From assembly GCF_009363895.1 (NCBI RefSeq), contig NZ_CP045434.1, positions 2,312,501 to 2,376,500 of the forward strand: a stretch of 64,000 bases of DNA. Direction: 5' to 3'. The notes beneath the pieces were generated by a model. That model was not told where the DNA came from, did no database searches, and saw nothing but the letters and a program-made list of their open reading frames with translations. The translations under genes and the position numbers were made by a program. Shown piece by piece: positions 1-64,000 of this stretch (its first letter is position 1; the number at the start of each line of letters is the position of its first letter). This DNA comes from Sphingomonas ginsengisoli An et al. 2013 (GTDB lineage: Bacteria; Pseudomonadota; Alphaproteobacteria; Sphingomonadales; Sphingomonadaceae).

Positions 1-15
1 CTAGCGGGCTTTTTT
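1..15 (+). terminator. Right arm of a terminator cut by the window edge (partial)
   Basis: The window opens with a short GC-rich arm (GCGGGC) followed by six T, the 3' half of a Rho-independent terminator. The left arm lies before position 1, so the hairpin cannot be verified. It may follow the tRNA at which the island is proposed to have inserted (inference). Confidence 0.4.
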
Positions 16-49
16 GTGTCTGTCTCGCTCGGCGTAAGAATGACTCTGC

Positions 50-562
50 TTAGCCGTGTCCGCACAGTGTCCGCCGCATCAACCCGGCTTGAATTCGGGG
101 ACACCAATTAGAACTATCCACTGTAAGAACTGCCGGCCGAATAACGTGATCTGCACTTGCAAAGGTTCTGAGCCTTCGATTAACTGAGGCGTAGCCGATT
201 TTCGCGACAAACTTTGCCCACTGCCCAAAGGTGCGGCCAGCATGGATAGTAAGGTTGGCTGGCTTATCCGCGACCGTCTGGAAGAGCTTTTCGAAGTAAA
301 TGAGTGGAGCCTGCCCGGTGACGTTGAGCCCCTCGAGGGCCTGGATCTGAGACCCGAAGAGCAGCCGGTAGTGCGTCTCAGGAAGTCGATTGGACTCGCT
401 GATCGAGCGGGTCCTAATAGCCGAGGCAAGCTTGACCTCCGCGCTGCCCCTCACGTGCTCGTCTAAGAGCTTCGCAAGGGAAGCATCCAAAGCATCATAA
501 ACGATGTCCGATGGCGGAGAGTACGGGTGTCCAACGGGACCGGTAGAGGAGAGGTATGCCAT
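50..562 (-). CDS. Hypothetical protein in genomic island
   Basis: A 170-residue reading frame starting at an ATG at 562. I do not recognise the family. The composition is that of a soluble globular protein: a mixed N-terminal helix-like stretch (ASLAKLLDEHV), a central block ending APLIYFEKLF, and no signal peptide or membrane segment. The base composition matches the low-GC island, not the chromosome. The C-terminal end runs through the TGTCCGC repeat pair at 57-74, so the original stop may have been displaced by the recombination that built the island end. No clear ribosome-binding site precedes the ATG. It could be a gene fragment. Confidence 0.4.
   Translation of the reverse strand: MAYLSSTGPVGHPYSPPSDIVYDALDASLAKLLDEHVRGSAEVKLASAIRTRSISESNRLPETHYRLLFGSQIQALEGLNVTGQAPLIYFEKLFQTVADKPANLTIHAGRTFGQWAKFVAKIGYASVNRRLRTFASADHVIRPAVLTVDSSNWCPRIQAGLMRRTLCGHG
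57..74 (+). repeat. Paired TGTCCGC direct repeat, left copy
   Basis: TGTCCGC occurs at 57-63 and 68-74 with a 4-bp spacer, an 11-bp period close to one helical turn. The same arrangement, in the same orientation, occurs at 6709-6726 by the integrase 5' end. Tyrosine integrases bind arm-type direct repeats near both ends of their element, so these two pairs may be such sites (inference). Confidence 0.5.
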
Positions 563-997
563 GTTTCGGCTGCCTGCTGACCGCTTAGTTCTTGATCCGC
601 GAACTCGGCAGTGCCGCCAAAAGCACTAACTTGTCGCACACGACGGATCATTGCTGCGAGTGGTTTCCGAAAACCCCAAGCAACAGCATCAACAGTGATC
701 GGCCAAGAGGCGGCCGCAAATGCCGGGGCAAATACTTCGGCCTAGAATCTGCGCTGTCCAACCGCGGCCGCCTAGTAGGGCGAGTCGCGCAGATCAAGCG
801 TCTCGACGCCTAGATCACTGTGAAAAACAACGCTCGGACCCCACCACCTTGCTACTCGATACAACTACTTTTGAGCGCTTTCGGCTTGCCGCGAGACCGC
901 TTTTTGTGCACCGAGGTTTGATTCGTCGGTAAATTATCGAAGCGACGAGCCTTCGATTTTTCACGCCGGTCACTCCTGGAACGAGCGTCGTAGGTAA
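563..997. other. 435-bp stretch without a convincing gene
   Basis: The short frames here lack start signals and codon bias and overlap on both strands. The only structure I see is the hairpin at 936-961. The stretch probably holds the promoter of the glycosyltransferase gene that starts at 998, but no clear -35/-10 pair could be picked out. Confidence 0.4.
936..961 (+). terminator. Hairpin with T-tract just upstream of the glycosyltransferase gene
   Basis: ATCGAAG (936-942) and CTTCGAT (951-957) form a perfect 7-bp stem around an 8-nt loop and run into five T (957-961). It looks like a small intrinsic terminator, or an attenuator, lying 37 bp before the ATG at 998. The stem is AT-rich, so termination strength is uncertain. 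Confidence 0.45.
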
Positions 998-3307
998 ATG
1001 AATTACGAATCTGTTGCGTCTTTTTCGCCTGTCTCAAACCACAGCGGGATTGAGAAGCTGGATCTCATTGTTCCGGTCTACAGGAATAAGGCGCTCGTTC
1101 AGGAGTGCCTAGACTCGATTAGGGCTCATATCGGTGAGATATCATCGTACGCACCCCGCCTTATCGTGGTCAACGATTCGCCTGATGACGACGAGGTAAG
1201 CGCATATCTTTCTACCGAGGCCAACCACGGCTCGATTGATCTGCTGATCGAAAACGTTGTAAATTTCGGATTTGTAAAATCCGTGAATAAGGCGCTCAAG
1301 GCATCAAAGGAACGGGGCGCGTCGGCGATCCTGATCAATAGCGACACTCAGACTTTTCCGGGCACACTGTCCGAGCTCGCTGCGGTTGCTGCCCTCGACG
1401 AACAATTCGGCTTTGTCTGTCCGCGCTCGAACAATGCGTCGCTTTGCACCTTCCCGCTGCCGCCGCACAGCCAGGCGGGACTATCCATCGGGCCAGAGGC
1501 ATCGCACCAGGTTTGGTCGGAATTGCAAGACTTGCTCCCACGCTACTCACTCGTGCCGACCGCAATTGGCTTCTACATGCTTATTCGGTCAGTCGTGATT
1601 CAGAATTTCGGCGGGTTGGACGAGCGTTTCGGCGTCGGGTACGAAGAAGAAAATGATCTCGTTATGCGTGCAGGAAAGGTCGGGTTCCGCGCCGTCCTTG
1701 CAAACCACGCTTTCGCTTATCACGCAGGTTCGGCCTCCTTCGTCCTTACGGATATCGAATTGGATTCGCACCGGGCGGACAACCTTCGCGAAATCACGCG
1801 ACTCCATCCTGAGTTTTTGCCATTGGTGCGAAAGTTCGAACACTCGCCGGGTTTTCGCGCTGAAAGCTTAATGAAGGGTCTTTTGCCGGACTCTCACGGA
1901 CGCCTCGATATTGTCTTCAATCTACTCTCTATGGGCCGCCATCATAACGGCACCAACGAATTCATCGTGTCTGCTTTGAGAGCGTTTTCGAGAGAAGCTG
2001 ACGACCGCTTCAACGTCGTTCTGCTTTGTGATTGGGATACCGCCCGTTTTCATGGCCTTGAAACGATTCCCAACATCCGAATTACTAGTCGGACTGATGA
2101 AGTCTATGCGATCTCATTCAGTTTCGGCCAGCCCTACGATTTGCACGACGTGAACGTGATGGAAAAGCTGGCCCCGATCGTAGTCTACTCGATGCTCGAT
2201 GTTATTTCCCTCGATTGTGGACCCCTCCGGCACAACCAGAAAATCGAAGACCTTTGGGATCATGTCGCCGACACTGCGAGCGGCTTGGTATTTATCAGTG
2301 AGTTTTCGAGGAAAACTTTCGTAAATCGATTTCCTTCGGTCAAGGGTCGACTTTTCGCAAAGCTGCTCGCGACGCAGCGTGGCTGTTATGCCGATCAATA
2401 CGCTGAAAGTCGGAAAGGCGCCCGTCACATTTTTGTCGCCGGGAATCATTTCGACCATAAGGACTCAACGAGAGTCGGAAAACTTCTAGCAGAAACTTTC
2501 CAATCCTTGGGATTTGTCGTCCTGGGAGCGCAAGAAAGCTATCCTCCAAATGTTCGCTTGCTGAGGTCGGGCGCGATCAGTGAGCTTGAGATGAATCACG
2601 CTCTTGCCAGCAGCAGCGTGGTTGTCCTTCCATCGTTTTACGAGGGATTTGGTTTTACACTCATGCATGCACTTGCATTAGGTAAGCCCATTGTCGCGCG
2701 TGATATCGCAGCGACGCGCGAAATTCTGCAAACGTTCGGGGACACGTCGGGCGTGGTCCTGTTCGGCAACGACGACGACCTGCCAGAGGCGGTTCGCAAG
2801 GCGTTACGTGCAGGAGCATCATCCGTACGAGGCGAGCATGGCCCGAGCTGGACTGAGTGGGCGCAAGACTTGGTTGTCTTTCTAGGCCAGCTCACGAACG
2901 CTCGAGACGAGATTTATAAGACGGTCGAGAAGCGTTTGAAGACTGGCGATCTTCTGCGGGCCCAAGGAATGTTGAGCGTCCTGCAAAGTCAGGCTGCGCA
3001 TTCGAGCGTTGAGCCGCAAAAGCAAGGCACTAGCGGAACTTCCGTTTTTAAATGGTCAGACCTACGAGAGTTGCCTCCGGAGCTCTTTGTCAGGAAGGCT
3101 TACGAGGTCGTCTTGGGCCGCTCCCCTGATCCAGATGGCGAGCAACATCACCTCAGACTTCTAAGAGAAGGCGAGAGGAGGAATAAGGTCGTGACCGGTC
3201 TTTTGGCGAGTTCTGAATATCTGAATGGCAATCGCAAGGTGGAAATTTCCGGATTACCAAGAGCACCTCGCCCCAACCGGAAACTGTTGGATTTCTTGCG
3301 TAGGTGA
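998..3307 (+). CDS. Two-domain glycosyltransferase (GT2 + GT4-like) with C-terminal DUF4214 domain
   Basis: 769 residues. Residues about 20-270 are a GT-A family 2 domain: it opens LIVPVYRNKALVQECLDSI, has an acidic stretch after a hydrophobic strand (VVNDSPDDD), and carries FGGLDERFGVGYEEENDL, the acceptor-side motif of rhamnosyl/galactosyl-type GT2 enzymes. Residues about 300-650 resemble a GT-B family 4 domain with the C-lobe signature LPSFYEGFGFTLMHALALG near residue 545. There the second Glu of the usual E-x7-E pair is His. Residues about 690-750 match DUF4214, a short helical domain often attached to glycosyltransferases and exported proteins. There is no signal peptide, so it is cytoplasmic. 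It probably assembles a surface polysaccharide using sugar nucleotides; the sugars cannot be read from sequence. The ATG at 998 has only a weak upstream purine stretch. GC is low, as in the rest of the island. Confidence 0.85.
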   Translation: MNYESVASFSPVSNHSGIEKLDLIVPVYRNKALVQECLDSIRAHIGEISSYAPRLIVVNDSPDDDEVSAYLSTEANHGSIDLLIENVVNFGFVKSVNKALKASKERGASAILINSDTQTFPGTLSELAAVAALDEQFGFVCPRSNNASLCTFPLPPHSQAGLSIGPEASHQVWSELQDLLPRYSLVPTAIGFYMLIRSVVIQNFGGLDERFGVGYEEENDLVMRAGKVGFRAVLANHAFAYHAGSASFVLTDIELDSHRADNLREITRLHPEFLPLVRKFEHSPGFRAESLMKGLLPDSHGRLDIVFNLLSMGRHHNGTNEFIVSALRAFSREADDRFNVVLLCDWDTARFHGLETIPNIRITSRTDEVYAISFSFGQPYDLHDVNVMEKLAPIVVYSMLDVISLDCGPLRHNQKIEDLWDHVADTASGLVFISEFSRKTFVNRFPSVKGRLFAKLLATQRGCYADQYAESRKGARHIFVAGNHFDHKDSTRVGKLLAETFQSLGFVVLGAQESYPPNVRLLRSGAISELEMNHALASSSVVVLPSFYEGFGFTLMHALALGKPIVARDIAATREILQTFGDTSGVVLFGNDDDLPEAVRKALRAGASSVRGEHGPSWTEWAQDLVVFLGQLTNARDEIYKTVEKRLKTGDLLRAQGMLSVLQSQAAHSSVEPQKQGTSGTSVFKWSDLRELPPELFVRKAYEVVLGRSPDPDGEQHHLRLLREGERRNKVVTGLLASSEYLNGNRKVEISGLPRAPRPNRKLLDFLRR

Positions 3308-3386
3308 ATTGTGGCCGTGGTATTCCCGTCGCCAATCAGGCCGACTGACGCACAGCTAAGCAAAATCTGCGAGAGACTGCATTGAG

Positions 3387-4178
3387 ATGGATCGTCACGC
3401 ACTAGCCCAGTACTTCCTTCGTTCAACGGGGTGGCCCGACATGGAAGGCCTCATTCGCGATATCTACGTCGCGCATGCGCGTCCCGGGGATGCTATGCTC
3501 GACGTGGGGGTGAATCACGGAACCCATTTTGTTCAGATGGCCGAAGCCGTAGGCCCAGCGGGTCATGTTATTGGCTTTGAAGCTGCGCCTGAGATGTGCC
3601 GACAAACCCTCGAGGCAATCGCCCTACATCATGCGCACCTGCGGCAAAGGACAACCCTTTATCAAAAGGCGGTGTCAGACAGACTCGGAGAGGCCAAATT
3701 CTTCTTCAGCAAAATAAATGATTCAGGTCTGAGTAGTCTCGCTCACCGCGACAATCTCATCGAGGGCGAGTACGACGAGATTACAGTTGAATTGGTCACG
3801 CTCGATAGCGCCCTTTCAACGGCCTTCGTCAATCGTCTCACTTTTGCGAAATTTGACATAGAAGGCGCCGAATTTGACGCTTTCCGGGGTGCTGAGGAAG
3901 TTTTTCGGAAACGACCGCTGATCGCGTTTGAGTGGGACGATACTTCTCCGGCCTTTTTCAATTACGAACCAAGGGACTTGCACGCCTTTGTGACAAGCTT
4001 CGGCTATCGGATCTATGATCTCTTTGGCTTTGAGTACCCGCATGCAGAGAATTTGATCAACGCCAAAGTCTGGAACTTTGTGGCCGTGCCGGGAGATGTT
4101 TCGCCTGAAGAGGTTCTTAAGCCGAGTCTAGAAACAATAAAGCAATGCTACGGCCTAACGCTTAGCGTGAGCGATTAA
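3387..4178 (+). CDS. FkbM family SAM-dependent methyltransferase
   Basis: 263 residues with a class I methyltransferase fold. The glycine-rich SAM motif is MLDVGVNHGTHFVQMAE (about residues 37-54), followed by an acidic strand end (VIGFEAAPEM). The FkbM-type core FAKFDIEGAEFDAF lies around residue 150, and LIAFEWDD follows. FkbM enzymes O-methylate sugars in antibiotics and cell-surface glycans. Lying 79 bp downstream of the glycosyltransferase on the same strand, it probably methylates the same glycan (inference). No membrane segment is visible. Its GC content matches the island. Confidence 0.85.
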   Translation: MDRHALAQYFLRSTGWPDMEGLIRDIYVAHARPGDAMLDVGVNHGTHFVQMAEAVGPAGHVIGFEAAPEMCRQTLEAIALHHAHLRQRTTLYQKAVSDRLGEAKFFFSKINDSGLSSLAHRDNLIEGEYDEITVELVTLDSALSTAFVNRLTFAKFDIEGAEFDAFRGAEEVFRKRPLIAFEWDDTSPAFFNYEPRDLHAFVTSFGYRIYDLFGFEYPHAENLINAKVWNFVAVPGDVSPEEVLKPSLETIKQCYGLTLSVSD

Positions 4179-4340
4179 CCCGCCACCCAATGAGAGAGAG
4201 CGATGATCGATTGCGAAGCTTATCGGCAAAAATCGATAGGCCACGAGGACGGGAAAATTTCTGGGTCTAGGTAAATGGCCGCTGAATAAAGGCAAAATTC
4301 CAGGTTGGAGGCCGCGATTGAATTCTGCCAAAAGCCAAGA

Positions 4341-5165
4341 TTACTCAGGCGTGATCGTGCGACTGATCTTCATCGTTTGCGACAGACCCGAAATTGTCAG
4401 TCCCAGATTGACAAGAGCCATGTAGCCCAAATCGTAATGGGCCGTGATCTGGCTACCAAAGAAGCCTTCACGGATGTACTCTGTGCCGTGAACCATTGGC
4501 AACAACAGGACGTAATATTGGGCTTCTTGCGGAAGCGCGTCGACTAGGAACGCCGCACCGCTGAGCGGGAAGAGAATGTACGCAAGCGGGTGCCAAAGTT
4601 TTTCGACTAATTCGAACTCCTCTGCAAGGGCACCGAGCAGAATTGCAAGACTTGATCCAAACCAAGCAAGCATAAACCACCCAAACGACACTTGCAGGAC
4701 GTTTTCAGGAAGATCGATCCACCCCGAGAAAGCGAAGAATATTACGAGGAACACGAACGACATTGTCGCTCCGGCACCCTCGATGATCAGACGAGCGAAA
4801 AAGATATCTAAGGGTCTGACATTGCGGTGATACATAAGCGCCAGATTGGGTTCGATCGAATTAATCACTCGCCCTGGCATATTTCGCCAAAGCAGAACGC
4901 TCGAATATCCGGTGATTGCAAACGCTGCTATCGGAAGATTTGATCCATGTACCGACTTAGTGGCTGTCCACAGCGCAGTGACAGCCAATGTGAACATCAT
5001 CGGCTCTGCGAAAAGCCAAAGAAACCCGATGTTATGCCGTCCGAATCGAGTCAACATCTCGCGCAAAGTCAGCGCCCAGATAACACGACGCTGTATTTGC
5101 CAGGACCTGCGCAGACCAGTGGAATTCGCTGCTGTATTTTCGAAGGACTGAGTCAAAGATAACAC
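4341..5165 (-). CDS. ABC-2 polysaccharide export permease (KpsM/Wzm type)
   Basis: 274 residues with about six hydrophobic segments (for example the stretches beginning IGFLWLFAEPMMF and YILFPLSGAAFLV). A cytoplasmic N-terminal region precedes the first segment, as in KpsM/Wzm/RfbA transporters, and the loop FPLSGAAF is typical of this ABC-2 subfamily. Such permeases pair with a KpsT/Wzt ATPase to move lipid-linked capsule or O-antigen chains across the inner membrane. No ATPase gene is present nearby, so the partner must be elsewhere or lost. It is oriented against the glycosyltransferase and methyltransferase genes. The frame begins at a GTG (5165) with a weak AGAAG upstream. GC is low, as in the island. 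Confidence 0.8.
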   Translation of the reverse strand: MLSLTQSFENTAANSTGLRRSWQIQRRVIWALTLREMLTRFGRHNIGFLWLFAEPMMFTLAVTALWTATKSVHGSNLPIAAFAITGYSSVLLWRNMPGRVINSIEPNLALMYHRNVRPLDIFFARLIIEGAGATMSFVFLVIFFAFSGWIDLPENVLQVSFGWFMLAWFGSSLAILLGALAEEFELVEKLWHPLAYILFPLSGAAFLVDALPQEAQYYVLLLPMVHGTEYIREGFFGSQITAHYDLGYMALVNLGLTISGLSQTMKISRTITPE

Positions 5166-5594
5166 CTTCTATTCAACTCTTGTCCCACGTCCATCCAGAA
5201 TTTGCGCGGCAAGCGTCCAATCGACAGGGCGGTTTCGGTAACGACATAAGCGATCGCTCATGGCTAGCCTTTGCCGGCACCCGATCCGCCAACTTTCCGA
5301 ATAACACTCGAAACCTCGAATGTATGCGCAAACGCCTACACGTCAAAGCAAACAAATTCCATCGCTGGTGACTATTGGAGGCGGTTGAGGTTAACCATCA
5401 GGGGTGCGACGGCCGAGGGTCACTTGGACGGCCCGGCTGCCGTAAGGATTTGCCGTATCGCGTCTTTTCCGGCGCGTAGCTCCGCCGGCGAAACCTTAGT
5501 TGTGACCGAAGAGATTAGGATCAGAGACACGGGCCGCGATTATCCAAAGGCCAACGTCCGCTTTTCACCCGAAGCAGACATTCGCGATTGCTGC
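5166..5594. other. 429-bp stretch without a gene; holds one dispersed repeat
   Basis: Frames here are short, overlap on opposite strands and end in the repeat unit at 5553-5584. I see no conserved motif. It separates the permease start from the integrase 3' end and should include the permease promoter. Confidence 0.4.
5553..5584. repeat. Short dispersed palindromic repeat, copy 1
   Basis: GTCCGCTT (5556-5563) and GAAGCAGAC (5571-5579) form a near-perfect inverted repeat. A clearly related unit lies at 25765-25795 with the same loop (CACCC) and flanks. Both copies lie in low-GC segments. Confidence 0.55.
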
Positions 5595-6804
5595 TCATCG
5601 AAGCTTCTCTAAAATACCTTCAGTCGCCCGCCTCAAAACATCGTCGTATAGCCCTGCATAGCGCATCGTCGTCTCGGCCGAAGAATACCCAAGCAGCTCG
5701 CCTACAACCAGCAGGTTAGGCCCTCAGACGCAGCCATGCTCGCAAACGTGTGCCTTAAGTCATGCAGGCGAACCCGCTTCAGGCCGACGCTCGTGCAAGC
5801 CGACAGCCACGTCCTCCGGGCATCCCGTAGGGGTGCGCCGAGCCTGCCGGCATATATGTGGGGGCCGGCAGCCTCGGCGCACCGTCGTGCGAGGATTTCC
5901 GCTGCATCTGACGAGTACGGAAGTCGATGCTCGCGCCTTTGCTTCGTCTGAGAACTCGGCCTAGTCCCCGCATCGAGATCGAACTGGTCCCAGGTAGCCC
6001 CGAGAGCTTCACTTTTCCGGCAGCCGGTTAGGAGCATAAACAGAACCGCATCTGCGGACGGTTACTGGTTGCCCTTCTAAGGCCCGCTTCATTAGCATCA
6101 CGCTTTCGCGAGCGAGGTAGCGGTGCCTTTTCTGCTCCTGATTTCTGTGTGCCCCAGAAGCTGGCTTACGCTCAATCCAACCCCATCGGATGCCGAGGTT
6201 TAGCGCCTTTCTTAGGACCTCAAGGATGCGATTGGCTCTAACCTCGCGGGTTGGACTTATTTTCGCGTGATGAGCGGCGCAGTCTGCAAAGGTTAGGTCC
6301 TCGACCTTGATTGCAGCAAAGCTAGGTAGAATGTCTTTGACCCACATCGAGCGATCGTCCGTTGCCGAACGCGCGGCTTTAGTCGGAAGGTGCTCAGCCG
6401 AATATCGATCAAACAAGGACTTAACAGTGGGCGCAGTCCTCCGGTCCTCGCGTTTCTTCAGGGGATCGCCACCCACATCGACGTCTCGACGGAGCGCCTC
6501 GACCTGTCTGCGGGCTATCACGACATTCCAGGAAAAAAAACTGGCCGATCGTTATCCGCCGCTCTCGACTAGCGGTGCGATAGTTGAAGATGAAGGACCG
6601 AGCGCCGGTTGAGGCTACTCGACAGCCAAAGCCGCTAACGCGCTCATCGTAGTAGATGCGATTACCTTTGGTTGGGATCGAATCATTCAAGGTAATTCGC
6701 TGATTGCGTGTCCGCGCTGTGTCCGCGATCGTTTGGAATCCTTTGAGCATCCGGTGTCTCCCTGTGACACTGCGTAGCAGGGGGGAAGCCAACAGCTTAG
6801 CCAT
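5595..6804 (-). pseudogene. Tyrosine-type site-specific integrase, broken by frameshifts
   Basis: Three reading frames on the minus strand together give a full phage/island integrase of the DUF4102-containing class. The N-terminal arm-binding region has GNRIYYDERVSGFGCRV and SFIFNYRT. The core-binding part follows (PTVKSLFDRYSAEHLP). The catalytic domain has TGCRKSEALGATWDQFD (first Arg), HDLRHTFASMA (His-x-x-Arg) and, after a last shift, GELLGYSSAETTMRYAGLY with the nucleophilic Tyr. The breaks are at a run of eight A (6532-6541), at about 6050-6070, and near 5705-5715. Each is a single-base-type change, so they are either real decay or sequencing error. The longest frame starts at 6804. Homology really begins near GNRIYYDER, so the true start may be near 6690-6750, leaving the TGTCCGC pair upstream. 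It lies 46 bp from the tRNA remnant, as island integrases do. Confidence 0.8.
6709..6726 (+). repeat. Paired TGTCCGC direct repeat, right copy
   Basis: TGTCCGC at 6709-6715 and 6720-6726 with a 4-bp spacer, identical in layout and orientation to the pair at 57-74. It lies at the 5' end of the integrase. It is a candidate integrase arm-binding site or autoregulatory site (inference). Confidence 0.5.
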
Positions 6805-6849
6805 AAAATGCCCGACTTCTCAACTGCTTGCGAAAGTGGACGTTCTGAA

Positions 6850-6895
6850 GCTCATAACCTGAAGGTCGTAGGTTTAGATCTTATCCCCGCAACCA
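6850..6895 (+). other. 3'-half copy of tRNA-Met(CAU): probable attachment site
   Basis: The 46 nt read as the 3' part of an alphaproteobacterial tRNA-Met: anticodon loop CTCATAA with anticodon CAT, stem CCTGA, variable AGGTC, a T arm with drifted bases, acceptor strand CCCCGC and AACCA. The sequence upstream (6810-6849) does not supply the 5' half, so this is not a working tRNA. Partial tRNA 3' ends next to an integrase mark the distal attachment site of an integrated island. Composition rises to the chromosomal GC level immediately to the right. Confidence 0.75.
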
Positions 6896-6904
6896 AACTC
6901 AAAA

Positions 6905-6930
6905 GGCCACCCATCCGGGCGGCCTTTTTT
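6905..6930 (+). terminator. Rho-independent terminator after the tRNA remnant
   Basis: GGCCACCC (6905-6912) pairs with GGGCGGCC (6917-6924) with one mismatch around a 4-nt loop, followed by six T. It lies 10 bp after the CCA end of the tRNA copy and is probably the original terminator of the chromosomal tRNA gene. Confidence 0.75.
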
Positions 6931-7014
6931 GTTCGTCCGGACCTGACCTAGGGCTTGGCTCCGTTGTTCCCCGCACAAGCCCGCCCTCACCGGCGGGCGA
7001 TTCGCGCTTCGGCC

Positions 7015-10000
7015 TTAGCGCCGCCGCTCAGGCAGGCTGGCGACCTGTTGCGGCGGTAAGCTACCCGCCGGCAGCAGCGGCTTGGCCCCGTCGCCCAGGA
7101 TGATGAACGCTGCCCAGTAGAACGGATGGCTGGTCTTGGGATCGTCCATCAGCCCCGCCTGCGCATCGCGCAATGCCGCCGCGAGCGGCTCACCCGGCTT
7201 GGCGCCGAGCAATCCGCCCATCAGCCGCCCGGTCGCGCCATAGTCGTCGGGCACCGGCCAGTGGCTGGCCACGACCGAGCGCGCGCCGGCGCCGACGAAG
7301 GCGCGGACCAGCCCGTCGAGCGCGTAATTGCCCCCCGACGTCACCCCCGCCTCGCGGCTAGCGGCAATCGTCGCCAGGCCCGCAGTGTCGCACGCCGACA
7401 GGATCACCACGTCGGCGTCGAGGTGGAGGTCGAAAATCTCCTTGAAGCTCAGCAGCCCATCCGAGCCGGCCCCACCAAACGAGGTCAACAGCGCCGGACG
7501 CGGCGGACAGTCAGGCCGCGGCGCGGTCACCAGCCCGTGGGTGGCGAAATGCAGCACGCGGAAGTCGCCGAGCTCGCGATCCGACAGCAAGGCCGTGTCG
7601 CTGAACGCCGCGCCGGTGATCAGCTCGCTGCGCCCCGGCCCGAACCGCCGCTCCCCAAGCTTCAGCTCGGCCGGCGAGATCGGCGCCTGCCACGCCGACA
7701 GCGGCCACTCGCACTCGTCGGTCACCGCCGCGACCGGCAGCGCGCCGGGCACCGCATTGTCGCCGAGCCCGAGGTAGAGCCGATGCGCCTTGCTCGCCGC
7801 GATCGCACGGACGTCGAGGAAGCTGCGCGCACTCACCGCCGTCGAAATCTCGCGCCCGCGCCCGAGCCACGCGATCCCGCGATAGTCATATTCGTCGGCG
7901 CCTGGCAGCCGCTGTCTTGCCTGGTAGGCGGCGAGTGTCGCGGGGTCACTGACCAGCACCGACACCGGCAGCTGCAGCAGCGCCCCGTCGGGCTCGACGA
8001 TCAAGTGGCTGACCTGCCCCAGCGCCGGGGCGATCGGCCCCATCAACCGGGTGAACAGCGCCGCCGAGCGAGCGACATCGAACGGGTCGGTGACGACCTG
8101 CCCCTGATCGGTCCGCGCAATCGTGTCGCGCAGCGCCCGGACGTCGTCCGCCAGCCCGGCGCGATCGCTGCCGGTCCGGTACAGACGCGCCGAGGTCGGC
8201 GTGACGAACAACGCATAATCCCGGCTCGCCGTGTCGATCAGCTGCCAATAGGCCTCGCCGGGCTTGAGCCGCTGCTGCAATTCCGTGAGGTCGACCTGGC
8301 TGCGGCTCAGCGCCTGGTAGCGCGGGAACGCGCTCAGCCGCGCCTGCAGCCCGGTCTGCTCGGCCCGCAAGGCGGCGAGATTGCTCTGGGCCGCGGCCAC
8401 GCTCTGCAGCACCGCCGCCGTCGGCTGCGGCCGCGCCTGGAGATCGGCCACTTCCTGCTGCGCTCGGGCGATCTCGCGGGTGCGGGCGAGCGACAGGCGG
8501 AACAACGCGCTGGCTTCGTCGCTGCCTTCGCTGAACTGGCGGGCGAGCACCGCCTGCGTCTGCGCGACGCCGGGCCGCTGCCGCGCCTGCGCGGCCGCAA
8601 AGGCCTCGCCCGCCGCCGCGGCGTCCGGCGCGTCGGCCAGCATCGCCAGATAGGGCTCGAGCAGGCCGCGCAAGGTCGAGCCGCCGTCGGGCACCGAGCT
8701 CGCCTGCGCCACCACGTCGCGGAACAGCGCGCGAGCGCCGGCGCGGTCGCCGAGCCGGCCGAGCATCGACGCCTTGCGCGCACGCGCCGACAGCAGGGCG
8801 GGTGAATCGGGCAAACTCTTTTCGAGGATCGCGATCGCCTCGTCGTAGCGGGCGCGTGCACCCATCCCGTCGCCGCGGTCCTCGGCCAGCAGCGCCTGCT
8901 CCTGCGCGATGTCCGACAGCATCCAACTCGCCGATTCGATCGTCCCCTCGCGCACTCCGCGGATCCGCCGGCCCGCCTCGGCCAGCTCGCGCTCGGCCTC
9001 GGCATAGCGCTTGAGCTGGCGGTGCGCGGTCCCGGTCAGCGCCAAGGCTTGGCCATCGAGCACGTCCGATCGCTCGGCGGGCGTCAACGCGCTGTCGAGC
9101 GCACGCAGCCGCCGCGCGTCGGCGCTATCGCTGTTGAGCTCGAGGCTCACCGGCTCGTTGATGAGGCCCCGCCCGAGCGCGTCGCGGTCGTCGTCGCGGA
9201 CCACTTCGGGCATCGGCTCGGCCAAGCGCACCAGCGCGTCCGACGGCTGCTGGCGGTTGAGCTCGGCGATCGCCCGATAGTTGCGCAGCAACCGCATCAG
9301 CACCGGGTCGGACGGCGAGATCAGCGCCTGCGCCTTGTCGAACAGCCCGCGCGCCGCCGCGGCATTGCCGAGATTCGATTGCTGCAGGCCCTGGTTGGCC
9401 CAGGTCTCGGCCTTGAGCACCGCGTCATTGCCCTGCCGCTCGGCAATCGAATCGAAGAATTCGGCGGACTCGGCGTAGCGACCGCCATTGTTGCGCAAAT
9501 AGCCCTCGATCCGCGCACTGCCGGTGTCGAGTGCGCCGGCCTGGATGCTGGCGAAGGCGGCGAGGTCGCTGACCTCGGTCGTGGCGACCCGCACCGTGCC
9601 GGGCTGTGGTCGGTCGTTGACTAGGCTGGCGAGCGCGAGGCGCAGCGCGCTGTCGTAGCCGGCGAGGCCCTCGACCACATAATGCTTGGCGCCGCGGTCG
9701 ATACCGTAGCGCAGATAGTCGAGCGAGGCGGCGCGGTCGTGGCAGCGGATCATCCGCACCGCGCCGATCCCGGCCACCACGGCGCTCGCCTCGGGCGCGC
9801 ATTCCTGGCCAGCCATCACCACCGGCAGCGCGATCGCGCGGCGGAGCACCAGCGCCGCCCCGACCGGCGCCGCGGCGTCGCGGCAGGTCAGCGCATAGGC
9901 CCGGTCGAACATCGTCCCGAGCCTTTTGTCGAGCGCGTTGAATTGCGCGCTGCAACTGACCCCGTCGCTCCCGATCCGGAAGCTGTCGCGGGTCGCGACG

Positions 10001-10080
10001 CTGTCCGCCGCCGGTGCGGGCGTGGCGACCATTCCGCCAAGGGCGCTTGCCGCCAGCGCCGCCGCCAGGGTCCGCCTCAT
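7015..10080 (-). CDS. Exported CHAT-domain (caspase-like) protein with probable TPR region
   Basis: 1021 residues. An N-terminal Sec signal (MRRTLAAALAASALGGMVAT, cleavage near APAAD) places it in the periplasm or outside. Residues about 190-520 are Ala/Leu-rich helical repeats resembling TPRs (for example AETWANQGLQQSNLGNAAAA). A coiled-coil-like stretch follows at about 520-610. The C-terminal 320 residues form a CHAT domain, a clan CD cysteine-peptidase fold. The His is in LHFATHGLV (about residue 843) and the Cys in VILSACDTAGL (about residue 895); both dyad residues are present, and VGAGARSVVASHWPV is also typical. Its ATG overlaps the passenger gene stop by 4 bp, so it is the third gene of a translationally coupled trio with the secretion genes upstream. 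A role in processing or anchoring the passenger is inferred. No regulator or gasdermin-like partner is nearby. Confidence 0.85.
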   Translation of the reverse strand: MRRTLAAALAASALGGMVATPAPAADSVATRDSFRIGSDGVSCSAQFNALDKRLGTMFDRAYALTCRDAAAPVGAALVLRRAIALPVVMAGQECAPEASAVVAGIGAVRMIRCHDRAASLDYLRYGIDRGAKHYVVEGLAGYDSALRLALASLVNDRPQPGTVRVATTEVSDLAAFASIQAGALDTGSARIEGYLRNNGGRYAESAEFFDSIAERQGNDAVLKAETWANQGLQQSNLGNAAAARGLFDKAQALISPSDPVLMRLLRNYRAIAELNRQQPSDALVRLAEPMPEVVRDDDRDALGRGLINEPVSLELNSDSADARRLRALDSALTPAERSDVLDGQALALTGTAHRQLKRYAEAERELAEAGRRIRGVREGTIESASWMLSDIAQEQALLAEDRGDGMGARARYDEAIAILEKSLPDSPALLSARARKASMLGRLGDRAGARALFRDVVAQASSVPDGGSTLRGLLEPYLAMLADAPDAAAAGEAFAAAQARQRPGVAQTQAVLARQFSEGSDEASALFRLSLARTREIARAQQEVADLQARPQPTAAVLQSVAAAQSNLAALRAEQTGLQARLSAFPRYQALSRSQVDLTELQQRLKPGEAYWQLIDTASRDYALFVTPTSARLYRTGSDRAGLADDVRALRDTIARTDQGQVVTDPFDVARSAALFTRLMGPIAPALGQVSHLIVEPDGALLQLPVSVLVSDPATLAAYQARQRLPGADEYDYRGIAWLGRGREISTAVSARSFLDVRAIAASKAHRLYLGLGDNAVPGALPVAAVTDECEWPLSAWQAPISPAELKLGERRFGPGRSELITGAAFSDTALLSDRELGDFRVLHFATHGLVTAPRPDCPPRPALLTSFGGAGSDGLLSFKEIFDLHLDADVVILSACDTAGLATIAASREAGVTSGGNYALDGLVRAFVGAGARSVVASHWPVPDDYGATGRLMGGLLGAKPGEPLAAALRDAQAGLMDDPKTSHPFYWAAFIILGDGAKPLLPAGSLPPQQVASLPERRR

Positions 10081-13000
10081 CGTCCGCCTCCCGGCGACGT
10101 GGTGGCCCCCATCATCGCCGGATTGCCCGCGCCCGACACCGGCTCGTCGATCGGCCGGACCTTTTCGAGCGGTCGGCGGTCGACCAGTTTCTCGGCCGGG
10201 GTGATCGCGCTCGACTTGCGCTTGCGGTCATCGTCGTCGTCGCCGAACAATTTGTCGGGCAGGAACGGGACGAAGCCCAGGTGAATGTCCTCGTCGCGGG
10301 TGACGACGGTCGGTGCGCAGCTCGACGCGTTGACCAGGCAGCCGTTGACGCTGCTGTTGGGGGTGAAGACGAACCCGCTCGACGCCTTGGCGCCGTTCAG
10401 CGCCGCCTGCACCGCGAAGCCACCGGTCGCGGTGCCGCTGGCCGCCACGATCTGCCCGTTGACGATCAGCTCGACCGGGCCCGCCGGCGCCCCCGCGGAG
10501 ACGAAGCCGAGGAAGCTGCCGCTGCCGCTGGTCAGCCCCGCCGGCAAGGCCTTGGTGCCGCTGTTCTGGACCAGGATCTGGTGCGGATCGACGAAGCTGA
10601 TCGTGCCGGCACGGACGACCCCTGCCGGACGCGGGGTGAGCATCACTCGCGCAAGGTCCGCCTCGCGTCCGGTGTAGGCGGAATTGGCGGCGAGCCGATT
10701 TAAGGTGTCGGCTTCGGCGACCCACAGGCGGTCGGTGCGGAAGCTCAGCTGCCCGCCCGGCGCCGCGCCATTGCCACCCAGGCTGATCCCGCCGCTGCCG
10801 GCGTCAACCTGCACGCGCGCGGCCTCGAACTCGACCGTCTGCGCAGCGCCGATGCCATTGCCCGTCATTTGACCGGTAATGCCGATCACCCCAGCGCGGC
10901 CGCTCGGGGTCGCGCTGACGATGCGCAGCAACCCGCTGCTTCCGAGCTGCGCGCCGGCCAGCGTCAGCTTGCCGACCTGAATGGCAAGCGGGGCACTGGC
11001 GTCGGCGCGGCCGGACAGCGTGATGCTGTCGCCGCGCAGCCGCCCGAACTCGGCATCGCTCAAGGCATAGCCGCTTCCCGACAGCCCGTCGCCAAGCAGC
11101 ATCTGCGAGGCGTTGGTCGAGGTCAGCCGCATCGCCCCGCTGGCGGTCAGGCTGGCGGACGAGCCCAGCGCGATATCGCTCGAGGTGAGGTCGATCGTCG
11201 GCGCGGTCCACGCGCCGTCGATCGTCAGCAACCCGCCCGAGGTGATCGCGATCCCGCCCGCGGAAGTTGCCAGCCCCGCCAGGGCGACTTTCCCCGGCGC
11301 CGTGGCCGCGAAGCCGTTCAACGACTTCAGGTTGGCGCCGATCAGCAGGTCGCCCGCGGTGGTCACCGACAACTGCAAGGCGTTGAAACTGCCCCGCGCC
11401 ACCGGCGCCGCCTCGGCGGTGAAGGTGCGGGCTCCGAGCGTGATCGACCCCGCCGTCAGCCGGCCGCCGTCACTCGACACGCCAAGCGCGTTGCTGGTGG
11501 TGACTCCGAAGCCGCCGTCGACGTCCGCGGTGGCGTGGTCGACCGCGACCAGGTCGCGCACCGCGTCGGGCGTGCTGGTCGCCGCGGCGACGGTGAAGCC
11601 GAGCTGCCCGACGTGAAGTTGGCCGCCGGTCAGCTGGACGCGATTGCCGCCCGTCGACACCGATCGTCCAACCCCGGCTAAGCCGCTGCCGCCGGTCGCG
11701 CCGGCGTGCGCCGATACGGTGTTCGCGGTGAGCGCTCCGCCGGGTCCGACCAGCAGCGCCAGCCGTCCGGTCGCGGCATCGCCGCCGCTGCCGCCCTGGC
11801 CCGTTCCGCCGACCCCGTCGCTGTGGAGCGTCGCGTTGCGGAGCGCGATCGTCCCGCCTTGCGCGTTGAGCTCGATCGAGCCGCCGGTGCCGGTCCCACC
11901 GCTGGTCCCCGCGCCGCCGATCCCGTCGGCCGCCGCGCTGAGATCGCCGCCGATTCCGATCCGGCCGCTGTCGGTGGCAATCATGCCGATCACCCCACCG
12001 GTCCCGCTCGACGACGCTGCCCCGGTACCGTTGGCGAGCAGGCTCGCCCCGCCGCCGACGCTGATCGAGCCCCCGCGCCCGCCGCCGCCCGCCTTCCCCG
12101 CGGCCAGCGTTACGCTGCCGCCGAAGCCGGTGGTGTCGGTCGCGCTGCTCACCCCGCTGGCATCGGCGACGAGCGTGCCGCCGACGCTGAGCGCATGGCC
12201 GTTTTCGGCGCGCAGCGTGATCGCATTGTCCTCGATCCTGAGGTCGCCGGCGAAGCGCAGGTCGCCGCTTAGCGCGAGGAAATTGGCGGAGCCGTTGATC
12301 CCGGCGACGGTGTGATCGCGGAAGGTCGCGTTCTGAATGGTCGCATTGCCTGCCAGCCCGTTCGAGGCACCGGCCAGGGCGCCGTGGGCGATGTCGCGCC
12401 CGGCCGACAGCACGATCGCGTCGCCATCGACGCTCGCCTGGCCGGCGGGCGTGAAGCCGAGGTCGGCGCCGCCCTGGATCAGCATCGTCACCGCGCTATT
12501 CTTGGGAATCGACACCAGATAGAGCCGCTGCGTCGCCGCGACCGGTCCGCTGAGCGTGCGGCCGATGCTGCCGCCGTCGATGAACAGCCCGCCGTTGCTC
12601 CCCGCTGTCGGCGCACTGACCTGGATCGAATAAAGATTGTCGGGGCTGAAGGTGATGGTCGCGGCGTCGGCCGCCACCAGCGCTGCCCCGCCCGACGTCC
12701 TGATGGTCCCCGATTGCAACACCTGCGGCGCGACGATGGCGGTGTAGCTTCCCGTGCTGCCCGAACTCGTCAGCGACGCGCCCGGCGCGATCGACACCGC
12801 TCGGCCCGGCGCGCTGGAGGCAAAGACCACGGTGCGGTCGGCGCTCAGCCACGGCCCGCTCCCCGACCAGGGATCGCTGGTGGTGAGGCCGAGGCTGCCG
12901 ACGTCGATCACCGCGCTCGCGCCGACCACGATCCCGCCCGGGCTGTAGAAGTAGACCGTCCCCGCCGCCTGGTCGGCATTGCCCTGCAGCCGCGAGAGAA

Positions 13001-13355
13001 TGGTGCCGTTGAGCTCGATCGGGCGGGACGGATCGCCCGGAAGGATGCGGTTTAGGACCGCGAAGTCGGTCAACGTACTTCCCGTCGGCGTGGTGAACAG
13101 CGCGGTCGTGCCGGCCGGCTGGAAGATCACCGAATTGCCGTTGCCGACTCCGGCGGCGGTGTCGGGGGTCCAGTTGATCACTGCCTGCGGGCTGCCGACC
13201 CGCACTACCGTCCCGCTGGTCTGGTCGATGCTCGCACTGCCGAACACGACCTGGCCGCTCCCTTGGAACGAGCGCTGCGCCAGCGCGGGAGCGGGCACGG
13301 CGGCGAGGCCGGCAAAGGCCGCGGCCGAGCAGAGCAGGGAAATCGCTGCGCGCAT
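10077..13355 (-). CDS. Two-partner secretion passenger (TpsA, filamentous haemagglutinin-like)
   Basis: 1092 residues from the ATG at 13355. I chose this start because GGAG lies 6 nt upstream; an ATG at 13361 overlaps the transporter stop by 4 bp and is an alternative. A Sec signal (MRAAISLLCSAAAFAGLAAV, ending APALAQ) is followed by a haemagglutination-activity/TPS domain at about residues 25-300: ASIDQTSGTVVRVGSPQAV, a nucleating motif SPGGIVVG in place of the usual NPNGI, and successive Gly/Ser/Thr/Val-rich strands. The remainder is a repetitive beta-helix-like region rich in GG, ending in a charged tail (GDDDDDRKRKS). A late pair of Cys lies in GCLVNASSC. Such proteins cross the outer membrane through the adjacent TpsB and act as adhesins or toxins. 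No toxin domain is visible, so an adhesin or matrix role is more likely (inference). Confidence 0.85.
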   Translation of the reverse strand: MRAAISLLCSAAAFAGLAAVPAPALAQRSFQGSGQVVFGSASIDQTSGTVVRVGSPQAVINWTPDTAAGVGNGNSVIFQPAGTTALFTTPTGSTLTDFAVLNRILPGDPSRPIELNGTILSRLQGNADQAAGTVYFYSPGGIVVGASAVIDVGSLGLTTSDPWSGSGPWLSADRTVVFASSAPGRAVSIAPGASLTSSGSTGSYTAIVAPQVLQSGTIRTSGGAALVAADAATITFSPDNLYSIQVSAPTAGSNGGLFIDGGSIGRTLSGPVAATQRLYLVSIPKNSAVTMLIQGGADLGFTPAGQASVDGDAIVLSAGRDIAHGALAGASNGLAGNATIQNATFRDHTVAGINGSANFLALSGDLRFAGDLRIEDNAITLRAENGHALSVGGTLVADASGVSSATDTTGFGGSVTLAAGKAGGGGRGGSISVGGGASLLANGTGAASSSGTGGVIGMIATDSGRIGIGGDLSAAADGIGGAGTSGGTGTGGSIELNAQGGTIALRNATLHSDGVGGTGQGGSGGDAATGRLALLVGPGGALTANTVSAHAGATGGSGLAGVGRSVSTGGNRVQLTGGQLHVGQLGFTVAAATSTPDAVRDLVAVDHATADVDGGFGVTTSNALGVSSDGGRLTAGSITLGARTFTAEAAPVARGSFNALQLSVTTAGDLLIGANLKSLNGFAATAPGKVALAGLATSAGGIAITSGGLLTIDGAWTAPTIDLTSSDIALGSSASLTASGAMRLTSTNASQMLLGDGLSGSGYALSDAEFGRLRGDSITLSGRADASAPLAIQVGKLTLAGAQLGSSGLLRIVSATPSGRAGVIGITGQMTGNGIGAAQTVEFEAARVQVDAGSGGISLGGNGAAPGGQLSFRTDRLWVAEADTLNRLAANSAYTGREADLARVMLTPRPAGVVRAGTISFVDPHQILVQNSGTKALPAGLTSGSGSFLGFVSAGAPAGPVELIVNGQIVAASGTATGGFAVQAALNGAKASSGFVFTPNSSVNGCLVNASSCAPTVVTRDEDIHLGFVPFLPDKLFGDDDDDRKRKSSAITPAEKLVDRRPLEKVRPIDEPVSGAGNPAMMGATTSPGGGR

Positions 13356-13357
13356 GG

Positions 13358-15097
13358 TCATCTCCAAGGCAGGAAGCGGGTGGTGAGCGAAACGAGGGCG
13401 CGCCAGCCCGGACGGCGGTCGAACAGACCCGCGCGCTCGAGCGGCTTGGCGAGCGTGAGGTCGAGCCGCAGGCGGTCGGCGAGATTGCCGCGCACCCCGC
13501 CCCCGACCGAGGACAGGCGATCGGCGCCAAGCCCGTCGCCCTTGTTCCAAGCCCAGGCGATGTCGCCGAAGACGAACGGCTGCACCCGTGCCCCGCCGTG
13601 GCCGACCCGCAGCCGCGGCCCGCGCAACTCGGTGGCGAGGCCGACCCCGCTGTCACCGCTGATCGTCCCCGGATCGTAGCCGCGGCCGATGGTGTAATTG
13701 CCCCCGGTGAATTCCTCGAACGCTGCCAGCGGCGCAAAGGCGAGTTGGGCGCGCGGGCTGACATAGAGCGCCAGCGACCCGCCGATCGCCAGCTCGACCG
13801 AGCCGCCGGCCCGCACCAGCGTCGCGCGCGGATCGGCGTCGGCCCGGCTGAGCGGCACGGTGGTCACGAAATCGCACAGCGCCTGGCGGCACTCGCTGCT
13901 CGCACCGAACATGTCGAACCCCTTGCGCAGCTCGACGAAGCCACTCGCCCGCCAGTGCGGCGCGGGGTTCTTCGTATCCACCCCCTCGGCGCTCGCACGC
14001 AGCCAGCCGATCCGCAGCCGGTCGCGGGTCAGCGAAGTGATCAGCGTGACCTTCTGGTTGAGCAAGTCGAACCCGCCGCCGAGATAGACGCTGTGCCCCT
14101 GGCGGCGGACCAAAGGATAGGTCAGCGACAGGCTGGAGAAGAGCGTGCGCGCGGTCAGTGCCGGATCGCCAGCTTGAGCGCCGATGTCGGGCCGGCTCCA
14201 CGCGTAGGTGAACTGGCCGTCGACGATCAGGCCTTCCGAACCCGGGCGAAACTGGTGCCCCGCCTGGAGGATCCGCTGCTCGCGCCAATCGCCGAGCGTG
14301 TTGTAGTAACCGAGCGTAGTGACGTCGCCCATGCCGGTCAGCCCGAACGCCTGCGCGCGCACCTGCCCGCCCCAGCGCCCGGTCTCGCGTCCGGCGAGGT
14401 TCTGCACCGTCGCATCGACCGAATAGGGCCGCCGGATCACGGTCACCTCGCCGACCAGGTCGCCCGGGGCGGTGCCGGCGGGACGGAGCGTCAGCTGGAC
14501 GTTGTAGCCGGGCAGGTCTCGCGCCAGCAGCAAATACCGCTCGGCGCGCTTGCGGTCGAAGATCTCGTCCTCGGTCAGCTTCGACAGATATTGGGTAAGC
14601 TTGGCTTCGGCGCCGCTGGTCTCGCCGCGCGCCCGAACCGTGGTGACGCGCCCGTAAAGCACCTCGAGCACGACCACGCCATTCTCGATCCGCTGGACCG
14701 GCACCTGCACCGCGGCGAGATAGCCCTTGTCGCGCAGCAGGGTCGCGGCGCGGTCGCGGACGTCGCAGATGGTGCTGACCGGGCGCGGCTGGCCGACGAG
14801 ATCGGCCCAGCTCGCACGCATTTCCGCCGGGGTGGCGCCCTTCAGATTGTGGAACCGCACCTCGCGGATGGTGACGTCGATCCCGGCGAACTGCGGATCG
14901 GCCAGCGCGCAAGGCGAGCGCTCCATCTCGCTTTTCACTTCGAGGCGCGACGGGCCCCGTTCGGGCACCGGCTGAGGCCGGGTCAGCTCATCGCGGGTCG
15001 GAGCGAGGCTTTGCGCGCCGGCGCCGCCACAGGGCAGCGCGGCAACGAGAATCGCAGCCGCGAGCCTTGCTCCCGCTCTCGACCCCCGAGCCGCCAT
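13358..15097 (-). CDS. Two-partner secretion outer-membrane transporter (TpsB, ShlB/FhaC family)
   Basis: 579 residues, normal for the family. An N-terminal signal (RLAAAILVAALPCGGAGAQ) is followed by an Arg/Pro-rich linker. Two POTRA domains span about residues 70-215 (IREVRFHNLKGATPAEM starts the first), then a 16-strand-type beta barrel from about 220. The conserved loop-6 motif appears as IGRGYDPGTISGD. The protein ends in alternating barrel residues (SLTTRFLPWR). It secretes the passenger encoded immediately downstream, whose start overlaps or follows this stop by a few bases. It is the first gene of the trio. The promoter should lie in 15098-15240. Confidence 0.9.
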   Translation of the reverse strand: MAARGSRAGARLAAAILVAALPCGGAGAQSLAPTRDELTRPQPVPERGPSRLEVKSEMERSPCALADPQFAGIDVTIREVRFHNLKGATPAEMRASWADLVGQPRPVSTICDVRDRAATLLRDKGYLAAVQVPVQRIENGVVVLEVLYGRVTTVRARGETSGAEAKLTQYLSKLTEDEIFDRKRAERYLLLARDLPGYNVQLTLRPAGTAPGDLVGEVTVIRRPYSVDATVQNLAGRETGRWGGQVRAQAFGLTGMGDVTTLGYYNTLGDWREQRILQAGHQFRPGSEGLIVDGQFTYAWSRPDIGAQAGDPALTARTLFSSLSLTYPLVRRQGHSVYLGGGFDLLNQKVTLITSLTRDRLRIGWLRASAEGVDTKNPAPHWRASGFVELRKGFDMFGASSECRQALCDFVTTVPLSRADADPRATLVRAGGSVELAIGGSLALYVSPRAQLAFAPLAAFEEFTGGNYTIGRGYDPGTISGDSGVGLATELRGPRLRVGHGGARVQPFVFGDIAWAWNKGDGLGADRLSSVGGGVRGNLADRLRLDLTLAKPLERAGLFDRRPGWRALVSLTTRFLPWR

Positions 15098-15147
15098 GGA
15101 TTTCCCCTGCGAGTCGCATCGCAGGGCCCTCCCGCGAGTCGCGACTT

Positions 15148-15174
15148 GTTAACTAACCGCTAACCGCGGTTAAG
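15148..15174. promoter_or_regulatory. TTAAC/TAACCG repeat with perfect 12-bp palindrome upstream of the secretion operon
   Basis: Two tandem CTAACCG units run into the perfect palindrome TAACCGCGGTTA (15161-15172), flanked on the left by GTTAAC. It lies about 55-80 bp before the TpsB start and on the other side of the amt stop. Position and symmetry suggest an operator for the secretion operon (inference). It does not fit the CtrA spacing. Confidence 0.35.
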
Positions 15175-15240
15175 AGTCAATCGCCCGACTCGGCATAAGT
15201 GGCGGAAATGTCCCGGTTTGCGGCGGTCGGCCGGCTCCGG

Positions 15241-16479
15241 TCAGCTGTAGGCGCGCTCACCATGGTCGCTGAGGTCGAGCCCCTCGCGCTCGGCTTCCTC
15301 GTCGTGGCGGAGCGGGAGCAATGCCCGGGTCAGCGCGAAGCACAGCGCCGAGCCCGCCGCCGACCAGCCGATCGCCAGCCCGACCGCCGCGAGCTGGCGC
15401 ACCAGTTGCGGCCCCAGCGCATAGTCCGCCGCCGCGTGACCGCCCAGCGCGGGCAGCGCGACCACCGCCGTCCCGACCGAGCCGACGATCCCGCCCAGCC
15501 CGTGGATGCCGAACACGTCGAGGCTGTCGTCGAGCTTCAGCCGCGCCTTGAAGCGGGCGATGAAGCCGTAGCAGACGAGGCTGGTGACCGCGCCGAGCAG
15601 GATCGCGCCGAGCGGGCCGCTGATCCCGGCGGCCGGCGTCACCGCGACCAGTCCGGCGACCGCGCCCGACGCGCCGCCGAGCAGCGACGGCTTGCCCGAG
15701 CGCCAGCGCTCGATCCCCATCCAGGCAAGGACGCCGGCGGCCGGCGCGGCCAGCGTGTTCATCAGCGCCACCGCGGCCAGCCCATTGGCTTCGAGCGCCG
15801 AGCCGCCGTTGAACCCGAACCAGCCGACCCACAGCAACCCGGTCCCGATCAGCACCAGCGCCAGATTGTGCGGCGGCATCGCCTCCTTCGGCCAGCCGAG
15901 CCGCGGCCCGCACAAGGCGACCCCGACCAGCCCAGCGACGCCGGCGTTGATATGGACCACCGTGCCGCCGGCGAAGTCGATCGCGCCGAGCGCGGCGACG
16001 AGCCCGGTCGGCGCCCACACCATGTGCGCGACCGGCGCGTAGACGACCGTCAGCCACAGCGCCGAAAACAGCAGGATCGCCGGAAACCGCACCCGCTCGA
16101 CCAGCGAGCCGGTGATCAGCGCGGCGGTGATCGCGGCGAAGGTCAGCTGGAAGGCGGCGAACAACAGTTCGGGGATAGCCTTGCCCGCGGTCGGCAGCGG
16201 CCAGGCGCTGGCGCCGTCGAGCCCGACCAGGCCAATCCGCGACAGCGCGCCGATCACCCGCCCGCCCTCGCCGAAGGCGAGGCTGTAGCCCCACCCGATC
16301 CACACCAGCACGGCGACGGCGGTGATGCCGAGCACTTGGCTCATCACGCTCAGCAGGTTCTTGGCGCGGACCAACCCGCCATAGAACAGCGCCAGCCCGG
16401 GCAGCAGCATCAGCAGGACGAGTGCGGTCGAGACCAGCATCCACGCCGTGTCGCCGCTGTCGATCGTCGCTGCCGCCAT
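15241..16479 (-). CDS. amt: Ammonium transporter (Amt/MEP/Rh family)
   Basis: 412 residues with about 11 membrane segments, full length for Amt. Family motifs are the ammonium signature IDFAGGTVVHINAG with the first pore His, the second pore His in FGIHGLGGIVGS, and LLWVGWFGFNGGSAL. The C-terminal tail ends HGERAYS, close to the usual HGERAY that contacts PII. No glnK gene is adjacent, which is unusual because amt is commonly paired with it. It is an inner-membrane channel for ammonium/ammonia, probably controlled by nitrogen status, although no NtrC or sigma-54 site was recognised in the 81 bp upstream. Confidence 0.95.
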   Translation of the reverse strand: MAAATIDSGDTAWMLVSTALVLLMLLPGLALFYGGLVRAKNLLSVMSQVLGITAVAVLVWIGWGYSLAFGEGGRVIGALSRIGLVGLDGASAWPLPTAGKAIPELLFAAFQLTFAAITAALITGSLVERVRFPAILLFSALWLTVVYAPVAHMVWAPTGLVAALGAIDFAGGTVVHINAGVAGLVGVALCGPRLGWPKEAMPPHNLALVLIGTGLLWVGWFGFNGGSALEANGLAAVALMNTLAAPAAGVLAWMGIERWRSGKPSLLGGASGAVAGLVAVTPAAGISGPLGAILLGAVTSLVCYGFIARFKARLKLDDSLDVFGIHGLGGIVGSVGTAVVALPALGGHAAADYALGPQLVRQLAAVGLAIGWSAAGSALCFALTRALLPLRHDEEAEREGLDLSDHGERAYS

Positions 16480-16560
16480 GCCTGCCCCGCCCGCCCTTGT
16501 TGCGGTGCAACGATGGCCGGGGACGGAGCCGATGCCGACGCGAAATGTTCACGAGGGGCC

Positions 16561-17331
16561 ATGCGGATCGCTTCCTACAATGTGAACGGCGTCAACGGCC
16601 GCCTACCGGTGCTGCTCGAGTGGCTCGACGCGACCGCGCCCGACGTGGTCTGCCTGCAGGAATTGAAGGCCGCCCCCGACAATTTCCCCGCCGAAGCCAT
16701 CTTCGCGGCCGGCTACCAGGCGATCTGGCTCGGCCAAAAAAGCTGGAACGGGGTCGCCATCCTCAGTCGCGGGGCAGCGGGGGTTGAGACCCGCCGCAAC
16801 CTGCCCGGTGACGGCCCCGATGCCCCCAGTCGCTATCTCGAAGCGGCGGTCGGCGGGGTGCTGATCGGCTGCCTCTACCTCCCCAACGGCAATCCGCGCC
16901 CCGGCCCCAAATATGACGCCAAGCTCGAGTGGATCGCCCGCTTCGAAACCCTCGCCGCCGAGCTGTTCGCCGTCGACGGGCCGGTCGTGCTGGCGGGCGA
17001 CTACAACATCATTCCCGAGGACATGGACGTCTACAAACCCGAACGCTGGCACGACGACGCGCTGTTCGCCGACGAGGTGCGCGCCGCTTACCGGCGCCTG
17101 CTCGCGCAAGGCTGGACCGATGCCCTGAGGACCAAGCATCCGACCGAGCAGGTGTTCACCTTCTGGGACTATTTCCGCAACGCCTTCGCCCGCGACGCGG
17201 GGCTGCGGATCGACCATCTCCTGCTCAACGCCCCCGCGGCCAAACGCCTGCGCGAAGCCGGGGTCGACCGCTCGGTCCGCGCCTTGCCCAAGACCAGCGA
17301 CCACGCGCCGGTGTGGATTTCGCTGCGCTGA
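16561..17331 (+). CDS. xthA: Exodeoxyribonuclease III
   Basis: 256 residues of the endonuclease/exonuclease/phosphatase fold. Motifs run in order: MRIASYNVNGVNGRLPVLL, CLQELKA with the metal-binding Glu, YLPNGN, AGDYNIIPEDMDVY and the terminal SDHAPVW with the catalytic Asp-His. It acts on abasic sites and 3' blocks in base-excision repair. I chose the ATG at 16561, where homology begins; the open frame extends about 1.3 kb upstream only because it lies opposite amt. It ends one base before the stop of the convergent GGDEF-EAL gene, with no intergenic space. Confidence 0.95.
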   Translation: MRIASYNVNGVNGRLPVLLEWLDATAPDVVCLQELKAAPDNFPAEAIFAAGYQAIWLGQKSWNGVAILSRGAAGVETRRNLPGDGPDAPSRYLEAAVGGVLIGCLYLPNGNPRPGPKYDAKLEWIARFETLAAELFAVDGPVVLAGDYNIIPEDMDVYKPERWHDDALFADEVRAAYRRLLAQGWTDALRTKHPTEQVFTFWDYFRNAFARDAGLRIDHLLLNAPAAKRLREAGVDRSVRALPKTSDHAPVWISLR

Positions 17332-19596
17332 TCAGGCCCGCAGCAGCTCGCGCCGCCGCGTGTCGAGCAGCGCGGCCACCTCGGTCGCGCCGACCGGCAG
17401 GCTCAGCAGATTGCCCTGATATTCGTCGCAGCCGGCGAGCTGAAGCAGCGCATATTGCTCGTCGGTCTCGACCCCCTCGGCGGTCACCGTCAGCCCGAGC
17501 GCGTGACCGAGCGCGACCATCGAGCTGATCAGCGCCGGGCAATCGGGATTGCGGACGAGGTCGGCGACGAAGCTGCGGTCGATCTTCATCCCGTCCAGCT
17601 TGAGCATCCGCAGCCGGTCGAGGCTGGAAAAACCGGTCCCGAAATCGTCGATCGCGAAGTGCACGCCGTGGCTACGAAGCTCGGCGACGGTCTGCGCGAC
17701 CTGCCCCATATGGCCGAACAGCGCGGTCTCGGTGATCTCGAGGCGAAGCCGCCGGGCGGGGAGGCCGGTTCGCTCCAGCGTCGCAAGCACCTGCTCGGCA
17801 TAGCCGGGCGAATGCAATTGCCCGGGGGAGACGTTGACCGCCAGCATCAGCTCGGGCCACTGCACCGCCTCGACGCAGGCCTGCTCGAGCACCAAGGCGT
17901 CGATCGCGGCGATCAGGCCGAGTTCCTCGGCAAGGGGCACGAACGTCCCGGGCTCGATGGTCCGCCCGTCGGCCCGCCGCCAGCGCGCCAGCGCCTCGAT
18001 CCCGATCAGTCCCTCGTCGGCGCGGCCAAACTGCGGCTGGAAGTCGACGCTGAGCTCACGCTCGGCGACCGCCCGGCGAAGGTCGCGTTCGAGCGTCTGG
18101 CGCTCGCGCAGCGCGCCGTCCATGCCGTCGTCGAAGGCGATTACCCGGTCCTTGCCCAGCTCCTTGGCGCGGTAGAGCGCAAGGTCGGCCTTGCGCATCA
18201 GGTCGGTGGCGGCCGGCCCATGGTCGGGAAACACCGCGACCCCAACGCTGCCCGCCAGCACGATCATGTTCGCAGCCACCGCGAACGGCTGCCGTAGCGC
18301 AGCGAGGACCGCCTGGCCGGTCGCCGCCGCGGCGTCCCGGCCGCCTGCCACCACCAGCACGAACTCATCGCCGCCGAACCGCGCCACCCGCTCGGCGCCG
18401 GCGATCGCGGTCAGCCGCGCCGCCGCCTCTCGGATCACCTCGTCGCCGGCGGCATGACCCCACAGGTCGTTGACGTCCTTGAACCGGTCGAGGTCGACGA
18501 ACAGCAAAGCGAACGGCGCGGCCTTGCCGGTCATCTCCTCGACCAGCCGCGTGAGATGGCGGCGGTTGGGCAGGCCGGTCAGCTCGTCCTGCATCGCCTG
18601 CACCCGGCTGCGGTAGAGCTGCCGCGCCGAATCGCGCACGAAGCGCGCGCCGCCCACCCCCGCCACCAGCATCAGCAGCGACAGCGTCGCGACGACCGGC
18701 AGCGAGCGGCGCAGCAGGTCGGTCCCGACCGGCTGAAGCGTCCAGCGCAGGTCGAGCGGCGCCGCGCTCCCCGCGATGATGATCGGCAAGCGATTGCTGC
18801 GCGGTGGCAACGGCGCGGCCCGCCGACTGACCCGCAACCCGTCGATCATCAGCTCGCGGCCGATGGTGCGGAACAGCTTGCCGTCGAGCCGGAAAGAGGC
18901 GACCAGCATGGCCGGGTGGCGGACCGGGCCGACATGGCCGAAATCGGGCAGGATCGGCGCGACGATCACCACGCGAGGGCTGTCCTCGACCATCACCAGC
19001 CGCGCGAAATCGAGCCGCTGGTGGCTGGTCCCCAACTTGGCCGCGCCAAAGGCGAGATCGGGTTGCCCCGGCTGGTAGCTGTGCAACTGACGCCGCAATT
19101 GCGCGACGACCGGCGCCACCAGCGGCCGATAGCGATCGAAGCTGGCCGCCGCCGAGCGCCGCGGGCCGAGGTAGGAAGCGAGCAATCCGCCGCGGTCGGT
19201 GAGGACGAAGCTCTCGTCGACCGAATAATATTTGGCGAGCCAGACCCCGACGTTCTCATCGGTCCATTTCGGATCGAATTTCACCCCGGTATGCTGCGCC
19301 GCCTCATCCCAGAAGGTCACGCTGGTCAAATCGGCGCGCATGTCGCCGACGGTCGCGATCAGCGCGTTGCGCACCTGCTGCTGCTCGCGCTCGGTGGCGA
19401 TGGCGACCGACTCGCGATGGGTCGCGGCGAGCGAGCCGAGCATCACCAGCAGGCAGAGGCTGACCATCGCGGCCAGCGCCCAGCCGAGCGCCTTCATCTT
19501 CGCCGACGCAAAGGCGCTGACGTCGCCCAGCGGCAGCGAGGACGCCGGCGCCGTGCGGACGGTGGACGGGAATGGCCTAAGCGTGCCCATTACCAT
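17332..19596 (-). CDS. CHASE4-like sensor protein with GGDEF and EAL domains
   Basis: 754 residues. A first membrane segment (about residues 37-58) and a second (about 295-315) flank a periplasmic domain that looks like CHASE4 (TSVTFWDEAAQHTG and YYSVDESFVLTDRGG). Cytoplasmic GGDEF: DELTGLPNRRHL, DLDRFKDVND and RFGGDEF (about 407-413), all intact for diguanylate cyclase activity. EAL: GIEALARW (about residue 533), ITETALFGHMG and AIDDFGTGFSSLDRL, all compatible with c-di-GMP phosphodiesterase activity. The late motif is QGNLLSLPV instead of the common QGYLFSRP. It makes or degrades c-di-GMP in response to a periplasmic signal; which direction dominates cannot be told. It is divergent from the ligase gene. 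Confidence 0.9.
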   Translation of the reverse strand: MVMGTLRPFPSTVRTAPASSLPLGDVSAFASAKMKALGWALAAMVSLCLLVMLGSLAATHRESVAIATEREQQQVRNALIATVGDMRADLTSVTFWDEAAQHTGVKFDPKWTDENVGVWLAKYYSVDESFVLTDRGGLLASYLGPRRSAAASFDRYRPLVAPVVAQLRRQLHSYQPGQPDLAFGAAKLGTSHQRLDFARLVMVEDSPRVVIVAPILPDFGHVGPVRHPAMLVASFRLDGKLFRTIGRELMIDGLRVSRRAAPLPPRSNRLPIIIAGSAAPLDLRWTLQPVGTDLLRRSLPVVATLSLLMLVAGVGGARFVRDSARQLYRSRVQAMQDELTGLPNRRHLTRLVEEMTGKAAPFALLFVDLDRFKDVNDLWGHAAGDEVIREAAARLTAIAGAERVARFGGDEFVLVVAGGRDAAAATGQAVLAALRQPFAVAANMIVLAGSVGVAVFPDHGPAATDLMRKADLALYRAKELGKDRVIAFDDGMDGALRERQTLERDLRRAVAERELSVDFQPQFGRADEGLIGIEALARWRRADGRTIEPGTFVPLAEELGLIAAIDALVLEQACVEAVQWPELMLAVNVSPGQLHSPGYAEQVLATLERTGLPARRLRLEITETALFGHMGQVAQTVAELRSHGVHFAIDDFGTGFSSLDRLRMLKLDGMKIDRSFVADLVRNPDCPALISSMVALGHALGLTVTAEGVETDEQYALLQLAGCDEYQGNLLSLPVGATEVAALLDTRRRELLRA

Positions 19597-19668
19597 CGCT
19601 TGGGAGCGGCGGGTTACCGCAACTTTAAGCTTACCGGCACTTCAGCGGTAATCGCGGGTTGTCTGGCG

Positions 19669-20691
19669 ATGAGCGAGACCGCGCCGTTCGCGCCGATGGA
19701 AGCGCTGCTGGCGAGCGAGTTGCCCGACGGGCCCGGCTGGCTGTTCGAGCCCAAGTGGGACGGCTTCCGCTGCCTCGCGGTGCGCGAAGGCGACGCGGTC
19801 GCTCTATGGTCGAAAAGCGGCAAGCCGCTCGGCCGCTACTTCCCCGAAGTGGTCGCCAGTCTCGCCACGCTGCCCGCCCGGCGCTTCATCCTCGATGGCG
19901 AGCTGATCATCGAAAGCGGCGGTGAGTTCAGCTTCGCGGCCCTGCAGCAGCGCCTGCATCCCGCGGAGAGTCGCGTCCGCAAGCTCGCCGCCGAGACGCC
20001 CGCGCGGTTGATGGCGTTCGACCTGCTGGGTCTCGCCGGCAAGAATCTCGCCAGCGAACCGCTCGCCAAGCGGCGGGCGAAGCTGCAGAAATTCGTCGCC
20101 GACCAGGGCTCGCCCGACCTCCTCCTGTCGCCCGCCACCGAGCGGCGCGCCGACGCGCTCGGCTGGCTCGCACTTAGCGGCGCGGCGCTCGACGGGGTGA
20201 TCGCCAAGCGCCAAGACGAGCCTTACCGCCCGGGCGAGCGCGCCTTCGTCAAGGTCAAGCAGCGCCGCAGCGCCGACTGCGTGGTCGGGGGCTACCGCAC
20301 CGAGCGGGCGTCGGCGACGATGGCCTCGCTGCTGCTCGGACTCTACGACGACGAGGGCAAGCTCAACCACGTCGGCTTCTGCTCCTCGTTCAGCGCCGCC
20401 GAGCGCGCCGAGTGGACGCCCGAGCTCGAGAAGCTGGCGGGTGGCACCGGCTTCACCGGCGCGGCGCCGGGCGGACCCAGCCGCTGGGCGAATGCGCGTT
20501 CGGCCGAGTGGATCCCGCTCAAGCCCAAGCTGGTCGTCGAGGTCGCTTACGACCAGGTCACCGGCGGCCGCTTCCGCCACGGCACCCGCCTGCTTCGCCG
20601 CCGTCCCGACAAGCGCCCCGACCAGTGTCGCTGCGATCAGCTCCGCCACGCGCTGAGCCCAGCCGAACTCGGCCAGTTGCTCGGCCGCTAG
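19669..20691 (+). CDS. ATP-dependent DNA ligase (small, LigC-like)
   Basis: 340 residues. The adenylation-domain nucleotidyl motif FEPKWDGFRCLAV has the Lys that takes AMP. Other motifs are ILDGELI (motif III), MAFDLLG (IIIa), LDGVIAKR (IV) and RAFVKVKQRR (V). An OB-fold domain follows (about 215-340) with WIPLKPKLVVEVAYDQVTG. There is no polymerase or nuclease domain and no Ku gene nearby, so it resembles the stand-alone LigC type rather than LigD. The ATG at 19669 was chosen because homology begins there; the frame upstream is a shadow of the opposite GGDEF gene. Its stop overlaps the convergent arginase-family stop by 3 bp. Confidence 0.9.
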   Translation: MSETAPFAPMEALLASELPDGPGWLFEPKWDGFRCLAVREGDAVALWSKSGKPLGRYFPEVVASLATLPARRFILDGELIIESGGEFSFAALQQRLHPAESRVRKLAAETPARLMAFDLLGLAGKNLASEPLAKRRAKLQKFVADQGSPDLLLSPATERRADALGWLALSGAALDGVIAKRQDEPYRPGERAFVKVKQRRSADCVVGGYRTERASATMASLLLGLYDDEGKLNHVGFCSSFSAAERAEWTPELEKLAGGTGFTGAAPGGPSRWANARSAEWIPLKPKLVVEVAYDQVTGGRFRHGTRLLRRRPDKRPDQCRCDQLRHALSPAELGQLLGR

Positions 20692-21581
20692 CGCGCCTCG
20701 AATCCCGCCAGTACGTCGGCCAGCCAGCGGCCGGCGGTAAGCGCCGAAAGGTCGCTCGGATCGAGCGGAGGGTCCCATTCGGTGAGGTCGATGACCCTGA
20801 CCCGCGGCTCGGCGGCGAGGCGGCGGGCGGCGGCGAAGAAGTCCTGGTTGGAGATCCCGCCCGGCCGCGCGCCCGGGGCGCCGGGAAATTGCGCCCGGTC
20901 GATCACGTCGATGTCGCAGTCGACCACGATCGCCTCGACGTGGTCGAGCGCTTCGATCGCGCGCACCGCCGCCGCGCGCCCGCCCTTGGCGTGGACCTCG
21001 TCGGCGGTGAGCAGCAGGTGCCCGCCCGACAGTGCATCGTCGTGCATCCGCGCGCTGTTCGCGAAGGGGGCGAGCCCGACCTGGACGATGTTGCGCCCCG
21101 GCAGCCCATCCTCGCGAAGCGCCCGCACCGGATTGCCGTTGCCCAGTCCCGCAAACAGGTCGCGCATGTCGAGATGCGCGTCGAGCGTGATCAGCCCGAT
21201 CGCGTCGAGCAGCAGCCCTAGCGCCTCGGCCAGCCCGAGCACGCCGGGCCGGGTCACCGCATTGTTGCCCCCGATCAGCAGCGTCAGCCCATGCGCCGCG
21301 ACACTCTCGGCCACCGCCGCGCGCAGTGGCCCAGTCGCCTGTTCGATGCTCAACCCGTCGAGCTTCACCTCGCCGCGATCGTGGACGAGGCTCCCCACTT
21401 CCTTCGCCCGCGCGATGTCGTAGCGGCCGATCCGCTTGAGGATGCCGCGCAGCGCCGCGGGCGCCAGATCGCACCGTCCGGGCGTCACCGACCCCGCCGA
21501 CAAGGGCGCCCCGACCCATCCGACCGGCGCATCGGCCGCACTGGTGAGCAATTCGGCGAGGTTGGGCCAGGCGCTGGTCAT
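20688..21581 (-). CDS. Arginase/agmatinase/formimidoylglutamase family protein (HutG-like)
   Basis: 297 residues with the ureohydrolase fold. Metal-ligand motifs are DAHLDMRD and DCDIDVID, both present. The motif normally reading GGDHS is LLIGGNNAVT, so the first metal-binding His is replaced by Asn. It diverges from hutI with a 35-bp gap, and the next genes are hutU and hutH. The family and neighbourhood suggest N-formimidoyl-glutamate hydrolysis, the last step of histidine degradation. The altered ligand leaves single-metal or altered activity possible, so I give no gene symbol. Confidence 0.75.
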   Translation of the reverse strand: MTSAWPNLAELLTSAADAPVGWVGAPLSAGSVTPGRCDLAPAALRGILKRIGRYDIARAKEVGSLVHDRGEVKLDGLSIEQATGPLRAAVAESVAAHGLTLLIGGNNAVTRPGVLGLAEALGLLLDAIGLITLDAHLDMRDLFAGLGNGNPVRALREDGLPGRNIVQVGLAPFANSARMHDDALSGGHLLLTADEVHAKGGRAAAVRAIEALDHVEAIVVDCDIDVIDRAQFPGAPGARPGGISNQDFFAAARRLAAEPRVRVIDLTEWDPPLDPSDLSALTAGRWLADVLAGFEAR

Positions 21582-21616
21582 TGCTGCCTGCCTAGCAGCG
21601 TGCCACAGCCTCCGCC

Positions 21617-22822
21617 ATGTGGGACCGGCTCCTCACCGACTGCAACGTCTGCACCATGATCCCGGCCAAGGGCGACCCGCTGGGCATCGTCCGCAATGCC
21701 GCCATCGCCATCGCCGACGGCCGCATCATCCGCATCGGCAAGCGCACCGACATGGCCGGCATGAAGGTCGGCGAGGTGGTGCCGATGAACGGCCTGTGGG
21801 TCACCCCGGGGCTGATCGACTGCCACACCCACCTCGTCTTCGGCGGCACCCGCGCCCGCGAACATGCACTGCGGCGGATGGGCGCAAGCTACGAGGAGAT
21901 CGCCGAGGCCGGGGGCGGGATCGCCTCGACCATCGCCGCCACCGCTGCCGCCAGCGACGAGGAACTGTTCACCAGCGCCCGCCGCCGCCTCCGTGCGCTG
22001 ATGGCCGGTGGCTGCACCACGGTCGAGGTCAAGTCGGGCTATGGCAGCGATGTCGCTTCCGAGCTGCGCCTGCTGCGCGTCGCCCAGGCGCTGGCGGAGA
22101 GCGAGCCGGTCCGCATCGCCCCGACCTTGCTCGCGCTTCACGCCCTCCCCAAGGGCGCCGACCGCAAGGCCTTCGTCGCCCAGGCGATCGACGAGCTCGT
22201 CCCCGCCGTCGCCGAAGCCAGGCTCGCCACCAGCGTCGATGGTTTCTGCGAGGGCATCGGCTTCCTCCCCCATGAGATCGAGCGGCTGTTCGTCGCCGCC
22301 GAGGACCATGGCCTCCGCGTCAAGCTCCACGCCGAGCAACTCAGCAACCGCGGCGGGGCGAAGCTCGCCGCGCGCTACCACGCCCTCTCGGCCGACCATC
22401 TCGAGCATCTCGACGAGGCCGGTGCGGCGGCGATGGCGGCTGCGGACACCGTCGCGGTGCTGCTTCCGGGCGCCTTTTACGCGCTCCAGGAAACGCACAA
22501 GCCGCCGGTCCAGCTGCTGCGCGACCACGCCATCCCGATCGCCATCGCCACCGACTGCAACCCCGGCACCTCGCCGCTGCTCAATCCCCAGCTCGCGATG
22601 AACATGGCCTGCACCCTGTTCGGCCTGACCCCCGAGGAAGCGCTCGCCGGCATGACCGTCCACGCCGCCCAGGCGCTCGGCATCGACGACCAGGTCGGCA
22701 CGCTCGCCCCCGGCAAGGTCGCCGATCTCGTCGCCTGGGACATCGCCGAGCCGGCCGAGCTCGGCTACTGGATCGGCCTGTCCGGACCCGCGCGGCGGAT
22801 GCTCGCTGGGGTGGATTGTTGA
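21617..22822 (+). CDS. hutI: Imidazolonepropionase
   Basis: 401 residues of the amidohydrolase superfamily. The metal motif [12 protein letters not shown] (about 72-83) is followed by [17 protein letters not shown] with a metal His, SADHLEHL and [10 protein letters not shown] with the catalytic Asp. It hydrolyses 4-imidazolone-5-propionate to N-formimidoyl-glutamate, the third step of histidine degradation. It is the first plus-strand hut gene and probably shares a divergent promoter with the arginase-family gene. An inverted repeat follows before hutU. Confidence 0.97.
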
Positions 22823-22831
22823 TTGGCAGAA

Positions 22832-22917
22832 CCGTCACCCTGAACTTGTTTCAGGGTCCATTTCTCCACTAGCACCGCCGCTCGACGATGGATGCTGAAA
22901 CGAGTTCAGCATGACGG
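22832..22917. repeat. Intergenic inverted repeat (CCGTCACCCTGAAC type)
   Basis: The left arm beginning CCGTCACCCTGAACTTG at 22832 is complementary, with some mismatches, to the right arm ending TTCAGCATGACGG at 22917. The palindrome is about 86 bp long and fills the hutI-hutU gap. It could form a strong mRNA hairpin that sets relative hutI/hutU levels. It ends in ATGACGG, so it creates a spurious upstream start for hutU. Confidence 0.75.
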
Positions 22918-22927
22918 AAAGGCTTCG

Positions 22928-24586
22928 ATGACCGACCAACGCCGCGACAATAGCCGCCGCATCCGCGCCCGCCGCGGGTCCGACATCAAGGCCAAAAGCT
23001 GGCTCACCGAAGCCGCCGTCCGCATGCTCCAGAACAACCTCGACGACGAGGTCGCCGAGGATCCGCAGAGCCTCGTCGTCTACGGCGGCATCGGCCGCGC
23101 CGCGCGCAACTGGGCGGCCTATGACAAGATCGTCGAAACGCTCGAGCGGCTGAACGAGGACGAGACCCTCCTCGTGCAGTCGGGCAAGCCTGTCGGCGTC
23201 TTCCGCACCCACCCCGACGCCCCGCGCGTGCTCCTCGCCAACTCCAACCTCGTGCCGAAATGGGCGACGTGGGAGCATTTCAACGAACTCGATCGCGCCG
23301 GGCTCATGATGTACGGCCAGATGACCGCGGGCAGCTGGATCTACATCGGCACCCAGGGCATCGTCCAAGGCACCTACGAGACCTTCGCCGAGATGGGCCG
23401 CCAGCATTATGGCGGCGACCTCCGGGGCAAGTGGATCCTCACCGCCGGCCTCGGCGGCATGGGCGGGGCGCAGCCGCTCGCGGCGGTGATGGCCGGCGCC
23501 CACTGCATCGCGATCGAATGCCAGGAAACCCGGATCGAGAAGCGGCTCGAGACCCGCTACCTCGACCGCCGCGCGGCCACCATCGACGAAGCTCTGGAAA
23601 TCATCGGCAACGCCAGCGAACCGACCAGCGTCGGCCTCCTCGGCAACGCCGCCGAACTCATCCCCGAGATGCTCGCCCGCGGCATCCGCCCCGACGCGCT
23701 GACCGACCAGACCAGCGCCCACGACCCCGCCAACGGCTATTTGCCGATCGGCTGGACCGTCGCGAAATGGCTCGACATGCGCGAGCGCGATCCGGCCGCG
23801 GTGGCCCAGGCCGCGCGCATCGCCATGGCCCGCCATGTCGAGGCGATGCTGTCCTATCGCGCGATGGGCGTCCCGGTCTTCGACTATGGCAACAACATCC
23901 GCCAAGAGGCCAAGGACACCGGCGTCGAGCACGCCTTCGACTTCCCCGGCTTCGTCCCCGCCTACGTCCGCCCACTCTTCTGCCGCGGCATCGGCCCGTT
24001 CCGCTGGTGCGCGCTGTCGGGCGATCCCGAGGATATTTACAAGACCGACCAACGGGTGAAGGAGCTGATCCCCGACGATCCGCACCTCCACCGCTGGCTC
24101 GACATGGCGCGCGAGCGGATCGCCTTCCAGGGCCTCCCCGCGCGCATCTGCTGGGTCGGGCTCGGCCAGCGCCATCGCCTCGGCCTCGCCTTCAACGAGA
24201 TGGTCCGCAACGGCGAGGTCAGCGCCCCCATCGTCATCGGCCGCGACCACCTCGACAGCGGCAGTGTCGCCAGCCCCAATCGCGAGACCGAAAGCATGCA
24301 GGACGGCAGCGACGCGGTCAGCGACTGGCCGCTCCTCAACGCCCTCCTCAACACCGCCAGCGGCGCGACCTGGGTGTCGCTCCATCACGGCGGCGGGGTC
24401 GGCATGGGCTATTCGCAGCACGCCGGCATGGTGATCGTCGCCGACGGCACCGACGCCGCCGCCCGCCGCCTCGAACGCGTCCTCTGGAACGACCCCGCCA
24501 CCGGGGTCATGCGCCATGCCGACGCCGGCTACGCGATCGCGCAGGATTGCGCCCGCGAGCAGGGCCTCGACCTGCCGATGCTCTGA
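22928..24586 (+). CDS. hutU: Urocanate hydratase
   Basis: 552 residues, full length for urocanase. Visible motifs include [32 protein letters not shown], the NAD-binding [30 protein letters not shown], and the signature around [18 protein letters not shown] with the conserved Cys. It converts urocanate to imidazolonepropionate with tightly bound NAD+. I placed the start at 22928 ([12 protein letters not shown]). An in-frame upstream extension comes from the palindromic repeat and is not part of the gene. Confidence 0.97.
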
Positions 24587-24605
24587 CCGACCGGAGGTAC
24601 GAAGG

Positions 24606-24971
24606 ATGTCCGACAAGCCATTGCTCGACCGACTGCAGGTCAAAGGCGAGCGCACGCTAGCGGTGATCGGCGCTCCGCCGGCGCTCGCGGCGCTGACCGC
24701 CGACGCGCGGACGGCCGAACCGCAGGATGCCGACGTCGTGCTCCTGTTCACGCCCGACCGCGCGGTCTTCGACCAGCGCCTGCCCGAGCTCGCCGCGACC
24801 CTGCGCCGCGACACCATCCTGTGGGTCGCCTACCCGAAGCTCACCTCATCCCTCGCCGCCGACCTCAGCCGCGACCTCATCCACCAGCTCGCGCCCACCC
24901 ACGGCCGCGACACCGTCGCCCAGATCGCCATCGACCTCGACTGGTCGGCCCTGCGCCTGAAGCGGGTCTGA
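24606..24971 (+). CDS. DUF3052-like small protein
   Basis: 121 residues. The layout matches DUF3052 proteins as I know them: an N-terminal LLDRLQVKGERTLAVIGAPP, an acidic strand (DADVVLLFTPDRAVFDQRLP), a central ILWVAYPKLTSSL and a C-terminal IAIDLDWSALRLKRV. The biochemical function is unknown. GGAGG lies 10 nt before the ATG at 24606, and the gene follows hutU by 19 bp on the same strand, so it is probably co-transcribed with the hut genes. No membrane segment or signal peptide. Confidence 0.7.
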   Translation: MSDKPLLDRLQVKGERTLAVIGAPPALAALTADARTAEPQDADVVLLFTPDRAVFDQRLPELAATLRRDTILWVAYPKLTSSLAADLSRDLIHQLAPTHGRDTVAQIAIDLDWSALRLKRV

Positions 24972-25047
24972 GCGGAGCGTCGTTTTTCGACCCATTGCGG
25001 ACCTCGAGCCGACGGACCTATCGTTTAGGTGCTGAAGGAGGGTGCGA

Positions 25048-25743
25048 ATGGGAGATGTAAGCAGGAAGTCGGTTGCCGTAAAACGGCGGAAGTTCGCGCG
25101 GGAAGTTGGGAGTGTTGTGCTGGGTGTATTGATCGCTCTTCTCATTGGAGAAGTCGCGGATTGGGTTCGATGGCAAATTCGGCTTCGCGATGGGCTGCAG
25201 GCGATGAGTGGCGAGCTTTCCGGAAACAGGTTCAACTTCGTTGAACGGCGACTTGAGCAAAAGTGCATCGAAAGCCGCCTGATCTCGATTGGAAAAGTTC
25301 TTGATCGGGCACGCCAGACAGGAAGCCTGCCGGCAATTGGCACAATAGGCTTTCCCGCCGTGCGACCATCAGAGTCGACAGCCTTTGAGGTTGCTAAATC
25401 CGAAGGCCTGCCGCTCCATATGGATCGGCAGAGGGCCAGAGATTTAGCGATGCTCTATGTGCAGATGGACGCGTATAACTCTGCAGTATCGTCCGAACAG
25501 AATAGCTGGAAGACACTTCAACTATTGTCTGGTTCGGAGAGAAAAGTCAGCGACGACTTTCTGATAGTGCTGTTGCAAGCCTGGGCCAACGCAAGCAGAG
25601 AAGGAGTGGTGACGGGCGTCCTTGCACAACAAGGAGACGACAACTTTAAGCGTTTCGGAGTCACGGCCGACTTTGGCGAATTTCACGATCTTGCAGGTCT
25701 AGCCAAGAAGGTGAGCGAACGACAAAGCTGCCAACCGCTCTAA
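25048..25743 (+). CDS. Hypothetical membrane-anchored protein
   Basis: 231 residues. A basic N-terminus (SRKSVAVKRRKFAREV) precedes one membrane helix (GSVVLGVLIALLIGEVADWV, about residues 22-41). The remaining 190 residues are helical and soluble, on the outer side by the positive-inside rule. I do not recognise the family. The ATG at 25048 has an ideal AAGGAGG 6 nt upstream, so I prefer it to the GTG at 25042. The gene is clearly poorer in GC than its neighbours and interrupts the hut run between hutU and hutH, suggesting later insertion. Confidence 0.65.
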   Translation: MGDVSRKSVAVKRRKFAREVGSVVLGVLIALLIGEVADWVRWQIRLRDGLQAMSGELSGNRFNFVERRLEQKCIESRLISIGKVLDRARQTGSLPAIGTIGFPAVRPSESTAFEVAKSEGLPLHMDRQRARDLAMLYVQMDAYNSAVSSEQNSWKTLQLLSGSERKVSDDFLIVLLQAWANASREGVVTGVLAQQGDDNFKRFGVTADFGEFHDLAGLAKKVSERQSCQPL

Positions 25744-25764
25744 GCGAGATCCGCTGCGCAGTCT

Positions 25765-25795
25765 CAATGTCGGCTTCCCACCCAAAGCAGATTCC
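25765..25795. repeat. Short dispersed palindromic repeat, copy 2
   Basis: The unit AATGTCGGCTTCCCACCC followed by AAAGCAGAT matches the unit at 5553-5584 in arms, loop and spacing, with several substitutions. It lies 21 bp after the stop of the low-GC hypothetical gene. Confidence 0.5.
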
Positions 25796-25955
25796 GCCCC
25801 ACCGCTTGAACAATAGGAAACGGCGTGCTCCGTGCTGCTCCGCCTCAACCAGCGCTGGGCGAGCCTGCCGATCGTCGGCAACGCTTGGATCGCGGCGTCG
25901 GGAAAGCCGAAGCAGGGAAAGTTCGCTAGGGGAAATATCGCCACCATGACCCCGC

Positions 25956-26039
25956 ACCAGGGAAACTTGGAAACTTCACCTCCCGCAATGGCACAGATGT
26001 CGCCGCTCTCACCCCCGAACCAGGGAAACATGGAAACTT
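25956..26039 (+). repeat. 21-bp direct repeat pair before hutH
   Basis: ACCAGGGAAAC[T/A]TGGAAACTT occurs at 25956-25976 and 26019-26039 with one difference and a 63-bp period. The second copy runs into the proposed hutH start. The rest of 25744-26037 holds the short dispersed repeat and no convincing gene. The pair may reflect a duplication or binding sites for a hut regulator (inference). Confidence 0.45.
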
Positions 26040-27570
26040 GTCGTCATCAACGCTGACCCTCGACCCCCAGGCGATCGACCTTACTCAGCTCCGCCAACTG
26101 TGGAGCGGGGCGCCGGCGCGCCTGCACGACGCCGCCATGCACCGGATCGACGCGTCGGCCGACGCGGTCGCGCGGATCGTCGCCGGGGGCGAGACGGTCT
26201 ACGGCATCAATACGGGATTCGGCCTGCTCGCCCAGACCCGCATCCCCGCCGAGCGCCTGTCCGAGCTCCAGCGCAACCTCATCCTCTCGCACAGTTGCGG
26301 CCTTGGCGACGCCACCCCGCGCCACGTCGTCCGGCTGATGATCGTGCTGAAGCTGCTCGGCCTCGGTCGCGGGCATTCGGGGGTGCGGCCGGCGGTGATC
26401 GAGGCGCTGCAGGCGCTGCTCGACCATGACGCCATGCCGGTCATCCCGAGCCAGGGCAGCGTCGGCGCCAGCGGCGACCTCGCCCCACTCGCGCACATGA
26501 CCGCCGCGCTGATGGGGCAGGGGTGGATCGACCTCGGCGGCGAGCGGCTGGCCGCCGGCGACGCGCTCCAGCGCCTCGGCCGCGCGCCGCTCGAGCTCGG
26601 CCCCAAGGAAGGACTCGCGCTGATCAACGGCACCCAATTCTCGACCGCGGTCGCGCTCGACGCCCTGTTCGCGGCCGAACGCACCTTCGGCGCCGCGCTC
26701 CACGCCGGGGCGCTGTCGGTCGATGCCTTGAAGGGCAGCGCCAAGCCGTTCGACCCGCGCATTTCCGCGCTGCGCGGCCAGCCCGGACAGATCCGCGTCG
26801 CTGCCGAGCTCGCCCGCCTGCTCGACGGCTCGGCGATCCTTTCCAGCCACACCCACGGCTGCGAAAAGGTGCAGGACCCCTATAGCTTCCGCTGCCAGCC
26901 GCAGGTGATGGGCGCCGCGCTCGACCTGCTCCACAACGCCGCCCGCACGCTGACCATCGAGGCGGGCGCGGTGACCGACAATCCGATCATCTTCGACGAG
27001 GGCGACGGCTGCGACGCCGCCATTTCGGGCGGCAATTTCCACGCCCAGCCGGTCGCCTTCGCCGCCGACACCATCGCCATGGCGCTATGCGAAGTCGGCT
27101 CCTTGAGCGAACGCCGCACCTCGGTGCTGGTCGATCCCAAGATGAGCGGGCTGCCCGCCTTCCTGGTCGACGACGGCGGGGTCAATTCCGGCCTGATGAT
27201 CCCCCAGGTCACCGCCGCCGCGCTGGTCAGCGAGAACAAGAGCCTCGCCTTCCCGGCGTCGGTCGATTCGATCCCGACCTCGGCCGGGCAGGAGGACCAT
27301 GTCTCGATGGCGCCGATCGCCGCGCGCAAGGCATGCGCCATCGCCCGCAATACCGCCGGGGTGGTCGCGGTCGAGCTGATCGCCGCCGCCCAGGGGGTCG
27401 ACTATCACGCCCCGCTCGCGACCAGTCCGGCGCTCCAGGCGCTGCACGGCAAGGTGCGCGCGCTCAGCCCGCACCTCGAGGCGGATCGCTATTGGGCCGA
27501 CGAAATGGCCGCGCTGCAGGCGGCGGTGCTGGCGGGGGAATTGAGCGGCGGCTTCACGCTGTCGGTCTAG
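26038..27570 (+). CDS. hutH: Histidine ammonia-lyase
   Basis: 510 residues. The Ala-Ser-Gly triad that forms the MIO prosthetic group lies in GSVGASGDLAPLAHM (about residue 143). Other family motifs are YGINTGFGLLA, QDPYSFRCQPQVMGA and NPIIFDEG. It deaminates histidine to urocanate, the first step of the pathway. Homology starts at once, and the only start codon at the right place is TTG at 26038, preceded by GGAAAC. The next in-frame ATG is more than 30 codons in, so the TTG is likely but not certain. Confidence 0.93.
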   Translation: MSSSTLTLDPQAIDLTQLRQLWSGAPARLHDAAMHRIDASADAVARIVAGGETVYGINTGFGLLAQTRIPAERLSELQRNLILSHSCGLGDATPRHVVRLMIVLKLLGLGRGHSGVRPAVIEALQALLDHDAMPVIPSQGSVGASGDLAPLAHMTAALMGQGWIDLGGERLAAGDALQRLGRAPLELGPKEGLALINGTQFSTAVALDALFAAERTFGAALHAGALSVDALKGSAKPFDPRISALRGQPGQIRVAAELARLLDGSAILSSHTHGCEKVQDPYSFRCQPQVMGAALDLLHNAARTLTIEAGAVTDNPIIFDEGDGCDAAISGGNFHAQPVAFAADTIAMALCEVGSLSERRTSVLVDPKMSGLPAFLVDDGGVNSGLMIPQVTAAALVSENKSLAFPASVDSIPTSAGQEDHVSMAPIAARKACAIARNTAGVVAVELIAAAQGVDYHAPLATSPALQALHGKVRALSPHLEADRYWADEMAALQAAVLAGELSGGFTLSV

Positions 27571-27583
27571 CGGACCCGCGCCC

Positions 27584-27988
27584 CTAGCTGACCCGCACCC
27601 ACGTCTGGTCCTTGCAGAGGAAGCCGAGGACGCAGCCCTGCACCGTCAGCTCGTTGCCGGCGAGGCTCAGGTTGCCGCTGGCGTGCATGTTCTGCTTGGG
27701 CAGGAAGACGCGGCCCTTCCAGCGGCGGGTGCCGGCCGGGCGGATGTCGGAGAGGATTGTCGTGCCGACCAGCACCTCGGTCCCCCCCTGCGCGGCCTTG
27801 GCCTTGGCCGACGCGCTGGCGTTGACCACCCGCCCGCACAGCGCCGGGCCGCACGGGCCGATCCGCACCACCACGCTGCCCTTGGGATTGCGCCACAGCC
27901 CCTCGAGCTCGGACGCCGGGCTGGCGGCGGCGGGGACCGTGGAGAGCGCCAGCGCGAGGCCGGCGGCGAGGGTCAGTTGCTTGATCAT
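27584..27988 (-). CDS. Secreted DUF2147 domain protein
   Basis: 134 residues. A cleavable signal (MIKQLTLAAGLALALSTVPA, cleavage after AAA) precedes a DUF2147 domain opening LEGLWRNPKGSVVVRIGPCG, with a Cys pair in GPCGPALCG and a later pair in QGCVLGFLC. KGRVFLPKQNMHASGNLSL is the typical middle block. DUF2147 proteins are small periplasmic beta-rich proteins of unknown function. It is convergent with hutH at a distance of 13 bp. Confidence 0.85.
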   Translation of the reverse strand: MIKQLTLAAGLALALSTVPAAASPASELEGLWRNPKGSVVVRIGPCGPALCGRVVNASASAKAKAAQGGTEVLVGTTILSDIRPAGTRRWKGRVFLPKQNMHASGNLSLAGNELTVQGCVLGFLCKDQTWVRVS

Positions 27989-28065
27989 GGGCGTCCCCTA
28001 GCGGCCCGAAGCTGAGCCCAACCTTGCCGAAGCATGGCCGGAATGTGGCGCTTGTCGGCGCGGGG

Positions 28066-31000
28066 TCAATGCGTCGGGCAGTTGATCACCCGCGCGTCGG
28101 GGATGATCCGGGCATCGCGCGGGTGGCCGCGCATCGGCGGTCGCGCCGGCCCGGCGCCGTCCCCGCGGCCGAGCTGCGGGTCGAGCGCCTGCGCATCGGA
28201 CAGCGTCCGCAGCAGCGCGCTGTCGTCCTCCAGCTTCTGCGCGATCAGGTGGCAGACCGCCTCGTCGTGCTGGACGATGCCGTGCACCACCATCAGCCGC
28301 GCGCCCATCACCACCTTGCGCTGGGCGTAGAAGGCGTCGGGCCAGATGACGAGGTTGGCGACCCCGGTCTCGTCCTCGAGCGTGATGAAGCACACCCCCT
28401 TGGCGCTGCCCGGCCGCTGGCGGATCAGCACCAGCCCGGCCAGCTTGACCCGCCGGCCATATTTGACCTCGCGCAGGTCGCTCGCGCGGACGAAGCCTTG
28501 GCTCCCATAATGATCGCGCAGGAACTGCATCGGGTGCGCCTTCAGGCTCAGTCGCGTGGTCTGGTAATCGCTCACCACATGCTCGCCCAAGGGCATCGTC
28601 GGCAGCGTCGCGGTCTCGGTCTCCTCGCCCTCGTCCCGCGCCTGAGCCGCGGCGAATAGCGGCAGCTCGGGCACCGGCCTCAACGCCCGCGCCTCCCATA
28701 GCGCCTGGCGCCGGTCGAGCCCCACTGAGCGGAAGCAGTCGGCCTCGGCCAGCCGCTCGATCGCGTGCGGCGGGACATGGCCGCGCGACTGCAGCTCCTC
28801 GACGCTGGCGAACGGCGCCGCCTCGACCAGTCGCGCGGCATCGGCGGCACGCAGGCCCTCGACCTGGCGGAGGCCGAGGCGGAGGGCAGGGGCCGAACCC
28901 GCTCGTCCTGAGCGGAGGCCGCAGGCCGTAGTCGAAGGGCGTTCACCCGCACCACGCTCCCAACGCCCTTCGACTACGCGCTTCGCGCTCCGCTCAGGAC
29001 GAGCGGGGTGAGCGTCCTCCAGCGAACAATCCCACCCGCTCAGGTTCACATCCACCGCGCGTACCTCGACCCCGTGCTCGCGCGCGTCGCGGACGATTTG
29101 CGCGGGCGCGTAAAACCCCATCGGCTGGCTGTTGAGCAACGCGCAGGCGAAGGCCGCCGGATATTTCCACCGCAGCCAGCTCGACACGTAGACGAGGTGC
29201 GCGAAGCTCGCCGCGTGGCTTTCGGGAAAGCCATATTCGCCAAAGCCGCGGATCTGGTGGAAGCAGCGCTCGGCGAATTCGCGCTCGTAGCCGCGGGTCA
29301 CCATCCGCTCGACCATCTTGTCCTGGAGGAGGTCGATCGTTCCCCGGCTGCGGAAGGTCGCCATCGCCTTCCTCAGCTGGTTGGCTTCCTCGGGACTGAA
29401 TTTGGCGGCGTCCAAGGCGATCTTCATCGCCTGCTCCTGGAACACGGGCACGCCCAGCGTCCGCTTGAGGATCCGCTCCAATTCGTCGGGCGGACCGTGC
29501 TCGGGCGACGGCCGCGGATATTCCACCTTCTCCTTGCCCTGCCGGCGCTTGAGAAAGGGATGGACCATGTCGCCCTGGATCGGCCCGGGGCGGACGATCG
29601 CGACCTCGATCACCAGGTCGTAGAAGCAGCGCGGCTTCAATCGCGGCAGCATGTTCATCTGCGCTCGGCTCTCGACCTGGAAGACACCCAGAGAATCGCC
29701 CTGGCACAGCATGTCGTAGACGCCCGCCTCCTCGCGCGGGACGGTGGCGAGGTCCCACGCCTCACCATGATGCTGCTCGATCAGCGCGAAGCATTTGCGG
29801 ATGCAGGTCAGCATGCCCAATGCGAGCACGTCGATCTTGAGGATGCCCAGTTCCTCGATGTCGTCCTTGTCCCACTCGATGAAGGTGCGGTCGGGCATCG
29901 CGCCATTGCCGACCGGGACCGTCTCGATCAGCGGTCGCTCGGTCAGGATGAAGCCGCCGACATGCTGGCTGAGGTGGCGCGGCATCCCGATCAATTGCTC
30001 GGCGAGCTTGATCACCCGCGCGAGGTGCGGGTCGGAAAGGTCCAGCCCGGCCTCGGCGACATGGTTCTCGCTGACGTCCTCGCCCCAGCCCCAGATGGTC
30101 CCGGCGATCGCCGCGCAAATGTCTTCGGAGAGGCCCATCACCTTGCCGACCTCGCGGATCGCCGAGCGAGGGCGGTAGTGGATGATGGTGGCGGCGATCC
30201 CGGCGCGGTCGCGGCCGTACTTCTGGTAGATGTGCTGGATCACCTCCTCGCGCCGCTCATGCTCGAAATCGACGTCGATGTCGGGCGGCTCCTTGCGCTC
30301 CTCGGAGATGAAGCGCTCGAACAGGAGGTCGTTGGTCGAGGGGTCGACCGCGGTGATGCCGAGGCAATAGCAGACCGCGCTGTTGGCGGCCGACCCACGT
30401 CCCTGGCAGAGGATCGGCGGCTCGCATGAGCGGGCGAAATCGACGATCGAATGGACCGTCAGGAAGTAGCGCGCGAAATCCAGTTTCGCGATCAGTTTGA
30501 GTTCGTGGCGGAGCTGCCTGACGATCGTCTCGGGTACCCCGTCGGTGCCCCACCGCGCCGAAGCGCCGATCCAGGTCAGATGCTCGAGCTGCTGCTGCGG
30601 ACTGCGCCCCTCGGGCACGCTCTCGCGCGGATATTCATATTTGAGCTCGTCGAGACTGAAGCCGAGCGCGTCGGCGAACGCGCGGGTGGCGCGGATCGCG
30701 TGGGGCCAGCGCTCGAACAGCCGCGCCATCTCGGCCGGGCTCTTCAAATGCCGCTCGGCATTGGGGTGGAGGCGGTAGCCGGCCTCCGCCAGCGTGGTCT
30801 TCTCGCGGATGCAGGTCATGATGTCCTGCAGCGGGCGCTTGGCGGGCTCGTGATAATGGACGTCGTTGGTGGCGAGGATGGTCGCGCCGATCGCCTTCGC
30901 CAGCCGGTCCAATCGCTCGATCCGGGCGAGATCGTCGCCGCGATAGAGGTGCGCGGCGGCGATGTGGCGAAGCCCGGGCAGCGCCGCGGTCAGCGCCGGC

Positions 31001-31632
31001 AGCAGCGCTTCGAAGGCGTCCAAATCCTCCTCGGGCCACGCGATGAAGGCGATGCCCTCGCGATGGTCGGCGACATCGGCCAGCGTGAGGTCGCACTCGC
31101 CCTTCTCCGCGCGGCCCTGCCCGAGGCTGAGCAACCGCGACAGCCGCGCATAGCCTTCGCGGTCGATCGGGTAGGCGAGGAGGGTCGCGGCTTGTTCATC
31201 ACCCCCACCCGCTCGTCCTGAGCGGAGCGCGGAGCGCGCAGTCGAAGGGCGTTCGGCGTCGCCACCCTCGGCACGCCCTTCGACTACGGCCTGCGGCCTC
31301 CGCTCAGGACGAGCGAACTGCAGCACATTGCTGCTGGCACTAGGCGCCACCCGCACCACCAGCCGGGACCCGATCAGCGGCCGCAGCCCCGCGCCCTTGC
31401 AGGCGCTATGCATCCGCACCACCCCCGACAGCGTGTTCACGTCGGCGACTCCGATCGCGTCCATCCCCATCGCGAAGGCGGTCATCACCAGCTCGATCGC
31501 GTCCGACGCCCCGCGCAGGAAGCTGAACGGGGTGGCGATCCCCAGTTCGACGAAGTCGGCGGGCGGGATGAACGCGGCGGGACCGCCTTCGCGGACCAGC
31601 TTGCGGCGGGCATAGCCTTCCTGCTCAGGCAT
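28066..31632 (-). CDS. dnaE2: Error-prone DNA polymerase III alpha subunit, DnaE2, with two in-frame palindromic inserts
   Basis: 1188 residues. The N-terminal PHP domain begins FVELGIATPFSFLRGASD. The polymerase palm has RGSAANSAVCYCLGI and the catalytic Asp motif PPDIDVDFEHERREEV (about residue 447). The fingers and an OB-fold domain follow (RVKLAGLVLIRQRPGSAKG near the end). It is the replicative-type polymerase that performs SOS mutagenic bypass together with ImuA and ImuB. Two segments (about residues 105-141 and 875-911) are Arg/Gly/Ser-rich, encoded by palindromic elements, and look like additions to the family sequence; both fall between conserved blocks. The gene is 9 bp downstream of imuB in one operon controlled by the LexA box at 33944. 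Confidence 0.95.
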   Translation of the reverse strand: MPEQEGYARRKLVREGGPAAFIPPADFVELGIATPFSFLRGASDAIELVMTAFAMGMDAIGVADVNTLSGVVRMHSACKGAGLRPLIGSRLVVRVAPSASSNVLQFARPERRPQAVVEGRAEGGDAERPSTARSALRSGRAGGGDEQAATLLAYPIDREGYARLSRLLSLGQGRAEKGECDLTLADVADHREGIAFIAWPEEDLDAFEALLPALTAALPGLRHIAAAHLYRGDDLARIERLDRLAKAIGATILATNDVHYHEPAKRPLQDIMTCIREKTTLAEAGYRLHPNAERHLKSPAEMARLFERWPHAIRATRAFADALGFSLDELKYEYPRESVPEGRSPQQQLEHLTWIGASARWGTDGVPETIVRQLRHELKLIAKLDFARYFLTVHSIVDFARSCEPPILCQGRGSAANSAVCYCLGITAVDPSTNDLLFERFISEERKEPPDIDVDFEHERREEVIQHIYQKYGRDRAGIAATIIHYRPRSAIREVGKVMGLSEDICAAIAGTIWGWGEDVSENHVAEAGLDLSDPHLARVIKLAEQLIGMPRHLSQHVGGFILTERPLIETVPVGNGAMPDRTFIEWDKDDIEELGILKIDVLALGMLTCIRKCFALIEQHHGEAWDLATVPREEAGVYDMLCQGDSLGVFQVESRAQMNMLPRLKPRCFYDLVIEVAIVRPGPIQGDMVHPFLKRRQGKEKVEYPRPSPEHGPPDELERILKRTLGVPVFQEQAMKIALDAAKFSPEEANQLRKAMATFRSRGTIDLLQDKMVERMVTRGYEREFAERCFHQIRGFGEYGFPESHAASFAHLVYVSSWLRWKYPAAFACALLNSQPMGFYAPAQIVRDAREHGVEVRAVDVNLSGWDCSLEDAHPARPERSAKRVVEGRWERGAGERPSTTACGLRSGRAGSAPALRLGLRQVEGLRAADAARLVEAAPFASVEELQSRGHVPPHAIERLAEADCFRSVGLDRRQALWEARALRPVPELPLFAAAQARDEGEETETATLPTMPLGEHVVSDYQTTRLSLKAHPMQFLRDHYGSQGFVRASDLREVKYGRRVKLAGLVLIRQRPGSAKGVCFITLEDETGVANLVIWPDAFYAQRKVVMGARLMVVHGIVQHDEAVCHLIAQKLEDDSALLRTLSDAQALDPQLGRGDGAGPARPPMRGHPRDARIIPDARVINCPTH
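28898..29007. repeat. In-frame palindromic element A inside dnaE2
   Basis: The left arm opens CCCGCTCGTCCTGAGCGGAG and ends with GTCGAAGGGCGTT (28898-28943). The right arm is its reverse complement with changes in the middle (28962-29007), around an 18-bp centre. The dnaE2 frame passes through it, giving an Arg/Gly-rich insert that includes ERPSTTACGLRSGRAG. Confidence 0.85.
31208..31316. repeat. In-frame palindromic element B inside dnaE2
   Basis: The same arms as element A: CCCGCTCGTCCTGAGCGGAG at 31208, and CGCTCAGGACGAGCG ending at 31316. The dnaE2 frame runs through it within the PHP domain, encoding a stretch that includes ERPSTARSALRSGRAG. Confidence 0.85.
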
Positions 31633-31641
31633 GGCGGCGGC

Positions 31642-33327
31642 TCATGCGAACAGCCCGTGGACGAACCATTCGGGCGGCCCGCCGCGCCCGTCGCCGACCA
31701 GCCCTTCGCGGAAGATCCAGAAGCGGCAGCCGGCCTCGTCCTCGACCTTGTAATAATCGCGCAAGCGCGCGGTCGAGCGTTCGCGCCACCATTCGGGGGC
31801 GATCCGCTGCGGCCCCTGCGCGCGGGCGATGTCATGCACCTTGCGCCGCCAGACGAAGCGGCGGGGGAGGCCCTCGGGTGTCGCATAGATGACCGCGATC
31901 GCCTCGGGCGTGTCGAGCAGGCGCTGGGGGGAATCCACCGCACTACTCGTTCGTCCTGAGCGGAGGCCGTAGGCCGCAGTCGAAGGGCGTTCGTGTGGCA
32001 ACACGCCCTTCGACTTCCCCCGGATCAAGTCCGGGGTCCGCTCAGGACGAGCGGGGGTATTCGCAGCCACCCCCGCGACCCACCCGCTCGCCCGCTCGGG
32101 CAAATGGCTCTCGCGCGGCGCTGGCCGTCGCACCTTGTCGGGCCCCAGCTTGACGCTCAGCCGGTCGATCAGCTCGGCCAGCCTGGTCTCGCCCGACGGC
32201 TCGCCGACCAGCGCGTCCTGCCCCGCGTCGAGCCGCTCGGCCCAGCTCGCGGTCAGCGCGAAGGCGTCGACCCCGAAGCCGGGATCGATCGTCTGAGCCT
32301 TGTCGGCGAGCAGCCGGGCGAGGTGCCTGGGATCGCGGGTCGGGATGGAGGTGGCGGCGCTCGCCTCGCTCAGCGTCCCGTCGACCCGGTAGCCGGTCAG
32401 CACCAGCGCGCGTGCGCCCAGCTTGCGCGTCTGCAGCTCGGCGACCAGCCGCGGCACCAGCAGCGCCAGCGCCTGGGGTCCCGCCTCGGGGTGGGTGACC
32501 GGCTCCTGCATCCGCAGCAATGCGCACGGCGGCGGGTCGGGGCGGACCCCAGTCAGCGGCTCGGGCTTGCGGCCCAATGCGCGGTCGAGCGCGTCCAAGG
32601 GATGCTCGGCCTCGCGGAAGCGCCGCGCGAGCGCCTTGCGCGGCACGCCGGCCAAGTCGCCGATGGTCTTGAGGCCGAGCCGGACGAGGATGTGAGTCGC
32701 TTGCGGGCTCAGACGCAGCGCGGCGACGGGGAGGGGGGCGAGCAGCACCGCTAGCCGTGCCGTCGACGCCTGGTCGGTGTTGCCGCCGAACCGCGCCAGC
32801 GCCCACGCCGCGCCCGCGGTCGGCGCGATCGCCGCGCGGGTGGTGAAGCCAAGCGCCGCGATCCGCGCCTCCATCTCGGCCAGCAGCCGCGCCTCGCCGC
32901 CGAACAGGTGCGCGATCCCGGTCAGGTCGAGCCGCAGCGCGTCGGTCCCGTCGAGCTCGACCAGCGGCGACCAGCGGGCCGCCCACAGCGCCAGCGCGCG
33001 CAACCAAGCGGCATCGCCCGCGACATCGGCCGGCACCGCCTCGAGCGCGGGGTCGAGCGCGCGGGCGTCGGTCAGCCGCCCGCCGACCCGCGCCCCGCCC
33101 GCCAGCGCGGCGTCGGTGGCGGCGTGGATCAGCTGGCCGTGCTGCGCCTCGACCGTGAGGACGACGGGCCGCTCAGGCTGATCGTCGCCTGTCCCGAGCG
33201 ACGTCGAGGGGCCTGTCCCGAGCGGCGTCGAGGGGCCTGTCCCGAGCGACGTCGAGGGGCCTGTCCTCGCCCACCGCTCGATCGCCAGCCGGGGCAGCCA
33301 CAGGGAGCAGATCCGTTGATCCGTCAC
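31642..33327 (-). CDS. imuB: ImuB, catalytically inactive Y-family polymerase-like mutagenesis protein
   Basis: 561 residues. The N-terminus RICSLWLPRLAIERWA and the block LRLDLTGIAHLFGGE are typical of ImuB/DinP-like proteins, which keep the Y-family fold but lack catalytic acids and bridge DnaE2, ImuA and the beta clamp. The thumb motif IGDLAGVPRKALARRF is visible. The C-terminal LPRRFVWRRKVHDIARAQGP matches the ImuB tail. Two oddities stand out. Residues about 21-46 are three copies of GPSTSLGT from a 24-bp tandem repeat. Residues about 423-460 come from palindromic element C. Its 5' end overlaps imuA by 155 bp. Confidence 0.93.
   Translation of the reverse strand: MTDQRICSLWLPRLAIERWARTGPSTSLGTGPSTPLGTGPSTSLGTGDDQPERPVVLTVEAQHGQLIHAATDAALAGGARVGGRLTDARALDPALEAVPADVAGDAAWLRALALWAARWSPLVELDGTDALRLDLTGIAHLFGGEARLLAEMEARIAALGFTTRAAIAPTAGAAWALARFGGNTDQASTARLAVLLAPLPVAALRLSPQATHILVRLGLKTIGDLAGVPRKALARRFREAEHPLDALDRALGRKPEPLTGVRPDPPPCALLRMQEPVTHPEAGPQALALLVPRLVAELQTRKLGARALVLTGYRVDGTLSEASAATSIPTRDPRHLARLLADKAQTIDPGFGVDAFALTASWAERLDAGQDALVGEPSGETRLAELIDRLSVKLGPDKVRRPAPRESHLPERASGWVAGVAANTPARPERTPDLIRGKSKGVLPHERPSTAAYGLRSGRTSSAVDSPQRLLDTPEAIAVIYATPEGLPRRFVWRRKVHDIARAQGPQRIAPEWWRERSTARLRDYYKVEDEAGCRFWIFREGLVGDGRGGPPEWFVHGLFA
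31946..32057. repeat. In-frame palindromic element C inside imuB
   Basis: The left arm has TCGTCCTGAGCGGAGG and ends in AGTCGAAGGGCGTTC. The right arm starts ACACGCCCTTCGACTT and ends CCGCTCAGGACGAGCG. The middle of the right arm is replaced by CCCCGGATCAAGTCCGGGG, itself a palindrome and the core of the intergenic repeat at 59892-59979. The imuB frame stays open. Confidence 0.85.
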
Positions 33328-33925
33328 CGGCCATCACCCAGCGCCCCGGGGGGCGTCCGCGCGCACGGAACAGCTCGGCCTCCCAGCGCGGTTCGCCCGG
33401 CGCGCGATGGTCGAGCGGATGGGCCAAACTCGGCGCGCTCGCCAGCCGCCAGCGGAAGCGCGCGCCGCTCAAATTGGCGTGGCCGCCCAGCCTTATCAAA
33501 CAGGCGGCCACGCCATGACGTTCGGCGGCCACCGCCAGCCGCCGGGTCGCGGTGAAGTCGAGCGCGGCGGGGTCCCCCCACACTTCGCCGATCACGGCGC
33601 TCAGGGCCGGGCATCGCAGGCCCTCCTCCATCGCCCACAGCGCCGCCCGGGCGTCGCGCGCCTCGACATGGATGAGCCCCTGGCCGTGGCGCCCGAGCCC
33701 GGCGGGATGGACCCGCCCGCCCTCGAGGATCGCCATCCTTTCCTGCACCCACAACAGCGGCCTGGCCGGGTCGAGCTGCCTAAGCAGGAACCCCGCCCAG
33801 CCCGCGTCGCGCGGGCTCGCGGCGAACAATTCGGACAGCGTCGGTCCGCCCGCCGCCGACAACGGCAGGGGCTGTTCAACCCGCGCGGATTCCCCGCCGG
33901 GGACGGAGGGCAGACCTCGTTCCAC
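33173..33925 (-). CDS. imuA: ImuA, SOS mutagenesis accessory protein
   Basis: 250 residues. The RecA-like core of ImuA is visible: GWAGFLLRQLDPARPLLWVQ, a helix-strand block GLIHVEARDARAALWAMEEG, LSAVIGEVWGD and ATRRLAVAAERHGVAACLIR. It lies first in the imuA-imuB-dnaE2 operon, 19 bp from a LexA box, and acts with ImuB and DnaE2 in translesion mutagenesis. The last 30 residues read three times DRPLDVAR, produced by the 24-bp tandem repeat in a different frame from imuB. Without the repeat the protein would be about 24 residues shorter. Confidence 0.9.
   Translation of the reverse strand: MERGLPSVPGGESARVEQPLPLSAAGGPTLSELFAASPRDAGWAGFLLRQLDPARPLLWVQERMAILEGGRVHPAGLGRHGQGLIHVEARDARAALWAMEEGLRCPALSAVIGEVWGDPAALDFTATRRLAVAAERHGVAACLIRLGGHANLSGARFRWRLASAPSLAHPLDHRAPGEPRWEAELFRARGRPPGRWVMAGDGSTDLLPVAAPAGDRAVGEDRPLDVARDRPLDAARDRPLDVARDRRRSA
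33188..33266. repeat. 24-bp tandem repeat (3 copies plus part of a fourth) shared by imuA and imuB
   Basis: Units CCTGTCCCGAGCGACGTC followed by GAGGGG lie at 33188-33211, 33212-33235 and 33236-33259, with a fourth broken off at 33266. Unit 2 has one substitution. Being a multiple of three, the repeat keeps both overlapping frames open. Its core resembles the arms of elements A-C (GTCCTGAGC, GTCGAAGGG). Confidence 0.85.
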
Positions 33926-33943
33926 ACGACTCGCAACGTTCTT

Positions 33944-33958
33944 GTTCTACTTTTGTTC
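33944..33958 (-). promoter_or_regulatory. LexA (SOS) box, alphaproteobacterial direct-repeat type
   Basis: GTTC (33944-33947), seven bases, GTTC (33955-33958): exactly GTTC-N7-GTTC, which is GAAC-N7-GAAC on the imuA strand and the known alphaproteobacterial SOS operator. It ends 19 bp before the imuA start, where it would block the promoter. A third GTTC at 33938 precedes it. Confidence 0.88.
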
Positions 33959-34053
33959 TTATTCCCGCGAGTCCGGCACGCGAGTCAATGGAGCGACTCG
34001 ACCGCGCTGTTTTTGGCCTTGCACGCGCGGCTCAGGAGCGCTCCACTACGGCG

Positions 34054-35667
34054 ATGCGTACCCTCCTCCTGGCACCCGCCCTGTTCCTTGCCCTCACCGG
34101 CGCCGGCCCGATCGATCCCGCCCGGATCAAGGCCGACGTCCGCATGCTTTCCTCCGATGCGTTCGAAGGACGTGGTCCCGGTGAGCCGGGCGAGCAGAAG
34201 GCGATCGCCTATATCGCGCGGCAGATGGCGGCGGCGGGGCTGCAGCCGGCGGGCGAGGGCGGGAGCTGGTATCAGCCGATCAACTTCGTCCGCCTCGACA
34301 CGCTGCCCGGCGGGCGCCTGACGGTCGCCATGCGCGGCCGCCCGGCCGTGCTGCGCGACGGCCCCGACCTCGACATCAACCCGACCGCGCCCGGCCGCAC
34401 CCACCTCACCGGCCTGCCGCTGGTGTTCGCCGGCTGGGGCGCGCCCGATCCGGCCCGCGGCTGGGACGCGTTCCAGGGGGTCGACGTGCGCGGCAAGGTG
34501 GTGGTGATGCTCGCCAACGATCCCGACTTCGAGGCCGGGCGCGACCTCGGCTTCGGTGGCCGCGCTTTGTCCTTCGCCGGGCGCGGCGGGGCCAAGGTCG
34601 TCGCCGCGGCCAAGGCCGGCGCCGCGGGCGTGCTCTTCATCCACGAGGAAGCCGCCTACAGCTGGCCCTACAGCCAGGTCGGCGGCAGCATCCGCGTGCC
34701 GGCCTTCAGCTATGCGCCCCTGAAGCCGACCAGCATCAGGTTCAGCGGCATCGTCCGCGGCCCGGCGATCCTGCCGCTGCTCGCGCGCGCCGGCTACACC
34801 CTGCCGGCCTTGAAGCAGCGCGCCCGCAGCGCCGCCTTCCGCGCCTTCGCGCTCCCTGGCACGGTCAGCGTCGACGCCACCAACCGCGCGACCAACGTCG
34901 TCAGCCACAATGTCGTCGGCATCCTGCGCGGCGCGGCGCGGCCCAACGACTATGTCCTCTACGGGGCGCATTGGGACGCCAACGGCCACAACGGTCCCGA
35001 CGCGCGCGGCGACAGCATCCGCAACGGCGCGATCGACAATGCCACCGGCACGTCGGAGATGCTCGAGATCGCGCGTGCCTTCGCCCACGGCCCGCGGCCG
35101 CAGCGCTCGATCGTCTTCGCCGCCTGGACCGCCGAGGAGAAGGGCCTGCTCGGCTCCGACTGGTTCGCCTCGCACCCGCTGGTCCCGCTCGCCCGCACCG
35201 CGGCGGTGATCAACCTCGACCCCCATGTGGCGCTGCCCGCCGCGCGCAACCTCGAACTCATCGGCCCCGGTCAGTCCGAGCTCGAAGCGATGCTGGTCCA
35301 GGCCGCCCGCGAGCAGGGGCTGCGGGTCGATCCCGAGCCGAGCCCCGAGGCTGGCTGGTATTTCCGTTCGGACCATTTCCCCTTCGCCCAGCGCGGGGTG
35401 CCGGTGCTCGCCTTCCGCGGGGGACGGGACCTCCAGGTCGGCGGGACTGCCGCCGGGCAGCGGATCGTCGGCGCCTACAATGCGCGCTGCTATCATCAGC
35501 CGTGCGACGAGTTCGACCCCAAGTGGACCTTCGCCGGCACCGCCCAGGAAGCGCTGGCCGCCTATCGCGTCGGCCAGATGGTCGCCGACAGCGACCGCTG
35601 GCCGGGCTGGCTGGCCGGCGCGCCCTACGCCGCGACCCGCACCCAAAGCGCGGGCGAACGGCGCTGA
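34054..35667 (+). CDS. Secreted M28-family zinc aminopeptidase with PA-like insert
   Basis: 537 residues from the ATG at 34054, chosen because a signal peptide (MRTLLLAPALFLALTGAGPI) begins there; the frame opens 22 codons earlier. The conserved start KADVRMLSSDAFEGRGPGEP is typical of this group. A protease-associated domain spans about 120-260. The peptidase core has the zinc ligands in order: YGAHWDANG (His), IDNATGTSEM (Asp), AEEKGLLGS (catalytic and ligand Glu), VINLDPH (Asp) and FRSDHFPF (His). All are present, so it should be an active periplasmic or secreted aminopeptidase. Its start lies near the LexA box, but the box is much closer to imuA. Confidence 0.9.
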   Translation: MRTLLLAPALFLALTGAGPIDPARIKADVRMLSSDAFEGRGPGEPGEQKAIAYIARQMAAAGLQPAGEGGSWYQPINFVRLDTLPGGRLTVAMRGRPAVLRDGPDLDINPTAPGRTHLTGLPLVFAGWGAPDPARGWDAFQGVDVRGKVVVMLANDPDFEAGRDLGFGGRALSFAGRGGAKVVAAAKAGAAGVLFIHEEAAYSWPYSQVGGSIRVPAFSYAPLKPTSIRFSGIVRGPAILPLLARAGYTLPALKQRARSAAFRAFALPGTVSVDATNRATNVVSHNVVGILRGAARPNDYVLYGAHWDANGHNGPDARGDSIRNGAIDNATGTSEMLEIARAFAHGPRPQRSIVFAAWTAEEKGLLGSDWFASHPLVPLARTAAVINLDPHVALPAARNLELIGPGQSELEAMLVQAAREQGLRVDPEPSPEAGWYFRSDHFPFAQRGVPVLAFRGGRDLQVGGTAAGQRIVGAYNARCYHQPCDEFDPKWTFAGTAQEALAAYRVGQMVADSDRWPGWLAGAPYAATRTQSAGERR

Positions 35668-35678
35668 GCCAGTCGTCG

Positions 35679-36458
35679 ATGCGCCCGGCCGACATCCTCC
35701 GCACGCTGCTGGCGGGCGTGCTGCTGACGCTGCTGGGCGGATGCACGCTCAACCCGGCATCCTTCGCGCCGGCGGACGAGCAGCGCCAGGCGATGGCCTA
35801 TTTCCGAACGATCGACGAGGCGCGGGGGACCGCCGATCCCGCCAAGCTGACCTTGCCGGCGGGGACGAGCGTGCCGGCCGACATCTTCCGCCAGCTTGCC
35901 GTCGCGACGCCGAAGGTGACGCCCCGCATGGTCGGCTACTGGACGGTGAGCGGTGGTGGGGCGCGGCGATCGCGCCTCGTCTATGCGCTCGACGACGGGC
36001 CCCGCTCGGGGTTGGTCACGATCATGCTCGTGCGGTCTGACGACAGCCGGTCTGACGGAGGCATTTTCTGGCAGCCTCTCGGGCGTCCGCTCGACGAAGC
36101 GACCCGCTTCTCGCTCGCGGCCGGCCGAGAGGCCGTCATTCTCCTGCTGATCCCGCTCGCCGCCTGGGCGCTGTCGATCGCCGCGATCGTCCGCGTCTGG
36201 CGGAGCGGCCTGTTTCGCCGGCGATTGCTGTGGACGCTCGGCTGTCTGCCCGGCTGGATGCTGCTGTCGATCGCCTGGCCAAGCGGCGACCTCGGCCTCA
36301 AGCTGCTCTACTTCTCGCTGCTGCCCGCGGGCTTTCGGCAGATCGGACCGATCCCCGACAACTGGCTGATTACCGCCACGCTGCCGATCATCGCGATCGT
36401 GGTGCTGCTTCGACGAGCGCCACCGGCGACGCCAGCCGCCAGCGAGGCGTCGGCCTAG
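35679..36458 (+). CDS. Putative lipoprotein-type membrane protein, unknown function
   Basis: 259 residues. It starts with a signal carrying a lipobox (LAGVLLTLLGGC, Cys at about residue 22). A soluble region of about 120 residues follows, then three hydrophobic segments at about residues 150-170, 185-205 and 232-246. A lipidated N-terminus plus C-terminal membrane helices is an unusual combination; the first segment could instead be an uncleaved anchor. I do not recognise the family. It follows the M28 gene by 11 bp and converges with the cyclophilin gene, overlapping its stop. Confidence 0.6.
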   Translation: MRPADILRTLLAGVLLTLLGGCTLNPASFAPADEQRQAMAYFRTIDEARGTADPAKLTLPAGTSVPADIFRQLAVATPKVTPRMVGYWTVSGGGARRSRLVYALDDGPRSGLVTIMLVRSDDSRSDGGIFWQPLGRPLDEATRFSLAAGREAVILLLIPLAAWALSIAAIVRVWRSGLFRRRLLWTLGCLPGWMLLSIAWPSGDLGLKLLYFSLLPAGFRQIGPIPDNWLITATLPIIAIVVLLRRAPPATPAASEASA

Positions 36459-37063
36459 TTGGCGACCCGCCGCGCGGTGCGGATGGTGACCGCGGGGTCG
36501 AGCATCTGGCCCTTCATCGGGCCAATTCCCTTGTCGGGCGAAACCGGGCTGGCGAGGATCGCCTTCACCACGTCCATCCCTTCGACCACATGGCCGAACA
36601 CCGCGAAGGCGTCGCCGAACGTCGTGATCGGCCCGGCGAGGATGAAGAAGTCCGACTTGGCGGTGCCCGGCCCGAGGTTGGCCATCGCCACCGCCCCGGC
36701 GTCCATCTTGAGCCCGGTCTGGCTCGGCGGCTCATGCGCGACCGGCGGGTAGAGCAGCCGCGCGTCCTTGGTGATCCCGGCCTGGATGAGGCCGTTGCCC
36801 GCGCCATAGGGCATCGCGCGATAGAAAGTGCTCCCGTCGAACCGCTTCGAATCGACGTAGCGCAGGAAGTTGGCGGTGGTCGCCGGCGCGTGGGCGCGGT
36901 CGAGCGCGAGCACGATCCGTCCCGCGGCGGTGTCGAGCGCCACGGTCACCAGATCGGTCGTCGCTGCCGGTGCCGCAGGGGCGGACGCGGGCGGCGGCAC
37001 AGTCTGGGCGGAAGCCGGAAAGGCGGCGAGCAGGGCGAGCGCGAGGGCGATTCGACGGGTCAT
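36455..37063 (-). CDS. Periplasmic cyclophilin-type peptidyl-prolyl isomerase
   Basis: 202 residues. A signal peptide (MTRRIALALALLAAFPASAQ) and a Pro/Ala-rich linker precede a cyclophilin domain starting VTVALDTAAGRIVLALDRAH. The conserved blocks TTANFLRYVDSKRFDGSTFY, GAVAMANLGPGTAKSDFFI and FGHVVEGMDVVKAI are present. It should catalyse proline isomerisation during envelope protein folding. The stop overlaps that of the plus-strand gene, and it is divergent from ctaB with 52 bp between. Confidence 0.92.
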   Translation of the reverse strand: MTRRIALALALLAAFPASAQTVPPPASAPAAPAATTDLVTVALDTAAGRIVLALDRAHAPATTANFLRYVDSKRFDGSTFYRAMPYGAGNGLIQAGITKDARLLYPPVAHEPPSQTGLKMDAGAVAMANLGPGTAKSDFFILAGPITTFGDAFAVFGHVVEGMDVVKAILASPVSPDKGIGPMKGQMLDPAVTIRTARRVAN

Positions 37064-37115
37064 GCGGCCAGCCTAGCGCCGCCCGGGCCATCCCACTATA
37101 TGCGCCGCGAGACTC

Positions 37116-38021
37116 ATGCCGACCGCCACCACCACCTTGCCCCTGCCAGCCGACTGGCGGGACCTGTTCGCGCTCACCAAGCCGCGCGTGATGACGCTGG
37201 TCGTCTTCACCGGCCTCGCCGGCCTGCTCGCCGCGCCGGTGACGCTGCACCCGGTGCTGGCGTTCACCGCTGTGCTGTGCATCGCGCTCGGCGCGGGCGG
37301 AGCGGCGGCGCTCAACATGTGGTATGAGGCCGACCTCGACGCGATGATGCGGCGGACCGAGAAGCGCCCGCTGCCCGCCGGCCGCCTCGATCGTCAGACC
37401 GCGCTCCATTTCGCCATCGGGCTATCGGCGATGTCGGTCATCCTGATGGACCTCGCCACCAATCACCTGGCGGCGCTGATCCTCGCTTTCTCCATTTTCT
37501 TCTACGCGGTGATCTACACCGTCTGGCTCAAGCGCCGGACCCCGCAGAACATCGTTATCGGCGGCGCCGCCGGCGCTTTCCCGCCGCTGATCGGCTGGGT
37601 CGCCGCGACCGGGCGGATCGAGCTGCTGCCGGTGCTGCTGTTCCTGCTCATCTTCCTGTGGACCCCGCCGCACTTCTGGGCGCTCAGCCTGTTCGTGCGG
37701 ACCGATTATGCCAAGGCCGGGGTGCCGATGCTGCCCGTGGTCGCCGGGCTGCCGCACACCCGCCTGCAGGTGCTGCTCTACACGCTGCCGATGGCCGCGG
37801 CGGCGGTCGCGCCCTGGCCGCTCGGCCTGACCGGCGCGCTCTATGGCGTCACTGCCGCGGTTGGCTCGGCGCTGTTTCTGCTGCTGTCGATCGCGGTGTG
37901 GCGCAACCGCGCGACCGAGCCGGCCGGCATGAAGCCCGAAAAGCAGCTGTTCGCTTATTCAATCATCTATCTCTTTGTCCTGTTCGGCGCGGTCGTCGCC
38001 GACCGCTGGTGGCCCCTATGA
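37116..38021 (+). CDS. ctaB: Protohaem IX farnesyltransferase (haem O synthase)
   Basis: 301 residues with about eight to nine membrane segments of the UbiA superfamily. The two Asp-rich prenyl-diphosphate motifs are [20 protein letters not shown] and the later polar loop near [30 protein letters not shown] is the CtaB hallmark. It adds a farnesyl group to haem B in the inner membrane for cytochrome oxidase. It opens a six-gene plus-strand run in which most stops and starts overlap by 4 bp. Confidence 0.96.
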
Positions 38022-38155
38022 ACACTCCCCGTCCCGAAGATGAGCTCGTCCGTGCCCGCCAGCGGGGCGGCGCGCGGATCACCGCCATCCTGCTCATCCT
38101 GTTCGTCGTCCTGACCTTCGCGATCACCATCGCCAAGCTGACGGTGAACCGGTGA
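38018..38155 (+). CDS. 45-residue single-pass membrane protein between ctaB and ctaG
   Basis: A short protein with a charged N-terminus ([14 protein letters not shown]) and one membrane helix ([20 protein letters not shown]). Its ATG overlaps the ctaB stop (ATGA), and its stop overlaps the GTG of ctaG. Such tiny proteins recur at this place in alphaproteobacterial oxidase operons (sometimes called CoxF-like), which supports a real gene. Its role in oxidase assembly is unknown. Confidence 0.75.
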
Positions 38156-38712
38156 ACGCGCCCCAGCGGATCGAGCACGAGAAGCGCAACAAGAAGGTCG
38201 CGATCCGCGCCGCCTTGTTCGTCCTCTTCATGCTCGGTGTCGCCTTCGCCTGCGTGCCGCTCTACCGCGCCTTCTGCCAGGCGACCGGCTTCGGCGGCAC
38301 CCCGCGCCGCGCCGAGGTCGCGCCGGGCGCGGTGGCGGGAGAGATTACCGTCCGCTTCGACGCCAACATCAACGCCGCGCTGCCGTGGGAATTCCGCCCT
38401 GAGCAGAATACCGTCACCATCCACCCGGGCGAGAAGACCCAGATCAGCTATTTCGCGCATAACAACAGCCCGCGCGTCACCACCGGTCGTGCGGCGTTCA
38501 ACGTCTCGCCCGATCTTGCCGGCCAATATTTCAGCAAGATCCAGTGCTTCTGCTTCACCGAGCAGACGCTGCGCCCGGGCCAGAAGGCGCATATGCCGGT
38601 GGTGTTCTTCGTCGATCCGCAGATCCGCAAGGACCCGGCGACCAAGGACATTCACGAGATCACGCTGAGCTATACGTTTTACCCGGTGGAAAAACCCGCA
38701 GGCGCCAGCTAA
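38152..38712 (+). CDS. ctaG: Cytochrome c oxidase assembly protein CtaG (Cox11 family)
   Basis: 186 residues. One N-terminal membrane helix (AALFVLFMLGVAFACVPLYR) is followed by a periplasmic immunoglobulin-like domain. The copper-binding pair sits in KIQCFCFTEQTLRPGQ, the Cox11 signature, and VPLYRAFCQATGFGG carries the conserved third Cys. It delivers Cu to the CuB site of subunit I. GTG start at 38152 overlapping the previous stop. Confidence 0.95.
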   Translation: MNAPQRIEHEKRNKKVAIRAALFVLFMLGVAFACVPLYRAFCQATGFGGTPRRAEVAPGAVAGEITVRFDANINAALPWEFRPEQNTVTIHPGEKTQISYFAHNNSPRVTTGRAAFNVSPDLAGQYFSKIQCFCFTEQTLRPGQKAHMPVVFFVDPQIRKDPATKDIHEITLSYTFYPVEKPAGAS

Positions 38713-38750
38713 GGCCTCGCCCGAAACTCGCTTGAAACACGGGACCATCG

Positions 38751-39599
38751 ATGGCCGCTAGCACCAAGAACCATCCCTACCACATCCTGCCGCCGAGCCT
38801 GTGGCCGCTGGCCGGCAGCTTCTCCGCGCTGCTCCTGACGGGCGGCGGGGTGATGTGGATGCACGACAACCCCTACGGCAAGTTCGTCTGCATCGCGGGC
38901 CTGCTTGGCGTGCTGGCGGTGATGTTCAGCTGGTGGCGCGACGTGATCCACGAGGCGCATGCCGGCGATCACACCCCGATCGTCCAGCTTCACCTGCGCT
39001 ACGGGATGATCCTGTTCATCGCCTCCGAGGTGATGTTCTTCGTCGCCTGGTTCTGGGCCTATTTCATGAACGCGCTGTTCCCCAGCGCGGCCGAGAGCGT
39101 CGGCGCGCAGTGGCCGCCCAAGGGCATGGAGGTGCTGAACCCGTTCGGCTTCCCGCTCCTGAACACGCTGATCCTGCTGTGCTCGGGCACCACCGTCACC
39201 TGGGCGCACCATTCGCTGATCCACGGCGACCGCAAGGGCCTGAAGAACGGGCTGCTGCTGACCATCCTGCTCGGCATCACCTTCACCTGCATCCAGGCGT
39301 ATGAATATATTCACGCGCCCTTCAGCTTCTCGTCCGAGCATGCGACGGCGGAGAGCCCGGCCAACATCTACACCTCGGCCTTCTTCATGGCGACCGGCTT
39401 CCACGGCGCCCACGTCATCATCGGCACCATCTTCCTGATCGTCTGCTACCTGCGCGCGGTGAAGGGCGACTTCACCCCCAAGCAGCACTTCGGCTTCGAA
39501 GCGGCGGCCTGGTACTGGCACTTCGTCGACGTGGTGTGGCTGTTCCTGTTCGTCTCCATCTACATCTGGGGCGGATGGGGCGCCCCGATGCACGGGTGA
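38751..39599 (+). CDS. ctaE: Cytochrome c oxidase subunit III
   Basis: 282 residues with seven membrane segments. The family block RYGMILFIASEVMFFVAWFW contains the conserved membrane Glu. MATGFHGAHVIIGTIFL and AAAWYWHFVDVVWLFLF are also diagnostic. It is the third core subunit of the aa3-type oxidase. Subunits I and II are not in the window, although they normally precede ctaB, so they must be elsewhere. Confidence 0.96.
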   Translation: MAASTKNHPYHILPPSLWPLAGSFSALLLTGGGVMWMHDNPYGKFVCIAGLLGVLAVMFSWWRDVIHEAHAGDHTPIVQLHLRYGMILFIASEVMFFVAWFWAYFMNALFPSAAESVGAQWPPKGMEVLNPFGFPLLNTLILLCSGTTVTWAHHSLIHGDRKGLKNGLLLTILLGITFTCIQAYEYIHAPFSFSSEHATAESPANIYTSAFFMATGFHGAHVIIGTIFLIVCYLRAVKGDFTPKQHFGFEAAAWYWHFVDVVWLFLFVSIYIWGGWGAPMHG

Positions 39600-39970
39600 C
39601 CTCAGCCGACGAGCGGCAGGAGCCCGACGTGCTGGTGACGGCGTTGAAAGGAACCTGCCCCCGTTGCGGAAAGGGCCGGCTGTTTGCCGGCCCTGTTCGT
39701 TTCGCCGACCGCTGCAGCGCCTGCGGCCTCGACTACACCCAGTTCAACGTCGGTGACGGTCCCGCCGCCTTCCTCATCCTGATCGTCGGCGCGATCCTGG
39801 TGATCGCCGCGCTGGTGCTCGACGCCAGCCATGAGCCGCCGTGGTGGGTCCATCTCGTCTGGCTGCCGATCGGGCTCGTCCTGACCGGTGGCGGGTTGCG
39901 GCTGGCCAAGGCGTGGCTGCTTGGCGCAGAATATCGCAACCGCGCGCGCGAAGGGCGGCTGGTGAAATGA
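39596..39970 (+). CDS. DUF983 family membrane protein
   Basis: 124 residues. The N-terminal zinc-ribbon-like part has CPRCGKGRLFAG and DRCSACGLDY, two CxxC pairs. Two membrane helices follow (AAFLILIVGAILVIAALVL and a second near LVWLPIGLVLTGGG). DUF983 genes regularly sit between coxC and SURF1, and a role in oxidase biogenesis is inferred from that. I take the GTG at 39596, which overlaps the ctaE stop as GTGA; a GTG further in is possible. Confidence 0.85.
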   Translation: MTSADERQEPDVLVTALKGTCPRCGKGRLFAGPVRFADRCSACGLDYTQFNVGDGPAAFLILIVGAILVIAALVLDASHEPPWWVHLVWLPIGLVLTGGGLRLAKAWLLGAEYRNRAREGRLVK

Positions 39971-40581
39971 ACCGCCGCCAGCTGATAGTACCCACCATCC
40001 TGGTGCTGCTGCTGGTCGGCGTGCTGATCCGCCTCGGCTTCTGGCAGCTCGACCGTGCCCACCAGCGCGATCGCCAGGCCTCACTGCAGGCGCAGAACCT
40101 CCACCTCCCGCCGATGGCCTTTCCCGCCAGTCCGGTCGGCGATCAGTGGCTCTACCGCCGCGCCAGCGGTTTCTGCCTGTCGCCGGTCTCCGTCCAGACG
40201 CTCGGCGCTGGCGGCGCCGGTTTCCGCGTGCTCGCCGCCTGCCGCACCGGGGCCGAAGGGCCGGGCCTCACCGTCCAGCTCGGCACCACCCGCGATCCCA
40301 ATCAGAAAGTGCAGTGGGCTGGCGGCCCGGTCAGCGGCATCATCGACTATGCGCCCGACGAACGGCCGCTCTCGGTGCGCCTCTTCCACCATCAGCCGCG
40401 CACGCTGATGCTGGTCGCCGCCCCGCCGCTCGCGGGCCTCGCCGCCAACCCCGCCCCGGGCGCCGATGCCGAGGGGAACAGCAGCTGGTCCTACGCCGTC
40501 CAGTGGTTCCTGTTCGCCGCGGTCGCGCTCACCATCTACGTGATCGCCGTCGCCACCCGTCTGCGAAAGGCGCGCCCATGA
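39967..40581 (+). CDS. SURF1 family cytochrome oxidase biogenesis protein
   Basis: 204 residues. An N-terminal membrane helix with LIRLGFWQLDRAHQRDR is the SURF1 opening. The periplasmic part is beta-rich, and a C-terminal helix (YAVQWFLFAAVALTIYVIAV) contains the typical YAVQWF. SURF1 proteins aid haem a insertion into subunit I. ATGA overlaps on both sides show tight coupling with DUF983 and the M16 peptidase. Confidence 0.93.
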   Translation: MNRRQLIVPTILVLLLVGVLIRLGFWQLDRAHQRDRQASLQAQNLHLPPMAFPASPVGDQWLYRRASGFCLSPVSVQTLGAGGAGFRVLAACRTGAEGPGLTVQLGTTRDPNQKVQWAGGPVSGIIDYAPDERPLSVRLFHHQPRTLMLVAAPPLAGLAANPAPGADAEGNSSWSYAVQWFLFAAVALTIYVIAVATRLRKARP

Positions 40582-41810
40582 GCGCGTCGCTCCACCGGCT
40601 CGCCAACGGGATGGCGGTCGTCGCCGACCCGATGCCCGGCGCGCAGTCGGCGGCGGTCGGCCTCTACGCCGCGGTCGGTTCGCGCTTCGAGCCGGTCGGC
40701 AAAGGCGGCCTCGCCCACATGGTCGAGCATATGGTGTTCAAGGGCGCCGGCAGCCGCGACGCCCGCGCGATCGCCGAGGACATCGAGCATGTCGGCGGCT
40801 CGCTGAATGCCTGGACCGCGCGCGACCAGACCGCTTTCCACGCCCGCGTCCTTCCTGCCGACGTCCCCCTCGCGGTCGAGCTGATCGCCGACCTCGTCCG
40901 CGCGCCCCACTTCGACGCCGCCGAGCTCGAGCGCGAGAAGGGCGTCATCCTCTCCGAGCTGGGTGAGATCCTCGACAATCCCGAGGACCTGTCGGGCGAC
41001 CTGTTGTTCGAAGCCGCTTTTCCCGACCAGCCGCTCGGCCGCCCGGTCATCGGGACGGAGCCGTCGATCACCGGCTTCGCGGTCGCCGACCTCCACGGTT
41101 GGCTTGGCAACCAGTTCAGCCCGGAGCGATTGCTGCTGGTCGGCACCGGCGCGGTCGCGCCCGAGCGCCTGCTTGCCATGGCCGAGGCGCGTTTCGGCGA
41201 TCTCGCGCCGGGCCACCCCGCAGCCCAGCCGCCCGCCCGCTTCACCGGTCTCGCCCGCCAGCAGCAACGCCGCACCGCTCAGGCCCACTGGCACCTCGGC
41301 TGGGCCGCCCCGCCCGGCGCCGATCCGGCCATGCCCGCCGCCGCGGTATTCTCGCAAGCGGTCGGCGGCGGAATGTCCTCGCGGCTGTTCCAGCAGCTGC
41401 GCGAGGAGCGCGGCCTCGCTTATTCGATCTACGCCTGGGTGCAGGGATTCGCCGACACCGGCCTGTTCGCGGTCAGCGCGGCCACCGACCGCAAGGACGC
41501 CCCCGCCGCGCTGGCGCTCGCGCAGGACGTCGTCGCCGCCGCCGCCGAGACGCTAAGCGACCCCGAAGTCGCCCGCGCCAAGGCCCAGATCGAAGCGCAG
41601 CTGCGGATGAGCCTCGAAACCGTGCAGGGCCGCGCCGACCATCATGCCCGCTCGGTTGAGCTGTTCGGCCGGCTGATGAGCCTCGACGAATCGCTCGCCG
41701 AGCTCGCCGCGGTCGATGCCGCCGCTGCCTGCGCCGCGGGCACCGCGATGCTTGGCCAGCGCCCTGCCTTTGCCGCGATCGGCGGGGGCAAGCTGGCGCT
41801 CGCCGCATGA
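40578..41810 (+). CDS. M16 family zinc peptidase
   Basis: 410 residues, two homologous M16 halves. The inverted zinc motif HxxEH appears in LAHMVEHMVFKGAGSRDA, with the downstream Glu ligand in LEREKGVILSELGE. The second half has FSQAVGGGMSSRLFQQLREE, typical of the inactive half of processing-peptidase-like proteins. No signal peptide is seen, so it is cytoplasmic or peripheral. M16 genes commonly follow SURF1 in alphaproteobacteria. The substrate is unknown. Confidence 0.92.
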   Translation: MSASLHRLANGMAVVADPMPGAQSAAVGLYAAVGSRFEPVGKGGLAHMVEHMVFKGAGSRDARAIAEDIEHVGGSLNAWTARDQTAFHARVLPADVPLAVELIADLVRAPHFDAAELEREKGVILSELGEILDNPEDLSGDLLFEAAFPDQPLGRPVIGTEPSITGFAVADLHGWLGNQFSPERLLLVGTGAVAPERLLAMAEARFGDLAPGHPAAQPPARFTGLARQQQRRTAQAHWHLGWAAPPGADPAMPAAAVFSQAVGGGMSSRLFQQLREERGLAYSIYAWVQGFADTGLFAVSAATDRKDAPAALALAQDVVAAAAETLSDPEVARAKAQIEAQLRMSLETVQGRADHHARSVELFGRLMSLDESLAELAAVDAAAACAAGTAMLGQRPAFAAIGGGKLALAA

Positions 41811-42670
41811 CCGACCTCCAGACGATCGTCGCCGAGCCGTGGGCCGACTGCGGCCTCCTCGACAGCGGCCACGGCCGCAAGCTTGAGCGCTACGGCGACG
41901 TTCGGGTGATCCGCCCCGAGCCGCAGGCGATGTGGGCGCCTGCGAGCGACGACTGGTCCGCCGATGCCGAATTCGTTCCCGGCAGCGACGAGGACGGCGG
42001 CGGCCGCTGGGTCCACCAGCGCCCCGTCCGGGCCAGCTGGCCGCTGCAGCGCGACGGCGTCCGCTTCCACGCCAGCCTGACCCCGTTCCGCCACCTGGGC
42101 TTCTTCCCCGACATGGCGCCGCAATGGGACTGGATGCGCGCGCGCTCGGCCGACGCCGACGTGCTCAACCTGTTCGGCTACACCGGGGTCGGCACCTTGC
42201 TGCTGAGCGAGGCGGGAGCGCGGATGGTCCACGTCGACGCCTCCAAGAAGAGTGTCGAAGGCGGCCGCGCCAACGCGGCCCTCTCGAACATGACCGAGCG
42301 GCCGATCCGCTGGATCGTCGACGACGCCACCAAATTCACCGCGCGCGAGGTCCGCCGCGGGCGCCGCTACGACGGGATCCTGCTCGACCCGCCCAAGTTC
42401 GGCCGCGGTCCGACCGGGGAGATGTGGCGCCTCGAGGAGCATCTCGCCCCCCTGCTCGCCGACTGCCGCCAGCTGCTCGACGAGAACAGCCGCTTCCTCG
42501 TCCTCACCGTCTACGCCGTGCGGATGAGTGCGCTGAGCATCGCCGAACTCCTCCGCCAGACCCTCGCCGATTTGGGCGGGACGGTCGAATGCGGCGAGAT
42601 GGCGGTGCGCGAGGAAGCGCGCGGGCTGCTCCTCCCGACGGCCATTTTCGCGCGGTGGCGGCGCGACTAG
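41807..42670 (+). CDS. Class I SAM-dependent methyltransferase (RlmI/RlmK-like)
   Basis: 287 residues. The SAM-binding motif is VLNLFGYTGVGTLLLSEAG, followed by the acidic strand MVHVDASKKSVEGG. The catalytic-region motif GILLDPPKFGRGPTGE resembles the N-P-P-type loop of rRNA/DNA methyltransferases. The N-terminal half lacks an obvious PUA domain, unlike full RlmI. It probably methylates rRNA, but the target is inferred only from the fold. ATGA overlap with the M16 gene; convergent with ccmB. Confidence 0.85.
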   Translation: MTDLQTIVAEPWADCGLLDSGHGRKLERYGDVRVIRPEPQAMWAPASDDWSADAEFVPGSDEDGGGRWVHQRPVRASWPLQRDGVRFHASLTPFRHLGFFPDMAPQWDWMRARSADADVLNLFGYTGVGTLLLSEAGARMVHVDASKKSVEGGRANAALSNMTERPIRWIVDDATKFTAREVRRGRRYDGILLDPPKFGRGPTGEMWRLEEHLAPLLADCRQLLDENSRFLVLTVYAVRMSALSIAELLRQTLADLGGTVECGEMAVREEARGLLLPTAIFARWRRD

Positions 42671-43302
42671 GTCCGCAAGGCCCGCAAGCCCGCGCCGCCG
42701 ACGAACGGCGCGCCAGCGGTGATGAACAGGGCAGTCGCAGCTTCGAGCGCCAGCGCGCCCGGTTCGCCCGCCGCCGCGCCCGCTCCGAAAATCAGCAACG
42801 GCACCGCCAGCGGTAGCAGCAGCAGCCCACCCAGGGCCGCCGCGCCGCGCAGGCCCGCCGTCAGGCTCGCCACCGCCACCGCCAGCGCGGCGAGGGCCGG
42901 CGTCCCCACCGCCAGACTGGCCAGGCCCCGGCCGAGCGCCGCTCCGTCGAGTCCGAGCAGCGCCGCCCCCGGCAGCGCGGCGAGCAGCAGCAGCGGCCCG
43001 AAGGTCAGCCAGTGCCCCGCGATCTTGGCCGAGGCGGTCACTTCGTCAGCCACGCCGGCGACCGCCAGCTGGTCGAGCACCCCATCGGCGCGGTCGGGCT
43101 CGATCAGCCGCTCGATCGGCAGCAGCGCGGCGGTCAGCGCCGCGATCCACAGCGCCCCACCGCCGATTCGCGCCAGCAAGCGCGCATCGGGCCCGACCGC
43201 GAACGGCACCACCGCCACCACCAGCAGGAAGAAAGCGAGCGGCAGCCACGCCGCCGCGCTCAGCGCGCGCCGCACCTCGCGGAGGATCAGCCGCCCGGTC
43301 AT
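42667..43302 (-). CDS. ccmB: Haem exporter protein B (cytochrome c maturation)
   Basis: 211 residues with six hydrophobic segments and the CcmB opening (ILREVRRALSAAAWLPLAFF). LIEPDRADGVLDQLAVAGV is the conserved cytoplasmic loop. Together with CcmA it forms the ABC module that acts in haem handling for c-type cytochrome maturation. The ATG (43302) overlaps the ccmA stop by 4 bp. The other ccm genes are not in the window. Confidence 0.93.
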   Translation of the reverse strand: MTGRLILREVRRALSAAAWLPLAFFLLVVAVVPFAVGPDARLLARIGGGALWIAALTAALLPIERLIEPDRADGVLDQLAVAGVADEVTASAKIAGHWLTFGPLLLLAALPGAALLGLDGAALGRGLASLAVGTPALAALAVAVASLTAGLRGAAALGGLLLLPLAVPLLIFGAGAAAGEPGALALEAATALFITAGAPFVGGAGLRALRT

Positions 43303-43862
43303 GCGGCGAGATCTAGCGCGCGCCAGCCCGCGCCGGGCATCGGCTGATGCGAGGTTGCCAGCACCGCGCCGCCCTCGGCCCGGTGGCGCTCGATCAGCGC
43401 GGCGACCAACCCAATGCTGTCCGCATCGAGCCCGCTCAGTGGCTCGTCGAGCAGCCATAGCTGCGCCCCCGACGCCGCCACCCGCGCGAGCCGTGCTCGC
43501 CGTGCCTGCCCGGTCGACAGCAGCCGCACCGGCACGTCGGCAAGGCGCGAGAGATCGAGCGCCTTGAGCGCGCCGTCCAGCGCCGCCGCATCCTCGGTCC
43601 AGAAGCGCAGCGCCCGCCGCAGTGGCAATTCGCGGTCGAGCGCCAGCGCCTCGTCCGCCAGCGCCGCCGGCGCCGCTTCGATCGTCCCGCTGAGCGGCTT
43701 CAATAGCCCCGCCGCCAGCCTCAGCGCGCTCGACTTGCCGACCCCGTTGGGCCCGCGCAGCCACAGCCCGTCGCCGGCCCCCAGCTCGAACGACAGGTCC
43801 GAAAACAACAGCCGCCCGCCACGCCAGCAGGCGACCTCGGCGAACCGCAGCAAGTCGCTCAC
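43299..43862 (-). CDS. ccmA: Haem exporter ATP-binding protein A (cytochrome c maturation)
   Basis: 187 residues. ABC ATPase motifs: Walker A LRGPNGVGKSSALRL, signature LLSTGQARRARLARV, Walker B LWLLDEPLSGLD and switch His ATSHQ. It is short for an ABC ATPase, as CcmA is. I take the GTG at 43862, which overlaps the stop of the upstream zinc-protease gene (GTGA). Homology starts at FAEVACWRGGRLLF, so the longer open frame is not used. Confidence 0.93.
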   Translation of the reverse strand: MSDLLRFAEVACWRGGRLLFSDLSFELGAGDGLWLRGPNGVGKSSALRLAAGLLKPLSGTIEAAPAALADEALALDRELPLRRALRFWTEDAAALDGALKALDLSRLADVPVRLLSTGQARRARLARVAASGAQLWLLDEPLSGLDADSIGLVAALIERHRAEGGAVLATSHQPMPGAGWRALDLAA

Positions 43863-44257
43863 TCGGCCTCGTCTTCGAGCGCGTGCATGTCGTCGTCGGA
43901 AAAACCGAAATGATGCCCGACCTCGTGGATCAGGACATGGGTGACCAAAGTCTCGAGCTCCTCGCCCTCGGCCGCCCATTCGTCGAGCAGGGGGCGACGG
44001 AACAGCTGGATGCGGTCGGGCAGGCTGCCGCTGTCGGTCGAGCTGCGCTCGGTCAGCGGGCGGCCGGTGTAGAGCCCCGACAGGTCGAACGGGTCCTCGA
44101 TCCCCATCTCACGCAGCACGTCCTCGTCGGCGAATTCCTCGACCTGCAGGACGACGCCGTCGAGGTGGCTGGCGAACGGCTCAGGCAATCGCTCGAGCGC
44201 GGCGCGCGCCAGCGCCTCGATCTCGGCGGCGGAAGGGGACGGACCGAAGGCGCGCAT
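43859..44257 (-). CDS. Small zinc metallopeptidase-like protein
   Basis: 132 residues. The zinc motif HEVGHHFGFSDDDM is near the C-terminus, and FDLSGLYTGRPLTER with PDRIQLFRRPLLDEW is the typical middle of this bacterial family (minimal zincin-like peptidases of unknown substrate). All HExxH residues are present. It is upstream of and overlaps ccmA, so the three genes form one transcript. Confidence 0.87.
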   Translation of the reverse strand: MRAFGPSPSAAEIEALARAALERLPEPFASHLDGVVLQVEEFADEDVLREMGIEDPFDLSGLYTGRPLTERSSTDSGSLPDRIQLFRRPLLDEWAAEGEELETLVTHVLIHEVGHHFGFSDDDMHALEDEAE

Positions 44258-44361
44258 TGATCAAGCGCCTAGCCGAGCGCGGCGGCAACGGCCAGCGGGT
44301 GGCTTGTCGCTGGCGCCCCGCTTCCCTAGAGAGCGCTGCTTCCAGGCACCTCAATCAGTGC

Positions 44362-44452
44362 GGAGCGGTGGCCGAGTGGTCGAAGGCGCTCGCCTGGAAA
44401 GTGAGTATACGGCAAAACCGTATCGAGGGTTCGAATCCCTCCCGCTCCGCCA
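44362..44452 (+). tRNA. tRNA-Ser (anticodon GGA)
   Basis: Acceptor GGAGCGG pairs with CCGCTCC. The D arm is GCCGAGTGGTCGAAGGC. Anticodon stem CTCGC/GTGAG encloses the loop CTGGAAA, with anticodon GGA. A long variable arm (TATACGGCAAAACCGTATC) is typical of serine tRNA. The T arm has GGTTCGAATCC. CCA is encoded. Confidence 0.97.
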
Positions 44453-44477
44453 CCTGGCTGGACTAAGCCCGCAAAAA

Positions 44478-44509
44478 GGGCCCGGCGCTTTCACGCCGAG
44501 CCCTCTTTT
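44478..44509. terminator. Bidirectional Rho-independent terminator
   Basis: GGGCCCGGCG (44478-44487) pairs with CGCCGAGCCC (44494-44503) with one mismatch. It is flanked by five A on the left and TCTTTT on the right, so it can serve both tRNA-Ser and the convergent CsbD gene. Confidence 0.85.
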
Positions 44510-44523
44510 CCGACAATCCGCGA

Positions 44524-44778
44524 TTAGCGGTTGTCGTTGTCGCTCACGTCCTTGTTGTCGTCGTCGCTGCCGACGATCTCGCGGGCCTTGTCCTTGATGC
44601 TGCCCCAAGCGTTCTGGAGCTTGCCTTCGCCCTGGTCGGCCTTGCCTTCGGCTTCGAGCTTCTTGTCGCCGAACAGCGCGCCGGCGCCTTCCTTGAGCTT
44701 GCCGCCGGCCTGCTTGAGGCTGCCTTCGGTGCGGTCGCTGTCGATGCCCAGCTTGTTGTCGTCCTTGTCGATGCTCAT
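44524..44778 (-). CDS. CsbD family stress-response protein
   Basis: 84 residues, very hydrophilic and helical, with repeated GxxKQAGGKLKEGAG-type segments: DRTEGSLKQAGGKLKEGAG and ADQGEGKLQNAWGSIKDKAR. This is the CsbD-like pattern (YjbJ family), commonly induced by general stress. The function is unknown. The Lys/Glu balance and short helices suggest a partly disordered soluble protein. Confidence 0.9.
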   Translation of the reverse strand: MSIDKDDNKLGIDSDRTEGSLKQAGGKLKEGAGALFGDKKLEAEGKADQGEGKLQNAWGSIKDKAREIVGSDDDNKDVSDNDNR

Positions 44779-44848
44779 GATCGTCTCTCCAATGGTCGCT
44801 CGGACCTAGAAAACGGTCCGGCGCCGGCGAGGTTTCATGACATCGTGC

Positions 44849-45340
44849 CTAGTAGCGGCACTGGGCAGGATCGACCGGCTGGATCGAGTTGATCCGGTTG
44901 TGCGCCGAGCGGATCACCAGGCACTCGCGGCTGCCGCGGCGCCAATATTCCTTGACCCATTCTCCGCCCAGCTTGCGGTTGCTCACTTCGACGAAGCCGC
45001 GATTGTTGAGACGGCTCAGCGCCTCGGCGGTGTTGCGGCCCTGGAGCCGGCTCCAGCCGTTGTCGTACCAGCCGTAGAGCGGCGCGCCCCCGCCCTGACC
45101 GAAGCGCGCCTGCGCGCCGGCCTGATAGCCTTGCAGATAGGCGCGCGCATTGCCCAGGCGCGGGCCGCCGGAAAGGCCGTCCTGATAGCCGCGCTGGTAG
45201 AGATTGTTGGCGCCGCGTCCCGCTGACCAATCCTGCGCGACCATGGACACCAGGAAGCCGGCTGGTTGCGCGGCAGCGGAAACCGGCAACGCGGCCAGCG
45301 TAAGGGCGAGGCCGGCGGCCATTCGAGGCAAGGTGGTCAT
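44849..45340 (-). CDS. Secreted hypothetical protein
   Basis: 163 residues from the ATG at 45340, where a signal peptide begins (MTTLPRMAAGLALTLAALPV, ending SAAAQ). The mature part has a repeated YxxGYQxG motif (NLYQRGYQDGLSGG and YLQGYQAGAQ). A C-terminal segment (EVSNRKLGGEWVKEYWRRG) contains one of two Cys of a likely disulfide (ECLVIRS, AQCRY). I do not recognise the family. It is divergent from the polysaccharide cluster across a 238-bp gap in which I see no clear motif. Confidence 0.7.
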   Translation of the reverse strand: MTTLPRMAAGLALTLAALPVSAAAQPAGFLVSMVAQDWSAGRGANNLYQRGYQDGLSGGPRLGNARAYLQGYQAGAQARFGQGGGAPLYGWYDNGWSRLQGRNTAEALSRLNNRGFVEVSNRKLGGEWVKEYWRRGSRECLVIRSAHNRINSIQPVDPAQCRY

Positions 45341-45578
45341 GTCTGCTTCTCCCGATGAGGTTGACGCATCACGCGGCCGCCGGGCGGCCAGCAACGACCA
45401 GCCGGACATCAAGCGGGTGGGCGCGTCGATGATGCCGCCAACCGCCGCCGAGTCCCGTGGCAATCTTGTTTCGCTAGAGTATCAACTTCACGGCGATGGG
45501 AAAAGGCGTTTGGCGGCAGGCGCACGCTTGGCCATAGCCGGCGCTGCGGGCTAGGGTCGCCCGCACGATGAGGCCTTG

Positions 45579-46775
45579 GTGACCAGCAGCGAACGACAGC
45601 CGCGGCGGATCGGCTTCCTCTTCAATCACGACCAGATCCACCAGATCGGGCACAGCCTGCCGATCGCGCTGGCGCTCGCGCGGCGGCGGTTGCCCGGGGT
45701 CGAGGTCGTGCTGATCACCACCTCCGATCGCCTTGCCGCCGAAGTCGAGCGGTTGATCGCCGGCCAGGGTGAGCGGCCGCCGCTGACGATGGTCGCCTTG
45801 CGGCCACGACGGCGGTCGAGCCGGCTGGCGAGCGCGCTGCTCGAGCGGTGGCTGCCGATCGCCAAGCTCGCCGTCCTCCGCGACAATCTCGCCTTCTTCC
45901 GCACGCTCGACGCGCTGGTGGTCGCCGAGAAGAGCTCGACCCTCTTGAAGACCCGCTACGGCCTCACCGGCCTGACGCTGATCCACACCCGCCACGGCGC
46001 GGGCGACCGCGCGATCGGGTTCAATGCCGCCAGCCGCGCCTTCGACCTGGTGCTCGTCTCGGGTCCCAAGATCGCGCGCCGGCTGAGCGCGGAGGCGGGA
46101 GTGCCCGCCGAGCAGCTTGCCCTGGTCGGCTATCCCAAGCTCGACCTCCTTCCCGCGACGCCGCCGCGCCTGCCGCTGCAGGCCAACGGCGGCCCGACGG
46201 TGCTCTACAACCCGCACGTCTCGCCGCATCTGTCGTCCTGGTATGAAGATGGCGCCAAGCTACTCGCCTGGTTCGCGGCCAATCCGGCCTACAACCTCAT
46301 CTTCGCGCCCCATGTGATGCTGTTCGAGCGGCCGCTGACGGTGACCATCGACCGGCTGACCGCGCGCCGTCCGGGCAAGATTGCCAAGGCGGTCATTGAG
46401 GCCCCGAACATTCTCGTCGACCGCGGCTCGCCGGCCTCGACCGACCTCACCTACACCCAGGCCGCCGACCTCTATCTCGGTGATGTCAGCAGCCAACTCT
46501 ACGAATTCCTCGCCACGCCGCGGCCGTGCATCTTTCTCAACACGCACGGCGTCGCCTGGCGCGACGACCCGAATTACGCCTTCTGGCAGGCGGGCGAGGT
46601 GATCGACGAAGTCGACGCGCTGCCCGGTGCGCTCGAACGGGCGTGGCGCGACCATCCGCGTTACCTGCCCGCCCAGCAGGCGCTGTTCGCGGCCAGCATC
46701 GACCGCACCGAGCGGCCGGCGTCCGAGCGCGCCGCCGACGCCATCCTCCACAAGCTCGGCCTCGTTCCCGCCTGA
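45579..46775 (+). CDS. Glycosyl/glycerophosphotransferase-like protein (GT-B fold, TagF-like C-terminus)
   Basis: 398 residues. An N-terminal Rossmann half opens GFLFNHDQIHQIGHSLPIAL, with a ligand strand ALVVAEKSSTLLKTRYGL. The C-terminal half has VLYNPHVSPHLSSWYEDG and YTQAADLYLGDVSSQLYEF. The latter resembles the donor-binding motif of CDP-glycerol glycerophosphotransferases. It probably transfers a phosphopolyol or sugar to a cell-surface polymer (inference). The GTG at 45579 follows GAGG by 5 nt; a TTG at 45576 is possible. It heads a small surface-polysaccharide cluster. Confidence 0.65.
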   Translation: MTSSERQPRRIGFLFNHDQIHQIGHSLPIALALARRRLPGVEVVLITTSDRLAAEVERLIAGQGERPPLTMVALRPRRRSSRLASALLERWLPIAKLAVLRDNLAFFRTLDALVVAEKSSTLLKTRYGLTGLTLIHTRHGAGDRAIGFNAASRAFDLVLVSGPKIARRLSAEAGVPAEQLALVGYPKLDLLPATPPRLPLQANGGPTVLYNPHVSPHLSSWYEDGAKLLAWFAANPAYNLIFAPHVMLFERPLTVTIDRLTARRPGKIAKAVIEAPNILVDRGSPASTDLTYTQAADLYLGDVSSQLYEFLATPRPCIFLNTHGVAWRDDPNYAFWQAGEVIDEVDALPGALERAWRDHPRYLPAQQALFAASIDRTERPASERAADAILHKLGLVPA

Positions 46776-46862
46776 CGCGCCGCTTTGCGCGCCCGCCCGC
46801 CGCCGCTATGGCGTCGCTGGGGGCCGCACTGCCCGGCTACCCGCAGGGACCCGACCGACCGC

Positions 46863-48215
46863 TTGGAAACGCCCGTCACAACTCCCGCGCAAGGCGGCGC
46901 GCTGCGCCGGATTTTCGCCAATCTCGGGCTGCTCGCGGGGGGCAAGATCGGCGCCGGTCTGCTCAGCCTCTGCTACGTGGTGATCGTCACCCATGCGTTG
47001 GGCGCGACCAGCTACGGCATCCTCATCCTGCTCCACGGCTACACCACCTTCATCGGCAGCCTGATCGCTTTCTCAGGGTTCCACGGGGTCGTCCGCTACG
47101 GCAATTTTGCGCTCCAGCAGGGCGAGCATGGCCGGCTGATGCGGTTGATCCGCTTCATGGCGCTGGTCGAAATCGGCTGCGGAGCGATCGCGGTGCTGGT
47201 GGCGATGGCGCTGGTTCCGTGGATCGGCCCGCGGCTCGGCTGGTCGCCCGACGCGATGCGCTTCGCCATCCCCTACGCCTTCGCCATCGTCGCCACTGTT
47301 CGCGCGACCCCCTACGGCATCCTCCAGATTGCTGAGCGGTTCGACCTGCTGGGCTTCCACCAGCTGGTCAATCCGCTGGTCCGGCTCGGCGGCTGCCTGC
47401 TGACCCTCGCGCTCGGCGGCGGGCTCGTCACTTTCCTCACCATCTGGCTGCTTGCCTCGCTCGCGGAAGGGCTGAGCATGTGGGTGATGGGGCTGTGGGT
47501 GCTGCGGCGGATGCGGCTGTCGCACGGGCTGGTCGGCTCGGTGCGCGGCACGGTCGCCGAGAACGAAGGGCTGCTGCCGTTCATCGTCACCACCAACGTC
47601 GACATCACATTGAGCGAAATGGGCCCCAAGCTCGCCCCGCTGACCGTCGGCTGGATGCTCGGGCCGGCCGCGGCGGGCATTTTCAGCCTCGCCCAGCGCG
47701 CCAGCATCGTTCTCCAGCAGCCCGCCCAGATGCTCGCCAACTCGAGCTATGCGGTGGTCGCCAAGCTGATCGCCCAGCAGGATTTCAAGGGTTTCCGCCA
47801 GGCGGTGTGGCATTCGGCGGCGGTCGCCACGGCGATCGGGGTGCCGATGTGCCTGATCCTCGGCATCTTCGCCGACCGCATCATGCACTTCATCGGCGGG
47901 CATACCTTTACCGGCAGCGGGACCGCGTGGATCCTGTCGCTGACCGCCGCCGCGCGGCTGCTGACGCTGGGCACCGCGCCGGTCTCGCCGGGTCTGATCG
48001 CGCTCGGCCTTCCGAACAAGTCGATCAACGCCAAGCTGGTCGGTAACCTGTTGTTATACCCCGCTTTACCGCCCTTGCTGTGGTGGCTCGGGCTCAACGG
48101 GGCGGGGTGGCATGCGTTGTTGCAGAGCGCGGTGATCGCGGCGAGCCTGCTGTTCTCGTTCCGGGCGGCGGTGCGGCGCTACAAGCGGGGAGAGCTCAGC
48201 GTCGCGGCGGTTTGA
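46863..48215 (+). CDS. Polysaccharide flippase (MOP superfamily, Wzx-like)
   Basis: About 450 residues with 12-14 hydrophobic segments. It begins IFANLGLLAGGKIGAGLLSL and has ALGATSYGILILLHGYTTF, typical of Wzx/RfbX exporters. TVGWMLGPAAAGIFSLAQRA is the second-half repeat. It moves lipid-linked sugar units across the inner membrane. The start is unclear: I take the TTG at 46863, near where homology begins, though a TTG at 46785 opens the same frame. Its 3' end overlaps the convergent glycosyltransferase by 37 bp. Confidence 0.85.
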   Translation: METPVTTPAQGGALRRIFANLGLLAGGKIGAGLLSLCYVVIVTHALGATSYGILILLHGYTTFIGSLIAFSGFHGVVRYGNFALQQGEHGRLMRLIRFMALVEIGCGAIAVLVAMALVPWIGPRLGWSPDAMRFAIPYAFAIVATVRATPYGILQIAERFDLLGFHQLVNPLVRLGGCLLTLALGGGLVTFLTIWLLASLAEGLSMWVMGLWVLRRMRLSHGLVGSVRGTVAENEGLLPFIVTTNVDITLSEMGPKLAPLTVGWMLGPAAAGIFSLAQRASIVLQQPAQMLANSSYAVVAKLIAQQDFKGFRQAVWHSAAVATAIGVPMCLILGIFADRIMHFIGGHTFTGSGTAWILSLTAAARLLTLGTAPVSPGLIALGLPNKSINAKLVGNLLLYPALPPLLWWLGLNGAGWHALLQSAVIAASLLFSFRAAVRRYKRGELSVAAV

Positions 48216-49285
48216 ACGCGGGCGAGGATTTCGGCGGCGGTTGCGTCGAACTTCTGTTGGCTGAAGCGGGTCAAGACTGTCTCCCGCGCGGCCGCGCCCA
48301 TCACCGCCAAGTCGTTCGGATTGCTCAGCAATCTCCGCAGCCCAGCCGCCAGCGAAGCGACGTCCCCGGGGTCCGCCAGCCAGCCGCTGACGCCTTCTTC
48401 GATGCTGAATGGCATCTCGCCGGTGCGGGTGCCGAGGACGGGGAGGGCGGCCTGCATCGCCTCGTGGGCGGCGATGCAGAAGCCCTCGCGGCGGGAGGGT
48501 TGGAGGTAGGCGTGGAGCCCCGCGAGAAAGTCGCGGCTGTCGCCGACATAGCCGCAAAATGCGACATTTGGCGGATTCAATTCCGCCATTTGCGCACGCA
48601 AGACGGCTTCCTCGGACCCCTCGCCGGCGATCCGCACCCAAAACGGCACCGGGGCGACGAATCCGTCGGCGGCGAGCCGGGCCAGCGCGGCCAGCAACAG
48701 GTCGTAGCCTTTGTTGGGATGGAGGCGGCCGAGGCTGCCGAGTTCGAGCGTCTCGCCGGGCGACCACGGGCGGGCCAAAGGAGCCGTGGGGTCGGCGGCG
48801 AAGATCGGCCAGGTGATCACGCGTTCGGGGGCGAGGCCCAGCCGTTGCTCGGTCAGTCGAGCTACCGCGGCCGAGTCGGCGACCCACAGGATGGCGGCGT
48901 TGCGGCGGGCGCGGAGAAGCCAGCGGTTGGAGGGTTTTAAAAAGGCGTTGTGCTGCCAGCTTACCACCGGCACGCCGGCGCGCTGCCCAGCCCACTGGCC
49001 GAGCAGGGTCGCGCGGGTGAGCGAAGTCCAGAGGAGGTCGGGGCGGTGCGCGGCGATCTGCTGGCCGAGCCATTTGAGTGCCGCGCCATGATCCTTTTCG
49101 CCGCCCTCGCGGACGATCGTGCGGACCCCGGCGCGCTCGAGGGCCGGGAGCGCCTTGCCGTTGCGGCGGGTGAGCGCGAGCACGGTGACGGCCGCGCCTG
49201 CTTTCTCCAGCGCGGCGACGATCGCGGGGACGGGCAGCGCGGCGCCGCCACCCTCGACCGAATTGATGACGTAGAGGATGTTCAC
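48179..49285 (-). CDS. Family 4 glycosyltransferase
   Basis: 368 residues, GT-B fold. The N-terminus MNILYVINSVEGGGAALPVP is the acceptor-side glycine loop. The C-terminal half has GSLGRLHPNKGYDLLLAAL and PSRREGFCIAAHEAM, the intact E-x7-E donor motif, followed by ALPVLGTRTGEMPF. It adds a sugar from a nucleotide donor to a lipid- or polymer-linked acceptor. Its start overlaps the stop of the upstream reductase gene by 4 bp. Confidence 0.9.
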   Translation of the reverse strand: MNILYVINSVEGGGAALPVPAIVAALEKAGAAVTVLALTRRNGKALPALERAGVRTIVREGGEKDHGAALKWLGQQIAAHRPDLLWTSLTRATLLGQWAGQRAGVPVVSWQHNAFLKPSNRWLLRARRNAAILWVADSAAVARLTEQRLGLAPERVITWPIFAADPTAPLARPWSPGETLELGSLGRLHPNKGYDLLLAALARLAADGFVAPVPFWVRIAGEGSEEAVLRAQMAELNPPNVAFCGYVGDSRDFLAGLHAYLQPSRREGFCIAAHEAMQAALPVLGTRTGEMPFSIEEGVSGWLADPGDVASLAAGLRRLLSNPNDLAVMGAAARETVLTRFSQQKFDATAAEILARVQTAATLSSPRL

Positions 49286-50286
49286 CGCTTGGGCAGGACC
49301 TCGGCGGGAGCGAGGCCGGGCGAACCCTGCCCGGCGGCCTCGGCGGCGCGGATTAAGGCGGTCACTCGCACGGCGATCGGGGCGGTGGCGCCGAGTCGCT
49401 GGGCGAGCGCGATCACCGCGCCCTGAAGCTCACCGACCTCGGTCGGGCGGCGGCGCTCGAGATCGTCCCACATCGACGAACGGGCGCGGCGGTCGACCCG
49501 CACCGAGGATTTGGCGAGCAGCCGGAACAAGGGAGTCGGCAGGCGCAGTACCGCGGGGAAGCGCTTCAGCGGGAATTTGCCGATGCCGACGGGGTCGATG
49601 CCGGCCTGGGCAAGGAGGGCGAGCGCCTCGGCCTGCTGCGCCGCCATCACCCGCCGCCACGGCCGGCTCTGGAGCTGCTCGAAGACGGTGAGGCCGGACA
49701 GCGCATTGAGCGCATTGTTGAGGTTGATCACCAGCTTGCCCCACTGGACCGGGCCGATGTCGGGCACCGCGCGGACGCCGAGGTGGGGGACCGTCAGCGC
49801 GGCGAGCGCGGCAGGGTCGCGGTCCTCGATGACGAGGCTGCCCGAGGTGCCGCGGTGGAAGTGGCCGTCGCCGAGGTTGCCGACGTTGAAGGGGACCATC
49901 CCGGCGAGGACGGTGCGGCCGCGCAAGGCGGCGCGGAGGATGTCGGCGTTGGCGATGCCGTTCTGGAGGCTGATCACCGTGGCGTGCGGCGGCGCGTGGG
50001 CAGCGATCAGCGCGGCCATCTCGGCGGTGGCGCCGCTCTTCACCGTGACGAGGATGAGGTCCGCGTCGGCCAGCACCACGGGATCGGTGGCGAAGGGCAC
50101 CACGCCGGGCCCGAGACCGAGGTCGAGCCCGTCGAGGTCGGTGAGGTGGAGACCATGCTCGGCGAGGGCGTCGCCGATTCGTTCGCGGCCGAGCAGGGTC
50201 ACCCGGCGGCCGGCGGCGGCGAGCAGCCCGCCGAGGTAGCAGCCGATGTTGCCGGCGCCGGCGATCACGATCCGTGGGTCGGTCAT
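49282..50286 (-). CDS. Ketopantoate reductase family protein (PanE/ApbA)
   Basis: 334 residues. The NADP-binding loop is IVIAGAGNIGCYLGGLLAAAG. VTVKSGAT and ISLQNGIAN are characteristic, and VQWGKLVINLNNALNAL carries the catalytic-region Lys and Asn pair of 2-dehydropantoate 2-reductases. It would make pantoate for coenzyme A, although the family includes other reductases. I placed the start at the ATG at 50286; the open frame extends about 440 bp further but crosses the trp leader. It lies next to a glycosyltransferase by overlap only. Confidence 0.8.
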   Translation of the reverse strand: MTDPRIVIAGAGNIGCYLGGLLAAAGRRVTLLGRERIGDALAEHGLHLTDLDGLDLGLGPGVVPFATDPVVLADADLILVTVKSGATAEMAALIAAHAPPHATVISLQNGIANADILRAALRGRTVLAGMVPFNVGNLGDGHFHRGTSGSLVIEDRDPAALAALTVPHLGVRAVPDIGPVQWGKLVINLNNALNALSGLTVFEQLQSRPWRRVMAAQQAEALALLAQAGIDPVGIGKFPLKRFPAVLRLPTPLFRLLAKSSVRVDRRARSSMWDDLERRRPTEVGELQGAVIALAQRLGATAPIAVRVTALIRAAEAAGQGSPGLAPAEVLPKR

Positions 50287-50349
50287 GCGCGGCACCATGG
50301 CCGTTCGGCCAGCGTTGACAAGCCGCGTCGAAGCAGGGAGGTAGGCGCC

Positions 50350-50442
50350 ATGGCTTCCGCCTTCGCCCTCACCGCTTCCGCGACCGCTTCCTGGCGGTGG
50401 TGGCGTGTGCCTGTGGCGGCGGCGCGATGGCGCTGGCGGTAA
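50350..50442 (+). CDS. trpL: trp leader peptide
   Basis: A 30-codon frame preceded by GGGAGG 8 nt before the ATG. Trp is encoded at positions 15, 17, 18, 27 and 29 (ASWRWWRVP and ARWRWR), five of 30 residues. This is the hallmark of a tryptophan attenuator. An intrinsic terminator follows 42 bp later, then trpD. A TTGACA hexamer lies at 50315-50320, but no convincing -10 was found. Confidence 0.92.
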   Translation: MASAFALTASATASWRWWRVPVAAARWRWR

Positions 50443-50484
50443 GCGGACTTTCCTTCCCGACTTCACCGACCAGAGTTTGTCCGA

Positions 50485-50510
50485 CCCGCCGCTCCCCGGC
50501 GGGTTTTTTT
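50485..50510 (+). terminator. trp attenuator terminator
   Basis: CCCGCCG (50485-50491) and CGGCGGG (50497-50503) form a perfect stem with a 5-nt loop and seven T. The 5' arm can instead pair with GCGGCGG in the leader coding region (about 50416-50424), which a ribosome stalled at the first Trp cluster would leave free. This gives the usual alternative antiterminator (inferred by eye). Confidence 0.88.
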
Positions 50511-50533
50511 GTGCTCCACGAAAGCGTTTCTCC

Positions 50534-51595
50534 ATGTCGACCAGCGCCACCTCGCTCCAGCCGCACCTGCCGCCCGACCAAGGGCCGGTGCCCAACCCGA
50601 TGCCGCGCCTGCTCGACGGGCAGGACCTGAGCGCCGACCAGAGCCGCCATTTGTTCGAGCGGCTGGTGCTCGGCCGGCTGGAGCCGGGCGAGATCGCCGG
50701 GCTGCTGGTCGCGCTCCGGGTCAAGGGCGAGACCGAGGAGGAGATGATCGGCGCAGCGCAGGCGCTGGCCGCCGCCGCGGTCGATTTCCCGCGCCCCGAC
50801 TATCTGTTCGCCGATTGCTGCGGGACCGGGGGTGACGGCTCGGGCTCGATCAACATCTCGACCGCGGCGGCGTTCGTCGCGGCGGCGTGCGGGCTGCCGG
50901 TCGCCAAGCATGGCAACCGCTCGGCGAGCAGCCGCTGCGGCTCGGCGGATGTGCTGGAAGCGCTCGGCGCGACGCTTGAGATGGCGCCGACCGCCGCGCG
51001 GCGCTGCCTCGACGAGACCGGCTTCTGCTTCCTGTTCGCGCCCTCTTATCATGTCGGGATGAAGCATGCGGCGCCGATCCGCCGGCAGTTGCAGGTGCGC
51101 ACGGTGATGAATTTGCTCGGGCCGTGCGTGAACCCGGCGCGGCCGCCGGTGCAATTGCTCGGGGTCGCCGATCCCAAGCTGCTGCGGCGGGTGGCGCTGG
51201 TGCTCGGCGCGATGGGGGTCGAGCAGGCGCTGGTGGTGCATGGCGGCGGGCTCGACGAGGTGGCGCTCCACGCCGAGACGCAGGCGATCCGGTTGCACGG
51301 CGGCGTGCTGACCGAAGTGACGCTGACGCCGGAGCAGGCGGGGCTCGACCGCGCGCCGCTGGCCGGGGTCGAGGGTGGCGATGCTGAGGAGAATGGCGCG
51401 CGGTTGCTGGCGCTGCTCGACGGGCAGAGCGCGGCGGCCGATGCGGCGGTGGTGGCGCTGAACGCGGGCGCGCTGCTGATGACCGCCGACGTCGCCGGCG
51501 ACCTGCGCGAGGGGACCGACATGGCGCGCGAGGCGCTGGCGAGCGGGCGTCCGGGGCAGATCTTGCGCGCCTATGTCGAGGCGAGCCGTGACTGA
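50534..51595 (+). CDS. trpD: Anthranilate phosphoribosyltransferase
   Basis: 353 residues. The PRPP-binding motif CCGTGGDGSGSINIST and KHGNRSASSRCGSADVLEA are diagnostic, as is NLLGPCVNPARPPVQLLGV. It transfers phosphoribose to anthranilate. It is the first structural gene after the attenuator. trpE and trpG are not in the window, so anthranilate synthase is encoded elsewhere. Confidence 0.97.
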   Translation: MSTSATSLQPHLPPDQGPVPNPMPRLLDGQDLSADQSRHLFERLVLGRLEPGEIAGLLVALRVKGETEEEMIGAAQALAAAAVDFPRPDYLFADCCGTGGDGSGSINISTAAAFVAAACGLPVAKHGNRSASSRCGSADVLEALGATLEMAPTAARRCLDETGFCFLFAPSYHVGMKHAAPIRRQLQVRTVMNLLGPCVNPARPPVQLLGVADPKLLRRVALVLGAMGVEQALVVHGGGLDEVALHAETQAIRLHGGVLTEVTLTPEQAGLDRAPLAGVEGGDAEENGARLLALLDGQSAAADAAVVALNAGALLMTADVAGDLREGTDMAREALASGRPGQILRAYVEASRD

Positions 51596-52928
51596 CGTGC
51601 TGGCTGAGATCGTCGCGCACAAACGGGCCGAGGTCGCGGCGCGGTTGGCGGGGTTCGACGGCGGTGCGGCGGTGCCGAGCGAGCGTTCGCTCGAGGCGGC
51701 GCTGCGCCGGCCGGGCGCGCGGTTCATCATGGAGGTCAAGCGCGCCTCGCCCTCGGGGCATCGCTCGGCGCACTCGATCGAGACGGCGGCGAAGGCTTAT
51801 GCCGGGGTCGCCGATGCGGTGAGCGTGCTGACCGACGAGCGGTTCTTCGGCGGGTCATTCGCGGCGCTGCGGTCGGTGCGCGCGCTGTTCGACGGGCCGA
51901 TCCTCGCAAAGGATTTCGTGGTCGATCCGCGCCAGGTGACCGAAGCGCGATTGCACGGCGCCGATGCGGTGCTGTGCATGTTGTCGGTGCTCGACGACGA
52001 TGGCGCGCGGGCGATGATGGCCGAGGCCGCGCGGCTGGCGATGGACGTGCTGACCGAGGTGCATGACGAGGAAGAGCTCGAGCGCGCGCTGGCGCTGGGA
52101 GCGCGGATCGTCGGGATCAACAACCGGGATTTGAAGACGCTCAGGACCGACCTGGCGGTGACCGAACGGCTGGCACCGCTGGTGCCGGCGGAGCGGGTGC
52201 TGGTGAGCGAATCGGGAATCGCCACCCGCGTCGATGTCGAGCGCCTTGCACCGCTGGCCGACGCCTTCCTGGTCGGTTCGTCGCTGATGGCGGCGGACGA
52301 TGTCGGCGAGGCGGCGCGGGCGCTGGTGTTCGGGCGGGTCAAGGTCTGCGGGCTGACCCGGGCCGAAGATGTGCGGGCGGCGGCCGCGGCGGGGGCGACC
52401 CATGTTGGGTTGATCCTCGTGCCGGGTACGCCGCGGGCGCTGACGGTCGAGCAGGCGGGGCCGCTCGCCGAGGTGGCGCGGGCCGCGGGGCTGAAGCCGG
52501 TCGGTGTGTTTCGTGATGCGCCGGTCGATCAGGTGATCGCGGCGGCCGAGGCGTTGGGGCTGGCGGTGGTGCAGCTGCACGGGGACGAGAGCGCCGACAG
52601 CGTCGCCGCGATCCGCGGGCTGTTCGGCGGCGAGGTGTGGACGGCGGGCGCCGAGGAGCGCGGCGGACATCGGCAATTATTCGACCACGGCGCAGGCGGG
52701 ACCGGCGAGGCGTTCGACTGGGCGACGGTCTCCGATCATCCGCGGCGGCCCGAGGCGTGGCTCGCCGGGGGGATCGGGCCCGACAATGCGCGGGCGGCGC
52801 AGGCGACGGGGGTTTACGGGCTCGACGCCAGCTCGCGGCTCGAATCGGCGCCGGGCATCAAGGATCATGACAAGCTGCGCGCGCTGTTCGCGGCGCTGCG
52901 GCCGACGAAAAGAAAGGCGACACGATGA
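51588..52928 (+). CDS. trpCF: Bifunctional indole-3-glycerol phosphate synthase / phosphoribosylanthranilate isomerase
   Basis: 446 residues from the GTG at 51588 (GAGG 6 nt upstream); an ATG at 51573 is the alternative. Residues 1-250 are Trp[26 protein letters not shown] with the catalytic Lys, [12 protein letters not shown] and LVSESGI. Residues about 251-446 are Trp[13 protein letters not shown] with the catalytic Cys, [18 protein letters not shown] and [10 protein letters not shown] with the catalytic Asp. The fusion is the enterobacterial-type arrangement, whereas alphaproteobacteria usually keep the two separate. It performs two successive steps from phosphoribosylanthranilate to indole-glycerol phosphate. 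Confidence 0.95.
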
Positions 52929-54106
52929 AGCATGACGGACGCTTCGGCCGCTACGGCGGCTGCTACGTGCCCGAGATATTGGTGCCCGCGCTCGAGCAGC
53001 TCGAAGGCGCCTTCCTCGAGGCCGAGCAGGACCCGGCTTTCGCGGCGGAGCTGGAGGAGCTGCTCACGACCTACGCCGGGCGGCCGACGCCGCTGACCCG
53101 CTGTCGCAACCTCGCGGGCGACAGCCCGGCGCGGATTTACCTCAAGCGCGAGGATCTGCTCCATGGCGGGGCGCACAAGACCAACCAGGTGCTGGCGCAG
53201 GGTCTGCTCGCCAAGCGGATGGGCAAGCGCCGGCTGATCGCCGAGACCGGAGCCGGGCAGCATGGCGTCGCGACCGCACTGGCGGGGGCGCTGTTCGGGC
53301 TCGAAACCGAAATCTACATGGGCGCCGACGACGTGGCGCGGCAGCAGCTGAACGTGTTCCGGATGGAGCTGATGGGCGCGAAGGTGATCCCGGTCACCGC
53401 GGGCGACCGGACGCTCAAGGACTCGGTCAACGAGGCGCTGCGCGACTGGACCGCGAGCTTTCCGCATACGCACTATCTGCTCGGCACCGCCGCCGGGCCG
53501 CACCCCTATCCGACGATGGTCCGGCAATTCCAGCGGGTGATCGGCAAGGAGGCGCGGGCGCAGGTGGTCGAGGTCGAGGGGCGGTTGCCCGACGTGGTCG
53601 TCGCCTGCGTGGGCGGCGGGTCGAATGCGATCGGCATGTTCAGCGACTTCATTCCCGACGAGGGCGTCCGGCTGGTCGGGGTCGAGGCGGCGGGCAAGGG
53701 CCTGTCGGGGCACGAGCATGGCGCGACCATCCTGCGCGGGCATCACGGCATCCTCCACGGCACCGAGACTTTGGTGCTGCAGGACAGCGACGGGCAGATC
53801 AGTGACAGCTGGTCGATCTCGGCCGGGCTCGATTATCCCGCAGTGGGGCCCGAGCATGCGTATCTGAAGGAGAGCGGCCGCGCCGATTATGTCGGGGTCG
53901 AGGACGACGATGCGCTCGCCGCCTTCCAGGCGCTGGCGAAAGCCGAGGGGATCATCCCGGCGTTCGAGAGCGCGCATGCGGTGGCCTATGCGATCAAGCT
54001 GGCGCGCGAGGCGGACCGCGAGATGACCATCGTCGTCAACCTGTCGGGGCGTGGCGACAAGGACATGGCGAGCGCGGTCAAGCTGTTGAAGCCGGAGGCC
54101 GCATGA
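52925..54106 (+). CDS. trpB: Tryptophan synthase beta chain
   Basis: 393 residues. The PLP Lys is in [15 protein letters not shown]. The catalytic Glu region ([14 protein letters not shown]) and the phosphate loop [11 protein letters not shown] are intact. It condenses indole with serine. ATGA overlaps with trpCF and trpA support translational coupling, which suits the alpha2-beta2 complex. Confidence 0.98.
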
Positions 54107-54891
54107 GCCGCTACGACGAAATGTTCCTGCGCTTGAAGCAGCGGCACGAGGGCGCGTTCGGCGGCTTCCTGATGCTCGGCGATCCCGATGTGGCGACCAG
54201 TGCGACGCTGCTCGACGCCTTGATCGATGGCGGCGCCGACATGATCGAGGTGGGCATTCCCTTCTCCGACCCGGTCGCCGACGGGCCGGTGATCCAGGCG
54301 GCGGCCGAGCGGGCGCTCAAGGCCGGGGTGCGGGTCGACGATTGCTTCGCGCTGCTGCGGCAGTTTCGCGCCAAGCATCCGGCGGTGCCGATCGGGATCC
54401 TGACCTACGCCAATCTGCTGATCGCGCGCGGGCTCGACCGGTTCATGGCCGACGCGGCGGCGGCGGGGGCAGATTCGATGCTGGTCGCCGACGTGCCGAG
54501 CCTCGAGGCCGAACGCTTCGCCACTGCCGCCAAGGCTGCCGGACTTGAGCTGGTAATGATCGCCGCGCCGAACACGCCTGCCGCGGTGGTCGAGCGAATT
54601 GCGCGGTTGAGCGGTGGCTACACTTATTGCGTCGCCCGCGCCGGGGTGACCGGGACGGGCGAGGCGCTCGCGCTCGACCATGATGCGATCTTCGAATTGC
54701 TGGCCGAGGCGGGGGCGCCGCCGCCGATCCTCGGCTTCGGCATCTCGACGCCAGAGCATGTCGCGCAGGCGCTAGCCGCCGGGGCGAACGGGGTCATCGC
54801 CGGCTCGGCGCTGGTCAAGCTCGGCGCCGATCCGGCGGCGCTGCGCCAGCTTGTCAGCGCGATGAAGGACGCTACTGCCCTCGCAGACTGA
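54103..54891 (+). CDS. trpA: Tryptophan synthase alpha chain
   Basis: 262 residues, a TIM barrel. The catalytic Glu and Asp are in [16 protein letters not shown]. The later [16 protein letters not shown] and [15 protein letters not shown] are typical. It cleaves indole-glycerol phosphate and channels indole to TrpB. It overlaps trpB by 4 bp. Confidence 0.97.
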
Positions 54892-54905
54892 ACAAGGGGA
54901 GCCGC

Positions 54906-55781
54906 ATGGCCATTTCGCTTGAGGGCAGGACCGCGATCGTCACCGGCGCCGGCGGGGGCCTCGGCCGCTGCCACGCGCTGCTGCTGGCGCGCGCGGGCGC
55001 CAGGGTGATCGTCAACGACATTCCGCAGAACATCGGCCTGGCCGAGAAGGTGATGGAGGAAATCCTCAGCGCTGGCGGCAAGGCCTCGGCGTTCGGGGCG
55101 AGCGTCACCAATGAGGCCGCGGTGGCCGAGATGGTGGCAAAAGCGGGGGCGGTCGACATCCTCGTCAACAATGCCGGCATCCTGCGCGACAAGAGCTTCG
55201 CCAAGATGGACCTCGCCGACTTCCGGCTGGTGATGGACGTCCACCTGATGGGCAGCGTCATCTGCACCAAGGCGGTGTGGGACGGGATGCGCGAGCGCAA
55301 TTACGGGCGGATCGTGATGACCACCTCGTCGAGCGGGCTCTACGGCAATTTCGGGCAGAGCAATTACGGCGCGGCGAAGATGGCGCTGGTCGGCTTCATG
55401 CAGACTCTCGCGCTGGAAGGCGCCAAGAACAATGTGAAGGTCAACTGCCTCGCGCCGACCGCGCGGACGGCGATGACCGAGGGGCTGTTGCCGCCGCAGG
55501 CGCTGGAGTTGCTCAAGCCCGAGTTCGTCAGCCCGGCGCTGCTCGCGCTGGTCGCCGAGGAAGCGCCGACGCGGACCATCCTCGCGGCGGGCGCGCAGGG
55601 GGTCGAGGCGGCGCAGATCACGCTGACCAAGGGCATTTCGATCAAGGGGCTCGACGACCTCGACGCCGGGCAGGTCATCCTCGACCGGTTGGGTGAGATC
55701 GGCGACCTCGCCACCGCGACCGTCCCGGGCTCGGGCATGGAGCAGGGGCAGGTCGAGCTCGGCAAGGCGCTCGGCGCCTGA
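54906..55781 (+). CDS. SDR-family dehydrogenase, 3-hydroxyacyl-CoA dehydrogenase-like (MFE-2 type)
   Basis: 291 residues. The NAD-binding motif is IVTGAGGGLGRCHALLLA, followed by ILVNNAGILRDKSF, the catalytic Ser region MTTSSSGLYGNFGQ, YGAAKMALVGF (Tyr-x-x-x-Lys) and KVNCLAPTARTAMT. RDKSF and the C-terminal extension resemble the dehydrogenase units of peroxisomal-type multifunctional beta-oxidation proteins. The substrate is not certain. Its place between trpA and aroA (14 bp after trpA, 4-bp overlap with aroA) means it shares the attenuated transcript, although no aromatic role is evident. Confidence 0.85.
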   Translation: MAISLEGRTAIVTGAGGGLGRCHALLLARAGARVIVNDIPQNIGLAEKVMEEILSAGGKASAFGASVTNEAAVAEMVAKAGAVDILVNNAGILRDKSFAKMDLADFRLVMDVHLMGSVICTKAVWDGMRERNYGRIVMTTSSSGLYGNFGQSNYGAAKMALVGFMQTLALEGAKNNVKVNCLAPTARTAMTEGLLPPQALELLKPEFVSPALLALVAEEAPTRTILAAGAQGVEAAQITLTKGISIKGLDDLDAGQVILDRLGEIGDLATATVPGSGMEQGQVELGKALGA

Positions 55782-57064
55782 AGCTGACGAGCCGCCCGTC
55801 GGGGCCGCTCGCCGGCCGCTTCGCCGTTCCCGGCGACAAGTCGCTGTCGCACCGCGCGCTGATCTTCGGCGCGCTGGCCGAGGGCGAGACGGTGGTCAGC
55901 GGGTTGCTCGAAAGCGCCGACGTGCTGGCCACGGCGCAGGCGCTGCGCGCGTTCGGGGTGCGGGTCGAGCAGTTCGGGCCGGGGCGCTGGCGGGTGATCG
56001 GAGGGCGCTGGCGAACCCCGGACGCGCCGATCGATTGCGGCAACAGCGGGACGAGCGCGCGATTGCTGATGGGCGCGGCGGCGGGGCAGGGAGTGAGCGC
56101 GACCTTCACCGGCGACGCCTCGCTGAGTCGCCGACCGATGGGACGGGTGCGGCGGCCGTTGGAGGCGATGGGCGTACGGTTCGAGGGCGGCGAGACATTG
56201 CCGCTGACGCTGCGCGGGCCGGTGACCCAGGGAATCGTGCACGTGAACGTGCCGGCGTCGGCGCAGGTCAAGTCGGCGGTGCTGCTCGCCGGGCTCGGCA
56301 CCGACCAGCCGGTCAGCGTCACCGAGCCGGTGCCGAGCCGCGATCATAGCGAAATCATGCTGGCGGCGATGGGGGTCGACGTCGTTCGCGAGGGCGAGCG
56401 GGTCAGCCTCGGCGAGCGCCGCCAGCTCAAGCCCGCACTGATCCCGATCGCGGGCGATCCGTCGTCGGCCGCCTTTGCGCTCGCGGCGGCGGCGATCGTG
56501 CCCGGGTCGGAGGTGACCGCGCCTGACATGCTCCTGAACCCGCAGCGGAGCGGCTTCGTCATGGCGTTGCAGCGGATGGGCGCCGACGTCGCGCTGGCCA
56601 ATGTGCGCGGGCAGGCGGGGGAGACGATCGGCGACGTACGGGTGCGATTCGGGCCGTTGTTCGGGGCCGAGTTCACGCCCGAGGAAATCCCCTCGATGGT
56701 CGACGAGATCCCGATCCTTGCGGTGCTCGCGGCTTGTGCACGGGGAGAGACGCGGATCGAGGGGCTCGACGAGCTTAGGCACAAGGAGAGCGACCGGCTG
56801 GCGCTGATGGCGGCGGGGCTGGCGGCGTGCGGGGTGGACGCGCGCGCCGAGGGCGATGCGCTGGTGATCACGGGCGGCGCGGTGCCGGGCGGGGCCGAAG
56901 TAGCGACCCACGGCGATCACCGGATCGCGATGGCGCATCTGGTGCTGGGGCTCGCCGCCGCGCAGCCGGTGACGGTCGACGAGGCGGAGATGATTTCGAC
57001 CAGCTTCCCGACCTTCGTGACCGCGATGCGCGGGCTTGGCGCGGACATCAGGGAGGCGGCATGA
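55778..57064 (+). CDS. aroA: 3-phosphoshikimate 1-carboxyvinyltransferase (EPSP synthase), probable CTG start
   Basis: 428 residues counted from a CTG at 55778. All family motifs are present: [69 protein letters not shown] and THGDHRIAM. The frame contains no ATG or GTG between the upstream gene and the KSLSHR motif; the first GTG (55892) would delete the conserved N-terminal Lys. The CTG forms a CTGA overlap with the SDR stop, just where this operon elsewhere uses ATGA. It makes EPSP, the last but one step to chorismate. Confidence 0.93.
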
Positions 57065-58047
57065 GCTGGAACGGCTTCGGGCGGCTGCTGCGGCTGACGA
57101 GTTGGGGCGAGAGCCATGGGCCGGCGATCGGCGGGGTGCTCGACGGCTGCCCGCCGGGGATCGCGCTCGACGAGGCGCAGGTGCAGCATTTCCTCGATTT
57201 GCGGCGGCCGGGGACGGGCAAGAACGTCTCGCCGCGGCAGGAGCCCGACCGGGTGCGGCTGCTGTCGGGGATTTACGAGGGGCGGACGACGGGGACGCCG
57301 ATCGGCTTCATGATCGACAATGTCGATGCGCGGTCAGGGGATTATGCCGGGCTGCCGTTCCGGCCGGGGCATGCCGACTTGGCCTATCAGCAGAAATACG
57401 GGCTGCGCGATCCGCGCGGCGGCGGGCGGGCAAGCGCGCGCGAGACCGCGATCCGGGTCGCCGGCGGGGCGATCGCGCGGCTGATCATCCCCGAGGTGAC
57501 GATTATCGCGAAGGTGGTCGAGATTGGCGGCGAGGCTGACGGTAGCCGGTGGGAAGCGCTGCTCGACGAGGCGCGCGCGGCGGGCGACAGCCTTGGTGCG
57601 GTGATCGAGTGCGTCGCGGGCGGGGTGCCGGCGGGCTGGGGGGCGCCGGTCTATGGCAAGCTCGACGCCGATCTCGCGGGGGCGTGCATGGGGATCAATG
57701 CGGTCAAGGCGGTCGAGATCGGCGACGGCTTCGCGGCGGCGTGCCTGAAGGGCAGCGAGAATGCCGACGCGATCCGGAGCGGCGGGCGGTTCGACAGCAA
57801 CCATGCGGGCGGGATCACCGGGGGCATCTCGACCGGGCAGGAGGTCGTCGTCCGCGTGGCGTTCAAGCCGACCTCGTCGATCCGGGTGCCGGTGCCGAGC
57901 GTGGACGAGGCCGGGAATGAGGTCGATGCGGTCACGCGGGGCCGGCACGATCCGTGCGTCGGGATCAGGGGCGCGCCGGTGGTCGAGGCGATGGTCGCGC
58001 TGGTGCTGGCGGATCACAAATTGCTGCACCGGGGGCAGTGCGGGTGA
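57061..58047 (+). CDS. aroC: Chorismate synthase
   Basis: 328 residues, somewhat shorter than the usual 350-370. The N-terminal [20 protein letters not shown], the central [15 protein letters not shown] with [14 protein letters not shown], and [14 protein letters not shown] are the FMN/EPSP-binding signatures. It makes chorismate, the precursor for trpE. It overlaps aroA by 4 bp and ends the transcript, followed by a palindromic repeat. Confidence 0.96.
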
Positions 58048-58053
58048 TCAGGT

Positions 58054-58137
58054 CGTCATTGCGAGCATAGCGAAGCAATCCATAGCTCAGTCATGCGTCG
58101 ACGCGGCCTGGATTGCTTCGCTTCGCTCGCAATAACG
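58054..58137. repeat. Palindromic repeat (CGTCATTGCGAG type), copy 1
   Basis: The left arm CGTCATTGCGAGCATAGCG with AAGCAATCCA, and the right arm TGGATTGCTTCGCTTCGC with TCGCAATAACG, form a long hairpin between the convergent aroC and paaD genes. It could act as a shared terminator or RNA-stability element. Confidence 0.85.
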
Positions 58138-58145
58138 AAGAGGCG

Positions 58146-58583
58146 TCAGTGGCACTTGAAGCGGTCGAAGGGTTCGAGGCAGTCACGGCAGCGATACTGG
58201 CTCTTGCAGGGGGTCGAGCCGAAGCGGCTGATTTCCTCGACGTGATCTGAGCCGCATTGCGGGCAGGCGACCGCGCCCGAGGGCTCGGGCGGGGCGATGC
58301 CGTACTTCCGTAAGGCTTCGCGACCCTCGGGGGTGATCCACTCGGTGGTCCAGGGCGGGGCGATGGCGGTCTCGATCCGGACCGAGCGATAGCCAGCGGC
58401 GTCGAGCGCGGCGCGGATGCTCTGCTCGATCACCAGGGTGGCGGGGCAGCCCGAATAGGTCGGGGTGATGACGACGCGGTCGGCCGACACCTCGCGGACG
58501 ATGCCGAGGTCGACCACCGAGATGACCGGGATCTCGGGGTCGGGGACTTCGCGGAGGACGTCCCAGAGGTTGTCCGTCGTCAT
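58146..58583 (-). CDS. paaD: PaaD-like iron-sulfur/metal-sulfur protein (MIP18/DUF59 family)
   Basis: 145 residues. The DUF59 part opens LREVPDPEIPVISVVDLGIV and has ITPTYSGCPATLVIEQ with the conserved Cys. The C-terminal zinc-ribbon part has VACPQCGSDHVEEI and YRCRDCLEPFDRFKCH. This two-part layout is that of PaaD, which matures the phenylacetyl-CoA epoxygenase. The paaABCE genes are absent here, so it is separated from its normal partners. The only ATG at the right place (58583) lies in the arm of a palindromic repeat, with no Shine-Dalgarno before it. Confidence 0.85.
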   Translation of the reverse strand: MTTDNLWDVLREVPDPEIPVISVVDLGIVREVSADRVVITPTYSGCPATLVIEQSIRAALDAAGYRSVRIETAIAPPWTTEWITPEGREALRKYGIAPPEPSGAVACPQCGSDHVEEISRFGSTPCKSQYRCRDCLEPFDRFKCH

Positions 58584-58648
58584 TGCGAACCGCGGGTGAA
58601 GCAATCCATCGCCGCGATATGGATTGCTTCGCTCCGCTCGCAATGACG
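58578..58648. repeat. Palindromic repeat (CGTCATTGCGAG type), copy 2
   Basis: Arms CGTCATTGCGAAC and CTCGCAATGACG enclose GAAGCAATCCA / TGGATTGCTTC. It fills the gap between the thiolase and paaD, and its left edge supplies the paaD ATG. Confidence 0.85.
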
Positions 58649-58656
58649 CGGGACCA

Positions 58657-59859
58657 TCAGACCCGCTCGATCGCCATGGCAATGCCCTGGCCGACGCCGA
58701 TGCACATGGTGGCGAGGGCGTAGCGGCCGCCGGTGCGCTGGAGTTCCTCGGTGGCGGTGAGGGCGAGGCGGGCGCCGCTCATGCCGAGCGGATGGCCGAG
58801 CGCGATGGCGCCGCCGTTGGGGTTCACGCGGGGGTCGTCGTCGGCGATGTTGAGTTGGCGGAGGACCGCGAGGCCCTGCGCGGCGAAGGCTTCGTTCAAT
58901 TCGATCACGTCCATCTGGGCGAGGGTGAGGCCGAGGCGGGCGAGTAGCTTCTCGGTCGCCGGGGCGGGGCCGATGCCCATGATCCGCGGCGGCACGCCGG
59001 CGACCGCGGCGCCGAGCACGCGGGCGCGGGGGGTGAGGCCGTGGCGCTTCGCCATTTCCTCCGAGGCGACGATCAGCGCGGCGGCGCCGTCGTTGACGCC
59101 CGAGGCATTGCCCGCGGTGACGGTGCCGTCCTTGCGGACGATCGGCTTCAGCGCGGCGAGCTTGTCGAGGCCGGTGAGGCGGGGGTGCTCGTCCTTGTCG
59201 ACGGTGGTGACCTCGCCCTTGCGGCCGGGGATGTCGACCGCGACGATCTCGGCGGCGAGGCGGCCGTTGGCTTGCGCGACGGCGGCCTTCTCCTGGCTGC
59301 GCTGGGCGAAGGCGTCCTGGTCTTCGCGGCTGATCGAGAAGTCGTCGGCGACATTCTCCGCGGTGCTCGGCATCGTGTCGTCGCCATAGGCGTCGCGCAG
59401 CTTCGGGTTGACGAAGCGCCAGCCGATGGTGGTGTCGTAGATTTCGGCGTTGCGGTCGAACGCCGATTGCGCCTTGGGGAGGACGAAGGGCGCGCGGCTC
59501 ATGCTTTCGCTGCCGCCGGCGAGGATGAAGTCCTTGTCGCCACTCTTGATCGCGCGCGCCGCCATCGCGACGGCGTCGAGGCCCGAGCCGCACAGGCGAT
59601 TGAGGGTCACGCCCCCGCTCTGGTGGGGCAGGCCGGCGAGGAGGCCGGCCATGCGCGCGAGGTTGCGATTGTCCTCGCCCGCCTGGTTGGCGCAGCCGAG
59701 GATGATGTCGTCGAGTTGCTCCCAGTCGGCTTTTGCGTTGCGCTCCATCAGGGCGCGGACGGGGATGGCGGCGAGGTCGTCGGCGCGGACCGAGGACAGC
59801 GCGCCGGCATAGCGGCCGATAGGGGTACGGACGGCGTCGCAGATGAAGGCTTGGGTCAA
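58657..59859 (-). CDS. pcaF: Thiolase, 3-oxoadipyl-CoA type
   Basis: 400 residues. The acyl-enzyme Cys is in TLNRLCGSGLDAVAMAA, the His in NPNGGAIALGHPLGMSGAR, and the second Cys near ALATMCIGVGQG. The block AEIYDTTIGWRFVNP is characteristic of PaaJ/PcaF, the beta-ketoadipyl-CoA thiolases of aromatic degradation. It splits 3-oxoadipyl-CoA to succinyl- and acetyl-CoA. A general acetyl-CoA acyltransferase role is the alternative. It lies between hppD and paaD on the same strand. Confidence 0.85.
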   Translation of the reverse strand: MTQAFICDAVRTPIGRYAGALSSVRADDLAAIPVRALMERNAKADWEQLDDIILGCANQAGEDNRNLARMAGLLAGLPHQSGGVTLNRLCGSGLDAVAMAARAIKSGDKDFILAGGSESMSRAPFVLPKAQSAFDRNAEIYDTTIGWRFVNPKLRDAYGDDTMPSTAENVADDFSISREDQDAFAQRSQEKAAVAQANGRLAAEIVAVDIPGRKGEVTTVDKDEHPRLTGLDKLAALKPIVRKDGTVTAGNASGVNDGAAALIVASEEMAKRHGLTPRARVLGAAVAGVPPRIMGIGPAPATEKLLARLGLTLAQMDVIELNEAFAAQGLAVLRQLNIADDDPRVNPNGGAIALGHPLGMSGARLALTATEELQRTGGRYALATMCIGVGQGIAMAIERV

Positions 59860-59891
59860 GTCGAATGTCTCTCAATCGCGCCGGGAGCAGT

Positions 59892-59979
59892 CGTCACCCC
59901 GGACTTGATCCGGGGTCCACCTGTCTGGCTTGATGCTGGGTCCAAAGAAGGTGGATCCCGGGTCAAGCCCGGGATGACG
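59892..59979. repeat. Intergenic palindrome (CGTCACCCCGGACTTG type)
   Basis: The left arm CGTCACCCCGGACTTGATCC pairs with the right arm ending TCAAGCCCGGGATGACG, in the gap between hppD and the thiolase gene. Its core CCCCGGA...TCCGGGG also appears inside element C in imuB. Confidence 0.8.
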
Positions 59980-59984
59980 ATGGA

Positions 59985-61070
59985 CTATTCCGCCGAAATG
60001 ACGCCGCGCCGAATCTGATCCAGCTCGATCGACTCGAACAGCGCCTTGAAATTGCCTTCGCCGAAGCCCTCGTTCCCCTTGCGCTGGATGATCTCGTAGA
60101 AGATCGGGCCGATCACGTTCTGGGTGAAGATCTGGAGGAGCAGGCCCTGGCCTTCGGTCGGGGCGCCGTCGACGAGGATCTTGCGCTTCTTGAGCTCGTG
60201 CAGCGGTTCGCCGTGGTCCTTCACGCGCTCGTCGAGCAGGTCGTAGTAGGTGTCGATCGTGTCCTGGAAGGGGATGCCGCGTTCGGACAGGATGTCGACG
60301 GATGCGTAGATGTCGTCGCTGCCGAGCGCGATGTGCTGGATGCCTTCGCCTTTGTATTCGCGGAGGAATTCCTCGATCTGGCTCTTGTCGTCCTGGCTCT
60401 CGTTCAGCGGGATACGGATCTTGCCGCAGGGACTGGTCATCGCCTTGGAGAAGAGGCCGGTGACCTTCCCTTCGATGTCGAAGTAGCGGATCTCGCGGAA
60501 GTTGAAGAGGCGCTCGTAGAACTCCGCCCAGTGCGCCATGCGGCCGCGGTGGACGTTGTGGGTGAGGTGGTCGAGGTAGACGAGGTGGGCGTTGGCGGTG
60601 CGTTCGGTCGCTTGCCACTCGGGCTCGAAGGTGAAGCTGTCCTCATACCAGTTGCCGGCGGCGCCGTAGCGGTCGACGAGGTAGAGGCGCGAGCCGCCGA
60701 TGCCCTCGATCGCGGGGGCGCCGAGGCCGCCATGGCTGGCGTCGGTCGCGCCCAGTTCGAGCGCGCGGGCGTGGGCCTTGGCGGCGTCCTTGACGCGGAA
60801 GGCCATCGACACCGCCGAAGGGCCATGGTCGCGCGCGAAGTCGGCGGCGTGGCCCTCGGTCTCGGCGTTGATGAGGAAGTTGATGTCGCCCTGGCGGTGG
60901 AGGGTGATGTCGGCCGAGCGGTGGCGCGCGACGACCGGGAAGCCGAGCTTCGAGAACAGCGAGCGCAGCAGCTCGGGGTCGGGGGCGGCGAATTCGACGA
61001 ATTCGAAGCCGTCGGTGCCCATCGGGTTCTCGAGCCCGAGCGGCGACAGCTCGGCGGTGGCGGTGGCCAT
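59985..61070 (-). CDS. hppD: 4-hydroxyphenylpyruvate dioxygenase
   Basis: 361 residues of the vicinal-oxygen-chelate fold. Fe(II) ligands are the His in YLDHLTHNVHRGRM, the His in GEGIQHIALGSDD and the Glu in GPIFYEIIQRKGNEGFGEGN, with the C-terminal helix that shields the active site (ALFESIELDQIRRG). It turns 4-hydroxyphenylpyruvate, from tyrosine transamination, into homogentisate. It is divergent from phhB (87-bp gap), so the two may share a regulatory region. Confidence 0.97.
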   Translation of the reverse strand: MATATAELSPLGLENPMGTDGFEFVEFAAPDPELLRSLFSKLGFPVVARHRSADITLHRQGDINFLINAETEGHAADFARDHGPSAVSMAFRVKDAAKAHARALELGATDASHGGLGAPAIEGIGGSRLYLVDRYGAAGNWYEDSFTFEPEWQATERTANAHLVYLDHLTHNVHRGRMAHWAEFYERLFNFREIRYFDIEGKVTGLFSKAMTSPCGKIRIPLNESQDDKSQIEEFLREYKGEGIQHIALGSDDIYASVDILSERGIPFQDTIDTYYDLLDERVKDHGEPLHELKKRKILVDGAPTEGQGLLLQIFTQNVIGPIFYEIIQRKGNEGFGEGNFKALFESIELDQIRRGVISAE

Positions 61071-61157
61071 GATGATACTCCTCTTACCTGGCGCCGTCCC
61101 TGCTCCGCTTGACGCGGGCTTTCAAGCGCGCGCAAGGCCAGCGGGAGGAGACAGGCG

Positions 61158-61406
61158 GTGAACCAGGCGACGGGTTGGATCGAACGCGACGGGGCGTTGC
61201 ACCGCAGCTTCCGCTTCGCCGACTTCAGCGCGGCCTTCGCTTTCCTGACCCGGGTCGCGCTCCATGCCGAGAAGGTCGACCATCATCCCGAGTTCACGTC
61301 CGTGTGGAACCGGGTCGACTTCCGGCTAACCAGCCACGACGCCGGCGGGGTGACGGACCGCGACCGCGCGCTGGCGCAGGCGATCGACGACCTCGCCGCT
61401 CAGTAG
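61158..61406 (+). CDS. phhB: Pterin-4a-carbinolamine dehydratase
   Basis: 82 residues from a GTG. The family signature appears as [20 protein letters not shown] followed by [15 protein letters not shown], with the conserved His pair. It dehydrates the 4a-hydroxypterin produced by phenylalanine hydroxylase, regenerating the cofactor. phhA lies 0.8 kb downstream, with the thioesterase between. Its stop overlaps the small minus-strand gene. Confidence 0.93.
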
Positions 61407-61552
61407 GAGCCCGCGCCCTCGGCCTTGTTCTTGTTGTGGCCGATCACCGCGCCGACGATCCCGCCGATGATCGGTCCGACGATCGGCAGCGGGATGGCGA
61501 TCAGCGCGCCGACCGCGGCATATTTCGCGATCCGCTTGTTCTCGGGGGTCAT
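61400..61552 (-). CDS. 50-residue glycine-zipper membrane protein
   Basis: Translating the minus strand from the ATG at 61552 gives a protein beginning [20 protein letters not shown]. Two short hydrophobic stretches are joined by LPIVGPIIG and followed by [13 protein letters not shown], a G-x3-G glycine-zipper pattern typical of small membrane or lipoprotein-like oligomerising proteins. The stop overlaps the phhB stop. Codon use fits the genome. The function is unknown. Confidence 0.65.
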
Positions 61553-61612
61553 GGGCGAGCGCTCCGTTTCGTGCCACTAGCGCGGCAGGTTCATCGTTCA
61601 CGGAGACATGGG

Positions 61613-62047
61613 GTGGAGATCTGGCAGCGCAAGGATATCGACCTCGAGGCCGTGACGCGGATGGGCGCGGCGAGCATGCCGGGCCACCTCGGGATCGAAT
61701 TCACCCAGATGGGCGACAATTGGCTCGAGGCGCGGATGCCCGTCGACCGGCGCACGCACCAGCCGTTCGGGCGGCTGCACGGCGGTGCGTCGGTGGCGCT
61801 GGCCGAGACGGTTGCCTCGATGGCCGGCGCGCTGGCGGTCGACCCGGCCGAGAAGATCGTTGTCGGGCTGGAAATCAACGCCAACCACATCCGCGCCGCG
61901 CGCGAAGGGTGGGTGACCTGCCGCGCGACCAACGAGGCGCTCGGCCGGACGACTCAGGTGTGGACGATGCGGATCACCGACGACGCCGGCAAGCTGGTCT
62001 GCCTGTCGCGGATCACGCTGGCGGTGATTCCCATCCAGCAGGCCTGA
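61613..62047 (+). CDS. Hotdog-fold thioesterase (YdiI/EntH/PaaI-like)
   Basis: 144 residues from a GTG at 61613, with GGAG 7 nt upstream. FGRLHGGASVALAETVASMA contains the conserved catalytic region of the 4-hydroxybenzoyl-CoA thioesterase family, and VVGLEINANHIRAAREGWV is the typical middle strand. It hydrolyses an acyl- or aryl-CoA. Its place between phhB and phhA and the presence of paaD and pcaF nearby suggest an aromatic-CoA substrate (inference). Confidence 0.85.
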   Translation: MEIWQRKDIDLEAVTRMGAASMPGHLGIEFTQMGDNWLEARMPVDRRTHQPFGRLHGGASVALAETVASMAGALAVDPAEKIVVGLEINANHIRAAREGWVTCRATNEALGRTTQVWTMRITDDAGKLVCLSRITLAVIPIQQA

Positions 62048-62095
62048 ACGGGGCGGCCATTGCGCGTTCAGGCGCGGCGTGGCATTTGGCCCGTG

Positions 62096-62155
62096 ATGAT
62101 CCGCACGATCGCCCTTGCCGTTACTTATTATCCGCCCGCGGTGGAGGTCGGCTGA
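62096..62155 (+). CDS. Candidate leader peptide with adjacent Tyr codons upstream of phhA
   Basis: Nineteen codons (MIRTIALAVTYYPPAVEVG) ending at TGA 62153. Codons 11 and 12 are both TAT (62126-62131). The frame sits 49 bp after the thioesterase stop and is followed at once by competing hairpins and a terminator before phhA. That is the layout of the trp leader in this window. No strong Shine-Dalgarno is present (a GTG three bases upstream is in frame), so translation is not proven. Confidence 0.6.
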   Translation: MIRTIALAVTYYPPAVEVG

Positions 62156-62216
62156 CGCCTGTTCGTCACCGCCGCCCCACCGCACCCCGTCAGGCCCAGG
62201 CCCGGCGGGGTTTTTT
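62138..62216 (+). promoter_or_regulatory. Candidate tyrosine attenuator of phhA
   Basis: Terminator: CCCCGTC (62185-62191) pairs with GGCGGGG (62204-62210), one G-U pair, then six T (62211-62216). Alternative pairing: CTGAC (62152-62156) with GTCAG (62189-62193), which removes the terminator 5' arm. Sequestering pairing: GCGGTG (62138-62143) with CACCGC (62167-62172), beginning 7 nt after the Tyr codons. A ribosome stalled on the Tyr pair would cover the first segment and favour readthrough. Pairings were found by eye. Confidence 0.6.
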
Positions 62217-62239
62217 AATGCCCTTCAAAGGACAAGCCC

Positions 62240-63004
62240 ATGTTCAAGACCTTTACCGCCGACGATGCCAACACCCCCGCCGCGTGGCAGCGCCATGTCA
62301 TCGACCAGGGCTGGGCAGGGTTCACCGCCGACGATCACCAGGTGTGGGACACGCTCTATGCGCGGCAGGTCGAGTTGCTGCGCGGGCGGGTGGTGAGCGA
62401 GTTCTTCGACGGGCTGGCGCTGCTCGACCTCGGCGCGGGCGGGGTGCCCGAGCTGGGGCGGTTGAACGCGAAGCTGGCGCCGCTGACCGGGTGGCGCTGC
62501 GTCGCGGTGCCGGGGCTGGTGCCCGACGACGCCTTTTTCGCGATGCTTAGCGAGCGGGTGTTTCCGGTCGGCGACTTCATCCGCCGCCGCGACCAGCTCG
62601 ACTATCTCGAGGAGCCCGACTGCTTCCATGACATCTTCGGCCATGTGCCGATGCTGGCGCACCCCGGGATGGCGGACGCGATGCAACGCGCGGGCGAAAT
62701 GGGACAGGCGGCGATCGCGGCCGGGCGGGGCGAGTGGATCGCGCGGCTCTACTGGCACACGATCGAGTTCGGGCTGTGCCGCGAGGGGCTTGAGACGCGC
62801 ATCCTCGGCGCGGGGCTGGCGTCGAGCTTCGGCGAGGCGCGGCAGAGTCTCGAGGACGAGGGCATCGCGCGGCGGCGGTTCGACCTGACGGAGGCCACCG
62901 CCGCGCCTTACCGGCACGACGCGATGCAGCCGGCTTACTTCGTGGCCGACTCGCTGGAGGCGGTGATCGCGACGATCATGGGGGCGTCAGTCCCCGCGCG
63001 GTGA
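62240..63004 (+). CDS. phhA: Phenylalanine 4-hydroxylase (monomeric bacterial type)
   Basis: 254 residues, the size of bacterial PhhA without a regulatory domain. The Fe ligands are the two His in EPDCFHDIFGHVPMLAHP and the Glu in LYWHTIEFGLCRE. Pterin-contact region: VPGLVPDDAFF. It converts phenylalanine to tyrosine with tetrahydropterin. AAAGGA lies 8 nt before the ATG at 62240. The terminator at 62185-62216 immediately upstream points to attenuation. The 3' end overlaps the convergent hydrolase gene by 29 bp. Confidence 0.96.
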   Translation: MFKTFTADDANTPAAWQRHVIDQGWAGFTADDHQVWDTLYARQVELLRGRVVSEFFDGLALLDLGAGGVPELGRLNAKLAPLTGWRCVAVPGLVPDDAFFAMLSERVFPVGDFIRRRDQLDYLEEPDCFHDIFGHVPMLAHPGMADAMQRAGEMGQAAIAAGRGEWIARLYWHTIEFGLCREGLETRILGAGLASSFGEARQSLEDEGIARRRFDLTEATAAPYRHDAMQPAYFVADSLEAVIATIMGASVPAR

Positions 63005-63683
63005 GGAAGGCGTGAGTGGCGGCGACCACGGCGCGGGTGCCGCGGCTGCTGACCGCGAAGCCCATGTGGGTGCAGTCGAGCTCGACCGCTTCGTCGCGTT
63101 CCTCGGGCAGACCGTAGGCCGAGCGCGGGGCGACGATGCCGTCGCGGCGCGACCACAGGGCCAGCGTCGGCACCGGCGGCTTGGCGTGGTTGCGCTCGAT
63201 CGGCGGGGCGTCGACCTTGTGACGCGTCACCAGTTCGTACAGCCGCCAGACGTTGTTCCAGTGCGGGTCGCCGCTGAAGGGCGAGCCCAGCGTCACCACC
63301 GCCAGCGCGTCGGTCGGCACCTCGCGCGCCAGCTCGCGGGCGAAGACGCCGCCGAGGCTCCAGCCGACCAGCAGCACCGGCTCGCCCGCGCTGAACGCTT
63401 CGAACCGCTCGCGCAGGAGGCGGATGGTGTCGGCCTTGGCGCCGCTGTTGAGCCCCAGCTCCCACCCCGCGGTGCGCCAGCCGGCGTCGGCGAAGGCCTG
63501 GCGCAGCGCGGCAGTCGAGCGGTCGCTGGCGAGGAAGCCGGGGAGGACGAGGCACTTGGGGCCGCCCGCCGGACCGAGCGGGCCGACCGGCAGGAACGCT
63601 TTCCAGGCGCGGGGGACGAACGCCGCAATCTCCGCCACGCGCGCGGTGGCCGGGGGCGGGCGGGTGTCGTGATCTTCCGTCAT
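62976..63683 (-). CDS. Alpha/beta hydrolase
   Basis: 235 residues. The nucleophile elbow is LLVGWSLGGVFARE (Gly-x-Ser-x-Gly), preceded by VLPGFLASDRS as the oxyanion strand. VPTLALWSRRDGIVAP holds the acid-side Asp and DCTHMGF the catalytic His. No signal peptide. The substrate is unknown; the family resembles PGAP1/lipase-like hydrolases. I placed the start at the ATG at 63683, which belongs to the arm of the palindromic repeat at 63678-63751. A longer frame runs through the whole repeat. Confidence 0.8.
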   Translation of the reverse strand: MTEDHDTRPPPATARVAEIAAFVPRAWKAFLPVGPLGPAGGPKCLVLPGFLASDRSTAALRQAFADAGWRTAGWELGLNSGAKADTIRLLRERFEAFSAGEPVLLVGWSLGGVFARELAREVPTDALAVVTLGSPFSGDPHWNNVWRLYELVTRHKVDAPPIERNHAKPPVPTLALWSRRDGIVAPRSAYGLPEERDEAVELDCTHMGFAVSSRGTRAVVAATHAFLTARGLTPP

Positions 63684-63751
63684 TGCGAGCCGCAGGCGAA
63701 GCAATCCATCGGCGCGGCGGAATGGATTGCTTCGCTTCGCTCGCAATGACG
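63678..63751. repeat. Palindromic repeat (CGTCATTGCGAG type), copy 3
   Basis: Arms CGTCATTGCGAGCCGCAGG with CGAAGCAATCCA and TGGATTGCTTCGCTTCGC with TCGCAATGACG. It fills the gap between serS and the hydrolase gene and supplies the hydrolase ATG at its left edge. Confidence 0.85.
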
Positions 63752-63753
63752 AA

Positions 63754-64000
<247 letters not shown>

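Follow-up and report, generated by a model that had tools for sequence, protein, structure and literature searches.

A reading frame and terminator in front of phhA

The window, a 64,000-nt stretch of Sphingomonas ginsengisoli DNA, carries a phenylalanine 4-hydroxylase gene, phhA, that is preceded by a short reading frame (the leader) and an intrinsic terminator. The features of the locus and its neighbouring genes are:

59985..61070, minus strand: hppD, 4-hydroxyphenylpyruvate dioxygenase (tyrosine degradation), neighbour (PF14696, 171 bits)
61158..61406, plus strand: phhB, pterin-4a-carbinolamine dehydratase (cofactor recycling), neighbour (PF01329, 94 bits)
61613..62047, plus strand: 4HBT-type thioesterase, the neighbour directly before the leader (PF03061, 63 bits)
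62060..62088, plus strand: putative promoter; -35 TTGCGC at 62060-62065, 17-nt spacer, -10 CATTTG at 62083-62088, 7 nt to the ATG
62096..62155, plus strand: leader frame of 19 codons, MIRTIALAVTYYPPAVEVG; ATG at 62096, stop TGA at 62153-62155
62126..62131, plus strand: pair of neighbouring Tyr codons, TAT TAT, at positions -9 and -8 relative to the stop
62138..62144, plus strand: 5' strand of helix A, GCGGTGG (covariation test)
62177..62183, plus strand: 3' strand of helix A, CCACCGC, abutting the terminator (folding, covariation, isolated-duplex prediction)
62184..62216, plus strand: intrinsic terminator; GC-rich stem-loop at 62184-62211, U-run at 62211-62216 (sequence, folding, alignment A1)
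62227..62232, plus strand: ribosome-binding site of phhA, AAAGGA (sequence)
62240..63004, plus strand: phhA, phenylalanine 4-hydroxylase, ATG at 62240 (PF00351, 135 bits)

The 19-codon frame, the Tyr pair and the terminator ahead of the phhA ribosome-binding site had been described in a first-pass annotation of this DNA, and sequence and folding bear out all of them. The encoded PhhA resembles bacterial phenylalanine-4-hydroxylase structures in a search against solved enzymes (E 3e-61), and its scores with TIGR01267 (247.9 bits, cut-off 264.75) and NF008877 (244.8 bits, cut-off 247) fall below the cut-offs of these two models.

The region 62080-62250 folds with -69.7 kcal/mol (z = -3.15), and 2 of 200 shuffled sequences were equally stable. 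A pattern scan of the window listed neither this terminator nor a promoter before the leader; the terminator was maybe missed because its stem has an internal mismatch. The upstream hairpin runs from 62138 to 62183, directly up to the terminator stem, and both are present in the minimum-energy prediction. The first-pass description of the hairpins as mutually exclusive is thus not confirmed for the window, where they abut and coexist in predicted folds.

Elsewhere in the window, a PaaD-like protein (58146-58682; PF23451, PF01883) adjoins a thiolase and hppD. At 63690-63755, sequence of the type TTGCGAGC...AAGCAATCC occurs in inverted halves, and translations suggest similar pieces near 58100 and 58640; together these look like a dispersed repeat.

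Conservation of the leader in the genus

PhhA is encoded in 65 of the 71 genomes of the genus sample; leaving out G298, in which phhA lies at a contig edge, gave 64 genomes with 68 phhA upstream regions. A leader was called where an ATG frame of 8-45 codons that includes a Tyr codon is followed within at most 110 nt by a terminator pattern. This rule matches 64 of the 68 upstream regions (in G253_L128 another frame ranked first and the leader was then picked by name). A further leader, in G313, was recognised by eye and has the same architecture with an interrupted T-run, which brings the count to 65 of 68 regions and 63 of 64 genomes. Both copies in G274 and the second copy in G259 are the regions without one. 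As a control, the rule matched 4 of 4000 random 400-nt segments, all four being one site (19 of 4000 while the control pool still included the phhA leader of L006). The co-occurrence of leader and terminator before phhA is more than chance. Conservation of the frame and its Tyr codons, which the first-pass annotation had named as a check, is thus found in all but one of the examinable phhA-bearing genomes of the genus.

Among the 80 loci kept from named records, 18 are sphingomonads (L002-L019), including Sphingomonas rhizophila, S. arenae, S. edaphi and Sphingomicrobium lutaoense. A frame with at least two Tyr codons was flagged in 17 of these, and the eighteenth, from Sphingomicrobium lutaoense (L013, the same as G269), has a leader with a single Tyr. 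The leader set totals 69, the 65 of the genus and those of 4 genomes of two other genera, and comprises 66 distinct leader regions. Judged by these sequence comparisons, the feature is real and conserved. Alignment A1 has invariant or nearly invariant columns at the terminator.

Two genomes, G253 and G306, hold two phhA copies each (L128, L188, L136, L189), every copy with its own leader. CGCGCG directly after the leader stop is the A1 consensus and also occurs in g45 and g54; the window reads CGCCTG at 62156-62161, and other subclades differ as well.

Tyrosine codons and helix A

Counted from the stop, codon -8 is Tyr in 56 of the 69 leaders, codon -9 in 55 and codon -10 in 45. Two adjacent Tyr codons occur in 56 leaders and a single Tyr in 2, while a Sphingomicrobium-like subclade has longer leaders with dispersed Tyr codons. 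The residue is kept through exchange of TAT and TAC among leaders. Across positions -10 to -8 there are 139 TAT and 17 TAC codons, as against 5 TAT and 17 TAC in seven genes of the window; the leaders therefore prefer a codon that is rare in these genes.

Codons about three to five after the Tyr run can base-pair with sequence at the terminator foot to form helix A, and the two strands change together between leaders (GCGGTGG/CCACCGC, GAGGTTGG/CCAACCTC, GAGGCTGG/CCAGCCTC, CAGGTG/CACCTG, GCGATGG/CCATCGC). Native duplexes of 67 of the 69 leaders average -16.65 kcal/mol, compared with -13.96 kcal/mol (sd 0.31) after partners were exchanged, and none of 5000 permutations equalled the native value. 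With one representative per distinct 5' core (n = 22), which removes relatedness only partly, 6 of 5000 did. The covariation that the first-pass annotation had proposed to look for in the hairpins upstream of phhA is thus present in helix A. RNAalifold applied to A1 recovered the terminator only, and helix A is probably missing from that consensus because its register shifts between subclades.

The relation of helix A to the terminator takes two forms. In isolated-duplex predictions for 67 leaders, measured from the CCCG of the terminator arm, its 3' strand extends 3-6 nt into the arm in 43, whereas in the other 24, the window included, it falls 0-2 nt short of the CCCG; the 18-nt segments used for the prediction restrict the gap that could appear between helix and terminator. 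In the window helix A and the terminator stem are contiguous, with no base between them. The 5' strand of the best duplex starts 0-5 nt past the last Tyr codon in 43 of 67 leaders, so a ribosome on the last Tyr would partly cover helix A, which speaks against a clean geometry.

Folding with a stalled ribosome

We modelled the stalled ribosome by masking bases and folding 67 leaders at equilibrium. The mean probability of the terminator is 0.94 in the free RNA and 0.98 with the ribosome at the stop; for a stall within the last Tyr cluster it is 0.93 on the first Tyr and 0.96 on the last. At equilibrium, then, most of the 67 leaders show no general loss of the terminator on stalling. The probability does drop on stalling in G273, G258, G261 and G313, and at the first Tyr only in G044 and G297; G289 goes the opposite way (0.96 and 0.87 stalled, 0.77 at the stop). 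In folds of the transcript before the 3' arm is made, with the ribosome on the last Tyr, a mean of 4.5 arm bases are paired (1.7 of 11 in the window); some of these pairs are internal to the arm, as in G278. For the window, an alternative antiterminator drawn by eye, GGCTGACG with CGTCAGGCC, was rejected, its arm half being absent in G295, the closest relative of the window by PhhA identity.

A terminator that persists in almost every folded state, behind genes that run in the same direction, is also what a constitutive terminator of the upstream operon would look like, the small frame then having no regulatory role. We regard this as very unlikely. The terminator sits behind the leader, 23 nt from the phhA ATG, and the Tyr codons and helix A are conserved. 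The leader moreover stays with phhA while the upstream context changes: across L002-L019, phhB and phhA lie between about 0.2 and 2.9 kb apart, and phhB was not found in 2 of these 18 stretches (L004 and L005, one genome).

Tyrosine and phenylalanine metabolism and the distribution of the leader

A reading of PhhA as a maker of tyrosine, rather than only a degrader of phenylalanine, was implied by the first-pass annotation, which suggested a genome search for tyrA. The prediction holds: a profile search with PF02153 (TyrA) gave zero matches in the complete genome of the window, and of the 71 genus genomes 4 have TyrA above the cut-off (G262, G274, G305 and G259, where it is split in two), versus 218 of 249 genomes of a family sample in which 5 belong to the genus. 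TyrA matches below the cut-off occur in eight other genomes of the genus, and G262 and G274 have long TyrA-like reading frames. Given that no TyrA match was found in the genome of the window, PhhA is most likely the route to tyrosine from phenylalanine in this organism. PhhA makes Tyr from Phe in Dyella japonica, Legionella and Echinicola as well, and these differ from the present case in that no leader attenuator is mentioned in the part of the report drawn on here (PMC7311316). HppD, encoded in the window, and HmgA are both present, so PhhA may also feed degradation.

Matches to prephenate dehydratase (PF00800) and to the periplasmic-binding-protein type of cyclohexadienyl dehydratase (PF00497) were sought in the genome of the window and neither was found, the latter having been considered as a hidden route to Phe; chorismate mutase (PF01817) is present. 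The organism is either a Phe auxotroph or has an unrecognised dehydratase. PF00800 occurs in 238 of 249 family genomes versus 14 of 71 genus genomes (0 of 5 and 14 of 66). In G262, G296, G297, G313, G274 and G259, a prephenate dehydratase lies about 2.5-3.3 kb from a phhA, with one TGA inside the matched stretch in G313 and G274. Three genus genomes that are 99-100% complete (G272, G281, G284) have neither a PhhA match nor TyrA over the cut-off and are possible tyrosine auxotrophs; G272 has a TyrA match below the cut-off.

The covariance model R1 scored at least 48 bits in 9 of 249 family genomes, always before phhA; five are of the genus, two of g45 and two of g54. These genera are also the ones that supplied the sequences for R1, and in none of the nine genomes does TyrA exceed the cut-off. 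The next-best match scored 32.9 bits, and matches from about 33 bits down look like ordinary terminators; the search used stricter filters, which lose weak matches. Because the RNAalifold consensus contains the terminator only, R1 rests on sequence and terminator.

Conversely, lack of TyrA does not entail the leader. No TyrA match at all was found in 29 family genomes (nine of them deduced from the positives), and 27 of these have PhhA. Outside the genus, 70 phhA upstream regions were examined, 16 from TyrA-less genomes and 54 others. The leader is present in 4 of the 16 and absent in 12, and none was accepted among the 54. Five of the 54, all TyrA-bearing (G005, G041, G087, G179, G233), came up alongside the four accepted leaders under a loose rule (two Tyr, any start codon, T-run within at most 130 nt) and were judged by eye not to be leaders. 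Within the genus, leader and TyrA over the cut-off occur together in G262, in G305 (70% complete) and in G259, with its divided TyrA; because three genomes have both, the leader does not need the loss of TyrA.

Proposed attenuation of phhA

Leaders of the trp, his, phe, thr, ilv and leu operons are ribosome-mediated attenuators of amino acid operons. An attenuator is expected to combine a frame with codons cognate to the product of the regulated gene, an intrinsic terminator between frame and gene, and a regulated gene that makes the cognate amino acid. The Tyr run provides the first and sequence and folding the second, while the PhhA family assignment and the missing TyrA match point to the third. 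Such a leader should also have an alternative helix that shuts out the terminator, and its gene should be expressed more strongly when the amino acid or its charged tRNA is scarce; helix A is a candidate for that helix, as it covaries and in 43 of 67 isolated duplexes overlaps the terminator arm, but in most leaders the equilibrium folds do not switch. We consider it very probable that the leader works by ribosome-mediated transcription attenuation, with charged tRNA-Tyr as the signal and phhA, serving here in tyrosine biosynthesis, as the target. Comparison of sequences establishes the frame, its Tyr run with a near-constant spacing to the stop, helix A with its covariation, the terminator and the association with phhA; that a ribosome stalled for Tyr-tRNA turns phhA on is the most likely reading of them.

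Transcription would begin close to or at the leader ATG. With sufficient Tyr, the ribosome would reach the stop codon and cover the 5' strand of helix A, and the terminator would end transcription. With too little, it would stall early in the Tyr run with its front edge at about the start of helix A, which would then form and prevent termination, so that phhA would be transcribed. Given the sizes of ribosome footprints, a ribosome stalled early would leave helix A free in front of it, and one at the stop would sit on it. In most relatives, helix A could take bases of the terminator 5' arm, with which it overlaps. Where helix A ends at the terminator base, as in the window and a minority of relatives, it would have to act in another way; it might, for instance, keep the stem from closing inside the RNA exit channel. 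The direction of the response (Tyr shortage turning phhA on) is drawn from the overlap geometry in most relatives, from where helix A lies and from how leaders of this kind are known to work.

The abutting form could represent a second mode of antitermination. Here, in the window and about one third of the leaders, the duplex formed on stalling would lie 0-2 nt from the terminator base and block it sterically, taking none of its bases, and a single Tyr attenuator would exist in two evolutionary states, overlapping and abutting. The attenuator would be found where phhA appears to be the tyrosine route, mostly where no prephenate dehydratase is recognised, with Phe a nutrient and Tyr a product, as in animals. 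We offer this extension tentatively and think it doubtful as it stands.

The near-fixed distance of the Tyr run from the stop would also suit an arrest peptide, that is, a nascent peptide that senses free tyrosine and not charged tRNA-Tyr. Arrest peptides need fixed residues, and the rest of this peptide varies widely (endings VEVG, VGIG, VETG, AVFD, AGPI and VETR), so we hold such a sensor to be still more improbable than a constitutive terminator.

Relation to known leaders

Sensing of charged tRNA-Tyr would place the phhA leader with the amino acid operon attenuators, which it resembles in its short frame with a run of product codons, its terminator, its biosynthetic target and a candidate alternative helix starting at the codons after the run. 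It differs from them in its Tyr codons, in a target usually called catabolic, and in a helix A that often only abuts the terminator. We know of no ribosome-mediated attenuator with Tyr codons or on phhA. In keeping with the first-pass remark that no Tyr attenuator on phhA had been described, our literature search returned neither a Tyr-codon attenuator nor any on phhA among the matches listed. As far as that search goes, the Tyr codons, the phhA target and the abutting geometry are new, the kind of attenuator being already known. The leader is genomic evidence for the recruitment of a 'catabolic' hydroxylase to biosynthesis. Its more than 60 natural variants, of overlapping and abutting geometry, could serve to test which properties an antiterminator requires.

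Tyr T-box leaders of Gram-positive bacteria also respond to tRNA-Tyr charging before a gene, but there the RNA binds the tRNA directly and no leader peptide takes part. T-boxes are named as the RNA control for tyrosine (PMC1262725). A T-box, riboswitch or other known RNA family was considered for this locus and rejected: an Rfam search of 61000-63100 gave only two chance-level matches (E 2.9 and 4), both well below their cut-offs and neither a T-box.

The trpL attenuator of Sinorhizobium meliloti is likewise alphaproteobacterial, with Trp codons and trpE(G) in place of Tyr codons and phhA, and its RNA starts at the leader ATG (PMC7298713), as we infer for the phhA leader. Its products, rnTrpL and peTrpL, are reported to act in trans (PMC7298713), a precedent for a terminated phhA leader RNA or peptide that acts in trans besides or instead of attenuation in cis; there is no conserved peptide beyond the Tyr and helix-A codons, and we rank trans action as the least probable of the alternatives.

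A putative start at or near the leader ATG would agree with the promoter matches. A sigma-70-like site precedes the ATG, its -10 hexamer lying 6-10 nt before an ATG of the frame, with a mean best match of 7.05 of 12 versus 5.34 of 12 in base-shuffled sequence over the 69 leaders, the -10 hexamer having been sought only 5-10 nt before such an ATG; in the window the site scores a weak 5 of 12. Only 23 nt separate the U-run from phhA, which leaves little space for a promoter downstream of the terminator. Just behind the -35, at 62060-62075 and equivalent positions, a CGTTCA-like stretch recurs in many leaders of the genus and is perhaps an operator.
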